A model generated the notes under the pieces. The model saw nothing but the letters and a program-made list of their open reading frames with translations. It made no database searches and was not told the origin of the DNA. The translations under genes and the position numbers were made by a program. 64,000 nt of DNA from Solwaraspora sp. WMMD791 (GTDB lineage: Bacteria > Actinomycetota > Actinomycetes > Mycobacteriales > Micromonosporaceae), in the NCBI RefSeq assembly GCF_029581195.1, contig NZ_CP120737.1, positions 4,131,001 through 4,195,000 on the forward strand, read 5' to 3'. This document shows positions 1 through 64,000 of this stretch, piece by piece. Each line of letters begins with the position of its first letter. The stretch's first letter is position 1.

Positions 1-847
1 GCCGGACCAGCTCCCCCAACCCGACCGACCCGACACCCTCCACGTTGGCCGTCCGCGCCTGCAACGTCACCACATGCGGATGCTCCGGCCGCAACTCCGC
101 CGCGTCCTCCACCATCACGATCCGCTCACCGGCCGGCACCAGCCCGAGCATCGTGTTCAACAGGGTCGTCTTGCCCGACCCCGTACCGCCCGCGATCAGG
201 TACGCCAACCGGCCGGCCACCACCGCCCGCAGCAGCTGCGCCACCCCGTCGTCGACCATGCCGTTGGCCACCAGCTCCGCCAACTGGAACGGCCGCTGCC
301 GGAACGTCCGCAACGACAGGTACGGACCCGTCGCCGCCACCGGCGGCAACACCGCGTGCAACCGGGTCCCGTCCGGCAACCGGGCGTCGACGTACGGGCA
401 ACCGTCGTCGAGCCGACGCCCACACGCCGCCGCCAGCCGCTGCGCCAACCGCCGTACCTCGTCGACCGACCGCAACGCCACCGCGGCCCGCTCCAGCCCG
501 CTGCCCCGGTCCACCCACACCTGCACGCCGTTGACCAGCACATCGGTCACCCGTACGTCGGCCAGCAACGGCGCCAACGGCCCAGCGCCGGCCAACTCCC
601 CGTGCACCCGGTCGGCCAGCCGCAACAACCCGGCGTCACCGCGCAACGCCGCCCCCGGCTCGGCCCGCACCGCACTGACCACCGACGCCGGCGTCACCGG
701 CGTACCGTCCGCGACGAACCGCTCCCGCACGCGGGCCGCCACCGCCGCACGATCGACCTGGCCCGCGACGTCACCCCGGGGTCGCCTCTCGGCGGTGACG
801 AGCGGCGGGTCGGTGCGGTGCATCGCGGTGGGGTACGGCGGCGGCAT
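1..847 (-). CDS. cpaF: CpaF/TadA-type secretion ATPase (partial, runs off left edge)
   Basis: Hexameric ATPase of type II/IV secretion and Flp-pilus (Tad) systems, acting at the inner face of the membrane. The first 282 residues are visible. An N-terminal domain (about 35-200) leads to a Walker A GGTGSGKT at 220-227 and the strand IVMVEDAAELRP just after. The start is ATG at 847 behind GGAGGG on the minus strand. In related actinobacteria this gene directly follows ssd; here about 3.4 kb lie between them. Its first codons and upstream DNA resemble those of ssd (see 845-982), so the present N-terminus may be a fusion of ssd start codons to cpaF. The product is certain at family level; the transported substrate is not visible. 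Confidence 0.92.
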   Translation of the reverse strand, partial: MPPPYPTAMHRTDPPLVTAERRPRGDVAGQVDRAAVAARVRERFVADGTPVTPASVVSAVRAEPGAALRGDAGLLRLADRVHGELAGAGPLAPLLADVRVTDVLVNGVQVWVDRGSGLERAAVALRSVDEVRRLAQRLAAACGRRLDDGCPYVDARLPDGTRLHAVLPPVAATGPYLSLRTFRQRPFQLAELVANGMVDDGVAQLLRAVVAGRLAYLIAGGTGSGKTTLLNTMLGLVPAGERIVMVEDAAELRPEHPHVVTLQARTANVEGVGSVGLGELVR

Positions 848-982
848 CTGAGCCCTCCTACGGATCAGGAAGCGATGCCGAAACTGTGGACGTCGACACG
901 GCGTCCACGCCTGGCCGATCAGACGGCCTGTGGACAACCGACCCGCCTGTGGATAACTCCTCCCGGCGCAGGTGATCTGCTA
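845..982 (-). repeat. Upstream region of cpaF, diverged copy of the ssd upstream region
   Basis: This 138-nt stretch, from the cpaF start codon upstream to GATCTGCTA, aligns colinearly with 5332-5468 in front of ssd. Shared landmarks in the same order and nearly the same spacing are the start codon with GCGGCAT, a CCTCCT ribosome-site complement, GATGCCG-AACTGTGG, two TGTGGACAA/TGTGGATAA boxes 19 nt apart, and GATCTGCTA. The homology is obvious by eye although many positions differ, so the duplication is not recent. Confidence 0.8.
929..956. promoter_or_regulatory. Pair of DnaA-box-like 9-mers upstream of cpaF
   Basis: TGTGGACAA at 929-937 and TGTGGATAA at 948-956. The second is the exact complement of the TTATCCACA DnaA box; the first complements TTGTCCACA, the form common in high-GC actinobacteria. 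The 19-nt start-to-start spacing is identical to the pair in front of ssd. Binding by DnaA is an inference. Confidence 0.55.
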
Positions 983-1010
983 TGGCAACCGGGGCACCGA
1001 ATCGACCGGG

Positions 1011-1193
1011 TCAGATCGAACGGCGTGGCCAGCGTCGGCGCGGGCGCGGCTCCTCCTCGCGGTGTTGGCGCTGGTGCTCGCGCACCCGGTCTTCCCATGC
1101 CTGCTGGTCGTCGTCGGCGGGATCGAACGGGTACCAGCGGTGCGAACCGTCCTCGAAGTGCATGTCCTCGTCGCCGGGCCGAATGACCGACAT
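1011..1193 (-). CDS. Small hypothetical protein (60 aa)
   Basis: Sixty residues with an acidic centre (FDPADDDQQAWEDRV) and a very basic tail ending in RRRWPRRSI. The ATG at 1193 overlaps the TGA of the preceding ORF (TGATG), so translation is probably coupled. It is the last of three coupled small ORFs that diverge from the XRE/DUF397 pair. No known domain is recognised. Coupling and conserved position are the main evidence that it is real; function unknown. Confidence 0.5.
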   Translation of the reverse strand: MSVIRPGDEDMHFEDGSHRWYPFDPADDDQQAWEDRVREHQRQHREEEPRPRRRWPRRSI

Positions 1194-1411
1194 CAGCGCC
1201 ACCACCCCATGAAGCGCCAGTACAGGTAGCCGCTGCGGTCGTCTGCCAGGTCGATCATCGCGTCGAGCAGGCACGTCGCCATGTAGACCGACAGCGACAC
1301 CGTCGCCCCCGCGTACTCCGCGAGGAGTTCCTGACGACGGGTGTGACAGGGCCAGGGATCCGCGCATCCGGCACAGGTCCACGCCGGCTGGATCGGGATG
1401 TGGACGCTCAC
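1193..1411 (-). CDS. Small hypothetical protein (72 aa), CxxC-type motif
   Basis: Start GTG at 1411 is preceded by GAAGGAGG at good spacing and overlaps the previous stop (GTGA). Residues near 10-18 carry CAGCADPWPC, three cysteines that could bind a metal. A hydrophobic stretch (VSLSVYMATCLLDAMIDLA) follows and the C-terminus is aromatic (YLYWRFMGWWR). Short proteins of this kind often sit beside XRE/DUF397 regulators in Micromonospora and Streptomyces; no function is known to me. Confidence 0.6.
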   Translation of the reverse strand: MSVHIPIQPAWTCAGCADPWPCHTRRQELLAEYAGATVSLSVYMATCLLDAMIDLADDRSGYLYWRFMGWWR

Positions 1412-1584
1412 TCGTCCTCCTTCGGCCAGTGACCCCGGTTGATCGGTATCCGGTGCCGCGCCCGGCAGGGCAAGGCCGACCCGCACCGACAGACCTGCTG
1501 CCACTTGCTCCAGGACCACACCGGCCGATGTCGCCTGGCCAGAGTCCGTGCGACCGCGACGACGTACGCCTCGTAGCTGACCAC
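1408..1584 (-). CDS. Small hypothetical protein (58 aa)
   Basis: Start GTG at 1584 behind GAGGAGGC. The product begins SYEAYVVAVARTLARRHRP and contains a CRCG motif. The stop overlaps the next GTG, making this the first of three tightly coupled small genes (1584 to 1011). A longer in-frame version starting farther upstream would lack a ribosome site. It diverges from the XRE gene at 1798, so both sets probably share the 1585-1797 promoter region. Confidence 0.55.
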   Translation of the reverse strand: MVSYEAYVVAVARTLARRHRPVWSWSKWQQVCRCGSALPCRARHRIPINRGHWPKEDE

Positions 1585-1797
1585 AGGCTGCCTCCTCGCT
1601 ACAGAACGAGAGCATCGGTGCGGCGTCGGGCACGCCGCGCTGTTCGCCGTACCGGTGATGCGGCCGGCGTTCACATGTGCCCTATCACCATGGCAGCCAT
1701 CATTGAAATCCGCAATATGCGGATCGCAGACTGGCCTTGATCAACTTGTGTCGGACATGGGCTTGATCAGCAGTTGGGTGGAGTGCAGTATGCGTCT

Positions 1798-2673
1798 GTG
1801 GCACCACGACAAAGCCCGACAGTCAAACGGCGACGACTGGCGATGACGCTCCGACGCCTGCGGGAGCAGGCAGGTCTATCGTCGACCGAGGCTGCCCGGC
1901 AGGTCGATCATGACGGGAGCTGGCTGTCCCGTATCGAAACCGCCGAGGTCCGACCGCATCCGAACGACGTGCGAGCGCTCCTTGGGCTCTACGGTGTCGG
2001 CGGTGAGCAAGCTGAGGCTGTCATCGCTGTCGCCCGACAAGCCCGGCAGCGGGGCTGGTGGCAGCGCTACAGCGAGGTGCTACCTGAGTGGTTCGTGACC
2101 TACGTCGGCATGGAGTCCGAAGCGTCGGTCATCCGGTCCTACCAGTGCCAGATGGTTCCAGGCATTCTGCAGACCGAGGAGTATGCACGGGCGGCGTTCC
2201 GGGGCGCGCCGATCCCGATGCGCGACAGTGAGCTCGAACAACAGGTCGCACTGCGGATGGACCGGCAGTCCATCCTGGGCACAGACGAACAGCCGATCCT
2301 GCGGATGATCCTCGACGAAGCAGCGGTACGGCGGATGGTCGGCGGGCCGCAGGTGCTTCGGGCGCAGCTCGACCGCTTGATCGCGGAGTGTGACCGGACC
2401 CGAGTTCAGATTCAGATCCTGCCGTTCGGTGCCGGTGCTGGTTTCGACGGTAGCTTCGTCATCCTTGACTTCCCGCCGATGCCCGAGCCGTTTCCTGAAT
2501 CGGCCGAGGATCGGCTGGTCTACGTCGGCACCCTCACCGGCGCGCTCTACCTCGAGCAACCGTCCGAGGTCGCCGCCTACTCGGCCGCGTTTGAGCAGCT
2601 CGCCGCCGAGGCTCTGCCACCAACGGCCTCCCGCGATACCTTGGCTAGGATCGCCAGCGATCTGGCGACCTAG
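1798..2673 (+). CDS. XRE-family regulator with DUF5753 (Scr1-type)
   Basis: An N-terminal helix-turn-helix (about residues 8-65; RRLREQAGLSSTEAARQV, SWLSRIETAE) is followed by a DUF5753-type ligand/partner domain to residue 291 (YQCQMVPGILQTEEYARAA, ILPFGAG). Such proteins are regulators almost always paired with a DUF397 protein, as here 15 nt downstream. The start is uncertain: GTG at 1798 gives the usual APRQSPTV N-terminus, while TTG 1774 and GTG 1783 are in frame. Family knowledge suggests the pair acts on development or antibiotic production; the target is unknown. Confidence 0.88.
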   Translation: MAPRQSPTVKRRRLAMTLRRLREQAGLSSTEAARQVDHDGSWLSRIETAEVRPHPNDVRALLGLYGVGGEQAEAVIAVARQARQRGWWQRYSEVLPEWFVTYVGMESEASVIRSYQCQMVPGILQTEEYARAAFRGAPIPMRDSELEQQVALRMDRQSILGTDEQPILRMILDEAAVRRMVGGPQVLRAQLDRLIAECDRTRVQIQILPFGAGAGFDGSFVILDFPPMPEPFPESAEDRLVYVGTLTGALYLEQPSEVAAYSAAFEQLAAEALPPTASRDTLARIASDLAT

Positions 2674-2688
2674 CAGAAGGAGCATGAC

Positions 2689-2874
2689 GTGGACTCGGCG
2701 TGGCGCAAGAGCACCCGGTCTGGTTCCTCCGGTGACTGTGTAGAAGCTCGGCGCAGCGACCATGCTGCCCAGGTCCGCGACAGTAAGGATGAGGCTGGGC
2801 CGGTGCTGTCGTTCACCGCCGACACCTGGACCGACTTCGTCCAGGGGATCAAGATCGGCCAGTTCAACCGCTGA
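2689..2874 (+). CDS. DUF397 protein (copy 1)
   Basis: Sixty-one residues in the DUF397 pattern: WRKSTRSGSSGDCVE near the start, then VRDSK and a C-terminal LSFTADTWTDFVQGIK. GTG start behind GAAGGAG, 15 nt after the XRE stop, so one transcript. DUF397 proteins are small partners of XRE/DUF5753 regulators. Its last 25 residues nearly match copy 2 at 3495-3683, and both genes end in similar hairpins, so the two are paralogues. Confidence 0.88.
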   Translation: MDSAWRKSTRSGSSGDCVEARRSDHAAQVRDSKDEAGPVLSFTADTWTDFVQGIKIGQFNR

Positions 2875-2887
2875 CTCCGATGAACGG

Positions 2888-2923
2888 CTGCCCCCGCTCC
2901 CAGGCATGGGACCGAGGGCAGCT
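2888..2923 (+). terminator. Hairpin after DUF397 copy 1
   Basis: GCTGCCC (2888-2894) pairs with GGGCAGC (2917-2923), with further CTCCC/GGGA pairing inside; no T tract. The layout matches the hairpin after DUF397 copy 2. Confidence 0.55.
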
Positions 2924-3032
2924 CGGGGCGTCAGATCACCGCCGGCCGTACGAGAACCCGACGCTGTCGGCCACGACCGGACTCCACGTGTCGTATCGGC
3001 GTCAGCAAGACAGTACGCCAGCACGTAGTGAC

Positions 3033-3038
3033 TTAACT
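3033..3038 (+). promoter_or_regulatory. -10 element for leaderless GntR transcript
   Basis: TAACTT lies 7 nt before the GTG at 3046, and there is no ribosome site, the arrangement of a leaderless actinobacterial gene. Confidence 0.45.
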
Positions 3039-3045
3039 TGCCATT

Positions 3046-3459
3046 GTGGCCAGAGAAGGCGATTTCGATCCCGACGTCGCTACGTGGAAGCAGCTCGCAG
3101 ACCGGCTACGCCAGGCGATCCGTACGGGCGAGCTTGCCGCTGGTCAGCGAGTTCCTTCGGAGCTGCACCTGGTGCAGGAGTACGAGTTGAGTCGCCTCAC
3201 GGTCCGGCGCGCGCTACAGCAACTGCGAAGCGAGGGCTTGATCGTGGTCGTGCAGAGTCGCGGAACGTTCGTCATGGGCGAGCAGGAACGAACTGTCGTC
3301 ACCTTGGGTCGCGGCGACCGGGTGCAGGCCCGGATGCCCGATCCGGAGGAACGCCGGCAGTACGGGCTACACGAAGGCGAGCCGGTCGTACTCGTGACCC
3401 GCGCCGACGGCAGCAGGGAGGGCTACGGGGCACACCGGGTCACGATCGAAGGAAGGTAG
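3046..3459 (+). CDS. Short GntR-family transcriptional regulator
   Basis: 137 residues. A winged-helix GntR domain fills residues 10-78 (WKQLADRLRQAIRTGELAAG, RVPSEL, LSRLTVRRALQQLRSEGLI, SRGTFV). Only about 60 residues follow, far fewer than the roughly 160-residue UTRA effector domain of HutC-type members, so it is either a minimal regulator or C-terminally truncated. The gene lies between the two DUF397 genes. No ribosome site precedes GTG 3046; the -10-like TAACTT suggests a leaderless message. Confidence 0.8.
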   Translation: MAREGDFDPDVATWKQLADRLRQAIRTGELAAGQRVPSELHLVQEYELSRLTVRRALQQLRSEGLIVVVQSRGTFVMGEQERTVVTLGRGDRVQARMPDPEERRQYGLHEGEPVVLVTRADGSREGYGAHRVTIEGR

Positions 3460-3494
3460 TACCGAACTACGCCCGGTCCAGCGGAGGAACTGAC

Positions 3495-3683
3495 ATGACC
3501 GAACTCGTGTGGAAGAAGAGCACCCGCAGCAACGGAGGCGGGGACTGCGTCGAGGTCGCCAGCCCCAACCGAGCAGTCCTTGTCCGTGACAGCAAGGACC
3601 AGGCCGGACCAATCCTGTCGTTCACCGCCGACACCTGGACCGGCTTCGTCCGAGGGATCAAGGTCGGCCAGTTCGACCTCTGA
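3495..3683 (+). CDS. DUF397 protein (copy 2)
   Basis: Sixty-two residues: WKKSTRSNGGGDCVEVA, VRDSKDQ, LSFTADTWTGFVRGIKVG. ATG at 3495 behind GGAGGA. Unlike copy 1 it is not next to an XRE/DUF5753 gene but 35 nt behind the short GntR gene, an unusual pairing. Either the GntR protein has taken the partner role or a second XRE gene was lost. Confidence 0.87.
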   Translation: MTELVWKKSTRSNGGGDCVEVASPNRAVLVRDSKDQAGPILSFTADTWTGFVRGIKVGQFDL

Positions 3684-3695
3684 ACTCGCTGAACG

Positions 3696-3731
3696 TCTGC
3701 CCCTGATCCCAGGAACGGGACCAGGGGCAGA
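3696..3731 (+). terminator. Hairpin after DUF397 copy 2
   Basis: TCTGCCCCTG (3696-3705) pairs perfectly with CAGGGGCAGA (3722-3731), with inner pairing TCCC/GGGA. No T tract follows. It could serve both this gene and the convergent antitoxin gene. Confidence 0.6.
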
Positions 3732-3752
3732 CCCTGGCGTCAGGGTAGGCGG

Positions 3753-4067
3753 TCAGGCTGCGATGAACTCGACAGCACCGCTGCTGACCTTGATATTGAA
3801 GTCCATGCCTGTACCCTTCGACAGCTTGGCCAGGGTCGCGATCGACGGAGGCTGGTCGCCCGACTCAAGGCGCGCGATCACCGACTGGGTCATCCCGACC
3901 TCGCGGGCGAGCGCCGTCTGAGTGAGGCCATGCTCCCGGCGGTACCGCAAGATGCGCAGTGCGACGTCGTTGGCGAACGCTGTGCGGTTCCACTCCGAGC
4001 TGAACTCTGGGTCGTGGCGCTGCCCGTCGTGGACTTGGGCCGAGGTCTTCAGATCGGACAGGTTCAT
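3753..4067 (-). CDS. XRE-type antitoxin (HigA-like), orphaned
   Basis: About 104 residues with a helix-turn-helix at 40-90 (LRYRREHGLTQTALAREVGM, TQSVIARLESGDQPPS). Length and C-terminus match antitoxins of HigBA/RelE-type pairs in which the toxin gene comes first. ATG 4067 (or GTG 4070) overlaps a TGA that ends a toxin remnant. The toxin reading frame upstream is broken, so this antitoxin is probably an orphan that may still repress the 4148-4163 promoter. Confidence 0.78.
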   Translation of the reverse strand: MNLSDLKTSAQVHDGQRHDPEFSSEWNRTAFANDVALRILRYRREHGLTQTALAREVGMTQSVIARLESGDQPPSIATLAKLSKGTGMDFNIKVSSGAVEFIAA

Positions 4068-4140
4068 CACTCGTCGCCCCTCACTTCATCGATGCGCTAC
4101 TCAGCTTCCGCCTCGGGGTGGTAGTAGACAGGCCACGACG
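4067..4140 (-). pseudogene. Decayed RelE/HigB-type toxin
   Basis: One frame reads SWPVYYHPEAEAE and then stops (TAG at 4097-4099). The W-x-V-x-x-HPEAEAE pattern is the typical start of RelE/HigB toxins. Another frame reads RIDEVRGDE to a TGA overlapping the antitoxin ATG, as a toxin C-terminus would. Only about 70 nt remain of an expected 300-350, so most of the gene is deleted and the frame is broken. No start codon remains in the first frame. Confidence 0.5.
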
Positions 4141-4147
4141 CCTGGCG

Positions 4148-4163
4148 AATATAGCAGAACTGC
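4148..4163 (-). promoter_or_regulatory. Promoter and possible operator of the toxin-antitoxin remnant
   Basis: On the minus strand TATATT (4148-4153) looks like a -10 hexamer. It overlaps an inverted repeat GCAG-AA-CTGC (4154-4163), suitable for a dimeric XRE repressor. Autorepression by the antitoxin is an inference. Confidence 0.4.
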
Positions 4164-4171
4164 GATAATGG

Positions 4172-4246
4172 CGTATGCCTGGAGGCCGCATCACCGGAAC
4201 GTCGGTCGCCCGCGCCCGCGCCTGAACGAGCCGGATCGGTCGTCAT
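4172..4246 (-). pseudogene. Remnant of the original cpaF start behind ssd
   Basis: The ssd stop overlaps an ATG (ATGA, 4246-4243), the usual coupling to a following gene. The frame reads MTTDPARSGAGAGDRRSG and then runs into the toxin-antitoxin remnant. The opening TDP...RR..GD resembles the TDPP...RRPRGD near residues 12-26 of the intact CpaF at 847. This looks like the first 20-25 codons of cpaF left when the cargo arrived; the right-hand limit is approximate. Confidence 0.4.
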
Positions 4247-5334
4247 GACGCTGCCGCCGTACGGTCGACCAGGCCGGCGACGACCCGCTGACACAACTCG
4301 GCCAACGGGCCGCGACCCGACGCACCCGGCGCTTCGCCACGCTCCAGCCCACGGCTGACCCGTGGCTCAGGCTGCAGCACCCCGGTCACCGGCAGCCCGA
4401 GGGTCCGGCCGATCTCCCGGGCCCGCAGCCGGCCCGGTGCCGGCCCGCGCACGACCAGCGACAGGTCGGTGCAGTGCGGCTGGATGCCGGCGATCACCCG
4501 GGCGGTCGCGGCGGTGGCCCGCAACTCGGCCGGGACCAGGACGAGGACCCGGTCGGTGAGGTGCATCGCGGCGACGGCGGCGTCGTCGGGCCGCCGGGGC
4601 AGGTCGACGACGATCAGGTCCCGCTCCCGCCGGGCGGCGTCCAGCGCGGCGGTCATCGTGGCAGCGGGCAACGGCAGCGGCTCGCCCCGGTCCCAGGAGA
4701 GCAGGCCGAGGTCACCCCGGCAGGGCAGGGCGACGGCGAGGGCCGCCGGGTCGATCCGGCCGTCACTGTCGGCCAGGGCCGGCCAGCGCAGGCCGTCGAT
4801 CTGCTCCCAGCCGAGGACCAGGTCGAGGCCGCCGCCGAGCGGGTCGGCGTCGACCAGCAGGCTGCGCAGGCCACGCCGGGCGGCGGTGACCGACAGGGCT
4901 CCGGCCAGCACGCTGGCACCGGCCCCGCCCCGGCCGCCGATCACCCCGACGACCGCTGCGGCGGGTCGCTCCGCGTCGCCGTCGTCGGTGAACCGGTCGA
5001 CCAGCCACGGCTCGGCGGCCGGCAGGATCGCGACATGCTCGGCACCGAGCACCTCGGCGATCTGCCAGGGCGGCTCCTGGTCGGCGCGGCCGACCAGCAC
5101 CAGCCGGGGTCGGCGGGGCAGCCGGGCCCGCAGGTAGGCGTCCGCCTGGTCGGCGCCGACCAGGACGAGTGGGGCGACGGCTTGCCGGGAGCGGGCGGCC
5201 ACGGGGTCTGCGGCCAGGTCGACCTCGGTGCCGGCGAGCGCCGCGAGGCGCAGCAGGTCGTCGAGGAGCCGTTCGTCGGCGGTGACGACCAGCGGCAGCC
5301 GGCGGGGTACGACGGTGCTGGTGCGCGGCGGCAT
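4243..5334 (-). CDS. ssd: Ssd/CpaE-like septum-site/pilus ATPase
   Basis: 363 residues of the MinD/CpaE-like family that precedes cpaF in actinobacteria (Ssd, Rv3660c type). Residues 10-125 form a receiver-like N-terminal domain. The ATPase part begins with VIGGRGGAGAS (131-141), a deviant P-loop without the usual lysines, followed by VDADPLGGGLD (161-171). In the family the protein influences septum placement and the Tad pilus ATPase. Start ATG 5334 behind AGGAGGT; the open frame continues upstream without another ribosome site. The partner cpaF now lies 3.4 kb away. Confidence 0.88.
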   Translation of the reverse strand: MPPRTSTVVPRRLPLVVTADERLLDDLLRLAALAGTEVDLAADPVAARSRQAVAPLVLVGADQADAYLRARLPRRPRLVLVGRADQEPPWQIAEVLGAEHVAILPAAEPWLVDRFTDDGDAERPAAAVVGVIGGRGGAGASVLAGALSVTAARRGLRSLLVDADPLGGGLDLVLGWEQIDGLRWPALADSDGRIDPAALAVALPCRGDLGLLSWDRGEPLPLPAATMTAALDAARRERDLIVVDLPRRPDDAAVAAMHLTDRVLVLVPAELRATAATARVIAGIQPHCTDLSLVVRGPAPGRLRAREIGRTLGLPVTGVLQPEPRVSRGLERGEAPGASGRGPLAELCQRVVAGLVDRTAAAS

Positions 5335-5468
5335 CCGGACCTCCTGCGGTCGGTGAGGGATGCCGTAACTGTGGGTACAGACCTGGGACCGGCGCGCTGT
5401 CGGCCCGGCGGGCTGTGGACAACCGGGCCGCCTGTGGACAACGCCGCCAACAGCGAGTTGATCTGCTA
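5332..5468 (-). repeat. Upstream region of ssd, paired with 845-982
   Basis: This region is colinear with the DNA before cpaF (845-982): start codon, ribosome site, GATGCCGTAACTGTGG, two TGTGGACAA boxes 19 nt apart, and GATCTGCTA. It is probably the ancestral copy because ssd is the usual first gene of this operon. Confidence 0.8.
5414..5441. promoter_or_regulatory. Pair of DnaA-box-like 9-mers upstream of ssd
   Basis: TGTGGACAA at 5414-5422 and again at 5433-5441 (complement TTGTCCACA). They lie 80-107 nt upstream of the ssd start, between it and the 6C RNA gene. DnaA control of a septum-site gene would link replication to division; this is inference. Confidence 0.55.
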
Positions 5469-5510
5469 CAGCGAGTGCGGCCCGTGAACCGCCGGGCACC
5501 GACCCGGAGA

Positions 5511-5585
5511 TAGCGACGACCCCCGCCGGGGGGATGGCGGGGGTCGTCTGGGGTTCGGCTCCGGGGGGGTCGAGCCGAACCCTCT
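5511..5585 (-). ncRNA. 6C small RNA
   Basis: Two tandem perfect hairpins read on the minus strand, each with a C-rich loop. The first stem is 5572-5582 with 5551-5561 (11 bp), loop of about 10 nt with seven consecutive C. The second is 5536-5548 with 5515-5527 (13 bp), loop ATCCCCCC. This is the defining structure of the actinobacterial 6C RNA. The position between ssd and the HAD phosphatase gene is also where M. tuberculosis carries its 6C RNA (B11). Family members repress targets by pairing their C-rich loops with G-rich mRNA. The second hairpin probably doubles as terminator; the 5' end is not determined. Confidence 0.88.
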
Positions 5586-5841
5586 CAGCGGTCACGGGGG
5601 GTGCAACCGCCGAGCGTCTGTTGGATGCCACGACCCGGGAAATGAAACCGCGTCACAAACAAGCATGCCTGAGCGGACCGCCACACGTCGAGTGGTGTTT
5701 CCCGCGAGTCGCGTGACGCCAGCCGACCCGAGCAGCGGTCGGAGCAGCCCGGTCGCTGATCCGACGATCAGTGTCCAGGCCATCCCGCAGGTGTCGGCCG
5801 GGGGGTGGCCCCGGGGACCGCCGACAGCGGCACGCTACGGC

Positions 5842-5847
5842 TAGACT
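5842..5847 (+). promoter_or_regulatory. -10 element for leaderless HAD phosphatase gene
   Basis: TAGACT 8 nt upstream of GTG 5856, with no ribosome site between. Confidence 0.5.
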
Positions 5848-5855
5848 TCAGCGTC

Positions 5856-6656
5856 GTGGGCCGCAGCGCCGCTTTTTTTGATCTCGACAAGACCGTCATC
5901 GCCAAGTCCAGCGCCTTGGCGTTCGGCCGGCCTTTCTACCGCGATGGGCTGATCACCCGCCGGGACGTGGTCAAGTCGGCGTACGCGCAGTTGATGTTCC
6001 GCCTCGGCGGCACCGACGAGCAGACCATGGCCCGCACCCGGGACTACCTTGCCGCGCTGTGCAAGGGCTGGCCGGTGGAGCAGGTCCGCCAACTCGTCGC
6101 CGAGACCCTGCACGAGCTGATCAACCCGTACGTTTACGCCGAGGCCGCCGCGCTCATCGAGGAACATCAGGCCGCAGGCCGGGACGTGGTGCTGGTTTCG
6201 GCCTCCGGCGAGGAGATGGTCCGGCCGATCGGCGAACTGCTGGGGATCACCGACGTCATCGCGACCCGGATGGCGGTCGAGGACGGCCGGTACAGCGGGG
6301 AAATCGAATTCTACGCCGCCGGTCCGGCCAAGGCGACGGGCATCGTCGAGCTGGCCGAGCAGCGCGGATACGACCTGGCGGAGTGCTACGCCTATTCCGA
6401 TTCCTACACCGACGTGCCGATGCTGGAATGCGTCGGGCACCCCAGTGCGGTCAATCCGGACCGGCAACTGCGTCGGATCGCCACCGAGCAGGGCTGGCCG
6501 GTGCTGGCGTTCCGCCATCCCGTACCGCTCGGGCGCCGGCTGCGGGAACGTCCGGCCGTGCCGGTCGCCGCCGCCGCGCTCAGCGTCGGGGTCGGGGTCG
6601 CGATCGGCATCGCCTGGTACGGCCGGCACCGCCGCACCCGGGCCACCTCGTCCTGA
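5856..6656 (+). CDS. HAD-IB family phosphatase (SerB-like, membrane-anchored)
   Basis: 266 residues of the HAD-IB family, homologous in context to mycobacterial Rv3661. Motif I is DLDKT (9-13), with the aspartate nucleophile and the second acid. Motif II is LVSASGEE, the conserved lysine is in AGPAKATG, and motif IV is SDSYTDVPML. A hydrophobic C-terminal segment (VAAAALSVGVGVAIGIAW) followed by RHRRTR suggests a single membrane anchor. GTG 5856 is chosen as a leaderless start 8 nt behind TAGACT; an in-frame start 17 codons upstream lacks support. The substrate is unknown; phosphoserine-like or lipid phosphates are possible. Confidence 0.88.
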   Translation: MGRSAAFFDLDKTVIAKSSALAFGRPFYRDGLITRRDVVKSAYAQLMFRLGGTDEQTMARTRDYLAALCKGWPVEQVRQLVAETLHELINPYVYAEAAALIEEHQAAGRDVVLVSASGEEMVRPIGELLGITDVIATRMAVEDGRYSGEIEFYAAGPAKATGIVELAEQRGYDLAECYAYSDSYTDVPMLECVGHPSAVNPDRQLRRIATEQGWPVLAFRHPVPLGRRLRERPAVPVAAAALSVGVGVAIGIAWYGRHRRTRATSS

Positions 6657-6695
6657 CGACACCGACGAAAGCCGGCCACCTCGGCCTGACCACGT

Positions 6696-7457
6696 TCAGG
6701 CCGTGGCCAGCACCTCGTCGGCGACGGTCGTCAGCTCCCGCGCGGCCAGCTCGACCGCGGTCAGGTAGTGCCGCAGCCAGGAGCGAATGCCGTCCGGCGT
6801 ACCGGTCGCGAAGGCACCGGCCGCACCGACGTACTCCGGTTCCCGCTCGCGGTGGCCGACCTCGACGGCGAGCAGGCCACGGGGATCCACCCCGGCCGCG
6901 ACCAGGGTGAGCCGCCCGGCACCCCGGGCGACCAGCCCGCTCGGGCCGGCGAACGGGCGCAGCGCGAGCAGTTCGGCGTGCACCACCGCGGCCACCAGCA
7001 GCGCCGGGACCGACGTACCGCCGCCGACCAGCTCCGCGAGCCCGTCCAGGCGAGCCGCGACGGCCGGCGTACCGCTGATCGGACGCCCCAGCTGGTCGGC
7101 CGGGACCTGGTCGCGGGCGGCGAGCACGTGCAACCTGGCCAGGACCTGACGGGGGGTACGGGGCCACCGGTCGGCCAGCCCGGGCACCGCCTCGGCCACC
7201 CGCAGCGCCCCCTGCGTCACCGGATCGGTCACCGTGCCGGCGCGGACGTCGGCGACCGGGTGCGGGTGGCCTTCCAGCGCGGCGCTGGCGACCGCCGAGC
7301 GCAGGCTGACCTCGGCCGCGACCGCTCCGCCGTGGCGGCGCAGGGCGCGGTGCCGCAGCGCGGCGTCGACCTGCTCGCGGGCGGCGGCCAGCGCCGGTGC
7401 CACGTCGGCGAGATCCAGCAGCGGGGCGAGCGGATCGGTCCTGGTCACGTCGGTCAC
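6696..7457 (-). CDS. Fic-like protein with degenerate motif (Rv3662c-like)
   Basis: 253 residues, alanine-rich and mostly helical, converging on the HAD gene as in mycobacteria. Around residue 170 it reads LRPFAGPSGLVAR where Fic AMP-transferases have HxFx(D/E)GNGRxxR. The fold motif is recognisable but the catalytic histidine is arginine and the GNGR anion loop is lost. AMP transfer is therefore unlikely, and a structural or regulatory role is more plausible. GTG 7457 is taken as start; GTG 7448 is an alternative. Confidence 0.7.
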   Translation of the reverse strand: MTDVTRTDPLAPLLDLADVAPALAAAREQVDAALRHRALRRHGGAVAAEVSLRSAVASAALEGHPHPVADVRAGTVTDPVTQGALRVAEAVPGLADRWPRTPRQVLARLHVLAARDQVPADQLGRPISGTPAVAARLDGLAELVGGGTSVPALLVAAVVHAELLALRPFAGPSGLVARGAGRLTLVAAGVDPRGLLAVEVGHREREPEYVGAAGAFATGTPDGIRSWLRHYLTAVELAARELTTVADEVLATA

Positions 7458-7647
7458 GGTACGCCCCGGCCACGGCCGGTGCCGGACCGATCCCGGGTCG
7501 GCACCGCACCCGTACGGGCAACCGCCCGTCGCGCCGGTGTGGCCACTCGGCGCGTGGTGGGTACCCCGGGATCTGACAACTCTCGTGCCGGCTGGACGGC
7601 GACACTAACCTCGGAGCAAGTCAAGCGACGTGTGAGGAGCCCCACGG

Positions 7648-9612
7648 ATGAGCGAAACGCTGGAGAACCTACTTCAGGAGAATCGGCGGTTCGAGCCGCC
7701 GGCCGAACTGGCCGGGGCGGCCAACGTCACCGCGGCCGCGTACGACACCGCAGCCGCCGACCGGCTCGGCTTCTGGGCGGACCAGGCCCGCCGGTTGCAC
7801 TGGGCCAAGGAGTGGGACCAGGTGCTGGACTGGTCCAACCCGCCGTTCGCCAAGTGGTTCGTCGGCGGTCAGCTCAACGTCGCGTACAACTGTCTGGACC
7901 GGCACGTGGCCGCCGGGGCCGGTGACCGGGTCGCCATCCACTGGGAGGGCGAGCCGGGTGACACCCGCACCATCACCTACGCCGACCTGCACCGGATGAC
8001 CTGCCAGGCGGCGAACGCGTTGACCGACCTCGGCGTCACCGCCGGTGACCGGGTGGCGATCTACCTGCCGATGATCCCGGAGGCCGCGGTCGCGATGCTG
8101 GCCTGCGCCCGGATCGGTGCCACCCACAACGTGGTCTTCGGCGGATTCTCCGTCGACGCGCTCTCCGGCCGGGTCCGCGACGCCAGCGCCAAGGTGATCA
8201 TCACGGCGGACGGTGGCTACCGCCGGGGCAAGCCGTCGGCGCTCAAGCCGACCGTCGACGAGGCGGTCGCCCAGTGTCCGTCGGTCGAGAACGTGCTGGT
8301 GGTACGGCGTACCGGGGAAGATGTCGCCTGGACCGACAAGGACCACTGGTGGCACGAGACGGTCGAGACGGCGAGCAGCACGCACGAGGCGCAGCCGTTC
8401 GACGCCGAGCACCCGCTGTTCATTCTCTACACCAGCGGCACGACGGCCAAGCCGAAGGGCATCCTGCACACCACCGGCGGCTACCTCACCCAGGCGTCGT
8501 ACACCCATCACGCGGTCTTCGACCTCAAGCCGGAGACCGACGTCTACTGGTGCACCGCCGACATCGGCTGGGTCACCGGGCACTCCTACATCGTGTACGG
8601 TCCGCTGTCCAACGGTGCCACGCAGTTGATGTACGAGGGGACGCCGGACACCCCGCACAAGGGCCGGTTCTGGGAGCTGGTGCAGAAGTACCAGGTGAGC
8701 ATCCTGTACACCGCGCCGACGCTGATCCGCACCATGATGAAGTGGGGCGAGGACATCCCGGCCAAGTACGACCTGAGTTCGCTGCGGCTGCTCGGCAGCG
8801 TCGGTGAGCCGATCAACCCCGAGGCCTGGATGTGGTACCGGGAGCACATCGGTGCCGGCCGCTGCCCGATCGTGGACACCTGGTGGCAGACCGAGACCGG
8901 GGCGATCATGATCTCTCCGCTGCCCGGGGTCACCGCGACCAAGCCGGGCTCGGCGATGACCCCGCTGCCGGGGATCAGCGCCGACGTGGTCGACGACCAG
9001 GGCGCATCGGTGCCCGACGGGGGCGGCGGCTACCTGGTGCTGCGCGAGCCGTGGCCGTCGATGCTGCGCACCATCTGGGGTGACGACCAGCGGTTCATCG
9101 ACACCTACTGGTCGCGGTTCGACACGATGTACTTCGCCGGTGACGGGGCCAAGAAGGACGCCGACGGGCATGTCTGGCTGCTCGGCCGGGTCGACGACGT
9201 GATGCTGGTCTCCGGTCACAACATCTCGACCACCGAAGTGGAGTCGGCGTTGGTGTCGCACCCGTCGGTGGCGGAGGCGGCGGTGGTCGGCGCGACCGAC
9301 CCGACGACCGGTCAGGCGATCGTCGCGTTCGCCATCCCCCGGGGCAGCGCCGACACCGCTGGCGACGCGGGCGAGGCGTTGATCCAGGAGCTGCGCAACC
9401 ACGTCGCCCGTACGCTCGGGCCGATCGCCAAGCCCCGGCAGATCATGCTGGTGCCGGAGCTGCCGAAGACCCGGTCCGGCAAGATCATGCGTCGGTTGCT
9501 GCGGGACGTCGCCGAGAACCGTTCCCTCGGTGACGTCACGACCCTGCAGGACTCCACGGTGATGGAGCTGATCTCCTCCGGCATGCAGGGCGGCAAGTCC
9601 GACGAGGACTGA
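7648..9612 (+). CDS. acs: Acetyl-CoA synthetase
   Basis: 654 residues, the usual length. It activates acetate via acetyl-AMP to acetyl-CoA in the cytoplasm. The adenylate-forming P-loop YTSGTTAKPKG is near residue 261, TWWQTETG near 411, and the C-terminal PKTRSGKIMRR near 607 carries the catalytic lysine that protein acetylases commonly modify. ATG 7648 follows GAGGAG at good spacing. A strong terminator follows, so it is monocistronic. Its place after the ssd/HAD/Fic-like block matches the mycobacterial order. Confidence 0.97.
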   Translation: MSETLENLLQENRRFEPPAELAGAANVTAAAYDTAAADRLGFWADQARRLHWAKEWDQVLDWSNPPFAKWFVGGQLNVAYNCLDRHVAAGAGDRVAIHWEGEPGDTRTITYADLHRMTCQAANALTDLGVTAGDRVAIYLPMIPEAAVAMLACARIGATHNVVFGGFSVDALSGRVRDASAKVIITADGGYRRGKPSALKPTVDEAVAQCPSVENVLVVRRTGEDVAWTDKDHWWHETVETASSTHEAQPFDAEHPLFILYTSGTTAKPKGILHTTGGYLTQASYTHHAVFDLKPETDVYWCTADIGWVTGHSYIVYGPLSNGATQLMYEGTPDTPHKGRFWELVQKYQVSILYTAPTLIRTMMKWGEDIPAKYDLSSLRLLGSVGEPINPEAWMWYREHIGAGRCPIVDTWWQTETGAIMISPLPGVTATKPGSAMTPLPGISADVVDDQGASVPDGGGGYLVLREPWPSMLRTIWGDDQRFIDTYWSRFDTMYFAGDGAKKDADGHVWLLGRVDDVMLVSGHNISTTEVESALVSHPSVAEAAVVGATDPTTGQAIVAFAIPRGSADTAGDAGEALIQELRNHVARTLGPIAKPRQIMLVPELPKTRSGKIMRRLLRDVAENRSLGDVTTLQDSTVMELISSGMQGGKSDED

Positions 9613-9640
9613 CAGCCTACCGTCGGAGCTGGACATTCTG

Positions 9641-9677
9641 GCCGGTTCGGCCGCTTCGGCGGCCGGACCGGCTTTTT
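9641..9677 (+). terminator. Intrinsic terminator of acs
   Basis: GCCGGTTCGGCCGC (9641-9654), loop TTCG, complementary arm 9659-9672 with one mismatch, then five T. The clearest factor-independent terminator in the window. Confidence 0.9.
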
Positions 9678-9874
9678 CGCGCGCCCTGAGCGTTGTGACA
9701 TATCAGGGCGTTCCAACCATGATCGTGAAACAAATCGACGCATGGACCTTCACAGAAGTTCCCTCGGGTGACTAGGTTCACGATGGCCCCGCAACACGAG
9801 GCCGGATCATCCGGAACCCCCAGCCCCGCTCACCCAAGTGGCGGCTTGGTATCCCCCGAACCGGAGGTAACCAC

Positions 9875-12259
9875 GTGCGCAGAGTCATGGTGGGAATGCT
9901 CACCGTGTCGCTTGCCTCGGGAATGGGTGTCGCTCTCCCCGCGTCAGCGGGGGCGGCACCGCCGGTGGACACACCGGTGGCAGCGCCCTCCCAGGCCGTA
10001 GCCCCCAGCATCGACGACCTACCCAACCCGCTCGGCGAGAAGCGGCGTGAGCTGCGCGAACGCGCGGTCAGCGAGGTCGTCAGTGGACGGATCACCCCGC
10101 AGCGCCGGGGTGCCAGCACCGTCGCGAAGATCGGCGAGACATCCGGCACCGGCCTCGCCGGGCGGGGCACTGCCGCCGCCGGCAAGGACCAGTACGTCGA
10201 ACTCGCCCGGGAGACCACCGACCGGATCTTCGTGATCCTGGCCGAGTACGGCGACGAACGGCACCCCAGCTACCCGGACGTGGACAGCAACCCCGGCTGG
10301 CCCGGCCCGGTCAGCTTCGACGGACCGCTGCACAACCAGATCCCCGAGCCGGACCGGTCGGTCAACAACAGCACCGTCTGGCAGGCCGACTACTCCGCTG
10401 AGCACTACCGGCAGCTGTACTTCGGCGCCGGCGAGGGCGTCGAGTCGGTCAAGACGTACTTCGAGACGCAGTCCTCCGGCCGGTACAGCGTCGACGGCAC
10501 CGTCACCGACTGGGTGAAGGTCCGCTACAACGGTGCCCGCTACGGCCGTGACCTGTGCGGCAGCAACGTCTGCAGCAACGTCTGGCAGCTGGTCCGCGAC
10601 GCCGCCAACCAGTGGGTCGCCGACCAGCGGGCACTCGGGCGCACCGACGCCGAGATCACCGCCGAGCTGCGCGAGTTCGACAAGTGGGACCGGTACGACT
10701 TCGACGGTGACGGCGACTTCAACGAGCCCGACGGCTACCTCGACCACTTCCAGATCGTCCACGCCGGTCACGGCCAGGAGGACGGCGACCCCTGGCAGGG
10801 TGAGGACGCCATCTGGAGCCACCGCTGGTACGCCTTTGCCAGCGACGCCGGCCTGACCGGCCCGGCCGACAACCCGTTGGGTGGCACCCAGATCGCCGAC
10901 ACCGGGCTGTGGATCGGTGACTACACCATTCAGCCGGAGAACGGCGGCCTGAGCGTCTTCGTCCACGAGTACGCCCACGACCTGGGCCTGCCGGACGACT
11001 ACGACACCTCCGGTGGTGGCGACAACAACAACGAGCACTGGACGTTGATGGCGCAGAGCCGACTGGGCGCCGCCACCGACCAGGGCATCGGCGAGCGCCC
11101 CGGCGACCTCGGTGCCTGGAACAAGCTGCAGCTCGGCTGGCTGGACTACGAGGTGGTGGTGGCCGGTCAGAAACGGACCCTGCACCTCGGTCCACAGGAG
11201 TACAACACCAAGCGGGCGCAGGCGGTCGTGGTGGTTCTGCCGAAGAAGCAGGTCACCACCGAGCTGGGCGAACCGTACGCCGGCGAGCTGCAGTACTTCT
11301 CCGGCAACTCAGACGATCTGAACAACACGATGACCCGCGAGTTCGACCTGACCGGGGCCGCCACCGCCGCCCTGTCGATGAAGGCCCGCTACGACATCGA
11401 GGACGACTACGACTACCTGTACTTCCAGGCGTCCACCGACGGCGGCGAGAGCTGGACGTCGCTGGACGGCACCATCAACGGCAGCCCGTTCGGCACCGAC
11501 GGCAGTGGCACCCCGGCGATCGACAGCTCGACCGGTGGCCAGTGGGTGGACATCGCCGTACCGCTGGACGCGTACGCCGGGGACGAGGTGCTGGTGCGGC
11601 TGCTCTACCGCACCGACGGCGCGGTGGCGTACGGCGGCTTCTTCGGTGACGAGATCGTCGTCACCGCCGACGGGTCGCCGATCTTCACCGACGGCGCGGA
11701 AGGCGACGGCGACTGGACCCTGACCGGCTGGTCGGCGGTCGGTGCCAGCACCACCGGCGAGTTCGACAACTACTACATCGCCGGGCACCGCTCGTACGTC
11801 TCCTACGACCGGTACCTCGAAACCGGTCCGTACTACTTCGGGTACGCCGACAGCAAGCCGGACTGGGTGGACCACTACGCCTACCAGGAGGGTCTGCTGA
11901 TCTCGTACTGGGACACCTCCCAGGCCGACAACAACACCAACGTGCACCCGGGTGAGGGCCGCAACCTCTACATCGACTCGCGGCCACGGCCGATGTACAA
12001 CCTGACCGGCGCGCCCTGGCGGGCCCGGGTCCAGGTGTACGACGCGCCGTTCAGCCTGGAGAAGGCCGACTCGTTCACCCTGCACATCAACAGTCAGCCG
12101 CAGTACATCCGTGGCCAGGCGGCCCAGCCGCTGTTCGACGACACCAAGAAGTACTTCTTCGAGGAGTTGCCGAACCACGGGGTCAAGCTGCCGGCTGTCG
12201 GTGTCAAGATCCGGGTGGTGGATGTCGACGGCACCACCATGAAGATCAGGATCTCCTGA
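9875..12259 (+). CDS. Secreted M6 metalloprotease (immune inhibitor A-like)
   Basis: 794 residues. A signal peptide (MRRVMVGMLTVSLASGMGVA, cut near ASAGA) is followed by a propeptide-like region to about 110. The M6 catalytic domain carries HEYAHDLGLPD near 363-373, the zinc HExxHxxGxxD motif. The acidic DFDGDGDFNEPDG near 275 looks calcium-binding. The C-terminal half (about 470-790) holds beta-rich domains typical of InhA-type proteases. GTG 9875 follows GGAGGTAA. It should be exported by Sec and degrade extracellular protein. It has its own terminator downstream. Confidence 0.92.
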   Translation: MRRVMVGMLTVSLASGMGVALPASAGAAPPVDTPVAAPSQAVAPSIDDLPNPLGEKRRELRERAVSEVVSGRITPQRRGASTVAKIGETSGTGLAGRGTAAAGKDQYVELARETTDRIFVILAEYGDERHPSYPDVDSNPGWPGPVSFDGPLHNQIPEPDRSVNNSTVWQADYSAEHYRQLYFGAGEGVESVKTYFETQSSGRYSVDGTVTDWVKVRYNGARYGRDLCGSNVCSNVWQLVRDAANQWVADQRALGRTDAEITAELREFDKWDRYDFDGDGDFNEPDGYLDHFQIVHAGHGQEDGDPWQGEDAIWSHRWYAFASDAGLTGPADNPLGGTQIADTGLWIGDYTIQPENGGLSVFVHEYAHDLGLPDDYDTSGGGDNNNEHWTLMAQSRLGAATDQGIGERPGDLGAWNKLQLGWLDYEVVVAGQKRTLHLGPQEYNTKRAQAVVVVLPKKQVTTELGEPYAGELQYFSGNSDDLNNTMTREFDLTGAATAALSMKARYDIEDDYDYLYFQASTDGGESWTSLDGTINGSPFGTDGSGTPAIDSSTGGQWVDIAVPLDAYAGDEVLVRLLYRTDGAVAYGGFFGDEIVVTADGSPIFTDGAEGDGDWTLTGWSAVGASTTGEFDNYYIAGHRSYVSYDRYLETGPYYFGYADSKPDWVDHYAYQEGLLISYWDTSQADNNTNVHPGEGRNLYIDSRPRPMYNLTGAPWRARVQVYDAPFSLEKADSFTLHINSQPQYIRGQAAQPLFDDTKKYFFEELPNHGVKLPAVGVKIRVVDVDGTTMKIRIS

Positions 12260-12265
12260 GCCGGT

Positions 12266-12306
12266 GCCGCCCGGCCGGCGGATGCAACGTCGGCCGGCCG
12301 GGCGGC
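12266..12306 (+). terminator. Hairpin after the M6 protease gene
   Basis: GCCGCCCGGCCGG (12266-12278) pairs perfectly with CCGGCCGGGCGGC (12294-12306), a 13-bp stem with a 15-nt loop and no T tract. It ends 11 nt before the lipoprotein start. Confidence 0.7.
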
Positions 12307-12317
12307 GTCCAACCGGG

Positions 12318-12863
12318 ATGACACCTCCACAGCTGATTCACCGGTCAACCACCCGGCGTCGTCGGACCCGCACCGGGTGGTTGACCGTCGGCGTCTGCGC
12401 CCTCGCACTCACCGCTGCGGCCTGCGCCCCACCGCCGGACGGCACGACGCCGGCCGCCACGCAGCCCGGAGGCACGATGCCCACTGAGCCCGGCGGGACC
12501 CCGACCGGGCCCGCCGAGAGTTCGACCGGACCCGCCGAGAGTTCGACCGGACCCGCCGGCCCGACGGGGCCGCCGCTGTCGCGTACGGATCCGCCGGTAC
12601 CGACCCGCCCCGGTACGCCGCCGTCGACGCCGTCGGACCTGATCACCGGCGACTGGCTGGTCGGCACCGTCACCACCGGCGGCACCGGCCCCTGCTACCG
12701 CCTGGTCACCGACGACGGCGTGGAGCATGCGCTGTACGGCGACGCCGGTGCTCCACTCGTCCGGCACACCCGGATCCGGGTCAAGGTCGAGCCGCTCGAC
12801 GTACGGATCAGTTGCGGGCCTGGTCAGTCGTGGCGGCTGGTACGCGCGGAGCTGCTGCGCTGA
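12318..12863 (+). CDS. Small secreted lipoprotein with Pro/Thr-rich linker
   Basis: 181 residues. A basic N-terminus (RRRRTRTGW) and hydrophobic core end in a lipobox LTAAAC, so a diacylglycerol anchor on the outer membrane face is expected. A linker rich in G, P, T and S contains two copies of GPAESST. The final 75 residues form a small domain (DWLVGTVTTGGTGPCYRLVTD) with two cysteines. No family is recognised. ATG 12318 lacks a clear ribosome site. Its 3' end overlaps the convergent C45 gene by 56 nt. Confidence 0.75.
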   Translation: MTPPQLIHRSTTRRRRTRTGWLTVGVCALALTAAACAPPPDGTTPAATQPGGTMPTEPGGTPTGPAESSTGPAESSTGPAGPTGPPLSRTDPPVPTRPGTPPSTPSDLITGDWLVGTVTTGGTGPCYRLVTDDGVEHALYGDAGAPLVRHTRIRVKVEPLDVRISCGPGQSWRLVRAELLR

Positions 12864-14043
12864 CGTCCCGGTCGCCGGTCAGCTCCAGCCACTGGTAGTC
12901 GTGCCGGCACGGCGGCCCGGCCGCCAGACCCAGTCGTCGACTGTCGAGATCGAGCAGCACCGAGTGGACCGTCTCGGCCTGATCCGCCGGGGCGTCCCGT
13001 TCGTCGAGGTGCCGGCAGATCGCCAACGGCAGTCCCAGGTGGTCGTGGAAGACGTCGGCCAGCGCGTCGAGCCCGACCGGGCCGCGACCGGTCCGGTCGA
13101 CCAGCAGCCGTCGGGCCCGGGCCGAGCGGAACAGCGACGACCCGCCCAGATCCTTCATCGTGTCCCGCACCGCCAGGGCGCTCTCCAAGTGGTTGGCGTG
13201 CGTCAACACCCCGTCCGCCGGATGCAGCCAGCCCACGTCACCGGGTACGACCTCCAGGTCCAGCAGTTCCCCGCCGCCCGGCCCGGCCTGCCCGAGCAGC
13301 AGGTTGATCGAGGCGTTGCGCGGCGTACGGCAGGCCACCCTCGTCGCCTGACCGAGGCTGCCGGCTTCCAGCACGGCACGCAGCAGGACGTGGTACGGCA
13401 CCCCGGGCGTACGGCCGGCCGACAGCCCGTCCCGGTCGGTGCCGAGCATGTTGACGCAGACACCGAGGCCGGCGGAGTTGAGCCCGGTCTTGGCGAGCAT
13501 GCCGGCTTCGGCGAGGGTGAGCACCGCGTCGCCACGTTCGTCGACGGTGCGCAGCACCACCATCGTGTCCCGCTGGTCGGGGTGCCAGTCCCAGTTCTGC
13601 CCCAGCAGCAGGTGGCCGTCGACGGCGTGGCTGCCGAGGACTCCGGCCGCCGTACAGCCGCCGTCGGCACCGTCCGGATGCCCCGGCGCGGCGGGGGGCC
13701 GGGTCCCGTAGAGCAGTTCGGTACGCGCGTTGAGCGCATAGATCTCGTCGACGTGCACACCGGCGCCCTCGGCCAGCCCGTCGAGCATGTCGGTCACTCG
13801 CGGATGCACGGCACGACTGGCGTTACGGAACGTGCCTCCGGCCACCCGTACCGCTGCCCGGCTCAGCCCGGCCTCGTCCCGGAACCGGCGCAGGTACCGG
13901 TCGACGTTGTCGGCGATCAGGCCGGCGGCGGCGGCACCGTAACCGGCACCGCACTGGGCGGGCGCGCCGGTGACGTCGACCACCACGACTCCGGCGGCGG
14001 TGAGCGGGGCCCGCAGGTCGTGCCGGGCGACATCATCGGCCAC
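12808..14043 (-). CDS. C45-family peptidase / acyltransferase-like Ntn hydrolase
   Basis: About 411 residues of the C45 (isopenicillin N acyltransferase-like) family, N-terminal-nucleophile enzymes that cleave themselves before a cysteine. The likely site is GG-CTAAG near residue 128. Family-type features follow: HLLLGQNWDWHP and LLTLAEAGMLAKTGLNSAGLGVC-like segments (here VLTLAEAGM). GTG 14043 behind AGGTGG is chosen; the open frame continues far upstream only because it is antisense to the next gene. Substrate unknown: penicillin-type acyl groups or small acyl amines. It diverges from the hydrolase gene at 14149. Confidence 0.85.
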   Translation of the reverse strand: MADDVARHDLRAPLTAAGVVVVDVTGAPAQCGAGYGAAAAGLIADNVDRYLRRFRDEAGLSRAAVRVAGGTFRNASRAVHPRVTDMLDGLAEGAGVHVDEIYALNARTELLYGTRPPAAPGHPDGADGGCTAAGVLGSHAVDGHLLLGQNWDWHPDQRDTMVVLRTVDERGDAVLTLAEAGMLAKTGLNSAGLGVCVNMLGTDRDGLSAGRTPGVPYHVLLRAVLEAGSLGQATRVACRTPRNASINLLLGQAGPGGGELLDLEVVPGDVGWLHPADGVLTHANHLESALAVRDTMKDLGGSSLFRSARARRLLVDRTGRGPVGLDALADVFHDHLGLPLAICRHLDERDAPADQAETVHSVLLDLDSRRLGLAAGPPCRHDYQWLELTGDRDVSAAAPRVPAATTDQARN

Positions 14044-14136
14044 GAGGACCACCTTATCGTCGCCGGTGACGAGACCTGCCCCGGAATCTACCCTGATTGT
14101 CTGACCAGGCCTTATCCGCAGGGTGCGGCGGCCGCC

Positions 14137-14142
14137 TACGCT
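14137..14142 (+). promoter_or_regulatory. -10 element of the EphE-like gene
   Basis: TACGCT 6 nt before ATG 14149, no ribosome site; consistent with a leaderless mRNA. Confidence 0.45.
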
Positions 14143-14148
14143 GTGGCC

Positions 14149-15087
14149 ATGGCAGATGACGGCAGGGCGGTCGGTCCGGTGGACGAGTCCTGCGTGCTCA
14201 TCGACGGCCCATGGGAGCACCGGTACGTCGGCGCGAACGGCAGCAGGTTCCACGTCGTCGAGGCGGGCACCGGCCCGCTGGTGTTGTTCCTGCACGGTTT
14301 CCCCGAGTTCTGGTGGGCCTGGCACGAGATGCTGCCGGCCGTCGCCGACGCCGGGTACCGGGCCGTCGCGGTCGACATGCGCGGCTTCGGCGCCAGCGAC
14401 AAACCACCCCGCGGGTACGACGGCTACACCCTGGCCGCCGACGTCACCGGCATGATCCGGGCCCTCGGTGAGCGTTCGGCCGTCATCGTCGGCGCCGGGT
14501 TCGGCGGCATGATCGGCTGGACGGCCGCCGCGTTCCACCCCCGGATGGTGCGCCGGTTGGTCGTCATCGGGGCCGCCCACCCGCTGCGGCTACGGTCGGC
14601 GATCTTCTCCGATCCGCGGGGGCAGTTCACCGCCTCCACCCCGTCGCTACGGTTCCAGCTCCCCCGCTACGAGCACGTGCTGACCCGCGACGACGCGGCG
14701 ATGATCGGTGGATTCCTCCGGCGCTGGGGCGGGCCGGCCTGGACGGACGGGCCGCGATTCGCCGAGTACGAGCGACGGTGCCGCACCGCGATGCGAATCC
14801 CGCAGGCGTCGTTCTGCGCGTTGGAGGGCTACCGTTGGGCGTTCCGGTCCCTGCTGCGCCTGCACGGCTACCGCTTCGTGAAGCTACTGCAGGAACCGCT
14901 GGTGACGCCGACGCTACAGCTGCACGGTGCGCTCGATCCGGCGGTCCTGCCGCGCACCGCCCAGGGCTCCGGACGGTACGTGATCGCCCCCTACGAGTGG
15001 CGGCTACTGGACGCGGTAGGCCACTTCCCGCACGTCGAATCGCCCGACCTGGTCCTCGGTGAGGTGCTGCGATGGGCGAAGAGCTGA
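14149..15087 (+). CDS. ephE: EphE-like alpha/beta hydrolase lacking the nucleophile
   Basis: 312 residues of the epoxide-hydrolase group of alpha/beta hydrolases. The oxyanion segment HGFPEFWWAW (about 49-58) and the cap region are typical, and a late histidine sits in DAVGHFPH. At the nucleophile elbow the expected G-x-D-x-G (GHDWGG) is GAGFGG (about 115-120), with glycine where the attacking aspartate should be. It may be inactive as an epoxide hydrolase or use other chemistry. The mycobacterial counterpart (ephE, Rv3670) lies in the same region, which supports the assignment. Confidence 0.82.
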   Translation: MADDGRAVGPVDESCVLIDGPWEHRYVGANGSRFHVVEAGTGPLVLFLHGFPEFWWAWHEMLPAVADAGYRAVAVDMRGFGASDKPPRGYDGYTLAADVTGMIRALGERSAVIVGAGFGGMIGWTAAAFHPRMVRRLVVIGAAHPLRLRSAIFSDPRGQFTASTPSLRFQLPRYEHVLTRDDAAMIGGFLRRWGGPAWTDGPRFAEYERRCRTAMRIPQASFCALEGYRWAFRSLLRLHGYRFVKLLQEPLVTPTLQLHGALDPAVLPRTAQGSGRYVIAPYEWRLLDAVGHFPHVESPDLVLGEVLRWAKS

Positions 15088-15111
15088 TCCTGCCCGGCTG
15101 CGGACTGCGGC

Positions 15112-15474
15112 TCAGACCCGCTGCTCCCGCAGCTCGGTGACCTCGTTGGCCGGTGCCCAGCCCTGGTAGACGCCGAAGTCGAACTCTTCCAGCCCGAGGG
15201 ACTGGGCGACCGGGGCACGGCCGCCGGTGTACTCGACCCGCAGCCAGCTGTCGTGCTTGGCGAGCACCACGAACGGCTGGCCGTGCCAGGTGCAGGTGGT
15301 CCGCACGTACGCCAGGTCGTCGATCTCGGCGGCCGGCACCACCCGGACGCACCGGCCGGGGCGGATGGCGGTGAATCCGTCGCTGTCGGTGGGCTGGTAG
15401 ATCCGGACGTGGTCGCCGTCCGGGCTGGCGTCGTACTCCTGCCCTCGCCAGCGGGCGACGTAGCCGTCACGCAT
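15112..15474 (-). CDS. Hypothetical protein at the end of the ESX locus (120 aa)
   Basis: 120 residues, compact and beta-like by composition (GYVARWRGQEYDASPDGDHV and TCTWHGQPFVVLAKHDSW). No known domain is recognised. ATG 15474 (or 15477) overlaps the stop of the SseB gene, with the ribosome site AAGGAGGA inside that gene, so translation is coupled. Position as last gene behind eccB, two WXG100 genes and an SseB protein suggests a secretion-linked or immunity-like role, but that is inference. Confidence 0.7.
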   Translation of the reverse strand: MRDGYVARWRGQEYDASPDGDHVRIYQPTDSDGFTAIRPGRCVRVVPAAEIDDLAYVRTTCTWHGQPFVVLAKHDSWLRVEYTGGRAPVAQSLGLEEFDFGVYQGWAPANEVTELREQRV

Positions 15475-17438
15475 CATTCCTCCTTGACCCGCTGCCACGC
15501 CGTCTCGTCGACGTCCAGGCGGGCAACGAGTGTCTCGGTGCCGTCGGCGGTCAGCCGCCACAGCTGTGATCCGTGCGGCAACCGAATGCTGTCCACTTTG
15601 AACTCGGCCACCACGTCGCTGCTCTCGCCCGGGGCGAACCCGTTGCCCCGGAACGGCGGTCGCTCGATGACCCAGCCTTCCATCGCCCGCATCGCGGACT
15701 CGTGCTGCCCGCCGTAGGGGATGCGGTAGAGACTCGGCCGGTAGGCCGGCCAGCGGAGCACGAAGATCTCCGGCGCCTCCCGATCGAACGGTGAGCCCGC
15801 GTAGCCCAACCCGAGCGCGGCGTGCAGCTTGCCCGGGGTGTTCAGATGGGCGACCTCGGCGGCCCGGTGCACGAAGCCGGACACCCGGTCGTACCCGCGC
15901 TCCAGGTAGTAGTCGACCTGGCTGGCCGCGATGGCCTTCTGCATCATCGTCGGCTGGTCGGGATCGGTACCACCGGTCGCGGCGACCGGCTGTGCGACCG
16001 GCGCCTCGGCCGGTCGGGCCTCCGCCGGCTCGGCGTCGGTCTCGTCACCGAGGCCGAGCTCGGCGGCCCAGCTGGCCAGGCCGACGATCTCTGCCCCGGG
16101 CAGCTTCGCGCCGACCGGGGTGCCCGGATTGATGACGAACGACCACTGGGGGTCGGGCCAGCGCCGGATCAGCTGGACGAACTTGACCTCGACCGTTTCG
16201 AGCGGGGTGTCGAAGTGGTCGGCGATGCGTTCCGGTGACGTGAACACCAGGACGAAGGTGTCACCGTCCACTGTTTCGGTGCGCCACACGAAGCCGTCGT
16301 CGCCCGGCCGCGCCCCGGCCGCCGACTCCGGCGAGACCGGCAGCAGGACCCGGGCCAGCAGCAGCGTCGACAGGAACGAGTTGCTGCCCCCGCCACCGGC
16401 AGCGGCCACCAGGTCGCGCTCGACGTCGTTCGCCGGATCGAAGACGACGGCCGGCTCCGGCTCCGGCTCCGGCAGCTGGGGATCCGGCTGGGGCTCCGGC
16501 TGTACGGGCTGTTGAGCGGGCTCGACCGGGGCGACCGGCGGCGCGGAGACCGGGCCCGGTGCCGCGACGTCGGCCGGGGCGGGGGCGACGTTCGCCGGAG
16601 CAGGGCCGACGTTCGCCGGAGCGGCCGATGCGGGGGCCGACGCCGCAGGCTCGACCGGCGCCGGACCGGCAGGTGGTGTCGGGACGCGACGGGGCAGGCC
16701 GTTGGGCCCGACGCCGCCGACGCCGCTGCCACTCGATCGGGTCGACCCGTACGGCGGTGGGCTGGCGGGTGTCGGCGGCGCGGTCGGTGTCGCCGCAGCG
16801 AGGTCGGGTTGTGGGCGGTGCGGCCACTGACCCTGCGGGGCCGGGGTGGTCGGCGGTGCGGGCGCCGGTGGCGCGGGTGCGGGCTCGGGTGGCGCGGCGT
16901 GATCGGTGGCGTACCGGTCGTGCGGCGACGGCATCGGCTCCCCGGGCCGGGCCGGAGCAGCGTGACCGCCCGGAGCACCGTGACCGCCCGGCCCCATGCC
17001 GGTCGGCACGGTGGCAGTGGCCCGTGCGCGGGCCTGCCCGCCCCGGTTCGGCAGTCGCGCGTCGCCCCGCGCCAACTGAGCGACGAACCAGGCCGGCAAC
17101 CAGCCTTCGATCGGTAGGCCGGGATTGACCGCCAGCCACCACTCAAGATTCGGCCAGGTGGCGGCGAGCTCGGCGAAGGTCACCCGGCGGGCGGAGCTGC
17201 CATTGTCGCCGAGGCAGGCCCGCAGGGTCACCGGGGAGGTGAAGGCGAGCACGTGGGTCCGGCCGTTGGTGGTCCAGGTACCCCAGCCGAGTGGAGCCTG
17301 ACCGGCCAGAGCCTCCGCCGACACCGGCAGCAGCAATTCCGTACCGGCCAGGATCTGGAAGTACAGCTCCTGGTCCTGCCGGAGCAGCGCATCACGCATC
17401 GCGGCCTCGACCTCGGTGGCCGGTTCCCATTCGGTCAC
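15474..17438 (-). CDS. Large protein with two SseB-like domains and a Pro-rich linker
   Basis: 654 residues. The first SseB-like domain (about 5-135) has LLLPVSAEAL, HVLAFTSPVTLRACLG, WPNLEWWLAVNPGLPIEGWLP. A Pro/Ala-rich linker covers about 140-320. A second SseB-like domain (about 325-470) repeats the pattern: RVLLPVSPESA, FVLVFTSPERIADHF, WPDPQWSFVINPGTPVGAKLPG. The C-terminal 170 residues (from DYYLERGYDRVSGFVHRAAE) are unassigned. SseB domains occur with type III and VII secretion genes. GTG 17438 behind GGAAGGGG. It is the largest product of this ESX-type locus and could be a substrate, chaperone or immunity factor. Confidence 0.8.
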   Translation of the reverse strand: MTEWEPATEVEAAMRDALLRQDQELYFQILAGTELLLPVSAEALAGQAPLGWGTWTTNGRTHVLAFTSPVTLRACLGDNGSSARRVTFAELAATWPNLEWWLAVNPGLPIEGWLPAWFVAQLARGDARLPNRGGQARARATATVPTGMGPGGHGAPGGHAAPARPGEPMPSPHDRYATDHAAPPEPAPAPPAPAPPTTPAPQGQWPHRPQPDLAAATPTAPPTPASPPPYGSTRSSGSGVGGVGPNGLPRRVPTPPAGPAPVEPAASAPASAAPANVGPAPANVAPAPADVAAPGPVSAPPVAPVEPAQQPVQPEPQPDPQLPEPEPEPAVVFDPANDVERDLVAAAGGGGSNSFLSTLLLARVLLPVSPESAAGARPGDDGFVWRTETVDGDTFVLVFTSPERIADHFDTPLETVEVKFVQLIRRWPDPQWSFVINPGTPVGAKLPGAEIVGLASWAAELGLGDETDAEPAEARPAEAPVAQPVAATGGTDPDQPTMMQKAIAASQVDYYLERGYDRVSGFVHRAAEVAHLNTPGKLHAALGLGYAGSPFDREAPEIFVLRWPAYRPSLYRIPYGGQHESAMRAMEGWVIERPPFRGNGFAPGESSDVVAEFKVDSIRLPHGSQLWRLTADGTETLVARLDVDETAWQRVKEE

Positions 17439-17586
17439 GGCCGCCCCCCTTCCACCGGACAGGCCACACGCGTCGGATACAACCTACAAGGTAGGGCGGC
17501 GATCACAACGGCCGGCGGGGAGGCGTTCTCGGCCACGCCCCGACTATCACTCAGCGTGCCGGTTGAAACACAATTCCCCTGGTCGG

Positions 17587-17880
17587 TCACTGAAACAGCC
17601 GGACGTTGTGCTGCTCCGCACTGAGATAGTCGGCCGCCGATTCGTCCACCGCCACCTTGATCTCCTGCAGCATGGTGCGCAACCGGCCGGCCGCCGCCCG
17701 CCAGTTGGCCTGGCGGGCCTCGTACGCCTGACGCGCCGCACCGTCCCAGCTGCCGACCAGCGGCGCGGCGTCGCGCTCCACCTGATCGAGCTGGGTCTCC
17801 AACGTCCGCAACGCCTGCTGGATGTCGACGCTCGCCTGCTGCAGCACCCGGAAGTCGACCACCAGGACGTCATCGTTCAT
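17587..17880 (-). CDS. WXG100 family protein (ESX substrate)
   Basis: 97 residues, two long helices with SWDG at the turn (about 44-47), a W-x-G motif. Such proteins form helical-hairpin dimers exported by type VII secretion. The C-terminus lacks an obvious YxxxD/E tail; the nearest is YLSAE. ATG 17880 lies 46 nt behind the partner gene, so the two products probably form a heterodimer. Confidence 0.9.
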   Translation of the reverse strand: MNDDVLVVDFRVLQQASVDIQQALRTLETQLDQVERDAAPLVGSWDGAARQAYEARQANWRAAAGRLRTMLQEIKVAVDESAADYLSAEQHNVRLFQ

Positions 17881-17926
17881 CGGGTCACCACCGACCCACC
17901 GGCACCCGTACCCGACACGCCTCGGC

Positions 17927-18244
17927 TCACAGCGGCAGCTCGATGCGTCGGGCGACGGCCGCGACCCGGTCGCCGGCGGCCGTGTCGGCACCACGGTAGT
18001 GCGCGCTCGCGCCGCGCACCGCACCTGCCGTCTCACGCAGCGCCCGGTGCAGGGCCGCCTGCTCCTGCGCCCACGCCGTCTTGACCTGCTCGAACGAGCG
18101 ACCACCAGCACCCCGCCAGGCGCTGCGCACCACCTCGAGACGCTGCAGCAGCCCGCGCAGCATCGCCTGCAGCTCCTCGTCGGTCTGCTCGAACCGGGCA
18201 GCGACCTGCTGCATCGCCGCCGGATCGACCTGTGTCTGCGACAT
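17927..18244 (-). CDS. WXG100 family protein (ESX partner)
   Basis: 105 residues with AWRG at the hairpin turn (about 43-46), flanked by two helices rich in Q, E and R. ATG 18244 is chosen because it starts MSQTQVDPAAMQQ, the common EsxA/B-like opening; ATG 18259 adds five residues. It sits directly behind eccB and before a second WXG100 gene. Confidence 0.9.
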   Translation of the reverse strand: MSQTQVDPAAMQQVAARFEQTDEELQAMLRGLLQRLEVVRSAWRGAGGRSFEQVKTAWAQEQAALHRALRETAGAVRGASAHYRGADTAAGDRVAAVARRIELPL

Positions 18245-18331
18245 CTGACCACCCGTCATGTCTCGCCTGCCGTCACCCCACCGACGAACGTAGCCGGGCG
18301 CGCTCCCCGACGCTGCCCCGTACCCGTCCGC

Positions 18332-18340
18332 TGTGGATAA
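18332..18340. promoter_or_regulatory. Single DnaA-box-like 9-mer in the ESX operon
   Basis: TGTGGATAA, exact complement of TTATCCACA, lies between eccB and the first WXG100 gene. A single box may be chance. Confidence 0.25.
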
Positions 18341-18368
18341 CGTGACGCCCGCTGCCGCTGCGGGGCCG

Positions 18369-19736
18369 TCACCGGAGGGCGGCGCGCGCGTCCAACGCCG
18401 GGCCGGCCGGGACCAGTCCGACCACGTCGGCGGGCATCGGTACCGGCACCGCGTCGGGATAGCCGAGCACCGCGAGCGTCGCCGGATCGGTCACCTCGTG
18501 CCGTACCCCGGTTTCGGTGACCAGGCTGACCGGCGCGGACGCGGATGCGCTCGCCGTACCGTCGCTCGCCGTACCGTCGCTCGCCGCGACCGCCCGGACG
18601 AGCGCCGCGCGGCCGGGCGGCACCTGCACCCCGCCGACCGCCGGCCCTGGCGGATCCAGGTCGATCTCCACCGGGGCGTCCGGCCCGGCGATCCGTACGC
18701 AGAGTCGACCGTCCGCTGCTTCGCGTAGTAGCGGTGTGGTCGCCGGTGGTGGTGCCGACCCGGACGGCGTCAGGTTCCCCGCGCCGGCAAGAGCACGGAA
18801 CCTGCCCTGCGTCAGCGGAGTCGGCACCGCCTGGTCATGGCTGGTGAGCAGCAGATCGGCCTGCACCTGGGTGATCTGCGCCAGTCCATCGCGCGCCGCC
18901 ACCGCGTACTGCCGCGATCCGCTCTGGGTGGCCACTACGAAGACCTCGCCGATCCGGGCGCCCGGTACGCCGGACGACCGGTCGCCGACGCCGGGCACCA
19001 CCGGCCCGACCAGGTCGGCACCGGCCGGCACCGCCCGCAGAAGCGCCGTCGCGACCGGCAGGGGCCGGTGCTGCCCCCAGCCGAGCGCGCCGCGCACCAG
19101 TTGCGGCTCCGGTACGCCGTGCCGCCGGCCACGCCAGAGCAGCGCGACCTCCCCGTCGGGTGTCTGGACCAGCAGCCCGTCCTCGCCCAGTGGGCGGTTC
19201 GTCGCGCTTGCGACCCCGACCCCGACCGCCGGCGGCGGAGCATCGGTGTCGCCGGACGTCGACGTCCCGGTGCCCGAGCAGACCGTCCAGGCGCCGTCGA
19301 GCAGATCATCCTGCTGCGGCAGCGAGTCGGGAGCGCCCAGGATGCCCAACGGGGCACCGCGCTGCACGCTGCGCAGCGCGTCCCGGGACACCAGCACGGT
19401 ACGCGGCGGCGCGCTTGCCACCAGCAGCGCCGCCGAACTGTAGTTGTGCACCGGGTGCAGCAGTCCGTCGCGGTAGACGTACCGGGCACCGGACTCGCGC
19501 TCGACGATGATCGCCCGGCCGTCCCGCCAGTCCTGCCGTGCCGATCCGGCGACCGCACCGTATGCCGCGGCACCACCCACCCCGATGGCGGCGACCAACA
19601 GACCGGCCAGCGCCACGGTCCCGGCCCGGCCGCCCGGCACCGGCGCAGCCGGATCGGCGTCGCCGGTCACCAGTGCGGCCACCGTCCGGTTCCCCGCATA
19701 CCGGTGCGACCGCAGCAGTTCGCGCCGCGATGCCAT
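18369..19736 (-). CDS. eccB: EccB, type VII secretion core component
   Basis: 455 residues. The cytoplasmic N-terminus MASRRELLRSHRYAGNRTVAALV is followed by one membrane segment (about 40-62) and a large periplasmic domain with repeated beta elements, as in EccB. Two cysteines (WTVCSG and RLCVRI) may form the family disulfide. ATG 19736 behind GGAGGTGG. It heads an operon with two WXG100 genes and an SseB protein. The other ESX core genes (eccC, eccD, eccE, mycP) are not in the window, so they are elsewhere or shared. Confidence 0.93.
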   Translation of the reverse strand: MASRRELLRSHRYAGNRTVAALVTGDADPAAPVPGGRAGTVALAGLLVAAIGVGGAAAYGAVAGSARQDWRDGRAIIVERESGARYVYRDGLLHPVHNYSSAALLVASAPPRTVLVSRDALRSVQRGAPLGILGAPDSLPQQDDLLDGAWTVCSGTGTSTSGDTDAPPPAVGVGVASATNRPLGEDGLLVQTPDGEVALLWRGRRHGVPEPQLVRGALGWGQHRPLPVATALLRAVPAGADLVGPVVPGVGDRSSGVPGARIGEVFVVATQSGSRQYAVAARDGLAQITQVQADLLLTSHDQAVPTPLTQGRFRALAGAGNLTPSGSAPPPATTPLLREAADGRLCVRIAGPDAPVEIDLDPPGPAVGGVQVPPGRAALVRAVAASDGTASDGTASASASAPVSLVTETGVRHEVTDPATLAVLGYPDAVPVPMPADVVGLVPAGPALDARAALR

Positions 19737-19868
19737 CGTCCACCTCCGCACTCCACTCGGGACGGCGCCGACAACCCGGCGTGACCGGCGCGTCGACGGT
19801 GAGAGATCGTATCGCCGATCGACGATGCGGGGCGGTACGGCGAACCGCCGTCATGGCAAGATCCGGGG

Positions 19869-20255
19869 ATGGGTTTCGTGACTAGCCTGCTCATTCGGCT
19901 CGGCAGCACCGCGCTCGCGTTCTGGCTCGCCACCCTCGTCATTCCCGGCATCAGCCTGGAGACCGACGCGGTCGGTGAGGGCATCGTCACCTTGCTGCTC
20001 GTGTCGGTGATCTTCGGTCTGGTGAACGCGATCCTGCAGCCGATCATCAAGACCCTCGGCTGCGGCCTCTACGTGCTGACGCTCGGCCTGATCGCGATCG
20101 TCGTGAACGGACTGCTGTTCCTGCTGACCGGTGTCATCGCCGAGCAGCTCGACCTGCCGTTCGAGGTCGACGGGTTCTGGCCGTCCGCCGTGCTCGGTGC
20201 GCTCTTCGTCAGCGTGGTCACCTGGCTGTTGGGGCTGGTGCTGGACCGGGACTGA
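19869..20255 (+). CDS. YvlD/phage-holin-4-like membrane protein
   Basis: 128 residues with four hydrophobic segments (about 5-25, 38-58, 64-90, 105-125) and the pattern VNAILQPIIKTLG plus VLTLGLIAIVVNGLLFLL. This matches the PF04020 (YvlD, holin superfamily IV) family of small integral membrane proteins. It is not phage-linked here. Function is unclear; members are often under cell-envelope stress control. It diverges from eccB. Confidence 0.85.
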   Translation: MGFVTSLLIRLGSTALAFWLATLVIPGISLETDAVGEGIVTLLLVSVIFGLVNAILQPIIKTLGCGLYVLTLGLIAIVVNGLLFLLTGVIAEQLDLPFEVDGFWPSAVLGALFVSVVTWLLGLVLDRD

Positions 20256-20342
20256 CCGTCGGGCATCGCGTCGCCGGACATCGCTCACCCGGTGTCGCCG
20301 CATCCGTCCGGAATTCGTAGGGACAGCCGACCAGCCGACGTC

Positions 20343-20348
20343 TACGGT
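20343..20348 (+). promoter_or_regulatory. -10 element of the GNAT gene
   Basis: TACGGT 6 nt before ATG 20355, no ribosome site; leaderless arrangement. Confidence 0.4.
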
Positions 20349-20354
20349 CAGCGG

Positions 20355-20816
20355 ATGGTGTCGATCATGCTTGCGGACGGCCATCAGATCTGCGACGACC
20401 CGACCCGGGTCGACGTCGACCGGGTCCACGGTTGGCTCTCCACCGACGCGTACTGGGCGCTGGGCCGCCCCCGGGAGGTGGTCGCCCGGTCGATCGCCAA
20501 CTCCCTGGTGTTCGGGGTCTACCGGGGCGGCGACGGCGGCCAGGTCGGTTTCGCCAGGGTCGTCACCGACAAAGCGACCTTCGGCTGGCTCTGTGACGTC
20601 TACATCGACCGCTCGGTGCGGGGTCGTGGACTCGGCCGCCGGCTGGTGGCGGCGGCCCGCGACGAACTGGCCCGACAGGGGGTACGCCGGCTGCTGCTGG
20701 GCACTCTGGACGCGCACGGCGTCTACGCCGAGCTGGGCTTCACCCCGCTGGCCGACCCCGACCGTTGGATGGAGCTGACGGCACCACCGACGGCCGATCT
20801 GAACACCGGCGGCTGA
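20355..20816 (+). CDS. GNAT family N-acetyltransferase
   Basis: 153 residues. The acetyl-CoA pyrophosphate loop is RGRGLGRRLVAAA (Q/RxxGxG/A) near residue 93-105, after LCDVYIDRSV. The C-terminal ELGFTPLAD is the usual end of the fold. ATG 20355 is preceded by TACGGT, so it is probably leaderless; an in-frame start 21 codons upstream has no support. The substrate cannot be inferred. Confidence 0.88.
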   Translation: MVSIMLADGHQICDDPTRVDVDRVHGWLSTDAYWALGRPREVVARSIANSLVFGVYRGGDGGQVGFARVVTDKATFGWLCDVYIDRSVRGRGLGRRLVAAARDELARQGVRRLLLGTLDAHGVYAELGFTPLADPDRWMELTAPPTADLNTGG

Positions 20817-20828
20817 CCGGCACGCGCG

Positions 20829-20913
20829 CCCGGTGACTCCACCGACCCGGTGACTCCACCGACCCGGTGACTCCACCGACCCGGTGACTCCACCGACCCG
20901 GTGGGTCAGCCGA
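20829..20913. repeat. 17-bp tandem repeat at the end of the anti-sigma gene
   Basis: Four exact copies of CCCGGTGACTCCACCGA (20829-20896), then a diverged copy to 20913 and part of another. The diverged units contain the stop and last codons of the anti-sigma gene, so the array seems to have grown out of that gene's 3' end. It separates two converging genes. Confidence 0.95.
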
Positions 20914-21595
20914 CCTGGTGGGTCAGGATCGCCGATCCGTCGGCCCGCACCAGCTCCAACCGTTCCAGGTCGGTCTCGGCGAACCGGGTGGCGCCGGTGA
21001 AGACGATCTCCGCGCCGGGACTCACCGCCCACGAACCGACCCGCTGCCTGGCACCGTCGCGGTCGTAGGCGACCAGCTCGAAGTTCATCGGTTCGCCGTC
21101 CGGATTGGTCGGCTCCCACCAGCATCGCATCGTCACCTCGGTGCCGTTGGCCACCTTCTGCAGGCCGACCTCGGCGTGGATCGGCAGCTGCGACGCCACC
21201 GGCTGCATCGCGGTGAGCTGGGTGCCGGGGTTGGTCTCCGGCGTACCGCCGGCACCGACCCAGCCGACCCCGAAGCCGACGACGATCGCCAGTCCGGCGG
21301 CGGCCAGCGCCGCGCCGGCGGTCTGCCAGCGCCGCATCCGCCGGCCCTTGCGGCGGGCCTGCCCGGCGGCGGTGACCAGCGTCGACAGCCGGGGGCCGGC
21401 CGACGGTGGGTCGCTGATCTGCTCGAACCCCGCCGGGTCGAGCCGGCCGAGCAGACCCGGCAGTACGGCGATCTCGGCGACCGCCTGCCGGCAGCTCGGA
21501 CAGCCACTGAGGTGGTGCTCGTACGCGGCACGTTCCGACGGGGACAGGGCACCCAGGACGTACGCGCCGTCGTCGTGCGCGTAGTCACACTTCAC
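20906..21595 (-). CDS. Zinc-binding (ZAS) anti-sigma factor of SigL
   Basis: 229 residues. An N-terminal ZAS domain with HHLSGCPSC (HxxxCxxC, about 28-37) binds the sigma factor. One membrane segment follows (AGAALAAAGLAIVVGFGVGWV, about 98-118) and then a roughly 110-residue extracellular beta domain. GTG 21595 overlaps the sigma stop (GTGA), so both proteins are made together. Redox-sensitive zinc release is known for relatives such as RslA; whether it applies here is inference. Confidence 0.9.
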   Translation of the reverse strand: MKCDYAHDDGAYVLGALSPSERAAYEHHLSGCPSCRQAVAEIAVLPGLLGRLDPAGFEQISDPPSAGPRLSTLVTAAGQARRKGRRMRRWQTAGAALAAAGLAIVVGFGVGWVGAGGTPETNPGTQLTAMQPVASQLPIHAEVGLQKVANGTEVTMRCWWEPTNPDGEPMNFELVAYDRDGARQRVGSWAVSPGAEIVFTGATRFAETDLERLELVRADGSAILTHQVG

Positions 21596-22107
21596 TGGGT
21601 CACCCCCATCTCCTCCAGCACCAGCCGCAGCGAGCGCAGTGCGTAATGTGTACGTGACTTCACGGTGCCGGGCGGCACCCCGAGCCGGGCGGCCGCCTCG
21701 GAGACCGAGCGACCCCGGTAGAAACATTCGATCAGCACCTCGCGGTGCGGTGGGGACAACCGGCCGAGAGCTTCGGCCACTGTCCACGCCTCCACCGCGC
21801 GGTCCGCCTCGTCCACCGCGGGCGGTGGCTCCGGCAGCTCGTCGGTGACGACCTCCCCGACCCGTACGCTGCGTCGACGCCAGGCGTCGATGGCGAGGTT
21901 GCGGGCCGTGGTGAACAGCCAGGCCCGTACGGAACCTCGCTCCGGGTCCAGCGACTCGGGATGTCGCCAGGCCCGCAGCAGCGTCTCCTGCACCAGGTCC
22001 TCGGCTCGTTGGCGGTCACCGCCGGCCAGCCGCAGGGCATGGGCGAAGAGCGCGTCGCCGTGCTCCTCGTGCAACGCGCGCATCAGTTGTGAATCCTGGT
22101 CGGTCAA
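21592..22107 (-). CDS. sigL: ECF sigma factor, SigL-type
   Basis: About 171 residues. Region 2 is at about 10-80 (MRALHEEHGDALFAHALRLA, AEDLVQETLLRAWRHPE, RAWLFTTARNLAIDAWRRR), region 4 at about 115-170 (LSPPHREVLIECFYRGRSVS, LGVPPGTVKSRTHYALRSLR). Sequence pattern and C-terminal LVLEEMGVTQ resemble mycobacterial SigL. TTG 22107 behind GGAAGGG is the likely start; the frame remains open upstream to 22161. A TGAACC-N16-CGTGTC promoter precedes it. Confidence 0.85.
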   Translation of the reverse strand: MTDQDSQLMRALHEEHGDALFAHALRLAGGDRQRAEDLVQETLLRAWRHPESLDPERGSVRAWLFTTARNLAIDAWRRRSVRVGEVVTDELPEPPPAVDEADRAVEAWTVAEALGRLSPPHREVLIECFYRGRSVSEAAARLGVPPGTVKSRTHYALRSLRLVLEEMGVTQ

Positions 22108-22132
22108 GAGGCGCCCTTCCCTTCCGCCTCTT

Positions 22133-22160
22133 GACACGTAGCCGCCGACCCGGCGGTTCA
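22133..22160 (-). promoter_or_regulatory. SigL-type autoregulatory promoter
   Basis: On the minus strand TGAACC (22155-22160), a 16-nt spacer, then CGTGTC (22133-22138). This equals the SigL consensus known from mycobacteria (TGAACC-N16-18-CGT). It lies 26 nt upstream of the sigma gene start, so the sigma factor likely drives its own operon. Confidence 0.75.
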
Positions 22161-22178
22161 ACGTCCTGCGAAAACAGC

Positions 22179-22973
22179 TCAGTTCATCGGCTGTTCCGGC
22201 GCGGTCATCGCATCGGCGACCGCCCGGGCGGCGGTCAGCAGCTTCGCGCGGACCACCCGGGCCGAGGTCATCATCTCGGCGGCCGGCAGCGCACAGGCGA
22301 TCGCGACCCGTCGTTCGACGTCCTTGTCGACGTTGACCATGACCGCCGCGCAGGCCACCCCCTGCCGGTACTGGCCGATCTCCAGATGCATGCCGCGCCG
22401 GTCGCCGACCGCGATGTCCGCCTCGAAACCCTCGATCGTCGTGATCGTCGCCGAGGTGAACGGCCGCATGCCGAATTCCTTGAGGTAGCGGAACCGCTGA
22501 TCGGGGGTGAGGGTGGCGAGCAGCGCCTTGCCGAGCGCGGTCGCGTGGGCGCCTTCGTCGAAGCCGGGGACCATGTCCTCCAGGTACGGCGACCGCAGCC
22601 CGTCCGCTGAGGCGGTCACCGCCACCTGGGTGCCGACGAATCGGCCGAGATAGTGGCTGTAGCCGGTCTCGACCGCCGCCCGGCGCAGGGCCTCGCCCAC
22701 CGCCGGCGGCCCGCGGAACGCGGCCACCAGTTCCCGGTAGCGGTCGGCGACCTCGAGCCCCACGATGTAGGTGCCGTCCTCACGACGGATCACATAGCCC
22801 TCGTACGCCAGCGTGCGCACCAGGTGGTACGTGGTGGCCACGGTCAGCTCGCAGCGCCGGGCAATCTGTTTGACGGTCAGTCCGCGCGGGGCACGACCGA
22901 CCGCTTCGAGCACCCGAAGTGCCCGTGAAACACTCCGGATGAGGTCCGAAGGTTCCGCCAAGGGGTCGCGCAC
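22179..22973 (-). CDS. IclR-family transcriptional regulator
   Basis: 264 residues. N-terminal winged helix (about 12-75: IRSVSRALRVLEAVG, LTVKQIARRCELTVATTYHL, LAYEGYVIR) and a C-terminal IclR effector domain (about 85-260: GAHATALGKALLATL, GMRPFTSATITT). GTG 22973 behind GGAGGTGG is preferred over GTG 22979. No catabolic gene is adjacent, so the regulon is unclear. It diverges from an empty 260-nt gap before the prenyl synthase. Confidence 0.9.
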   Translation of the reverse strand: MRDPLAEPSDLIRSVSRALRVLEAVGRAPRGLTVKQIARRCELTVATTYHLVRTLAYEGYVIRREDGTYIVGLEVADRYRELVAAFRGPPAVGEALRRAAVETGYSHYLGRFVGTQVAVTASADGLRSPYLEDMVPGFDEGAHATALGKALLATLTPDQRFRYLKEFGMRPFTSATITTIEGFEADIAVGDRRGMHLEIGQYRQGVACAAVMVNVDKDVERRVAIACALPAAEMMTSARVVRAKLLTAARAVADAMTAPEQPMN

Positions 22974-23233
22974 AACCACCTCCGCCGCCGGGGACTTACA
23001 CCATATGAAAAGACAGCCGCCTGTGGAATGCCCTTTCGAATCAGGGGCACCAGATGGCGACTATCGGTGTGGCGCCCGACACGTACGGTTCATGCTATTG
23101 GCTGGCCTGAGCTCATCGCAAATGGGAGCACCCACCGTCCACCCCCGTACCGCCGCTGGACAGCGGAAATCCGACTGCCACGCTACGCCGACGACCCCGT
23201 CCGGCAAGCCGGCCGTCAGCGGTACGGACGTCG
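22974..23233. other. Intergenic region, no gene seen
   Basis: About 260 nt between the IclR start and the end of the prenyl synthase gene. It contains a lower-GC patch (around 22995-23120). It must hold the IclR promoter, but no convincing -10, operator or terminator is visible. Confidence 0.5.
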
Positions 23234-24292
23234 TCAGTTGGTGCGGTCGGCGATGAAGTCGCAGAGGGACTCCATCGCCTGCCGGGCCGGCCCCGCCGGC
23301 AGCGGTGCCAGCCGGGACCGTGCCTCCTCGGCGTAGCTGCGCACCGTCTCCCGGGCGCGCTTGAGCGCCGGCGACTCGCGCAGCAGGCCGAGCGCCTCGG
23401 CGTGCAGGTCGTCGTCAGTCACCGGACCGGCGGCCAGGATCTCCCGCAACCGTCGGGAGGCGGCGTCACCGTCGTCGTCGGCCAGGGCGTACAGCATCGG
23501 CAGGGTCGGCACCCCCTCCCGCAGATCGGTGCCGGGCGTCTTGCCCGACTGGGCCGACTCGGAGGCGATGTCGAGCAGGTCGTCGGAGAGCTGGAACGCC
23601 ACGCCGATGGTCTCGCCGTACCCGGCGAGGGCCTCGATGTGGGTCGGCGTCGCACCGCCGAACATGCCGCCGAACCGGGCGGACGTCGCGATCAACGAGC
23701 CGGTCTTGTCCCCGATCACCTGCAGGTAGTGGTCGACCGACGGTTCACCGTCGCGCGGACCGACGGTCTCGGCGATCTGGCCGTGCACCAGCCGGGCGAA
23801 GGTGCGGGCCTGCAGCCGGACCGCCTCGATGCCCAGGTCAGCGGCGAGATCGGCGGCCCGGGCGAACAGGTAGTCGCCGACCAGGATCGCCACCGAGTTG
23901 GTCCACCGGGAGTTGGCGCTGGGCGCGCCCCGGCGCACCGGGGCCTCGTCCATCACGTCGTCGTGGTAGAGCGTCGCCAGGTGAGTGAGCTCCATCACTA
24001 CCGCCGCCGGCACCACCAGCGGCCGCTCCGGGTCGCCGAAGTGCGCGCCGAGCGCCACCAGCAGCGGCCGGAACCGCTTGCCGCCGGCCTCGACCAGATG
24101 TCGGGCCGCCTCGGTGACGAACGGGTCGGCGCTGAACACACTGTCGCGCAACTCGGCCTCGACCGACGCCATGATGTCGGTGACGGACGCCTGCAACCGC
24201 GGGTCGACGATGTCGATCCCGATCGAGGTCACCGCCCCGCCGCCAGACGCGATGGAGCTGCCGTCAGCCGTCCTCACCACACCCCCAACCAT
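23234..24292 (-). CDS. Long-chain trans-polyprenyl diphosphate synthase
   Basis: 352 residues of the class I isoprenyl synthase family. The first aspartate-rich motif is DDVMD near 111 with following RRG, the second DDLLD near 234, and GGKRFRPLL near 68-76 binds the substrate. It condenses IPP onto allylic diphosphates to give the polyprenyl tail, most likely of menaquinone, given menJ, menG and mqn genes nearby and the nuo operon next door. Chain length cannot be read off. It directly follows nuoN on the same strand, spaced only 45 nt, so it may share the nuo transcript. Confidence 0.92.
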   Translation of the reverse strand: MVGGVVRTADGSSIASGGGAVTSIGIDIVDPRLQASVTDIMASVEAELRDSVFSADPFVTEAARHLVEAGGKRFRPLLVALGAHFGDPERPLVVPAAVVMELTHLATLYHDDVMDEAPVRRGAPSANSRWTNSVAILVGDYLFARAADLAADLGIEAVRLQARTFARLVHGQIAETVGPRDGEPSVDHYLQVIGDKTGSLIATSARFGGMFGGATPTHIEALAGYGETIGVAFQLSDDLLDIASESAQSGKTPGTDLREGVPTLPMLYALADDDGDAASRRLREILAAGPVTDDDLHAEALGLLRESPALKRARETVRSYAEEARSRLAPLPAGPARQAMESLCDFIADRTN

Positions 24293-24337
24293 GCCACAAC
24301 GGTCCGTGCGGCCCAGGTTGGGGGCGGGTGAGGTGAC

Positions 24338-25894
24338 TCATCGGACAAACTCGGCGGCGTTGCTGGTGAGATCCAGCAGTGCGCCCGGCGCCACCCCGAG
24401 CAGCAGCGTGGCCAGTACGCCGATCATCAGCGCCGCCGAGGTGAGCGCCCCGGGGATCACCACCGTCGGGGTGGCCTCGCTCGGCTCGCTCAGCCACATC
24501 ATCACCACCACCCGCAGGTACGGGAAGGCAAGGATCATGCTGGTCACCACACCGGCGATCACGAGCCAGATCTGGCCGTCCCCGACCGCCGCCCCGAACA
24601 CCGCGAACTTGCTGGTGAAGCCGCTGGTAAGCGGGATTCCGGCGAACGCCAGCAGGATGAAGGTGAAGATCCCGGCGAACAGGGGCGACCGGCGGCCCAG
24701 CCCGGCCCAGCGGGACAGGTGGGTGGCCTCACCCTCGTCGTCACGGACCAGGGTCACCACGGCGAACGCCGCGATCACGATGAAGCCGTACGCCACCAGG
24801 TAGAACATCGTGCTCGCCAGGCCCTCGGCGGACAGCGACAGCACACCCACCAGCAGGTAGCCGGCGTTCGCCACCGACGAGTACGCCAGCAGCCGCTTGA
24901 TGTCGGTCTGGGTGACGGCCATGATCGCCCCGACCAGCATGGTCAGTACGGCGATCGCGCCCAGCACCGGGGTGAAGTCCCAGGCGGCCCCGTAGAAGGC
25001 CACGTGCAGCACCCGTAGCAGCGCGCCGAACGCGGCGACCTTGGTACAGGCGGCCATGAAGCCGGTCACCGGGGTCGGCGCGCCCTGGTAGACGTCCGGT
25101 GCCCAGACGTGGAACGGTGCCGCGGTCGCCTTGAACAGCAGCCCGACGGAGATCAACGCGATGCCGGCGAAGAGCAGCACCGGGCTGGCCGTCGAGGTCT
25201 CCACCGCCGTACGGATGGTGGCGAAGTCGACCCCCGGCCCGGTCGGGCTGTCCACCCCGGCGGTGAAGCCGTAGGTCAGCGCCAGCCCGAACAGGAAGAA
25301 CGCCGACGAGTAGGCGCCGAGCATGAAGTACTTCAGTGCCGCTTCCTGGCTGAGCAGCCGCCGGCGGCGGGCCAGCGCGCAGAGCAGGTACAGCGGCAGC
25401 GAGAAGGCTTCCAGCGCGATGAACATCGTCAGCAGATCGTTGGCCGCGACGAACAGCAGCATGCCGGCGATGGCGAACAACGCCAGCGGGTAGACCTCGG
25501 TCGCACCACCCCGGCCGGCCGCCTGCTTGCGGTCCTCCGGCGAGTTGACCACGATCGCCGCCTGCGCGACGAACGCGCCGCCGGTCTCCAGCGACCGTTC
25601 GCCGATCAGCAGCATGGCCATCACCCCGAGGACGAGGATCGCCCCCTGCAGGAACAGCGTCGGGCCGTCGACCGCGATCGCCTCACCTGCGGTCACCGTC
25701 CGGGTGCCGCCCTGCAGCACGACCGCGACCAGGGCGGCGACCATGCTGGCGAGGGCGAGCACCAACTGCACCGGGTTGCGTACCGACCGGGGCACGAACG
25801 CCTCGACCAGTACGCCGACCATCGCCGCGCCGAACAGGATCAGCATCGGCGCGATCGCCGCGTAGCTGATCTCGGGGAACGAAATGTCGCTCAC
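24338..25894 (-). CDS. nuoN: NADH-quinone oxidoreductase subunit N
   Basis: 518 residues, about 14 membrane segments, antiporter-like proton-pumping subunit of complex I. Conserved features include LFKATAAPFHVWAPDVYQGA with its lysine and PVTGFMA. GTG 25894 overlaps the nuoM stop (GTGA). Last nuo gene; the polyprenyl synthase gene follows. Confidence 0.97.
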   Translation of the reverse strand: MSDISFPEISYAAIAPMLILFGAAMVGVLVEAFVPRSVRNPVQLVLALASMVAALVAVVLQGGTRTVTAGEAIAVDGPTLFLQGAILVLGVMAMLLIGERSLETGGAFVAQAAIVVNSPEDRKQAAGRGGATEVYPLALFAIAGMLLFVAANDLLTMFIALEAFSLPLYLLCALARRRRLLSQEAALKYFMLGAYSSAFFLFGLALTYGFTAGVDSPTGPGVDFATIRTAVETSTASPVLLFAGIALISVGLLFKATAAPFHVWAPDVYQGAPTPVTGFMAACTKVAAFGALLRVLHVAFYGAAWDFTPVLGAIAVLTMLVGAIMAVTQTDIKRLLAYSSVANAGYLLVGVLSLSAEGLASTMFYLVAYGFIVIAAFAVVTLVRDDEGEATHLSRWAGLGRRSPLFAGIFTFILLAFAGIPLTSGFTSKFAVFGAAVGDGQIWLVIAGVVTSMILAFPYLRVVVMMWLSEPSEATPTVVIPGALTSAALMIGVLATLLLGVAPGALLDLTSNAAEFVR

Positions 25895-27426
25895 CGGGCC
25901 GCCTCCTGAATAACGCCCACGGTCGGGGCGGGGTCGGACCTGCCGACGTCATCGGACAACGTCGCCTCGATCGCCGGGTTGATGACGTCGGTCAACGGCT
26001 TGGGGTAGAAGCCGAACAGCAGGATCAGCGCGATCAGTGGGGCGACCACGATCTTCTCCCGCAGGGTGATGTCCCGCTTCATCGGCTCGACCTCGGTCAA
26101 TGCCGGGTTGAGCGTGCCCTGGGTGGTGCGCTGCACCATCCACAGCACGTACGCGGCAGCCAGGATGATGCCGAGGGTGGCGATCACCGCGACCGGCTTG
26201 TTCACCGAGAAGGTGCCGATCAGCACCAGGAACTCGGAGATGAACGGGGCGGTACCGGGCAGCGCCAGCGACGCCAGACCGGCGAAGAAGAAGACCCCGG
26301 CCAGCACCGGGACCAGTTTCCCGGCGCCGCCGAAGTCGCTGATCAGCGCGGATCCGCGGCGGGCCACGAACATGCCGACGACCAGGAACAGCAGGCCGGT
26401 GGCGAGCCCGTGGTTGACCATGTAGAGCACCGCACCGGTGCCGGCCTGGGTGGTGAACGCGAAGATGCCGACGCCGATGAAGCCGAAGTGCGAGATCGAG
26501 GTGTACGACACCAGCCGCTTCAGGTCGTTCTGGCCGACCGCCAGCAGCGCGGCGTAGATGATGCCGATCACCGCCAGCGTCAACGCCCAGGGGGCGAACC
26601 ACTGGGACGCCTCCGGGAACAGCCCCAGGCAGTAGCGCAGGATGCCGAACGTACCGACCTTGTCCATCACACCGACCAGCAGCGCGGCCGAGCCGGCCGG
26701 CGCGGCGCCACCGGCGTCGGGCAGCCAGGTGTGGAACGGGAAGAACGGTGCCTTGATCGCGAAGGCCACGAAGAAGCCGAGGAACAGCCAGCGTTCGACA
26801 CCGGTGGACATGTCGATCTGGCTGAGCGCCTGCCAGTCGAAGGTCTGCCCGCCGACCACCCACAGGCCGATCACGGCGGCCAGCATGAACAGGCCGCCGA
26901 CCAGCGAGTAGAGGAAGAACTTGACCGCCGCGTACTGCCGCTGGTGGCCGCCGTAGCTGCCGATCAGGAAGTACATCGGCACCAGCATGACCTCGAAGAA
27001 CACGTAGAACAGGAAGATGTCGGCTGCGGCGAAGACGCCGATCATCGTGCCTTCGAGCAGCAGCAGCAGGCCGAAGTAGACCGGCACCGACCGCTTCGAC
27101 GCCTCCGCGTCGTGCCAGGAGGCGAGGATCACCAGCGGCACCAGTACGGCGATCAGCATCAGCATGACCAGTGCGATGCCGTCGGCGGCGAAGGTGAAGT
27201 TCACCCCCCAGTTGGGGATCCACGGGTACGACTCACGGAACTGGAAGCGCTCACCACCGGCGGAGAAGGCAAACCACATCACCAGTGACAGCACCAGCAC
27301 CGCCACCGACCAGCCGAGCGCCAGCCACTTGGCCAGCTCCCCCTGGCGGCGCGGGACGAGCGCCACCACGAGCGCACCGACCAGCGGCGCCACGGTCAGC
27401 ACCGAGAGGAACGGAAAGTCGTTCAC
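25891..27426 (-). CDS. nuoM: NADH-quinone oxidoreductase subunit M
   Basis: About 511 residues, multi-pass antiporter-like proton pump. Typical motifs: IKAPFFPFHTWLPDAGGAAP with the key lysine, and LKRLVSYTSISHFGF. GTG 27426 overlapping the nuoL stop is preferred; ATG 27435, inside nuoL, is also possible. The frame stays open far upstream only as a shadow of nuoL. Confidence 0.96.
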   Translation of the reverse strand: MNDFPFLSVLTVAPLVGALVVALVPRRQGELAKWLALGWSVAVLVLSLVMWFAFSAGGERFQFRESYPWIPNWGVNFTFAADGIALVMLMLIAVLVPLVILASWHDAEASKRSVPVYFGLLLLLEGTMIGVFAAADIFLFYVFFEVMLVPMYFLIGSYGGHQRQYAAVKFFLYSLVGGLFMLAAVIGLWVVGGQTFDWQALSQIDMSTGVERWLFLGFFVAFAIKAPFFPFHTWLPDAGGAAPAGSAALLVGVMDKVGTFGILRYCLGLFPEASQWFAPWALTLAVIGIIYAALLAVGQNDLKRLVSYTSISHFGFIGVGIFAFTTQAGTGAVLYMVNHGLATGLLFLVVGMFVARRGSALISDFGGAGKLVPVLAGVFFFAGLASLALPGTAPFISEFLVLIGTFSVNKPVAVIATLGIILAAAYVLWMVQRTTQGTLNPALTEVEPMKRDITLREKIVVAPLIALILLFGFYPKPLTDVINPAIEATLSDDVGRSDPAPTVGVIQEAAR

Positions 27427-29342
27427 GCCAGCCATCCCATCTGCAGGGCGAGGAACGCCGCGACCACCACGAAGGCACCGGCGAGCACGGACATCGCGTA
27501 CGAACGCACGAAGCCGGTCTGCAGCCGCCGCAGCCGCCCGGAGCTGCCGCCGATCGCGGCGGCCAGCCCGTTGACCAGGCCGTCGACTCCCCGGTTGTCG
27601 AGGAAGACCAGCGCCCGGGTGAGGAAGATGCCCGGCTTTTCGAACACCGCCCGGTTGACCGCGTCGGTGTAGAGGTTGTGCCGGGCGGCGGTGACCAGCA
27701 CCCCGGCCGGTTGCTCCTGCTCGGCGGTGCCGTTGCGGAACAGCAGCCAGCCGAGCAGCGCGCCGAGCACGGTGATCACCAGCGCCAGGATGGTGACCGC
27801 GCCGTGCGACAGCACCGCCTCGTGGTGGCCCTCCTCGGTGCCCAGCACCGGGGTCAGCCACTCGGGCACCGAGGTGGACATCAGCCAACCGGCGGCGACC
27901 GAGCCGACCGCCAGCAGGATCAGCGGCACGGTCATCAGCGGCGGCGACTCGTGCGGGTGGTCGATGTCTTCGGTCCACCGCTTCGGGCCGTGGAAGGTGA
28001 GGATGAACAGCCGGGTCATGTAGAAGGCGGTCAGCCCGGCACCGAGCAGCGCGGCCCCGCCGAACAGCCAGGCGGTCCAGTCCTCCCGTTCGAAGGCCGC
28101 CGCGATGATCGGCTCCTTGGAGAAGTAGCCGGACAGCGGCCAGATGCCGATGATCGCCAGCCAGGCCAGCCCGAAGGTCGCCCAGGTGATCTTCATGTGC
28201 CGCCACAGACCGCCGAACCGCCGGATGTCGGTCTGGTCCTTCATCCCGTGCATCACCGAGCCGGCACCGAGGAACAGCCCGGCCTTGAAGAAGCCGTGCG
28301 CCAGCAGGTGCACGATCGCCAGCGCGTACGCCCCGCCGCCGAGCCCGACGCCGAGGAACATGTAGCCGATCTGGGAGACCGTCGACCAGGCCAGCACCCG
28401 CTTGATGTCGTCCTTGGCGCAGCCGATGACCGCGCCGATCAGCAGGGTGAGCGCGCCGACGCTGACCACCACGGTCTGCAGCGTCGGGTTGGCCGAGAAG
28501 ATCGGGTTGGACCGGGCGATCAGGTAGACGCCGGCGGTGACCATCGTCGCGGCGTGGATCAGCGCCGAGACCGGGGTCGGACCCTCCATCGCGTCCGGCA
28601 ACCACGCCTGCAGCGGGAACTGGCCGGACTTGCCGGTCGCGCCGAGCAGCAACAGCAGGCCCATCGCCAGGATCGTGCCGGACGCCAGCGCGCCGGCACC
28701 GGTGAAGACCGCGTCGAACTGGGTGGTGCCGAGGGTGGCGAACATCAGGAAGATCGCCAGTACGAGGCCGGCGTCGCCGACCCGGTTCATCAGGAACGCC
28801 TTCTTGCCGGCGGTCGCCGCGGCGGGCAGGTTGTACCAGAAGGAGATCAGCAGGTACGACGCCAGACCGACGCCCTCCCAGCCGAGGAAGAGCATCACGT
28901 AGTTGTTGCCGAGCACCAGCACCAGCATCGCGGCGACGAACAGGTTGAAGTACGCGAAGAAGCGCCGTCGCCCCGCATCGTGCGACATGTACTCGACCGC
29001 GTACACGTGGATCAGGAAGCCCACGCCGGTGATCAGCAGCACGAAGACCGCCGACAGCGGGTCGAACAGCAGCCCGAAGTCCACCGACAGGCCACCGACC
29101 TCGATGAACTGCCACAGGCTCAGCTCGACCGCCCGGTTGTCCAGGCCGCGTAGCTGGAAGAAGTAGGTCAGGCCGAGGACGAAGATCGCCCCGACGGCGA
29201 CCACGCCGAGCCAGTGCCCCCACTTGTCGGCGCGCTTGCCGAGCAGCAGCAGGATCGCCGCGCTGGCCAGCGGAATGGCCACCAGCAGCCACACGCTACT
29301 CAGCAGCCCCGTGGCCTGGGCGTACTCCACAGTCGGTTCCAC
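27423..29342 (-). CDS. nuoL: NADH-quinone oxidoreductase subunit L
   Basis: 639 residues, the largest antiporter-like subunit, with the long lateral helix and last membrane segment at the C-terminus. Motifs: SQFPLQAWLPDAMEGPTPVS, and DDIKRVLAWSTVSQIGYMF. GTG 29342 starts MEPTVEYAQ, 11 nt after nuoK. It pumps protons during NADH oxidation. Confidence 0.97.
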   Translation of the reverse strand: MEPTVEYAQATGLLSSVWLLVAIPLASAAILLLLGKRADKWGHWLGVVAVGAIFVLGLTYFFQLRGLDNRAVELSLWQFIEVGGLSVDFGLLFDPLSAVFVLLITGVGFLIHVYAVEYMSHDAGRRRFFAYFNLFVAAMLVLVLGNNYVMLFLGWEGVGLASYLLISFWYNLPAAATAGKKAFLMNRVGDAGLVLAIFLMFATLGTTQFDAVFTGAGALASGTILAMGLLLLLGATGKSGQFPLQAWLPDAMEGPTPVSALIHAATMVTAGVYLIARSNPIFSANPTLQTVVVSVGALTLLIGAVIGCAKDDIKRVLAWSTVSQIGYMFLGVGLGGGAYALAIVHLLAHGFFKAGLFLGAGSVMHGMKDQTDIRRFGGLWRHMKITWATFGLAWLAIIGIWPLSGYFSKEPIIAAAFEREDWTAWLFGGAALLGAGLTAFYMTRLFILTFHGPKRWTEDIDHPHESPPLMTVPLILLAVGSVAAGWLMSTSVPEWLTPVLGTEEGHHEAVLSHGAVTILALVITVLGALLGWLLFRNGTAEQEQPAGVLVTAARHNLYTDAVNRAVFEKPGIFLTRALVFLDNRGVDGLVNGLAAAIGGSSGRLRRLQTGFVRSYAMSVLAGAFVVVAAFLALQMGWLA

Positions 29343-29353
29343 GTGTGGGCCCC

Positions 29354-29653
29354 TTAGTACTTCAGCAGGTTGGCGTCGTCGACGCTCGCCGAGCGCCGAG
29401 TCCGGAAGATGGTCATGATGATGGCGAGCCCCACGACCACCTCGGCAGCCGCCACGACCATCACGAAGAAGGCGATGATCTGGCCGTTGAGGTCACCGTT
29501 GATCCGGCTGAAGGTGACCAGCGCCAGGTTCGCGGAGTTGAGCATCAACTCGATGCACATGAACAGCACGATCGCGTTGCGGCGGACCAGCACGCCGACC
29601 GCGCCGATGGTGAACAGCACCGCCGACAGGATCAGGTAGTTGTCCGGAGTCAT
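29354..29653 (-). CDS. nuoK: NADH-quinone oxidoreductase subunit K
   Basis: 99 residues, three membrane helices, with the buried glutamates in [12 protein letters not shown] and [13 protein letters not shown] 29653 overlaps the nuoJ stop (ATGA). Membrane-arm proton channel subunit. Confidence 0.97.
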
Positions 29654-30405
29654 TTGTCAGTCCCCTTCGGGGCGGCCTCGCTCGGCGAGAGCTCACGCGT
29701 CGGCAGGATCGCCGGGATGCTCCGCTCGGTGAGCGTGCCGTCGGGCAGCCGGCCCGGCGTGGCGACCGAGGTGGAGGTGGCGTAGACACCCGGCCCCGGC
29801 TTCGGGCCCGGGTAGTTGCCGGGCGCGAACCGTTGCCGCATCATCTCCGGCTGGCCGCGCCGCTGTTCCTTGCGCTTCTCGATGTGCGCCAGGATCAGGG
29901 CGCCGATCGCGGCGGTGGTCAGCAGGGCGGCGGTCACCTCGAAGGCGACCAGGTAGCGGGTGAACAGCAGGGCGGCGATGCCCTGGACGTTGCCGTCCGC
30001 GTTGGCCTGCTCCAGCCCGGCCGCCTGCACCCCGCCGAGGCCCCGGTACAGCCCGGTACCGACCAGCGCGGCGAAGCCGACGCCGAGCACGACGGCGGCG
30101 ATCCGCTGACCGCGCAGGGTCTCGATCAGCGAGTCGGAGGCGTCCCGGCCGACCAGCATCAGCACGAACAGGAACAGCATCATGATGGCGCCGGTGTAGA
30201 CGATGATCTGCACCAGGCCGATGAACGGCCCGCCCTGCACGACGTAGAAGACGCCGAGGCAGAGCATGGTCAGGACCAGCCAGAGCGCGGAGTGCACCGC
30301 GTTGCGGGCCCACACCATGCCGATCGCGCCGAGCAGCGCGAGCGGGGCCAGGATCCAGAAGGTCACCGCCTCTCCGGTGGAGACCTCCGCTACGAGCTCG
30401 GTCAT
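29650..30405 (-). CDS. nuoJ: NADH-quinone oxidoreductase subunit J
   Basis: 251 residues. Five membrane segments with [19 protein letters not shown] in the third. After about residue 180 a hydrophilic tail of 70 residues follows ([17 protein letters not shown], then Pro/Gly-rich), longer than in E. coli. ATG 30405 overlaps the nuoI stop. Confidence 0.96.
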
Positions 30406-30998
30406 GGCTTGCCCTCTCCCGTCGTCGTCCCCGAGCCGTCCTGGGTGCCCTGCTCCGACCAGGGCGCCCGTTCCGCACCGGCCGACGTACCGGGGTTGGT
30501 CAGCGCCCCGACGTAGTAGTCCTTCTCGCTGTCGCCCAGCCGCATCGGGTGCGGCGGCTGCTCCATGCCCGGCAGCAGCGGCGCCAGCAGCTGCTCCTTG
30601 GTGAAGATCAGGTCCTGCCGGGAGTCGCGGGCCAGCTCGTACTCGTTGCTCATGGTCAACGAGCGGGTCGGGCAGGCCTCGATGCACAGGCCACAGAAAA
30701 TGCACCGGGCATAGTTGATCTGGTACGTGCTGGCGTACCGCTCGCCCGGGGAGAACCGCTGCTCCTCGGTGTTGTCGCCGCCCTCGACGTAGATCGCGTC
30801 TGCCGGGCAGGCCCAGGCGCACAGCTCACAGCCGATGCACTTCTCCAGCCCGTCCGGGTGCCGGTTGAGGATGTGCCGGCCGTGGTAACGCGGCGCGGAC
30901 ACCGGTGGCTTGAACGGGTAGTCGGTGGTGACCACCTTGCGGAACATGTGGGAGAAGGTGACCCCGAACCCCTTGAACGTTCCCGTGATCGCGCCCAC
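30402..30998 (-). CDS. nuoI: NADH-quinone oxidoreductase subunit I
   Basis: 198 residues with two ferredoxin-type [4Fe-4S] motifs, [12 protein letters not shown] and [12 protein letters not shown] (clusters N6a, N6b), that pass electrons toward N2. GTG 30998 behind GGAGGTG, 1 nt after the nuoH stop. Confidence 0.97.
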
Positions 30999-30999
30999 G

Positions 31000-32349
31000 T
31001 CACACCTCCTTGTCGTCGGTGGCGGGACCGACCTGGGCCGGTTCCCGTTCGGCTACCGCCCGCTTGGCCCGCGGGCTGGGCGGGACCTGCAGGTCCATCG
31101 GGGGCAGCGGGAAGCTGCCCGGCGGACGGGTGTCGACCTGCTCCTGCAGGGTCGGCGTCGGCTGTTGCCTGCGGCTCGGCCAGAAGATCACCACGGCCAG
31201 CAGGATCGCGACCGGGATACCGATCGCGACCAGCCGGTCGTTGCGCTCCCAGCCGCTGGTCACCCGGATGCCGCCGAGCGCCAGGATCCAGAGCAGGTTG
31301 ATCGGCAGCAGCACCTTCCAGCCGAACCGCATGAACTGGTCGTAGCGCAGCCGGGGCAGGGTGCCGCGCAGCCAGACGAAGACGAACACCAGCGCGATGA
31401 CCTTGCCCATGAACCAGAGCATCGGCCACCAGCCGGAGTTGGCCCCGTCCCAGATGCTGATCGGCCAGGGTGCCCGCCAGCCGCCGAGGAACAGCGTCAC
31501 CGTCACCGCCGACATGGTCACCATGGCGACGTACTCGGAGAGCATGAACAGTGCGAACTTCAGCGAGCTGTACTCGGTCATGTAGCCGGCGACCAGCTCG
31601 GACTCGGCCTCGGGCAGGTCGAACGGTGCCCGGTTGGTCTCGGCCACCGCCGCGATGAAGAAGATGATGAAGCTGGGCAGCAGCAGGATCGCGTACCAGC
31701 CCGGCGCGTACAGGTCGAAGCCAGCGATCGAGGTTACCCGGTCACCGCCCGACTGGGCGGCGACGATGCCGCTGGTCGACATCGTGCCGGCGGTCATGAA
31801 GACGCCGACCACCGACAGCCCGAGCGCGATCTCGTAGGAGATCACCTGCGCCGTCGAGCGCAGGCCGCCGAGCAGCGGGTACGTCGACCCGGACGCCCAG
31901 CCGCCGAGCACCAGGCCGTACACGCCCATCGACGAGCAGGCCAGCAGCACCAGCACCGCCACCGGCACGTCGGTGACCTGCAGCGGAGTCCGGGTGCCGA
32001 AGATGCTCACCATCGGTCCGAACGGGATCACCGACAGCGCGGTCACCGCGCAGATCACCGAGATCGTCGGGGCGAAGAAGTAGACCACCTTGTCGGAGGC
32101 CTTCGGCAGGATGTCCTCCTTGAAGGCCATCTTCAGGCCGTCCGCCAGGGTCTGCAGCAGACCGAACGGGCCGGCCTGGTTCGGGCCGGGCCGCACCTGC
32201 ATCCGGCCGACGACCCGCCGCTCGAACCAGACCCCGAGCAGCGTGCCGACCAGGCCGAACACGAAGGCGAAGAGCACCTTGATCAGGATCAGCCACCACG
32301 GATCCTGCCCGAAGTCGGACAGGGTGGGATCCTGTGCAAGTCCGTTCAC
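31000..32349 (-). CDS. nuoH: NADH-quinone oxidoreductase subunit H
   Basis: 449 residues with eight or more membrane helices, forming part of the quinone chamber at the membrane junction. Motifs: [40 protein letters not shown] hydrophilic C-terminal tail (about 390-449, [14 protein letters not shown]) extends beyond the family core. GTG 32349 overlaps the nuoG stop. Confidence 0.97.
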
Positions 32350-34858
32350 CGCAGACCCCCTACGTTGAGGTTCGTCGCGCCGTTGCCGCCGAGCGCGCCA
32401 CCGGCGGCCGCGCTGACCTTGACCACCGCTCCGGCGACCGCGCCGAGGCTGCGGCGCACCGTGGAGCCGGGCGAGTTCGTCGGCAGCCAGACCACCCCGT
32501 CGGGCAGTCCGTCGGTGACCGCCGCCGGCAGGGTGACCGCGCCCCGGTCGGTGCCGACGGTGACCGGGTCGCCGTCGGCGACGCCGAGCGCGCCGGCCAG
32601 CGCCTTGCCGAGCCGGGCCACCGGTCGCCGCGCCGTGCCGCCCAGATGCGGGTCACCGTCGGTGAGGGTGCCGAGGTCGATCAGGTGGTGCCAGGTGGCC
32701 AGGACCGCTTCGCCGGCCCCCGGTGCCGCCGCCGCGACCGGGTCGACCAGCGGCAGACCGGGCCGCTGGGCCTTGGTAGCCGGCAGTGCGCCCAACTCGC
32801 GGCGGATCAGGTTGACCTCGCCGGTGCCGAGGGTGACGCCGAGTTGGGCGGCGAGCGCGTCGAGCACCCGGGCGTCGGGCATCGCGGTCGTCTCCAGCAC
32901 CGCGCCGAAGGTGCGCAACCGGCCTTCCCAGTCGACGAAGCTGCCGGCCTTCTCCACCACCGGGGCGACCGGGAAGACCACGTCGGCGCGGCGGGTCACC
33001 GCGCTGTGCCGGATCTCCAGGCTGACCAGGAACGGCACCGCGTCCAGGGCCTGCTCGGCCAGGCGCGGGTCGGCCAGGTCGGCCGGGTCGACCCCGGCGA
33101 CGACCAGCGCGCCGATCTTGCCGGCGGCGGTCGCCGCGACGATCGCGTCGACGTCACGGCCCGGCTCGGCCGGGATGATCCCGGCCCCGATGTCCCAGGC
33201 CCCGGTGAGCTCGGCGCGGGCCGCCGCGTCGGCGACCGGACGGCCACCGGGCAGCAGGTTCGGCAGGCAGCCGGCGTCGACCGCGCCCCGGTCACCGGCC
33301 CGGCGTGGCACCCAGGCCAGCTTCGCGCCGGCCCGGTCGGCGACCGCGCCAGCGGCCGACAACCCACCGGGTACGCCCGCCAGCCGCTCGCCGACGATCA
33401 GGATCGCGCCGGACCGGGCGAGTGCCTCGGTGACCGTCGTGTCCTCGGTGAGCAGCCGCGCCTCGTCGCCGGGCACGGTCGGCACCAGCGTGGCGCCCAG
33501 CTTCTCCAGGCCCCGGCTCAGGTACGGCGCCAGCGCCACCACCCGCAGGCCCTTCTTGGTGTACGCCTTGCGCAGCCGCAGGAAGAGGATCGGGCACTCC
33601 TCCTCCGGCTCCAGCCCGGCGAGCACCACCACCGGGGCCCGCTCGACGTCGGCGTAGGTCGCCTCGGCGCCGCCGGCGACCCGGGCGGCCAGGAACTCGG
33701 CCTCCTCGGTGGAGCCGACGGCACCGGCGATCGGCCGGGCCCGGAAGTCGATGTCGTTGGTACGCAGCGCCACCCGGGCGAACTTCGCGTAGGCGTAGGC
33801 GTCCTCGACGGTGAGCCGGCCGCCGGTGAGCACCCCGACGCCGTACGCGCCGTCGCGGGCCTTGCGCAGCCCCTCGGCGGCGACCGCCAGGGCCTCGCTC
33901 CAGGACGCCTCACGCAGCTCACCGCTGTCGGCGTCGCGGACCAGCGGGGTGGTCAGCCGGTCGGTGGCGGTGGCGTAGCGGAACCCCCACCGGCCCTTGT
34001 CGCAGTTCCATTCCTCGTTGACCGCCGGGTCGTCGCCGGCCAACCGGCGCATCACCTTGCCACGCCGGTGGTCGGTGCGCTGGGCGCAGCCGGCCGAGCA
34101 GTGCTCGCAGACGCTCGGCGTGGAGACCAGGTCGAACGGGCGGGCCCGGAACCGGTACTGGGCGCCGGTCAGCGCGCCGACCGGGCAGATCTGCACGGTG
34201 TTGCCGGAGAAGTAGGAGTTGAACGGCTCGTCGCCGGCACCGGCCTCGCCGTCGACCGCCGGGTCGGCGCCGAACGCCTCGTCGCGGTAGACGTTGATCT
34301 GCTCGCCGGAGGAGCGGTCCATCAGGTCGATGAACGTGTCGCCGGCGATCTCCTCGGAGAACCGGGTGCAGCGTTGGCACAGTACGCAGCGTTCCCGGTC
34401 CAGCAGCACCTGGCTGGAGATCTCGACCGGCTTGGGGTACTCCCGCTTGTGCTCGTGGAAGCGGGAGTCCGGCCGGCCGGTCGACATCGCCTGGTTCTGC
34501 AGCGGGCATTCACCGCCCTTGTCGCACATCGGGCAGTCCAGCGGGTGGTTGACCAGCAGCAGCTCCATGACCCCCTGCTGGGCCTTCTTGGCCACGTCGG
34601 AGGTGAGCTGGGTGCGGACCACCATGCCCTCGGCGACGGTCTGGGTGCACGAGGCGACCGGCTTGCGCTGGCCCTCGACGTCGACCAGGCACTGCCGGCA
34701 GGCACCGGCCGGGGCGAGCAGCGGGTGGTCACAGAACCGGGGGATCTCGATGCCCAGCTTCTCGGCGACCCGGATCAGCAGCGCCCCCTTGGGCGCGGTG
34801 ACCTCGACGCCGTCGATGGTCAGGGTGACCGTCTCGGTGGTCTTCGCTACCTCTGCCA

Positions 34859-34859
<1 letters not shown>
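32346..34859 (-). CDS. nuoG: NADH-quinone oxidoreductase subunit G
   Basis: 837 residues, the largest peripheral-arm subunit. N-terminal [2Fe-2S] ferredoxin domain ([15 protein letters not shown]), then N5 ligands in [15 protein letters not shown]4 ligands in CVLCQRC, and a four-cysteine N7-type site (CEHCSAGC ... NCDKGR, about 245-285). The molybdopterin-oxidoreductase-like half follows. ATG 34859 overlaps the nuoF stop (TAATG). Confidence 0.97.
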
Positions 34860-36207
<1,348 letters not shown>

Positions 36208-36211
<4 letters not shown>

Positions 36212-37203
36212 GCCGTGCCCTCCTCGCTGCGCGCGTCCCGCAGCGCCTCACGCTGCGGCTGCGGGCTGTCACCGGCTGGTTTGGCGTCGCTGGCCGGCGG
36301 GTTGGCGGCGGTGCCGGCCGCCTCGGCGGCCTCGGCGTCGCTGTCCGGCTCGGTCCGGTCGGCCGGCACCGTGGTGCCGGGCGCGTCCGGGACCGGCGTC
36401 TTCGCGTCCGGCGCGCGGGTCTCCGCGGCCCGGATCTCCGGCGACTTGGCCTGCGGGGCCTTGACGTCCGGGGCCGTGCTGCCGGTCGCGGCGGGCGCGG
36501 GCCGGCTGGCCGCCGGCTCCGGCGCGTCGCCGCTGATCGGGGTGTTCGGGTCGAAGCCGGCGACGGCGATGCCGTGCTGCTGGGCCAGGCGCAGCCCACG
36601 CAGGGTGGCGTCGCCGGCCGGTCCGTCGGCGACCGCACCCTCGCGGGTGTCGGAGAAGCCGGCGAGCTGCAGCGACATCTCCTTCAGGGTGCACAGTCGG
36701 GCACCCCGGGTGGGGGTCGGGCGGCCGCCGGCGCGCAACTCCTCGACGACCCCGAGCGCGATGTCCGGGTCGACCTTGTCGAAGAAGTCGTAGTTGACGG
36801 TCATGACCGGGCCGTAGTCGCAGGCGGCGAGGCACTCGGCATGCTCCAGGGTGACCGTGCCGTCGGCGGTGGTCTCCTCGTGCCCGACGCCGAGATGCTC
36901 ACTGAGCGCGTCGTAGACCCGCTGCCCACCGAGCACGTCGCACATGGTGTTGGTGCAGACGCTGACCAGCCAGTCACCGGTGGGCCGACGCTTGTACATC
37001 GTGTAGAAGGTGGCGACCGCGCTGACCTGGGCCTTGTTGATGCCCAGCTGCTCGGCGCAGAACTCGACGCCGGCCGGCGAGACGTAGCCGTCCTCGGACT
37101 GCACCAGGTGCAGCAACGGCAGCAGCGCCGAGCGGGACCGGTCCGCCGGGTACCGGGCGATGATCTCCCGGGCCCGGTCGTGCGTTTCCTGACTGAAGCC
37201 CAT
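36208..37203 (-). CDS. nuoE: NADH-quinone oxidoreductase subunit E with long C-terminal tail
   Basis: 331 residues. The thioredoxin-like [2Fe-2S] domain (about 1-165) has ligands in CTNTMC and CLAAC (cluster N1a). A short linker region follows, then from about residue 215 a low-complexity tail rich in A, P, T, D and E runs to the end, more than 100 residues beyond the usual NuoE. Its purpose is unknown. ATG 37203 overlaps the nuoD stop (TGATG). Confidence 0.95.
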
Positions 37204-38525
37204 CAGCGGTCACACCCACCCATCACGGGGTCCAACGAGGCGCCCCCGGCGATCACGTCGGCGAGCAGCCCGCCTTCGGCCATGGCCGGGATCGCCTGGA
37301 GGTTGACGAAGCTCGGTTCGCGGTAGTGCACCCGGTACGGGCGGGTCCCGCCGTCGGAGACGGCGTGCACGCCCAGCTCGCCCCGGGGTGACTCGATGCC
37401 GACGTACACCTGCCCGGGTGGCACCCGGAAGCCCTCGGTCACCAGCTTGAAGTGGTGGATCAGCGACTCCATCGACTGACCCATGATCTTGGCGACGTGC
37501 TCCAGCGAGTTGCCCATACCGTCGACGCCGATGGCCAGCTGCGCCGGCCAGGCGATCTTCTTGTCGGCCACCATGATCGGGCCGGGCTTCAGCCGGTCCA
37601 GCGCCTGCTCGACGATCTTCAGCGACTCCCGCATCTCGGCCATCCGGACCAGGTAGCGGCCCCAGACGTCGGCGGTCGGCGTGGTCGGTACGTCGAACTC
37701 GTAGTTCTCGTAGCCGCAGTACGGCATGGTCTTGCGCAGGTCCCAGGCGAGCCCGGCCGAGCGCAGCACCGGACCGGTGACGCCCAGCGCCAGGCAGCCG
37801 GTGACGTCGAGCACCGCGACGTTCTGCGTCCGCTCCAGCCAGATCGGCTGCCCGGAGAGCAGGTCCTCGTACTCCTTGAGCCGCTTCGGCATCATCTTCA
37901 GGAACTCGCGGATCTTGACGATCGCCTCGTCCGGGATGTCCTGGGCGACCCCGCCGGGACGGACGTAGGCCATGTTCATCCGCAGCCCGGAGACCAGCTC
38001 GAAGATCTCCAGGATGTACTCGCGCTCCCGGAAGCAGTACAGCATGATCGAGATCGCGCCGAGCTCCAGACCGGTGGTGCCCAGCCAGATCAGGTGCGAG
38101 GAGATCCGGTTGAGCTCCATCATCAGCACCCGGATGGTGTTCGCCCGGTCGGTGATGTCGTCGGTGATCCCGAGCAGCTTCTCCACCGCGAGGCTGTACG
38201 CAGTCTCGTTGAAGATCGGCGCCAGGTAGTCCATCCGGGTGACGAAGGTGGTGCCCTGCACCCAGTTGCGGTACTCGAGGTTCTTCTCGATCCCGGTGTG
38301 CAGGTAGCCGACGACCGTCCGGGCCTCCCGGACCGTCTCACCCTCCAGCTCCAGCACCAGGCGCAGTACGCCGTGGGTGGACGGATGCTGCGGGCCCATG
38401 TTGACGATGATCCGCTCGTCGGTGAGCGGGTCGGTGCCACCGACCACGGTGTCCCAGTCCCCACCGGTGACGGTGAAGACCTTGCCCTCGTCGGTGTCGC
38501 GCTCGGTTGCGTATCCGGCGGTCAT
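37203..38525 (-). CDS. nuoD: NADH-quinone oxidoreductase subunit D
   Basis: 440 residues, the 49-kDa subunit forming the quinone-binding site with NuoB. Motifs: [14 protein letters not shown] near 42-55, [12 protein letters not shown], and [10 protein letters not shown] near 382. ATG 38525 overlaps the nuoC stop (ATGA). Confidence 0.97.
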
Positions 38526-39268
38526 TGGTAGCTCCTCCGCTTGTCCGGCGGTGGGATCTCGGCGCCCTTGTACTCCACCGGGACACCGCCCAGCGGGTAG
38601 TCCTTGCGCTGCGGGTGGCCTTCCCAGTCGTCCGGCATCAGGATCCGGGTCAGCGCCGGGTGGCCGTCGAAGATCACCCCGAACATGTCGTACGTCTCCC
38701 GCTCCTGCCAGTCGGCGGTCGGGTAGACGGCGGTGACGCTGGGCAGGTGCGGGTCCTCGGCGCTGACCGCCGCTTCGAGCCGGACCCGACGGCGGTACGT
38801 CATCGAGGTCAACTGGTAGACGACGTGCAGTCGGCGCTCGTCGGCACCGAGGTAGTCCACTCCGGAGACCGAGGAGCAGAGCTCGAAGCGCAGCGACTCG
38901 TCGTCGCGCATCACCCGGCACACCTCGGCGATCCGCTCCGGGCGGATGTGCAGGGTCAGCTCGCCCCGGTCGACGATCACCTTCTCGATCGCGTCGGCGA
39001 ACGCCGGGTAGGCCTCCTCCAGCGCGTCGCACACCTCGTCGAAGTAGCCGCCGTACGGCCGCTCGCTGCCGGCCACGGAGGCCCGGCGACGGACCAGGCC
39101 GCCGAAGCCGGAGGTGTCGCCGGAACCCTGGATGCCGAACATGCCACGCCCGGCCGGGCTGGCCGGCGGGTACTCGGCCGGTGCGCCACTGGTCGCCCCG
39201 ACCGGCGGTGCGGCGGCGGGTACGCCGCCACCGGGCTGCTCGCTCGGCGCGTTGGTCGGCCCCGTCAC
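38522..39268 (-). CDS. nuoC: NADH-quinone oxidoreductase subunit C
   Basis: 248 residues, the 30-kDa subunit. The N-terminal 60 residues are Pro/Gly/Ala-rich and not conserved; the core begins near [10 protein letters not shown]. The signature is [19 protein letters not shown] with [13 protein letters not shown] near the end. GTG 39268. Confidence 0.96.
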
Positions 39269-39299
39269 TGAATCGTCCTTTCGCTGGTCGACGCGGACA

Positions 39300-39977
39300 T
39301 CACTTCAGCCGCTCCCGGACGTGCAGGTGGTTCTGGGCCTTCATCCAGTTCTCGATCCGCAGCTGCTCCTCGCGGCCTTCCCGGACGGCCTGCTCCCACT
39401 CGGCCCGGCGGGTCTTGTCGGAGCGGTACGACGACGGCATCGCCCCGGGGGCGACCACCGGAACGTCACCGCGGGCGCGGCGGGCCTCGAGCATCTTGCG
39501 GCCGTTCGGTCCGAGCGGCTCGTGGCCGATCTTCTCGCGCAGTTTCAGGACCGCGTCGATGAGCATCTCCGGGCGCGGTGGGCAGCCCGGCAGGTACATG
39601 TCGACCGGCACCACGTGGTCGACGCCCTGCACGATCGCATAGTTGTTGAACATGCCGCCGCTGGAGGCACAGACGCCCATCGACAGCACCCAGCGTGGCT
39701 CGGCCATCTGGTCGTAGATCTGCCGCAGCACCGGGGCCATCTTCTGGCTGACCCGGCCGGCGACGATCATCAGGTCGGCCTGCCGGGGCGAGGCCCGGAA
39801 GACCTCCATGCCCCAGCGCCCCATGTCGTAGTGCGGGGCACCGGCCGCCATCATCTCGATCGCGCAGCAGGCCAGCCCGAAGGTCGCACCCCAGACCGAG
39901 GTCTTCCGGGACCAGTTGACCAGCTTCTCCACCGAGGTGAGCAGTACGCCGGCGGGGAGTTTCTCCTCGATTCCCAT
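39300..39977 (-). CDS. nuoB: NADH-quinone oxidoreductase subunit B
   Basis: 225 residues. Carries terminal cluster N2: tandem cysteines in [11 protein letters not shown], plus GVCASSGG and LPGCPPRPE. The C-terminal 50 residues are charged and actinobacterial in type. ATG 39977 behind GGAGGA, 11 nt after nuoA. Confidence 0.97.
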
Positions 39978-39987
39978 GGTTCCTCCG

Positions 39988-40353
39988 TCAGTCCCAGTCG
40001 AGCCCGCCGCGCCGCCACTCGTACACGTAGGCGACCGAGACGGCGACGATGAACAGCGAGACCGCGACGTACCCGAACGCGCCGAGCGGATCGAGCGAGA
40101 CCGCCCACGGGATCAAGAAGATGATCTCGATGTCGAAGATGATGAACATCATCGCGGTCAGATAGAACTTGATCGGGATCCGACCGCCGCCGACCGGCTC
40201 CGGACTCGGCTCGATGCCACACTCGTACGCTTCGAGCTTCGCCCGGTTGTAGCGCAACGGTCCGGCCAGCCGGGCGGCGGCCACCGAGAACAGCGCGAAG
40301 GCCGAGGCGAGGGCGAACACCCCGACGATGGGTATGTAAGGCGAGAGCGACAT
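39988..40353 (-). CDS. nuoA: NADH-quinone oxidoreductase subunit A
   Basis: 121 residues, three membrane helices, with [11 protein letters not shown] between helices 1 and 2 (cysteine of the quinone-site loop) and [17 protein letters not shown]. First gene of the 14-gene operon; the promoter must lie in 40354-40493, where no consensus is obvious. Confidence 0.97.
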
Positions 40354-40493
40354 GGGCTTCTCCTGCTCGTCCTTCCCTGCCCGCGGTCAGTTTCCAGCGA
40401 TCCAGCGTGTTGACTGCCCGGGTCGGGCACCCTTGCCCGCCCCGGTGGTTGCTGCGGTGGGCCGGTGCCGGCCCGGTCGTGCTCGTGGTGGCG

Positions 40494-41762
40494 TCACACG
40501 GCGGGAGCCACCTTGGTCATCGCGTTGATCATCCGGTCCATGGCATCCCCACCCCGTGGATCGGTGAGGTTCGCCAGCAACTTGAGGACGAACCGCATGA
40601 GTGTCGGATGCGGCATGCCGTGTTTGGTGGCGATCCGCATGATCTGCGGATTGCCGATCAGCTTCACGAAGATGTTGCCGAGCCGGTAGTAGCCGCCGTA
40701 CCGGATCTTCAACTCGGCCGGGTACTGCGCCAGCGCGCGCTCCCGGTCGGCACCGGCGGACCGGGCCAGCGCCTGCACCGCGACCTCGGCGGCCAGCTCA
40801 CCGGACTCCATCGCGTACGCGATGCCTTCACCGTTGAACGGGTTGACCATACCGCCGGAGTCGCCGACCAGCAGGACTCCGCGGGTGTAGTGGGGCACCC
40901 GGTTGAAGCCCATCGGCAGCGCGGCGCCGAGAATCGGACCGTCGGCGTTGGCCTCGTCGGCCAGCCCCCAGTCCGCCGGGGTGCTGCCGAGCCAGTCGGT
41001 CAGCATCCGCCGGTAGTTGGTCTTACCGAAAGCCGACGACGAGTTGAGCACGCCGAGGCCGACGTTGACCCGGCCGTCGCCCATGCCGAAGATCCAGCCG
41101 TAGCCGGGCAGCAGCCGGTCGCCGCCCTCGCGGCTGCGCAGCTCCAGCCAGGACTCCAGGTAGTCGTCACGATGGCGGGGGGAGCGGTAGTAGCGGCGGA
41201 CCGCGACGCCGAGCGGCCGGTCCTCCCGCTTGGCGAGCCCCATGGCCAGCGGGAACCGGCCGGAGACACCGTCGGCGGCGACGATCAGCGGAGCCCGGAA
41301 GGTCGTCGGTTGCTTGTCCGGGCCCACCTCGGCGGTGACCCCGACCGCCCGGCCGGTGTCGTCCAGCACCGGAGCGACCACGTTGGTGCCGGTGTGCAGC
41401 AGCGCGCCGGCCTCGACCGCCCGGCTGGCCAACAGGTCGTCGAAGTCGAGCCGGGTCCGCACCAGGCCGTAGTTGGGGAAGCTGGCCAGGTCGGGCCAGT
41501 CGAGCTCGAGCCGGATCCCGCCGCCGATCACCCGTAGGCCCCGGTTGTGCAGCCAGCCGGCCTCCGGCGAGGTGTCCACACCGAGCTTGATCAACTGCTT
41601 GACGGCACGCGGGGTGAGCCCGTCGCCGCAGACCTTCTCCCGGGGGAAGTTCGTCTTCTCCAGCAGCAGCACCCGTACACCGTGTCGGGCGAGGTGGTAG
41701 GCGGTCGCGGATCCACCTGGGCCCGCGCCGACGACGATGACGTCGGCTTCGGTGTCGCTCAC
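40494..41762 (-). CDS. menJ: Menaquinone reductase MenJ-like (geranylgeranyl reductase family)
   Basis: About 422 residues. FAD-binding GxGxxG in VIVVGAGPGGSATAYHLARH at the N-terminus, KVCGDGLTP, then VLLVGDSGGMVNPFNGEGIA near 285-304, the pattern of geranylgeranyl-reductase flavoproteins. In mycobacteria MenJ saturates one isoprene unit of menaquinone. Position upstream of nuo and downstream of menG fits. GTG 41762 behind GGAGGTGG is preferred over GTG 41768. Confidence 0.88.
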   Translation of the reverse strand: MSDTEADVIVVGAGPGGSATAYHLARHGVRVLLLEKTNFPREKVCGDGLTPRAVKQLIKLGVDTSPEAGWLHNRGLRVIGGGIRLELDWPDLASFPNYGLVRTRLDFDDLLASRAVEAGALLHTGTNVVAPVLDDTGRAVGVTAEVGPDKQPTTFRAPLIVAADGVSGRFPLAMGLAKREDRPLGVAVRRYYRSPRHRDDYLESWLELRSREGGDRLLPGYGWIFGMGDGRVNVGLGVLNSSSAFGKTNYRRMLTDWLGSTPADWGLADEANADGPILGAALPMGFNRVPHYTRGVLLVGDSGGMVNPFNGEGIAYAMESGELAAEVAVQALARSAGADRERALAQYPAELKIRYGGYYRLGNIFVKLIGNPQIMRIATKHGMPHPTLMRFVLKLLANLTDPRGGDAMDRMINAMTKVAPAV

Positions 41763-41851
41763 AGCCACCTCCCATTCACCTCCGGGCCGCTCGTGAAATG
41801 CTTCACAAGCCGTCTCGGGGTGAGTCTAGAACCGTTAACAGGGCGGCAATC

Positions 41852-41869
41852 GGTTAGGCGACCCTAACC
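41852..41869. promoter_or_regulatory. Palindrome upstream of menJ
   Basis: GGTTAGG-CGAC-CCTAACC, a perfect 7-bp inverted repeat about 90 nt upstream of menJ, in a lower-GC stretch. It is a plausible repressor operator; the binding protein is unknown. Confidence 0.4.
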
Positions 41870-42034
41870 CTGCGAGGTAGCGACCCCGGCGGGTGACCGA
41901 CGACACGGAACCTCCCATCGACGGACACCGAGGAGTAACCGGACCGCGACACCGCCACCGGAAACGGGAGATTCAGCCACGCCCGCGTGGCGGGTCCGTA
42001 CCGGCTACGCCCGGCTCTGCCGGGTCGAGACCGG

Positions 42035-42745
42035 CTATACCCGGGTCGCCCGGTGCAGCGCCACGATGCCGCCGGTCAGGTTGCGCCACTGCACCGACCG
42101 CCAGCCCGCCGTGCCGATCCGCCCGGCCAGCGCCGCCTGGTCCGGCCACTGCCGGATCGACTCGGCCAGATAGACGTACGCCTGCGGGTTGCTCGCCACC
42201 GCACGCGCCACGGTCGGCAACGACCTCATCAGGTAGGACAGGTAGACGGTCCGGAACGCCGGGTTGGTCGGCTGGGAGAATTCGCAGACCACCAGGCGCC
42301 CACCGGGCCGGGTCACCCGGGCGAACTCGGCCAGCGCGGCACCGGTGTCCACCACGTTGCGCAACGCGAAGGAGATTGTCACCGCGTCGAAGGTGGCGTC
42401 CGGGAACGGCAGCGCGAGGGCGTCACCGGCGATCAGCGGCACCTGTGGGCGGGCCCGGCGACCGGCCCGCAGCATCCCCAGCGAGATGTCCGAGCCGACC
42501 GCCCACACCCCGTCGCGGCCCAGTTCGGCGGTCGACACCCCGGTCCCCGCCCCGACATCGAGGACCTTGTCGCCGGGACGCAGCTCGGCGGCCGCCCGGG
42601 TGGCCCGACGCCACCGACGGTCCTGGCCGAAGGAGATCACTGTGTTGGTCAGGTCGTAACGGCCGGCCACCCCGTCGAACATCGCGGCGACCTCGGCCGG
42701 TTGTTTGTCCAGGCTGGCGCGGACGGCAGGCGGATTCTGGTTCAC
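42035..42745 (-). CDS. menG: Demethylmenaquinone methyltransferase
   Basis: 236 residues of the UbiE/MenG family. SAM-binding [12 protein letters not shown] near 63-74; family motifs [20 protein letters not shown] and [15 protein letters not shown]. Adds the ring methyl that turns demethylmenaquinone into menaquinone, the last step in both menaquinone routes. GTG 42745, 18 nt behind the LPVTG-protein gene. Confidence 0.93.
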
Positions 42746-42763
42746 ACCTTCGCACTCTGCCAG

Positions 42764-44071
42764 CTACCGGCGGCGACCGGCGGAGCGGGTCCCGACCACT
42801 CTCACCAGCATCCCGAGCAGCACCGCGACCAGGCCGAGCCCGACGAGTGTGGCGACCGACGGCCCGGTGACCGGCAGCCCGTCGACGCCGGGCGGCGCGG
42901 TCAGCACCGTGAACGTGTCCTGGTTGTCGCTCGGATCGACGTCCACGGCGGTGGCGGCCACCGCGCCCGCCGGCAGGACCGTCGGCGTGGTGACCGGGTC
43001 GCCCGCCGCCAGCGCCACCGGGTCGGCCACCTCGGCGATCGCCGCCGTGACGACGCCGCCGGTGAGCACGGCCGGCGCCGGGGCGCCCGCTCCGACCCGG
43101 ACCGGGTGGGTGAAGACCATCGCCGAACCGGTCTGCGCCGATCTCGTGGCCAGGACGAGTTCGGGGTACGCGCAGGTGGCCTCGGCACCGTCGGCCGCGT
43201 ACCGGCAGCCTGCCAGGGTCTCGGCGAACGTCACGTGCTCGGGCAGCCGCACGGTGAGCGTGATCCCGGTCACCGGCACCGTGCCGACGTTGCCCACCTC
43301 GTACCGCAGCGCGGTGGTGTCGCCCGGGGCCACCGTCGCCGCCGGGTCGTCGGGCAGGTACGGCACGTCCCACGCCCGCACGTAGACGTCGGTGACCGGC
43401 GACCCGGCGATGCTCACCGGGGCCTGCGCGCTGTCGTTGGCCGGGTCGGGGTCGCGACCGTCGTGGCGCACCGTCGCCCGGAGCACACCGATCCGCACGC
43501 CAGCGCCGATCCACGGCCGGATCCTGGTCTCCAGCCGGATCGAGCGACCGGCCGGCAGGTCGGCCAGCGCGCACTCGCCGGCCACCGGGATGTCGTAGTG
43601 CGGGTTGGGCGACGTGGGGTCCGGCGACGGCGGATCGTAGGGCGGCATCGTCCCGGGCAGGGTGTCACAGAAGTGGATGGTGCCGGCGTCGACCGCTTCG
43701 CTGTCCACCCTCGACTCGCTCAGGTCCAGGATGACCCCGCGGGCCGTGCCGGGCCCGTGGTTGGTCACCGTGATCACCGTCGACTTGTAGCCGGGCGCGT
43801 TGATCGTGGCACCGGTGATCCGTACCGCCAGATCGGCCCCGGCGGCCGGGCTCCCGGCAAGATCGGCACCAGGGCTCCCGGCCGGATCGACGTCCGGGGA
43901 GACCGGCGTGGTGACGGGCGTGGCGACGGGTTCCGAGGGAGCCGGGTCGGCCGGGGCAGGGGTGGCAGCGGCCGACCCGACCCCGGGGGCGAGGGCGACG
44001 CACATGCCGGCGGTCACGAACGCGACGGTTGCCGTACGCCGGACCGCTGGCAGTTTCCGGTTCCAGACCAT
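42764..44071 (-). CDS. LPXTG-anchored surface protein with DUF11-like repeats
   Basis: 435 residues. Signal peptide (VRRTATVAFVTAGMCVALA, cut near GSAAA), a Pro/Ala linker, then two DUF11-like beta-sandwich repeats (VRITGATINAPGYKSTVITV and ALRYEVGNVGTVPVTGITLT). The C-terminus is a full sorting signal: LPVTG, hydrophobic segment VATLVGLGLVAVLLGMLV, then RSAGRRR. A sortase should link it to peptidoglycan. ATG 44071 is probably leaderless. menG follows at 18 nt, an unexpected co-transcription. Confidence 0.85.
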   Translation of the reverse strand: MVWNRKLPAVRRTATVAFVTAGMCVALAPGVGSAAATPAPADPAPSEPVATPVTTPVSPDVDPAGSPGADLAGSPAAGADLAVRITGATINAPGYKSTVITVTNHGPGTARGVILDLSESRVDSEAVDAGTIHFCDTLPGTMPPYDPPSPDPTSPNPHYDIPVAGECALADLPAGRSIRLETRIRPWIGAGVRIGVLRATVRHDGRDPDPANDSAQAPVSIAGSPVTDVYVRAWDVPYLPDDPAATVAPGDTTALRYEVGNVGTVPVTGITLTVRLPEHVTFAETLAGCRYAADGAEATCAYPELVLATRSAQTGSAMVFTHPVRVGAGAPAPAVLTGGVVTAAIAEVADPVALAAGDPVTTPTVLPAGAVAATAVDVDPSDNQDTFTVLTAPPGVDGLPVTGPSVATLVGLGLVAVLLGMLVRVVGTRSAGRRR

Positions 44072-44079
44072 GGCGACGT

Positions 44080-44085
44080 AGCGTA
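44080..44085 (-). promoter_or_regulatory. -10 element of the surface-protein/menG transcript
   Basis: TACGCT on the minus strand, 8 nt before ATG 44071, no ribosome site. Confidence 0.45.
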
Positions 44086-44130
44086 GTCATCGAACTCACT
44101 GAATGCACGCCCGACACCCGGACACACGTC

Positions 44131-44157
44131 GGGCGGGGTGGTTGAACCACCCCGCCC
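44131..44157. terminator. Strong hairpin, probable bidirectional terminator
   Basis: GGGCGGGGTGG / CCACCCCGCCC, 11-bp perfect stem with a five-base TTGAA loop and no T tract. It lies upstream of the surface-protein gene and may end transcripts read from the mqnC side. Confidence 0.45.
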
Positions 44158-44480
44158 GCCGCGCCGTGCGTTATGTAGACGGCCCCCGCGGGCCGCTGGA
44201 GTACCCTTCCGGCAACCCGCCCTGGGGGACGTGACCAGCACCGACAGGGGGCGTCGGCGCGGCGCGGGTGGCTGCCGGAACGTTGTTGACGGCGACGTTA
44301 GCGGCCGGCCCGCAGCTTCGCGCGCCTCGTGATCAACACGTTATGGCCCTCTGACCTAAGGTGCGCGCGCCCTCCGCCACATCGACAGCGGTACGCACCA
44401 CAACCGGCCGAGCGCGAACGCCGTACCGATGAAGCCTGCTCGTCCGGTCGGTCACCAGGCTCCCCCCGATCAGAGGAGAA
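44158..44480. other. Noncoding gap, nothing recognised
   Basis: About 320 nt between the hairpin at 44131 and the mqnC terminator. No frame has a credible start, ribosome site and codon bias. There is no tRNA or known riboswitch shape. A TGAACC-N16-CGTGCG match on the plus strand at 44143-44170 would point into it (see findings). Confidence 0.5.
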
Positions 44481-44499
44481 CGGCCCGCTCAGCGGGCCG
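44481..44499 (-). terminator. Hairpin after mqnC
   Basis: CGGCCCGC / GCGGGCCG with loop TCA, 25 nt past the mqnC stop; no T tract. Confidence 0.6.
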
Positions 44500-44523
44500 A
44501 CGCCCCGGCGGTGGGCGGCGACG

Positions 44524-45714
44524 TCAGCGGGCGTCGACCAGCGGAAGATCCCGTCGGGCGCCACCGCCGGGCAGGGCGATCGACGAGAAGTGCGACACCA
44601 CCCGGTCGTCGGTCGGGTCGTCCGCCGGGGTGTGGTGCACCGCGAGGTGGCGGTACTCGGTGTCGCGCTGTGCCGGGATCCGGCCGGCCGACCGGATCAT
44701 CCAGATCAGCTCGTGCAGGTTCGACCGGTGCCGGGCACCGGCGGAGGAGATCACGTTCTCCTCCAGCATGATCGAACCCAGGTCGTCGACGCCCATGTGC
44801 AGTGCCAACTGCCCGACGTCCTTGCCGGTGGTCAACCAGGATGCCTGCAGATGCGCGACCTGGTCGAAGAAGAGCCGCGACACCGCGATCATGCGCAGGT
44901 ACTCCAGGGTCGTCGCCTGGGTGCGGCCCTTCAGGTGGTTGTTCTCCGGCTGGTAGGTCCACGGAATGAACGCCCGGAAGCCACCGGTGGAGTCCTGGAC
45001 GTCCCGGATCATCCGCAGGTGCTCGATCCGCTCGGCGTTGGTCTCCCCGGTGCCCATCATCATCGTCGCGGTCGATTCGATGCCGTGCCGGTGCGCCAAC
45101 TCCATCACCTCGAGCCAGCGCGCGCCCGACTCCTTGAGTGGCGCGATCGCCCGACGCGGCCGTTCCGGCAGCATTTCGGCACCGGCCCCGGCGATCGAAT
45201 CCAAACCCGCCGCCTTGATCCGGGCAATCGCCTCGTCCAGGGTGACACCGGATACTCTGGCCATGTGCAGAATCTCGCTCGGGCCGATCGAGTGGATCAC
45301 CAACTGCGGGTACGCGGACTTCACCGCGCCGAACAGTTCCTCGTAGTACTCGACGCCGAAGTCAGGGTGATGCCCGCCCTGCAGCATCACCTGGGTCGCG
45401 CCGAGCTCGACCGCTTCGCCACAGCGACGCAGGATCTCCTCGGTCGGGTGGGCCCAGCCTTCGGCGTGCTTGGGTGCGCGGAAGAACGCACAGAACCGGC
45501 ATGCGGTGACGCAGACGTTGGTGTAATTGATGTTGCGATCGATCAGGTACGTCACGACGTTGTCCGGGTACCGGCGACGGCGTACCGCGTCCGCGGCCTC
45601 ACCGAGGGCATGAAAGGGCGCATCGGTGTAGATCAGCAGCGCCTCCTCGGGGGTGATCCGGCCACCGTCGGCGCCACGCTGCAGGATGCTGTCGATCTCC
45701 CGGCTGGTAGTCAC
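44524..45714 (-). CDS. mqnC: Cyclic dehypoxanthinyl futalosine synthase
   Basis: 396 residues, radical SAM enzyme of the futalosine menaquinone pathway. The cluster motif CVTACRFCAFF (CxxxCxxC) is near residue 68-78, preceded by NINYTNV. Other family features: LQGGHHPDFG, SIGPSEI and TMMMGTGET. It cyclises dehypoxanthine futalosine. GTG 45714 lies 6 nt behind TACGCT and is probably leaderless. It diverges from the GT39-like gene. mqnA is 11 kb away; mqnB and mqnD are not in the window. Confidence 0.95.
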   Translation of the reverse strand: MTTSREIDSILQRGADGGRITPEEALLIYTDAPFHALGEAADAVRRRRYPDNVVTYLIDRNINYTNVCVTACRFCAFFRAPKHAEGWAHPTEEILRRCGEAVELGATQVMLQGGHHPDFGVEYYEELFGAVKSAYPQLVIHSIGPSEILHMARVSGVTLDEAIARIKAAGLDSIAGAGAEMLPERPRRAIAPLKESGARWLEVMELAHRHGIESTATMMMGTGETNAERIEHLRMIRDVQDSTGGFRAFIPWTYQPENNHLKGRTQATTLEYLRMIAVSRLFFDQVAHLQASWLTTGKDVGQLALHMGVDDLGSIMLEENVISSAGARHRSNLHELIWMIRSAGRIPAQRDTEYRHLAVHHTPADDPTDDRVVSHFSSIALPGGGARRDLPLVDAR

Positions 45715-45720
45715 GCATGA

Positions 45721-45726
45721 AGCGTA
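45721..45726 (-). promoter_or_regulatory. -10 element of mqnC
   Basis: TACGCT on the minus strand, spaced 6 nt from GTG 45714. Confidence 0.45.
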
Positions 45727-45758
45727 CTGCCCTGGTGGAGGAGAGACAGAGCCACCGG

Positions 45759-47207
45759 ATGACCCTGCTCCGTCGACACCTGCCCATCGTGATCCTGCTC
45801 GCCGCCGGAGTCGCGCTGCGCGTCGCCTACCTGATGGCGTACCAGCCGGCCTTCTGGTTCCACGGCGACAGCGGCGCCTACCTGTTGATGCTCGACCAGC
45901 CACTGGAGCCGCACCCGAACCGGCCGCTCGGCTACGTCCTGCTGCTGGCCGCGCTGGAGCCGACCCGCACCCTCGCCGCCGTCGCCGGCGTCCAGCACCT
46001 GCTCAGCCTGCTGCTCGCGGTCGGCCTGTACGCCCTGCTGCTGCACCGGGGAGTCGCCCGGTGGCTGGCCACGCTCGCCGCCGTACCGGTGATCTTCGAC
46101 TCCCTGGTCCTCACCATGGGTCACTACCTGCTGCCCGACCTGCTCTTCATGGTGTTGTTCGCCACTGCCGTCGGCGCGCTGCTCTGGTCTCCCCGGCCGG
46201 GCCTGGTCGCCGCGATCGTCTCCGGCGGCCTGATCGCCGTCGCCTGGGTGACCAAACCCACGGCCCTGCCGGTCGCCCTGCTACTGGCGATCTATCTGGT
46301 CGTACGGCGGGTCGGCTGGCGTCCGGTGGTCGGCTACCTGGTCGCCTTCGCCGTGCCGTACGTCCTGGTGATGGTCTGGGTCGGTGACCGGCAGAGCGTC
46401 TACGGCGCGCAGAGCGGCACCGCCCTGTACGGCCGCGCCGCGATGATCGCCGACTGCGACCGGATCGAGCTGACCGACGAGGAACGTATCGCCTGCCCCG
46501 ACCAGCAGCTCGGGCAGCGGTGGGACCGCGCGGACGCCTTCTTCTGGCGGCGGCCCGCCCGGCTCGGCGACTGGGTCTACACCGACGAGGGCACCCGGGT
46601 GCTGACCAGTTTCTCCCGGTCGGTGATCCGCCAGCAGCCCGGTGACTACCTGGCGACCGTCGGCAAGGAGAGCGCGGCGCACTTCGTGCCGGGCCTGTAC
46701 CTCGGGCCGATGAACGACTGCCTACGGCAGCGGCTGGTGCCGCCGGTACGGTTCCGCTCCGCGGAGGTCCGCGTCGCGGACCACTGCCCGCCCGCCCAGG
46801 CCTCCGCCGACTATCATCCGCAGGTCGCCGAGCCGGCGGTGGCACCCCCGGCCACCGCGCTCAGCCGGGCCCTGCACTGGTACGGCACCTGGACCCGGGG
46901 CATTCCGGTGGTGCTGTCGCTGGCGGTGCTGTTGACCATCGCCGCGCTCGTCGCCGGCCGCCGGGTCGCCGGCTGGATCCGGCTCGACACGGTCCTGCTG
47001 GTGATCGCCGGTCCGGGTCTGGCCGTGTTCACCGTGGCGATCGGCATGTACGAACCCCGCTACGCGTTGCCGGCCCTGCCGCTGGCGGCGGCTGCGGCCG
47101 CGTTGGCCGCACAGGGTCTGATCCACCGCGATTCGCCGGGCACCCCGACAGCGGCCGACCACGCCGACAAGGGAGCACAGTCGGACTCCGACAAGGAAAC
47201 ACAGTAA
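45759..47207 (+). CDS. GT39/ArnT-like membrane glycosyltransferase
   Basis: 482 residues, about ten membrane segments. The first luminal loop FWFHGDSGAYLLML carries the acidic residue after the first helix expected in GT-C enzymes (PMT/ArnT type), which use polyprenyl-phosphate sugars. The C-terminus is hydrophilic (DKGAQSDSDKETQ) and made by a 24-bp repeat. ATG 45759 is chosen, since ATG 45717 would overlap the mqnC promoter; the ribosome site is weak either way. Precise donor and acceptor unknown. Confidence 0.75.
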   Translation: MTLLRRHLPIVILLAAGVALRVAYLMAYQPAFWFHGDSGAYLLMLDQPLEPHPNRPLGYVLLLAALEPTRTLAAVAGVQHLLSLLLAVGLYALLLHRGVARWLATLAAVPVIFDSLVLTMGHYLLPDLLFMVLFATAVGALLWSPRPGLVAAIVSGGLIAVAWVTKPTALPVALLLAIYLVVRRVGWRPVVGYLVAFAVPYVLVMVWVGDRQSVYGAQSGTALYGRAAMIADCDRIELTDEERIACPDQQLGQRWDRADAFFWRRPARLGDWVYTDEGTRVLTSFSRSVIRQQPGDYLATVGKESAAHFVPGLYLGPMNDCLRQRLVPPVRFRSAEVRVADHCPPAQASADYHPQVAEPAVAPPATALSRALHWYGTWTRGIPVVLSLAVLLTIAALVAGRRVAGWIRLDTVLLVIAGPGLAVFTVAIGMYEPRYALPALPLAAAAAALAAQGLIHRDSPGTPTAADHADKGAQSDSDKETQ

Positions 47208-47236
47208 GGCCCCGACAGGGAAGCGCAGTAATCGTA
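47165..47236 (+). repeat. Three imperfect 24-bp tandem repeats
   Basis: Units at 47165, 47189 and 47213, each starting CGACA(A)GGG/A and containing CRCAGT. The first two encode the tail of the GT39-like protein; the stop codon falls in the second unit and the third is untranslated. Confidence 0.75.
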
Positions 47237-47555
47237 GAGGAATTCACGTCCAACATTTTTGCAAATGACCGTGACTACCTCTGGCGCAGCCGGGACACCG
47301 CAACTACGCTGGGCCGCGACTCCGGGATCGGCTCGCCCGCCGGTGCCCGGCCGTCCGGCAGCGCCCCCGATGTCGATGGAGCTGATACAGATCCGCCTAT
47401 CTCGATTCAGCCGACGCCGCGACAGTTAGAAATGTCGCGGGTTCCATGATCCGCGTGAAATTGTTTCGCACCACGGTGTCGAATGTCGCCGGGTACGACG
47501 GATCACGCTGCCCGGATTCCCCCATCTCACCCGCTCATCTCCAAGGAGACAATCG
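47237..47555. other. Noncoding gap with one hairpin
   Basis: About 320 nt. CCGCGACA (47417-47424) pairs with TGTCGCGG (47433-47440), possibly a weak terminator for the upstream gene. A lower-GC part (47236-47265 and 47425-47500) precedes the LPRTG gene and should contain its promoter; no consensus was clear. Confidence 0.5.
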
Positions 47556-47744
47556 ATGTCTGCTGCCTCCCTGCCGCGCACCGGCACCAGCGCTGCGGTC
47601 ACCATCGGTGGAATTGGCGGAATCGGCCAGTTGAGCCTTCCGCTACCGGCGGCCCTGGTGACCGCCGCGGTCACCATGATCGTCATTGGTGCGTTGCTCG
47701 TCCGGCTGTCCTTCCGTCCGGGTCGCCCCGCGTCGAACCGGTGA
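47556..47744 (+). CDS. 62-residue LPRTG-motif membrane microprotein
   Basis: MSAASLPRTG at the start, a Gly/Ile-rich spacer, one hydrophobic helix (about 31-51, LVTAAVTMIVIGALLV) and a basic tail (RLSFRPGRPASNR). This is a sortase sorting signal without a protein in front of it and without a signal peptide. The basic tail predicts N-outside insertion, exposing LPRTG. ATG 47556 has AAGGAGA at 7 nt. The stop overlaps the GTG of the GT2 gene (GTGA), so production is coupled. Function unknown. Confidence 0.75.
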   Translation: MSAASLPRTGTSAAVTIGGIGGIGQLSLPLPAALVTAAVTMIVIGALLVRLSFRPGRPASNR

Positions 47745-49168
47745 CCGCGACCCTCGTCCCAGGGCGCACCTACGCCGCCGCCGCTGCCCTGCTGGCAGCG
47801 GTGGCGGTGTGGGCCGCCCACCATGCGCTTGCCGCGTTCGGCCTGCTCAGCCACGGCACCGGGCACCGCTTCACCGCGATCTACGTCCTCATGTACGGCC
47901 TTCTGGTGTGGCAGTTGGGGTTCGCCTACCTCAATCAGCCGTACCGGGTCGGCCGCGCCGGGCGGCGGGCCCTCGACACGCTCGACGTGGCGGCGCTCGT
48001 TCCGGTGTACAACGAGGACCCGACGGCGCTGCGCGCCTGCCTGGAATCGATGATCGGGCAGCACCGGCGACCCCGGACGATCGTGGTCGTCGACGACGGC
48101 TCCACCACCGGCACGGCCGCGTACGCAGAGGTCCGGGACTGGTTCGGGCCGGCCGCCACGCAGGCCGGGATCCGGCCGGTGTGGCGACGCCAGGACAACG
48201 CGGGCAAACGGCACGCGCAGGCCGCCGCCATCGCCGAGGCACCCGACGCCGACGTCTACTGGACCGTCGACTCGGACACGATCAGCGATCCGCGCGCCCT
48301 CGGCGAGCTGCTCGCGCCACTGGCCGACCCGGCAGTGCAGTCGGTCGCGGGGATCGTGATGGCCGCCAACGTCCGGTCGTCGCTGCTGACCCGCTTCACC
48401 GACCTGTGGTTCGTCGCCGGGCAGTTGACCGACCGGTCCAGCCTCTCCGTCCTCAACGCCGTCTGGGTCAACTCCGGACCGATCGCGGTGTATCGCGGCC
48501 CGGTGATCCGCGACAACCTGGACAGCTACCTCAACGAGACCTTCGCCGGGCGGCGGGTACCGTTCAGCGACGACTCGATGCTGACCCTGTTCGCGATGTT
48601 GGCTGGCCGGACCGTCCAGCAGCCCTCCGCGTTCGCCTTCGCGCTGATGCCCGAGAAGGCCGGCCACTTCCTGCGGATGTTCGTCCGTTGGATGCGGGGC
48701 TCGTTCATCCGGTCACTGTGGCGGATGCGCTACCTGCCGCTGCGCTCGTGGGCCTACTGGCTGCACCTGATCCGGTGGGCGACGACGCTGCTGTCCACGA
48801 CGCTGTTCGTGACCGTGGCGGTGGTGATCCCGATCCAGGAGCCGTCGCTGGCCGCCCTGCCCTGGCTGGTGAGCGTCCCGATCGTCATCGGGTACGCGCA
48901 GTGCCTGCGGTACCTGACGATCCGCCGGTCCGACCAGTCGACTGCGTACCAGTGGGGCACCTGGGCGCTCGCGCCGATCGCGGTGGCCTGGGCGATGCTG
49001 GTGCTGCGCGCCACCCGCTGGTACGGCGTCGCCACCTGCTGGAAGACCGGCTGGGGCACCCGTGGCACCGTCGAGGTCGCCCTGGCGGCGGCCCCGATCC
49101 CCAGCCAGCGCGCCGGCGGCGTCGAACAGGTGCCGAACCCGGATGCCGAACTGGCGGCCCGCAGCTAG
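47741..49168 (+). CDS. Hyaluronan-synthase-like processive glycosyltransferase (GT2)
   Basis: 475 residues. Two N-terminal membrane segments (about 8-30, 42-62), a GT2 catalytic domain, then three C-terminal segments. Motifs in order: VPVYNEDP, VVDDGSTTG (UDP-sugar binding), DSDT (DxD metal site), NSGPIAVYRG, DDSML (base), and RWMRGSFIRSLW, matching the R-W motif of hyaluronan/chitin synthases. It probably polymerises and exports a polysaccharide; the sugar is not predictable. GTG 47741 overlaps the LPRTG gene. Confidence 0.88.
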   Translation: MTATLVPGRTYAAAAALLAAVAVWAAHHALAAFGLLSHGTGHRFTAIYVLMYGLLVWQLGFAYLNQPYRVGRAGRRALDTLDVAALVPVYNEDPTALRACLESMIGQHRRPRTIVVVDDGSTTGTAAYAEVRDWFGPAATQAGIRPVWRRQDNAGKRHAQAAAIAEAPDADVYWTVDSDTISDPRALGELLAPLADPAVQSVAGIVMAANVRSSLLTRFTDLWFVAGQLTDRSSLSVLNAVWVNSGPIAVYRGPVIRDNLDSYLNETFAGRRVPFSDDSMLTLFAMLAGRTVQQPSAFAFALMPEKAGHFLRMFVRWMRGSFIRSLWRMRYLPLRSWAYWLHLIRWATTLLSTTLFVTVAVVIPIQEPSLAALPWLVSVPIVIGYAQCLRYLTIRRSDQSTAYQWGTWALAPIAVAWAMLVLRATRWYGVATCWKTGWGTRGTVEVALAAAPIPSQRAGGVEQVPNPDAELAARS

Positions 49169-49171
49169 CCT
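49166..49171 (+). promoter_or_regulatory. -10 element of the P-loop kinase gene
   Basis: TAGCCT overlapping the GT2 stop, 8 nt before GTG 49180; suggests an extra leaderless start inside the cluster. Confidence 0.4.
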
Positions 49172-49179
49172 GATCGGTC

Positions 49180-49713
49180 GTGCGGCGGGTATCGGTGGTC
49201 GGGGTGCCAGGGTCGGGGAAGTCCACTCTGGCCGCAGCGTTGGCGGCCAGGCTCGGCGTACCGCACGTCGAACTGGACGCGCTGTTCCATCAGCCGGACT
49301 GGCAGCCGACGCCGCCCGAGGAGTTCCGGGCCGCCGTCGCCGACGCGATCGCCGGCGACGGCTGGGTCACCGACGGCAACTACTCGTCGGTGCAGGAGAC
49401 GATCTGGCAGCGCGCCGACACCGTGATCTGGTACGACCTGCCCCGCTGGCGGGTGATGCGCCAGATCGTGTGGCGTACCGTGCGCCGGGCGTGGAGTCGG
49501 GTGGAGCTGTGGAACGGCAACCGGGAACGCTGGACCAACCTGTTCAGCCGCGACCCGGAACGCTCGATCATCGTCTGGGCGTGGCAGCAGTACCCGCACT
49601 ACCGCAGCCGGTACCAGGCCGCGACGACCGACTCCCGGTGGAGTCGGCTGCGGTTCGTCCGGATCACCTCACACGTCCAGGCCCGACGGCTGCTGCACGA
49701 TCTGGACCGGTGA
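49180..49713 (+). CDS. P-loop kinase-like protein (FlaR/adenylate kinase-like)
   Basis: 177 residues. Walker A GVPGSGKST (8-16), then HVELDALFHQPDWQP and WVTDGNYSS, features of small P-loop proteins annotated as FlaR, topology modulation or adenylate-kinase-like. The region WYDLPRWRVMRQIVWRTVRR has the basic lid. Substrate unknown. GTG 49180 is probably leaderless, though read-through from the GT2 gene is possible. It converges on paaE. Confidence 0.82.
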   Translation: MRRVSVVGVPGSGKSTLAAALAARLGVPHVELDALFHQPDWQPTPPEEFRAAVADAIAGDGWVTDGNYSSVQETIWQRADTVIWYDLPRWRVMRQIVWRTVRRAWSRVELWNGNRERWTNLFSRDPERSIIVWAWQQYPHYRSRYQAATTDSRWSRLRFVRITSHVQARRLLHDLDR

Positions 49714-49735
49714 ACTCCCGCGCCGAGCTGCGCCG

Positions 49736-50869
49736 TCAGGTGTCGTAGTCGACCGTGAGCCGGTCGGTGGTGGCGACGGACTGGCAGGTCAGCACGTAGC
49801 CGGCGGCCAGCTCGTCGGGCTCCAGGGCGTAGTTGCGGACCATCGACACCGCACCGTCGACCACCTTCGCGCGACAGGTGGAGCAGACCCCGCCCTTGCA
49901 GGCGTACGGCAGCTCGGAGCGGACCCGCAGCGCGGCGTCGAGCACCCGTTCGCCGGGCCTGGTCCGCACCGTCGAGGCCCGCCCGTCGAGCAGCACCGTC
50001 ACCTCGGCGCCGGTGGCCTCGGTCGACACACCAGCGTCCATTGTGCCGCCGGACGATCCGGCGGTGGCGGGTGCGTCGCCGGCGTGGAACAGCTCGCTGT
50101 GCACCGCCCCGGCCGGCACCCCCCGGTCGGCGAGCACCTGCTGGGCCGTCGTCACCAGACCGTACGGTCCGCAGAGGAACCACTCGTCGATCCGGTCACC
50201 CGGCACCAGGGTGTCCAACAGCCGGCCGAACCGGGTGGCGTCGATCCGCCCGGACAACAGCTGGGCGCCGGTGACCTCCCGGGAGAGTACGTGCACCACC
50301 TGCAGCCGCGTCGGGTGCCGATCCTTCAGGTCGGCGATCTCGTCGGCGAACATGACGGTGTGCGCCGACCGGTTGCCGAAGATCAGGGTGAACCGGCTGG
50401 ACTGCTCGACCGCCAACCCGGTGGCGAGCAGCGACAGCATCGGGGTGATGCCGGAGCCGCCGGCCAGCATGCCGTAGTGCCGGCTGCGCTGCGGGGTGAA
50501 CCCGGTGGTGAAGTTCCCGAGCGGTGGCAGCACGTCCACGGTCGCCCCGACGGCGAGCTGACGCACCGCGTACCCGGAAAAGGCGCCGCCGGGCACGTGC
50601 CGCACGCCGATCCGCAGCCGGCCGTGGTCGTCGAGCTCCGCCGGGGTGGAGCAGATCGAGTACGAGCGGCGCACGTCGGGGCCGCCGGCCGGATCGACCA
50701 GCCGTACGGTCAGATGCTGCCCGGCGGCGAACCGGAACGCCTCGCGGACCGGCGGCGGTACGGCGAAGGTGACCGCGACCGCGTCGTCGGTGAGCCGGTC
50801 GACGGCGACGACCGGCAGTGGGTGGAACATCGGCCGCCGCCGGGTCGGCCGGCTGATCGTCACCGCCAT
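49736..50869 (-). CDS. paaE: Phenylacetyl-CoA epoxidase reductase PaaE
   Basis: 377 residues. FAD-binding ferredoxin reductase domain (RRSYSICSTP; GGSGITPMLSL; FLCGPYGLV), then a C-terminal plant-type [2Fe-2S] ferredoxin (CKGGVCSTC plus LTCQ). Passes electrons from NADPH to the PaaA di-iron centre. Last gene of the operon; it starts 25 nt after paaD. Confidence 0.96.
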   Translation of the reverse strand: MAVTISRPTRRRPMFHPLPVVAVDRLTDDAVAVTFAVPPPVREAFRFAAGQHLTVRLVDPAGGPDVRRSYSICSTPAELDDHGRLRIGVRHVPGGAFSGYAVRQLAVGATVDVLPPLGNFTTGFTPQRSRHYGMLAGGSGITPMLSLLATGLAVEQSSRFTLIFGNRSAHTVMFADEIADLKDRHPTRLQVVHVLSREVTGAQLLSGRIDATRFGRLLDTLVPGDRIDEWFLCGPYGLVTTAQQVLADRGVPAGAVHSELFHAGDAPATAGSSGGTMDAGVSTEATGAEVTVLLDGRASTVRTRPGERVLDAALRVRSELPYACKGGVCSTCRAKVVDGAVSMVRNYALEPDELAAGYVLTCQSVATTDRLTVDYDT

Positions 50870-50894
50870 CGCGGCACCACCCCCTCGCCCGCCA

Positions 50895-51458
50895 TCACAG
50901 GGCCTTGATCTGCTCGAACGGTTCAGCGCAGGCCTGGCACCGCCACAGTGACTTGCAGGCGGTCGCGCCGAAGCGGCTGAGTTGCTCGGTCCGTGGCGAC
51001 CCGCAGGCGGGGCAGCGCACGGTCAACGGCACGGGTACCGGCCCGGTGGCCGCCGGGTGCGGTGGGGCGATCCCGGCGGCGGCGAGCTTGTCCCGGCCGG
51101 CGGCGGAGATCCAGTCCGTGCTCCAGGCCGGGGCCAGCACGGTCACGACCGTCGCCTCGGCGAAGCCGGCGCGGGCCAGCGCCGCCCGGATCTCGCTGCG
51201 CATCAGCTCCATCGCCGGGCACCCCGTGTAGGTCGGGGTGATGGTCACCCGGACCGCGCCGGTGGCGTCGTCGATCTCGACGCCGCGCAGGATGCCGAGG
51301 TCGTCGATGGTGAGGACGCGGATCTCCGGATCGACCACCGCGGCGACCGCCGCCCGGGCAGCGGCCACGGGGGTCGCGGTCTGCCCGGCAGCGGCCACGG
51401 GGGTCGCGGTCTGCCCGGCAGCGGCCATGGGGGTCGCGGTCTGCCCGGTGGCGCTCAC
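50895..51458 (-). CDS. paaD: Phenylacetyl-CoA epoxidase assembly protein PaaD, with N-terminal repeat
   Basis: 187 residues. DUF59-like domain (VDPEIRVLTIDDLGILRGV, TPTYTGCPAMELM) and a C-terminal zinc-ribbon-like part (CPACG ... CQAC). PaaD is required for PaaA/PaaE function, probably through iron-sulfur/iron delivery. The first 35 residues are a threefold 10-residue repeat (GQTATPVAAA type) from a 30-bp tandem repeat. GTG 51458 (or 51461) overlaps the paaC stop. Confidence 0.93.
   Translation of the reverse strand: MSATGQTATPMAAAGQTATPVAAAGQTATPVAAARAAVAAVVDPEIRVLTIDDLGILRGVEIDDATGAVRVTITPTYTGCPAMELMRSEIRAALARAGFAEATVVTVLAPAWSTDWISAAGRDKLAAAGIAPPHPAATGPVPVPLTVRCPACGSPRTEQLSRFGATACKSLWRCQACAEPFEQIKAL
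51361..51450. repeat. 30-bp tandem repeat, three copies, in paaD
   Basis: Units 51361-51390, 51391-51420 (identical) and 51421-51450 (three substitutions). Being 30 bp, it preserves frame and adds ten residues per unit. Confidence 0.95.
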
Positions 51459-52210
51459 CACCGTGCTCCCGGATGTGCCCGGTGCACCACCTGCATCTCG
51501 GCCAGCAGGTAGGACAGGTGCTCGGTGTGCCGGCCGTGCCGGCCGCCGTCGGGTCGCCAACCGTCGTCGGGTCGACGCAGCGTCGCCTGGTCGAGGACCG
51601 GTCCGATCATGGCGAGCCAGCCGTCGCGCGGGTCGGCGACCCCGCCGCCGGGCAGCGGGGCGACCAGCTCGTGCGTGTACGGCCACAGCAGGTCGACCGC
51701 GTGCTGCATCCGGCGGTGCGACTCCTCGGTGCCGTCGCCGAGTCGCAGCGTCCAGATCCGGGCGTGGTCGAAGTGGTACGCCGATTCCTTCGCCGCCTTG
51801 GCGGCGATCGCCGCCAGCCGATCGTCGGGGCCGGACCGTAGCGCGGCGTAGAGCCGGCTCTGGGCCGCAGCGACGAACAGCAGCTTGCCGATGGCGACCG
51901 CGAAGTCGTCGTCGGGCAGTTCGACCAGCAGGCAGTTGCGGAACTCCTGGTCGGTACGCAGGTACGCCAGGGTGTCCTCGGTGATCGGATCATCCGCCGG
52001 GGCGGCCGGCACGGCACCGGGTGGCAGCTGCTCGGCGGCGTACGTCAGCAGCAGCCGGGCCACGCCGAGCTGGTCGAGCGCGATGTTGGCCAGCGCGACG
52101 TCCTCTTCGAGCTCGGGAGCCCGGGTGCACCACCAGGTCAACCGCTGGGCGGTGATCAACGCGTCGTCGGCCCAGCAGAGCAACTGGTCCACCGGGGTGC
52201 TGCCGCTCAC
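51455..52210 (-). CDS. paaC: Phenylacetyl-CoA epoxidase structural subunit PaaC
   Basis: 251 residues, ferritin-like helical fold that stabilises PaaA. EEDVALANIALDQLGVARLL, KAAKESAYHFDHARIWTLRL and TEHLSYLLAEMQVVHR are family-typical. GTG 52210 overlaps the paaB stop (GTGA). Confidence 0.96.
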   Translation of the reverse strand: MSGSTPVDQLLCWADDALITAQRLTWWCTRAPELEEDVALANIALDQLGVARLLLTYAAEQLPPGAVPAAPADDPITEDTLAYLRTDQEFRNCLLVELPDDDFAVAIGKLLFVAAAQSRLYAALRSGPDDRLAAIAAKAAKESAYHFDHARIWTLRLGDGTEESHRRMQHAVDLLWPYTHELVAPLPGGGVADPRDGWLAMIGPVLDQATLRRPDDGWRPDGGRHGRHTEHLSYLLAEMQVVHRAHPGARW

Positions 52211-52509
52211 AGGTGACGCACCCCGTCCGGCACCTGGTAGAAGGTGGGATGTCGGTAGACCTTGTCGGCGGCCGGGTCGAAGAAGGCGTCCTTCTCGTCC
52301 GGGCTGGAGGCGGTGATCGCCTCGGCCGGCACCACCCAGATCGAGACGCCTTCCTGGCGGCGGGTGTAGAGGTCGCGGGCATGCCGTAGGGCCAGCACCG
52401 CGTCGGGCGCGTGCAGGCTTCCGACATGGGTGTGGGCCAGACCGCGCCGGGGGCGGACGAAGACCTCCCACAGCGGGGTGGGGGTGGTGGCGCTGGCCTG
52501 CTCGCTCAT
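52207..52509 (-). CDS. paaB: Phenylacetyl-CoA epoxidase subunit PaaB
   Basis: 100 residues. [36 protein letters not shown] and GVSIWVVPA match PaaB, which bridges PaaAC heterodimers. ATG 52509 overlaps the paaA stop. Confidence 0.96.
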
Positions 52510-53654
52510 CGGATGCCCGCCCCCGCCGTCGCGGCGGTACCGGTCGTGGTGGCCCGGGCCGCGGCGGTACCGGTCGTGGTGGCCCGGGCCGCGGCGGCGG
52601 ACCGGGCGGCCTGCTTGTCGGCGTACGCCCGGGCGGCGGCGCGCACCCACCCGCCGGCGTCGTGCGCCGCCCGACGGTGGGCGAGCCGCTGCCGGTTGCA
52701 GGGACCGTCGCCGCTGATCACCCGGTGCAGTTCGGCGTAGTCGGGGGCGGTGAAGTCGTACGCCTGACGCTGCTCGTTCCAGCGCAGGTGCGGATCCGGC
52801 AAAGTCAGGCCGAGGGGCCCGATCTGCTGGACGCACATGTCGACGAAGCGTTGCCGCAGCTCGTCGTTGGAGAAGCGCTTGATCTTCCAGCTCATCGACT
52901 GGGCAGAGTGGGTGGAGTCGACGTCGGGCGGGCCGAACATGGCCAGGGAGGGGTACCACCAGCGGTCGACGGCGTCCTGGGCCATCTGCCGTTGGGCCGA
53001 GGTGCCATGGGCGAGGGTGTGCAGGATCTCGTACCCCTGGCGCTGGTGGAACGACTCCTCCTTGCAGATGCGGATCATGGCGCGGGCGTACGGGCCGTAC
53101 GAGCAGCGGCACAGCGGCACCTGGTTGATGATGGCGGCGCCGTCCACCAGCCAGCCGATGGCGCCGACGTCGGCCCAGGTCAGCGTGGGGTAGTTGAAGA
53201 TGGAGCTGTACTTCTGCCGGCCGGACAACAGCAGGTCGACGAGCTCCTCGCGGGTCACTCCGAGGGTTTCGGCGGCGGCGTAGAGGTAGAGGCCGTGGCC
53301 CGCCTCGTCCTGGACCTTGGCCAGCAGGATCGCCTTGCGGTGCAGGCTGGGGGCCCGGCTGAGCCAGTTCCCTTCGGGCTGCATACCGATGATCTCCGAG
53401 TGCGCGTGCTGGGCGATCTGCCGGATCAGGGTGCGCCGGTAGCCGTCCGGCATCCAGTCGCGCGGCTCGATCTTCTGGTCCGCCTCGATGGTCCCGGTGA
53501 AGTACCCGGCGGGATCGTCACTGCATACCGGGTCGGTCTCCGCCCCGACCCGGTGGCGGGCTGCGGCCGCCCGCAACTCCGCCTCGGCGGCCTCGACCTC
53601 GTCGAGGATGCCGCCCGGTGCTTCACGCATCGACTGGGGGTGATCGCCGTCCAC
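52506..53654 (-). CDS. paaA: Phenylacetyl-CoA epoxidase catalytic subunit PaaA
   Basis: About 382 residues. Di-iron enzyme that makes ring-1,2-epoxyphenylacetyl-CoA with O2. Ligand helices: [18 protein letters not shown] and [14 protein letters not shown], with the earlier QHAHSEIIG. The C-terminal tail is Ala/Arg/Thr-rich and contains a 10-residue repeat ([10 protein letters not shown]) from a 30-bp duplication. GTG 53654 has a possible -10 upstream; ATG 53630 is the alternative. First gene of paaABCDE; paaK and other catabolic genes are not in the window. Confidence 0.95.
52531..52590. repeat. 30-bp perfect duplication in the paaA tail
   Basis: 52531-52560 and 52561-52590 are identical. 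The frame is preserved and ten residues are duplicated. Confidence 0.95.
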
Positions 53655-53662
53655 CCGTCCAG

Positions 53663-53701
53663 TGTTACAACCAATCCACCCCCACGCCAAGACCTGTAAC
53701 A
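53663..53701. promoter_or_regulatory. Inverted repeat in the paa promoter
   Basis: TGTTACA (53663-53669) and TGTAACA (53695-53701), centres 32 bp apart (three helical turns), directly upstream of paaA. One arm overlaps the likely -10 (TAACAC on the minus strand). A repressor of phenylacetate genes (TetR- or GntR-type in other bacteria) could bind here; none is encoded nearby. Confidence 0.45.
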
Positions 53702-54011
53702 AAACAGTCCAGACTCCGGACAACTTCGGGCACCGGGGAGACGTGCCACCGGCGATCCCGTGAGGCAACTCACCGCAGACATGATTCTGATCCACCTATT
53801 GTGCCATTATTATCGAACTAAATGGACATAACAGTTTATTTTTGCCGCAATTAACCTGAACTTGAAACTCCCTCCCCTGGCCGATCGAGGTTTCCGACGT
53901 AAACTGCCCTGTGTCGCGCCGGGCCCACCGAGCGCGCCAGGCCGGACACCCATCGTCGATCAGGACACCCGACGCAGGATCATCCACGCTCACCTCCCGG
54001 AGCAGCCCCCC
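53702..54011. other. Intergenic region with an AT-rich island
   Basis: 310 nt between the paa promoter and the first serine hydrolase. The stretch about 53800-53870 is roughly two thirds A+T, in striking contrast to the rest. It includes TTATTTTTG and AATTAACCT elements. No ORF is credible. It is probably the hydrolase promoter region. Confidence 0.55.
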
Positions 54012-54995
54012 ATGACTTCACGCGTGACGGTCACTGTCGTGCTGGCAGCCCTGGTGGTCGGTGCCGTCCTGATGATCCCCACCGCTTCGGCACGCCTGGT
54101 GGGCGAGATGACGTCGACCATAGGCAACCAGCCGGCGACCGCGCTGACCGAATCGACGCCGACCGCCCCCGAGTCCCCTGAGCCGCCCGCCGTACCGACG
54201 CTGCGGGCAGCACCGGTCTCCGTCCCCGTCGACGGCTTCCTCTCCTGGGCGCTGCTGGACCGGGCCAGCGGCGAGATCAGCGGCTCGGACAACATCACCG
54301 AGACCAGCTCGACCGAGTCGATGATCAAAATCTGGATCGTCTCCGACTACCTGCGCGAACTGGGCGAGGTCGAGCCGGGCCCCGACAACCTGGCACAGGC
54401 CGCGCTGGCCATCCGGGACAGCGACGACGACGCGACGAACCGGCTCTACTACGCCGCCGGCGGCGACATCGTGCTCGACCGGATGATCAAGATGTGCGGG
54501 TTGGCGCAGACCCGGGCGGTGATCCCGCCAGGGGAACGCAACATCTGGTGGAGCTACACCCAGATGTCCGCCCGCGACGCCGTCCTGATGGGCGAATGTG
54601 TCCGCAACGGCACCGCCGCCGGGCCGAAATGGACCGACTGGGTGCTGAGCCAGATGACGCAGGTCCGAGGCAGCACCGCGGTGGCGGACCAGCAGGCCCG
54701 CTCCGGCGGCGGCCGTTGGGGGATCGTCGACGGGCTGCCACAGAGCCTCCTCGACGAGGTCGAGGTCGGGATCAAGAACGGCTGGACCCGGATCTGGGCC
54801 GACGCGTCCTGGCACCTGAACTGCCTCGCGGTCACCGACGACTGGGTGCTCGCCGTGATGACCCGCTACCCCGGCGAGTACGGACTCGACTACGGTGCCA
54901 ACCTCTGCCGCGACGTCACCCGGCAACTGGTCACCCCGCACGCCGGCGCGTCGATCCAGCTTCCCGCCGCTGCCACGCCCGCAGCCCGTAGCTGA
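54012..54995 (+). CDS. Secreted SxxK serine hydrolase (beta-lactamase/PBP-like), copy 1
   Basis: 327 residues. Signal peptide or N-terminal anchor (VTVTVVLAALVVGAVLMIPTASA), Pro/Thr linker, then a penicillin-recognising fold: S-MIK at about 103-106 (SxxK), DSDDD in the SDN position (about 138), and K-NG (IKNGW) in place of KTG near 256. Two cysteines (KMCG, GECV) may pair. ATG 54012 is chosen just before the hydrophobic segment. Likely acts on peptidoglycan or beta-lactams outside the cell; not a standard class A enzyme. Confidence 0.82.
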   Translation: MTSRVTVTVVLAALVVGAVLMIPTASARLVGEMTSTIGNQPATALTESTPTAPESPEPPAVPTLRAAPVSVPVDGFLSWALLDRASGEISGSDNITETSSTESMIKIWIVSDYLRELGEVEPGPDNLAQAALAIRDSDDDATNRLYYAAGGDIVLDRMIKMCGLAQTRAVIPPGERNIWWSYTQMSARDAVLMGECVRNGTAAGPKWTDWVLSQMTQVRGSTAVADQQARSGGGRWGIVDGLPQSLLDEVEVGIKNGWTRIWADASWHLNCLAVTDDWVLAVMTRYPGEYGLDYGANLCRDVTRQLVTPHAGASIQLPAAATPAARS

Positions 54996-54996
54996 C

Positions 54997-57701
<2,705 letters not shown>

Positions 57702-57906
57702 GGTCGCCGCACCGGCCCCGACGCCACACCCGGCGGACAGCGTACGGGTCGAAATCGGTGGAGGACGCCGGCGACGGCGAGTAGTGTCACTGGTCGCTTG
57801 ACGGCCATGGTGAACAGGCACCGTTGACGGACGTCACCGCGCCGGGGCCCCGACGGGCGACCCGGACACGCGAGCGAGCACGCCGACGATCCGCGCTGGA
57901 GTCCGC

Positions 57907-59967
57907 ATGCCCGTACCAGATCTCGACACCGAACTCGACACCGAACGCGCCCACCTGGCCGCGTCCCGCGCCGCGCTGCAGCGGATGCGGCAGCGGGCGG
58001 AGACCCTCTTCGCCGCCGGGGACACCGTCGCCGGGGACGCGTACACCGCCGAGACCCTCGGCCGGCACCTGTCCCGACGGGTCGCCGAACTGGCTGACGA
58101 CCCACACACCCCGCTGTTCTTCGGCCGCCTCGACTTCGGCCCGGCCGAGGAGACGGCACCGACCGACGAGGGCGCCGGACCGGCCGACCACACCGTAGGC
58201 CGCTACCACATCGGCCGGCGGCACGTCGCCGACGACGCCGGCGAACCGCTGGTCCTGGACTGGCGGGCACCGGTCAGCCGCGCCTTCTACCAGGCCAGCG
58301 CCGCCAACCCGCAGCAGATACGGGTCCGCCGCCGGTTCGGCTACGTCGGTGGCGACATCACCGGCTTCGAGGACGAACACCTCGACCGGGGCGAGGAGCT
58401 CGGCACCAGCTCCCGCATCCTCACCACCGAGATCGAACGGCCCCGCGTCGGACCGATGCGCGACATCGTCGCCACCATCCAGCCGGAACAGGACGCGCTG
58501 GTCCGCGCCGACCTGGGCACCTCGATCTGCGTACAGGGGGCGCCCGGCACCGGCAAGACCGCCGTCGGCCTGCACCGGGCCGCGTACCTGCTGTACGCCT
58601 ACCGGGAGCGGCTGCGCCGTGCCGGGGTGCTGATCATCGGACCGAACCGGGCGTTCCTGGCGTACATCGCGAACGTGCTGCCCGCTCTCGGCGAGGTCGA
58701 GGTCGCCCAGTGCACGATCGCCGACCTGATCGACGCGGTGCCGGTCCGCGGCGTCGACGATCCCGCCGTCGCCGCGCTCAAACACGACCCCCGGATGGCC
58801 GAGGTGATGCGCCGGGCCGTCGCGGCGTACCTCGGCGAGCCGCAGTCCCCGATCACGGTCGCCGACGGCTCGTACCGCTGGCGGATCGGGGCCGAGGCTC
58901 TGCACCGGGTCGTCGCCACGGTCCGCGCCGAGAATCCGCCGTACCTGCTCGGCCGGGAACGGGTGCTGGCCCGCGTCGTGGCGCTGCTGCAACGCCAGGC
59001 CGAGACCCGGCGGGCGGAGTCGCCCAGCGACGCCTGGCTGCGGCGGATGGCGCGGGTCGCCCCGGTACGCGGCTTCCTGGACCAGGTCTGGCCCGCACTG
59101 ACCGCACCGCAGGTGGTGGCGGCGCTCCTCACCGACGCGCGCCGACTGGCCGACGCGGCGGCCGGGGTGCTCGACGACGCCGAGCAGGCGGCGCTGATCC
59201 GTCCGGCAGCCCGCTCGCTGGGCAGTGTGCGGTGGACCGACGCCGACCTGGTGCTGATCGACGAGGTCGCCGGACTGCTGCACCGGCCGGCCGGGTTCGG
59301 CCACGTCATCGTCGACGAGGCACAGGACCTGTCCCCGATGCAGTGTCGGGTGATCGCCCGGCGCAGCGAACACGGCTCGATCACCCTGCTCGGTGACCTG
59401 GCGCAGGGCACCGCCGCGTGGGCGGCCACCGACTGGCGCGACGCCCTGACCCATCTTGGCCGCCCGCAGACCCAGGTGGTGCCGCTGTCGGTCGGGTTCC
59501 GGGTGCCGGCGGTGGTGGTAGCGCTGGCCAACCGGTTGCTGCCCGCCCTCGGGGTGGACGTGCCCCCGGCCGTGTCACTGCGACGCGACGGCTCGCTGTC
59601 CGTGCGTACCGTCGCCGACCTGGCGGCCGCCACGGTGGCCGAGGTCCGCGCGGCCCTGACGCACGACGGCTCGGTCGGGGTGATCGCCGCACGGGACGCG
59701 ACCGCCGGCCTGCGGGCGGCGCTGTCCGACGCCGACGTCCCGACCACCGACGTCGACGACCCCGACCCGGCGGTACGGGTGACCGTGGTCGCCGCCACCG
59801 ACGTCAAGGGCCTGGAGTACGACCACGTGGTGGTCGTCGAGCCCGCGCAGATCGTCGCCGCCGAGCCACGCGGCCTGCACCGGCTGTACGTCGTGCTGAC
59901 CCGCGCGGTGTCCCGGCTGGTGGTGCTGCACTGCGCGCCGCTACCGGCCCCGCTAGCAGACGACTGA
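57907..59967 (+). CDS. HelD/HelR-type superfamily 1 helicase-like protein
   Basis: 686 residues. Coiled-coil N-terminus (about 5-65), then DWRAPVSRAFYQA, Walker A GAPGTGKT near 212, DEAQDLSPMQ near 467, LLGDLAQGTAAW, and C-terminal motif VTVVAATDVKGLEYDHV. This is the UvrD-like fold of HelD, which recycles stalled RNA polymerase; the HelR subgroup removes rifamycin from polymerase in Streptomyces. ATG 57907 follows GGAG. No rifamycin-associated inverted repeat was seen upstream, so HelR function is only possible. Confidence 0.85.
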   Translation: MPVPDLDTELDTERAHLAASRAALQRMRQRAETLFAAGDTVAGDAYTAETLGRHLSRRVAELADDPHTPLFFGRLDFGPAEETAPTDEGAGPADHTVGRYHIGRRHVADDAGEPLVLDWRAPVSRAFYQASAANPQQIRVRRRFGYVGGDITGFEDEHLDRGEELGTSSRILTTEIERPRVGPMRDIVATIQPEQDALVRADLGTSICVQGAPGTGKTAVGLHRAAYLLYAYRERLRRAGVLIIGPNRAFLAYIANVLPALGEVEVAQCTIADLIDAVPVRGVDDPAVAALKHDPRMAEVMRRAVAAYLGEPQSPITVADGSYRWRIGAEALHRVVATVRAENPPYLLGRERVLARVVALLQRQAETRRAESPSDAWLRRMARVAPVRGFLDQVWPALTAPQVVAALLTDARRLADAAAGVLDDAEQAALIRPAARSLGSVRWTDADLVLIDEVAGLLHRPAGFGHVIVDEAQDLSPMQCRVIARRSEHGSITLLGDLAQGTAAWAATDWRDALTHLGRPQTQVVPLSVGFRVPAVVVALANRLLPALGVDVPPAVSLRRDGSLSVRTVADLAAATVAEVRAALTHDGSVGVIAARDATAGLRAALSDADVPTTDVDDPDPAVRVTVVAATDVKGLEYDHVVVVEPAQIVAAEPRGLHRLYVVLTRAVSRLVVLHCAPLPAPLADD

Positions 59968-60025
59968 GTGTCACCACCCCGGACCCGCTCCGGTCCGGTG
60001 CCGGCAGCTGCGGAACAATCGCCAG

Positions 60026-61003
60026 GTGAGCGAGGAGAAGCCGACCGGCGGCGGGCTGCGCCGGCTGCTCGCCTTCCTGCTCGCCGTCGCACCGGTCGCC
60101 CTAGTGCCGGTCACCGCCGAGCTGCTGCGCCACCGGCTGCCACACCGGCTGCCGATGCACTGGGACGCCGCCGACGTGGTCGACGCGACGAGTTCGCTGA
60201 CCAACAGCGTCACCGGGTACACGATCGGCGCCTCCGTCGGGGCGGTACTCGCCGCCGTCGGGGTGCTGCCGCTGGGGCTGCGGTGGCGGCTCCGCCGGTG
60301 GCTGATCACCATCGGCGCGGCGGTGGCGGCCTTCGTCGCCGCGATCTGGCTGACCACGGTGTCACTGTCGATCGACGTACTGGATCCGGCGCAGGCACCG
60401 GCACCGAGCTGGCACGTGCCGGCGCTGCTGATCGGCGTCAGCGGCTGGACGTTGGCGGCGTACCGGGCCTGCGGCCCACCACCGGCGGCGCCGGCGGCGG
60501 CCGGCCGACCCGCCGCCGACCTGCCCCGGGTGCCGCTGCCGCCCGGTACGGACAGCTGGACCGCGCCGACGGCGGTGTCCCGCCACGGGTTCTGGCTGCT
60601 GGTCCCGCTACTGCTGCTGACCGTGCTGATCGGGTTCTGGCTCAACATCTGGGCGGCCAGCCCGGCGCTGCTCGCCGCGCTGCTGGTGGGCCTGATGCTG
60701 GTCAACCGGCTGAGCATCGACCGGGCCGGCATCCACATCGGGTTCGGCCCGTTCGGCTGGCCCCGGCTGACGGTCCCGGCACGGGAAATCGTCGGCGCGG
60801 TCGAAACCACCGTCCGGGTCTCCGAGTGGGGCGGCTGGGGATACCGGCTGCACCCCGACATGCGGGGTCGCGGCCTGATCACCGGATCCGGCCCGGGAGT
60901 ACGGGTCGAGCTGTCCGGCGGGAGGTACTTCGTGGCGAGCACCCGGGACGCGGCGACCGTGGCCGGGCTCGTCAACACCGTCGCCGACCTCGTCGAACGC
61001 TGA
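60026..61003 (+). CDS. Membrane protein with C-terminal PH-like domain
   Basis: 325 residues with about five membrane segments (near 14-32, 60-80, 88-110, 125-142, 190-225). The hydrophilic C-terminal 100 residues (LSIDRAGIHIGFGPFGWPRL, VPAREIVGAVETTV) resemble bacterial PH-like/DUF1648-associated domains. GTG 60026. Function unknown. Confidence 0.7.
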   Translation: MSEEKPTGGGLRRLLAFLLAVAPVALVPVTAELLRHRLPHRLPMHWDAADVVDATSSLTNSVTGYTIGASVGAVLAAVGVLPLGLRWRLRRWLITIGAAVAAFVAAIWLTTVSLSIDVLDPAQAPAPSWHVPALLIGVSGWTLAAYRACGPPPAAPAAAGRPAADLPRVPLPPGTDSWTAPTAVSRHGFWLLVPLLLLTVLIGFWLNIWAASPALLAALLVGLMLVNRLSIDRAGIHIGFGPFGWPRLTVPAREIVGAVETTVRVSEWGGWGYRLHPDMRGRGLITGSGPGVRVELSGGRYFVASTRDAATVAGLVNTVADLVER

Positions 61004-61016
61004 ACCGCCAGCCCGG

Positions 61017-62645
61017 TCAGATCCCGGTGGGCCAGCCGCTGGAGGACTGGCCGGACGGGTTGAACGCCGCGTGCAGTGCGGCCGCCACCCGGTCCTGTGC
61101 CTGCACCGCCACGTCCAGGACCGCCCCCATGCCGAAGAACTCATGCGGTACGCCGTCGTAGTGGATGTGGTCGACCGACACCCCGGCGGCCCGCAGCCGA
61201 GCGGCGAACTCCTGTCCCTGGCTGCGCAGCGGATCCCGCTCCACGGTGATCACCACCGCTGGCGGCAGCCCGGCGAGGCGCTCCACCGGCACGTCGAGCA
61301 GCGCCACCCGGGGATCGGCGAGCAGCTGCGCCGACGGGAAGGTGTGCCGGGCGAACCAGCTCAGCATCGCCCGGTTCAACGGTGCCGCGTCGGCGGCGTC
61401 CACGGTCGAGTCGTCATCGACGACGACGCTGGTCAGCGGGTAGATCAGCACCTGGAGCAGGGGCAGCCGTTCGCCCGCGTCACGCAGTTGCAGGCAGGTT
61501 GCCGCCGCCATGTTGCCGCCGGCCGCCTCCCCGGCGATCGCGATCCGCTGCGGATCCCCGCCGATCTCCCCGGCGTTGGCCAGCAGCCACCGGGTGGCGG
61601 CGAGGACGTCGTCGTGGGCGGCGGGGAAGGGATGCTCCGGCGCGTGCCGGTAGTCCACGGCGACCACCATGCACCGCTCCCGGTTGCACAGCGCCCGGGG
61701 TGTGGCGTCGTAGGTGTCCAGGTTGCCGACCACCCAGCCGCCGGCGTAGAGGTAGACCAGCACCGGCAGGCCGGCCGACGGTGAGGCCGACGTCGGCCGG
61801 TACACCCGCAGGGTCAGTTCGCCGCCGGGCCCGTCGATCACGTAGTCGAAGACCGAGTCGACCGGTTCCCGTTCGTCGAGGTCGCCCCGGTCGGCACGGA
61901 TCCGGGCCACCGCGTCGGTCAACGTCGGCTGCCGGCGGGCCTCGGCCGGATCGAGGATCTCGGTCGGCCGGGGCCCGAGCGCCGCGAACGCGTCCAGCAG
62001 CGCCTGTGACTGTGGCTCCAGCAACCCGGAGGCGTCGGTGGCGACCCAGCCGCGCCGCCCCGACGTCCGGTCCCGCAGCCGGTCGAGCAGCGCGGTCGGC
62101 CCGCCCAGCAGCCGACCGCCCCGGGCGGTGTTCGGTGCCTGCGGGTGCGGGTGGGTCGGTGCCCGGTGCTTGGCAGCGCTGAACTGCTCCCCCAGCTGAG
62201 TCATCCGTTGCGGTCCGACGGCGGACCGCAACGCCGGCAGCAGGATGCCCTCCTGCTCGGTGGCCTGCCGCCGGACGTCGGCGATCAGGTGGTTCAGCGC
62301 CTCCTCGAAGTCCAGGTTGCCGGGTTTCGACCGGTCGATCTCCGCCGCGGCCTCCTTGATCCGTTGCCGGGTGTCGCGGCCCCGGCCGACCAGATCGGCC
62401 ACCGCCTCGGCCGGCAGCCCACCGGCCGCCATCCGCTGGGCCACCTCGGGCTCGTCGAGCACCGGGTCGAGGGTCTGCTCCTCGGCGGCCAGGTGCATGG
62501 ACATCCGGAACACCACCTGGTCGGCGAGGATCCGCCGGTCTCCCTGGCCCGCCTCCAGCCGCTGGAAGATCCGGTCCAGCAGGATGTGGTCGTCGCGGAT
62601 CGCCTGGTCGATGTCACCCGGCAGCGCCTCGATCACCTGTCCCAT
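61017..62645 (-). CDS. Hemerythrin-like domain fused to an esterase-like domain without nucleophile
   Basis: 542 residues. Residues 1-150 are a hemerythrin HHE domain (DDHILLDRIFQRL, MHLAAEEQTLDPVL). From about 230 to the end runs an HSL-type alpha/beta hydrolase (VYLYAGGWVVGNLDTYDATP, VVAVDYRHAPEHPFPAA, VERDPLRSQG, DGVPHEFFGM). The elbow reads GEAAGG where GDSAGG is expected, so the serine nucleophile is alanine, and HGGG is YAGG. The acid and histidine remain. ATG 62645 behind GGGGGAG. It may sense or bind a ligand rather than hydrolyse it. Confidence 0.88.
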   Translation of the reverse strand: MGQVIEALPGDIDQAIRDDHILLDRIFQRLEAGQGDRRILADQVVFRMSMHLAAEEQTLDPVLDEPEVAQRMAAGGLPAEAVADLVGRGRDTRQRIKEAAAEIDRSKPGNLDFEEALNHLIADVRRQATEQEGILLPALRSAVGPQRMTQLGEQFSAAKHRAPTHPHPQAPNTARGGRLLGGPTALLDRLRDRTSGRRGWVATDASGLLEPQSQALLDAFAALGPRPTEILDPAEARRQPTLTDAVARIRADRGDLDEREPVDSVFDYVIDGPGGELTLRVYRPTSASPSAGLPVLVYLYAGGWVVGNLDTYDATPRALCNRERCMVVAVDYRHAPEHPFPAAHDDVLAATRWLLANAGEIGGDPQRIAIAGEAAGGNMAAATCLQLRDAGERLPLLQVLIYPLTSVVVDDDSTVDAADAAPLNRAMLSWFARHTFPSAQLLADPRVALLDVPVERLAGLPPAVVITVERDPLRSQGQEFAARLRAAGVSVDHIHYDGVPHEFFGMGAVLDVAVQAQDRVAAALHAAFNPSGQSSSGWPTGI

Positions 62646-62874
62646 GGCTCCCCCTGGTCGCGTCCGTTCCCGCGCCACCGCCGCTGGTGGCCGCCCGCCT
62701 GCGGCGCGGGATACCCGACACCGCCGGCATGATTCCGCCGTACCGCCGGTCGTTTCGGGCAGATCTTGGCCGTACCGCTGGTCGTTTCGGCCCGATCGCG
62801 CCCGGCACCGCCGGTCGGGTGCCACGATGCGGTCAGTGGGGTGCGCCCGACGTCCCGCAGGAGGAGAGGCCGTC

Positions 62875-63642
62875 ATGTCCGTCGCCGCAGCCGGGGTCCC
62901 CGCCTGGGTCGATCTCGGCACCCCCGACCTGGCTGGTGCGATCCGGTTCTACGGCGAACTGTTCGGCTGGACCGCCCGGATGCCCGACGAGCCGGACAGC
63001 GACGGGTACGTCCTGTTCAGCAAGGACGACAAGCTGGTCGCCGGGGCCGGCGCGGTCTCCACCGACGGACAGCCGCCCACCTGGACCACCTACATCGGCA
63101 CCCTGGACGCCCAGGCCACCGCCAAACTGGTCGAGTCGGCCGGCGGCACCGTACTGATGCCGCCGTTCGACGTACTGGACCGGGGACGGGCCGCCGTCTT
63201 CACCGACCCGGGCGGTGCCAGCTTCGCCGTCTGGCAGCCGGTCGGGATGGTGGGTGCCGAGTTGATGAACGTGCCCGGTGCGCTCTGCTGGAACGAGCTG
63301 ACCACCCGCGACCCCGACGGTGCCAAGGAGTTCTACGGCGAGGTGTTCGACTGGGAGGTACGCGACACCCCGTTCCCCCCGATCATGTACACGGAGTGGC
63401 TGGTCGAGCAGCAGCCGGTGGCCGGGATGATGCCGATGGTCGGTGACGACTGGCCGGCCGAGCTGCCCGCCCACTGGATGGTCTACTTCGCGGTCAACGA
63501 CTGCGACGCGACCGTCGAACACGCCACCGCGCTCGGTGGCACCGTGTCAGTCGCCCCCACCGACCTGCCGCACGGCCGGTTCGCCGTGCTCCACGACCCG
63601 CAGGGGGCGTTCTTCTCGGTCATCCGCATCGCCGGCGACTGA
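62875..63642 (+). CDS. VOC (glyoxalase/bleomycin-resistance fold) protein, two domains
   Basis: 255 residues with two repeated VOC modules: WVDLGTPDLAGAIRFYGELF (10-29) to about 120, and WNELTTRDPDGAKEFYGEVF (139-158) to the end. It resembles mycobacterial CFP32-type proteins. No catalytic role can be assigned. ATG 62875 behind GGAGGAGAG. The 3' end overlaps the convergent ABC gene by 96 nt. Confidence 0.88.
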   Translation: MSVAAAGVPAWVDLGTPDLAGAIRFYGELFGWTARMPDEPDSDGYVLFSKDDKLVAGAGAVSTDGQPPTWTTYIGTLDAQATAKLVESAGGTVLMPPFDVLDRGRAAVFTDPGGASFAVWQPVGMVGAELMNVPGALCWNELTTRDPDGAKEFYGEVFDWEVRDTPFPPIMYTEWLVEQQPVAGMMPMVGDDWPAELPAHWMVYFAVNDCDATVEHATALGGTVSVAPTDLPHGRFAVLHDPQGAFFSVIRIAGD

Positions 63643-64000
63643 CGCACCGCCGGCGACTGACGCACCGCCGGCGACTGACGGGTCCCCGGGGGCGCGGGTG
63701 GACCGGTCGCGGACCGGGACGACCAGCGGGCCGTGGGCGCCCGGCAGCACCCGTACCCGGGCCCGGTAGTAGCGGGCCAGGTTCTCCTCGGTCAGTACCT
63801 GCACCGGCGGGCCGTCGGCGACCGCACGGCCGGCGGCGAGCAGCACCAGCCGGTCGGCGTACTCACCGGCCACCGACAGGTCGTGCATGGTCGCCAGCAC
63901 GGTCAGCCCCCGGTCGCGGCGCAGCTCGTCGACCAGCTCCAGCACCTCCTGCTGGTGGCCGATGTCCAACGCGCTGGTCGGCTCGTCGAGCAGCAGCAGC
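63547..64000 (-). CDS. ABC transporter ATP-binding protein, FecE-like (partial, runs off right edge)
   Basis: About 150 C-terminal residues. Walker B LLLLDEP, D-loop TSALD, H-switch MHD, and the end VLTEENLARYYRARVRV are typical of iron-siderophore/haem/B12 importer ATPases. After about 90 residues a tail starts: three SVAGGA-like repeats from an 18-bp tandem repeat, then a frame that runs antisense into the VOC gene before stopping. The tail seems recently acquired. The rest of the gene lies beyond 64000. Confidence 0.9.
   Translation of the reverse strand, partial: LLLLDEPTSALDIGHQQEVLELVDELRRDRGLTVLATMHDLSVAGEYADRLVLLAAGRAVADGPPVQVLTEENLARYYRARVRVLPGAHGPLVVPVRDRSTRAPGDPSVAGGASVAGGASVAGDADDREERPLRVVEHGEPAVRQVGGGD
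63630..63682. repeat. 18-bp tandem repeat at the VOC/ABC junction
   Basis: Unit CGCCGGCGACTGACGCAC at 63630 and 63648, with a partial third copy from 63666. It contains the VOC stop codon (TGA 63640-63642) and, on the other strand, codes for the SVAGGA repeats of the ABC protein. Confidence 0.9.

Follow-up and report, generated by a model that had tools for sequence, protein, structure and literature searches.

Solwaraspora sp. WMMD791 encodes, side by side, a 62-residue membrane protein carrying an LPRTG motif and a GT2 glycosyltransferase resembling hyaluronan synthases (HAS). Both lie in the window, the 64,000-nucleotide stretch analysed here of a 6.93 Mb single-contig genome. We think it somewhat probable that these genes constitute a two-gene polysaccharide synthase, in which the small protein is a single-span partner of the HAS-like GT2 and, in most lineages, its outward end is a sortase substrate. 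The evidence is computational and comprises the pairing of the two genes across genomes, a span and a motif that are both conserved, purifying selection on the microprotein, the HAS-like fold of the synthase and a plasmid lineage in which a class E sortase gene adjoins the pair.

The microprotein frame (47556..47744, + strand) begins 7 nt downstream of an RBS-like AAGGAG (47543..47548, + strand; read from the sequence) and is supported by homologues as well as by the ORF itself. Its product begins with MSAASLPRTG, continues with a Gly-rich hydrophobic stretch and, after a membrane span, ends in a basic tail. The LPRTG motif (residues 6–10; 47571..47585), which is LPxTG or LAxTG in most homologues, the span predicted from hydropathy (about residues 32–49; 47649..47702; best 19-residue mean 2.35) and the tail (residues 50–62; 47703..47741), predicted to be cytoplasmic by the positive-inside rule, are all on the + strand and conform to the order of a sortase substrate, in which a pentapeptide motif is followed by a hydrophobic span and then by a basic tail. 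The TGA (47742–47744) overlaps the GTG (47741) of the GT2 gene. The earlier note had thus described this locus correctly, and a cut between T and G would indeed free the nonapeptide MSAASLPRT that it had named. An N-terminal signal peptide with exported cargo is absent, only 8–16 residues leading up to the cut (median 10) in 42 motif-bearing sequences chosen by hand. No ATG, GTG or TTG stands between the preceding in-frame stop and this ATG, so that the window sequence holds no start codon farther upstream in this frame, which makes a signal peptide unlikely and rules out a conventional secreted LPXTG protein whose true start had been overlooked. A Pfam match to DAP10 was rejected (21.8 bits, below the cut-off of 22.9), none of the members tried reached an NCBIfam cut-off, and in the plasmid records examined the microprotein appears only as "hypothetical protein".

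The GT2 gene (47741..49168, + strand; GT2 domains by Pfam) encodes 475 residues. The earlier note had called this enzyme hyaluronan-synthase-like, which both a sequence profile and the predicted fold uphold. With a profile of eleven relatives, the nearest solved proteins were hyaluronan synthases (best E 9.2e-27, top five all HAS), the profile alignment revealing a WGTR end and an RW motif common to GT2 and HAS. When the AlphaFold2 model of the window GT2 (pLDDT 88.4) was compared with known folds, HAS occupied ranks 1–13 (TM-score to query 0.51–0.67; fold alignments with 16–20% identity), ahead of cellulose synthases and others, and the fold agrees in the catalytic domain as well as in the membrane region. 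The enzyme scored far below the cut-offs for PgaC/IcaA (42.1 bits vs. 422.3 for TIGR03937) and for the NodC chitooligosaccharide synthase (141.2 bits vs. 550 for TIGR04242). Among 67 related loci in species genomes, 20 have an ORF of a UDP-glucose dehydrogenase cluster within about 6 kb, a HAS-like trait, and 11, 8 of these in Actinomyces, have one of a polysaccharide deacetylase cluster, both clusters having been named from scans of their representatives only. Microprotein, GT2 and dehydrogenase genes are consecutive on two Streptomyces plasmids; the window genome has four dehydrogenase matches above the cut-off, none of them inside the window. These dehydrogenase neighbours make a GlcA-containing product plausible. 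In Actinomyces (L121–L125, L127, L131 and L141), a polysaccharide-deacetylase-like gene lies upstream of the GT2 and may hint at an amino-sugar polymer there. Elsewhere in the window, two similar ORFs neighbour each other (53862–54995 and 54895–56121, + strand), the first of which matches the Beta-lactamase2 family.

The association of the two genes was recovered from either side. A microprotein profile matched 13 of 300 family genomes at E ≤ 5e-5, with a GT2 gene adjacent in all 13, and a profile built from 26 microproteins alone matched 12 of 394 class genomes at E ≤ 1e-4 (the window genome included), with a HAS-like GT2 directly downstream in 12/12 and L[PA]xTG in 11. A strict mechanical filter applied to 68 GT2 loci retained 36 microprotein-like ORFs just upstream of the GT2 and no others on either strand of 853,223 bases. 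This control and the class-level adjacency rule out a chance occurrence of the motif ORF. Weaker matches behaved otherwise: at E ≤ 0.01 the family search reached 24 of the 300 genomes, and 12 loci (L044–L055) from the 11 weaker genomes had no GT2 relative, while a narrow profile run on 298 order genomes at E ≤ 1e-3 gave 12 matches, three beside a GT2 and nine not (the best of these nine, at 4.4e-6, lying within a 396-aa frame). Starting from the synthase, we found 20 family genomes with a GT2 at E ≤ 1e-60; L[PA]xTG lies upstream in 14, LLRTG in one and a motif-less span in four; at the remaining one, L075, the most distant family GT2, no such upstream ORF was found. The scan of species genomes yielded 68 loci, from which L143 (29%, covering part of the protein) was excluded; the remaining 67 comprise 7 with LPxTG, 30 with LAxTG, one doubtful LAxTG, two near-motifs, 15 whose span lacks the motif and 12 in which a span is in frame with the GT2 start, the last two classes having been assigned by eye with uncertain start codons (the assignments are least certain for Leifsonia, Curtobacterium, Klugiella, Frigoribacterium and L120). 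The pair is thus present in many actinobacteria, S. viridochromogenes DSM 40736 (L094) among them, and some Saccharibacteria; related GT2 genes mostly have the short ORF in front of them and most homologues retain LPxTG or LAxTG, the two observations on which the earlier note had staked its proposal. There is strong reason to regard the two genes as partners. Their products presumably also touch each other, the structure models being of single chains, which cannot reveal contact.

Translational coupling, also claimed in the earlier note, fits the window and several Micromonospora relatives, in which stop and start overlap as GTGA, but does not extend to the pair in general, many Streptomyces loci having no overlap or an unclear start. 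Such an overlap would suit a leader frame that exists chiefly for the translation of the GT2 and whose product has no function. We consider this highly improbable, because the frame is under purifying selection at the protein level, retains a single architecture across phyla and occurs at loci without overlap, and because similar spans stand in frame at the synthase. In 35 non-independent pairs, the four fixed positions of the motif have a pN/pS of 0.077, against 0.237 elsewhere; the codons thus look protein-coding, and the motif is under stronger constraint than the remainder of the protein.

The second residue of the motif is A in 30, P in 11 and L in one of the 42 motif-bearing sequences. 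LAXTG is the signal of class E sortases (PMC5148588). In 41 of the 42, positive charge is greater on the C-terminal side of the span, which predicts an N-out topology, so that the N-terminus would lie outside and the tail inside. The distance from the motif to the first basic residue is atypical: 39 in the window protein and 23–40 (median 32) in the 42 homologues, vs. 20–25 in 24 ordinary sorting signals, a comparison set biased by having been picked with profiles of ordinary-looking signals. The window microprotein therefore falls outside ordinary spacing, as do most homologues, and the extra stretch could be a place of contact with the synthase. On the GT2 tree, a quick reconstruction with long branches flagged and near-motifs scored as motif, the presence of the motif changed at least six times, and its loss from 15 of the 67 loci indicates that it is not always needed.

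Sortases were found in all 40 genomes tested, with and without the motif, so their presence does not discriminate; in the window genome, a single class E enzyme and two of class F exceed the cut-off and an F-like one falls below it. On three related Pseudonocardia plasmids (source Apterostigma dentigerum), a class E sortase gene stands divergently beside a LAYTG microprotein and its GT2 (L256, 4744–7512; L259, 3744–4893; L262, 2244–3393); one of these sortases scores 204.8 bits against a cut-off of 160. An adjacent dedicated sortase is nevertheless ruled out as the rule, five queries against 85 loci having matched only L256 and L259 (L262, with its sortase taken from annotation, lay outside that set, and distant sortases could escape the queries). 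The persistence of the span beyond the motif, the long spacing and the lack of a sortase near the other loci all weigh against a simple sortase story. From the sequences, we are moderately confident that a sortase acts on the microprotein in most lineages. Two further proteins carry LPVTG. A 435-aa DUF11 protein of the window (42764–44071, − strand) ends in an ordinary LPVTG sorting signal and is likely a conventional sortase substrate. The other, read by eye in another actinobacterial genome (L217, frame at 1276 on the − strand), is a small secreted protein with a signal-peptide-like start and an LPVTG end, near an apparent sugar-transferase gene.

A second pair exists in the window genome, outside the window (L169 1327–2755; G000:C1:2338078–2339506). 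PF13641 has 38 matches in this genome, and the filter detected an LPxTG microprotein at two of the 30 loci fetched, one of them that of the window. In the second pair, the gene of a 47-aa protein beginning MSASQDLPVTG follows a different GT2 at a distance of 43 nt, and the motif spacing of this protein is like that of an ordinary sortase signal. This GT2 was found in 11 of 200 family genomes and is followed by the microprotein, with LPVTG or LPLTG, in ten; in the eleventh (L211) the microprotein frame is interrupted. The Micro-b profile matched 35 of 394 class genomes at E ≤ 0.01, with no E-value outside the window genome better than 1.2e-4, and at the 29 loci fetched from other genomes a surrounding stretch of about 1.5 kb held no GT2 relative. 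With the window genome as the sole strong match at class level, this pair looks family-specific.

At nine Actinomyces, two Lactococcus and one Saccharibacterium loci, the GT2 frame itself extends upstream through a basic-ended span, whose end (e.g., LFKRGM) resembles the tails of Actinoplanes microproteins. The Actinomyces model has a confident extra helix at residues 5–26 (pLDDT 94 at 11–20), followed by a disordered linker. A similar span in frame at the synthase N-terminus supports the partnership of the two proteins; the fused spans are similar to the microprotein, which falls short of proof of homology. Of the two ideas put forward in the earlier note, a membrane partner of the synthase and a peptide anchor or primer, the former is thus the better supported, since a small span precedes the GT2 whether the motif is there or not. 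The microprotein might do no more than assemble, stabilize or regulate the synthase, a role attributed to small partners of other GT2 synthases, its motif being left unprocessed, as a remnant of a recruited sorting signal, or kept for some other purpose. The persistence of the span where the motif is lost, the motif-less in-frame spans of Actinomyces and Lactococcus, the atypical spacing and the absence of N-terminal cargo all speak for such a role; against it stand the strong constraint on the motif, its exchange exactly between two known signal types, the class E sortase beside the plasmid pair, and the fact that another GT2 has its own LPxTG microprotein, unrelated to the first and ordinary in its spacing. 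On balance, we find a membrane subunit of this kind, never processed by sortase, unlikely but worth serious consideration.

If the microprotein is both a synthase partner and a sortase substrate, as we favour, the GT2 would polymerize and extrude a HAS-like, possibly GlcA-containing polymer, while the microprotein, a single-span subunit, would insert N-out with its basic tail inside and pack against the synthase. Its outer end would form, in most lineages, a minimal sortase signal, bound by a class E enzyme for LAxTG and by a class F or E enzyme for the LPRTG of the window. Cleavage between T and G would then move a peptide of about 8–16 residues to a wall amine, while the span would stay with the synthase. 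The cell would most likely benefit through a coupling of polymer synthesis to the wall, either because sortase and wall precursor are brought to the channel exit or because the state of the subunit becomes sortase-dependent. The transferred peptide might instead be an anchor to which the nascent polymer is attached, yielding a wall-bound HAS-like polymer. Such a role would account for a transferred peptide that is otherwise nearly cargo-free, and a Ser or Tyr can be seen by eye in nearly every N-terminal peptide listed, but Ser after Met is common anyway, no enzyme for the attachment is known here, synthesis is cytosolic whereas the peptide is predicted outside, and several lineages dispense with the motif; we therefore hold the peptide anchor to be decidedly improbable. 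A broader conjecture, which we likewise rate as improbable, is that in Actinobacteria and Saccharibacteria stand-alone sorting signals tie the nascent HAS-like polymer, or else its synthase's activity, to the wall, the transferred peptide being a covalent sugar–peptidoglycan linker. Were such a linker real, the second pair would imply a device of general use with two or more origins. A protein of about 50–60 residues would link processive polysaccharide synthases and sortases, which are usually studied apart. If the proposal holds, actinobacterial HAS-like enzymes gain a partner subunit and the holding of an extracellular polymer at the wall becomes testable with simple genetics, involving two genes, a sortase and obvious point mutants.

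Among known systems, the HAS of Chlorella virus and Xenopus are the nearest solved relatives of the GT2 by profile and fold; we know of no microprotein partner of a HAS. In PgaC/PgaD and IcaA/IcaD, a processive GT2 is likewise accompanied by a small membrane protein from a neighbouring gene, PgaD and IcaD having two spans and no known sortase motif. LPXTG and LAXTG substrates, such as the class E long chaplins, have the same order of motif, hydrophobic stretch and basic tail; unlike them, the microprotein has no signal peptide or cargo, and its motif-to-tail spacing is longer. The earlier note knew of no described system of this form, and none emerged from the literature searched, which consisted largely of freely available papers; in the portion consulted of a paper on Actinoplanes exopolysaccharide (PMC13390465), the terms "sortase" and "LPXTG" are absent. 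Judging from excerpts of the sources, the nearest printed concept that we encountered is the XrtG exosortase/Firmicu-CTERM set, which includes two glycosyltransferases (PMC12854382), and the PEP-CTERM/EpsH sorting system is tied to exopolysaccharide genes (PMC1569441). Both, as those excerpts present them, likewise link a sorting transpeptidase to glycosyltransferase or exopolysaccharide genes, but they use an exosortase, whereas the pair described here combines a sortase, usually encoded elsewhere, with a microprotein tag placed before a HAS-like GT2.
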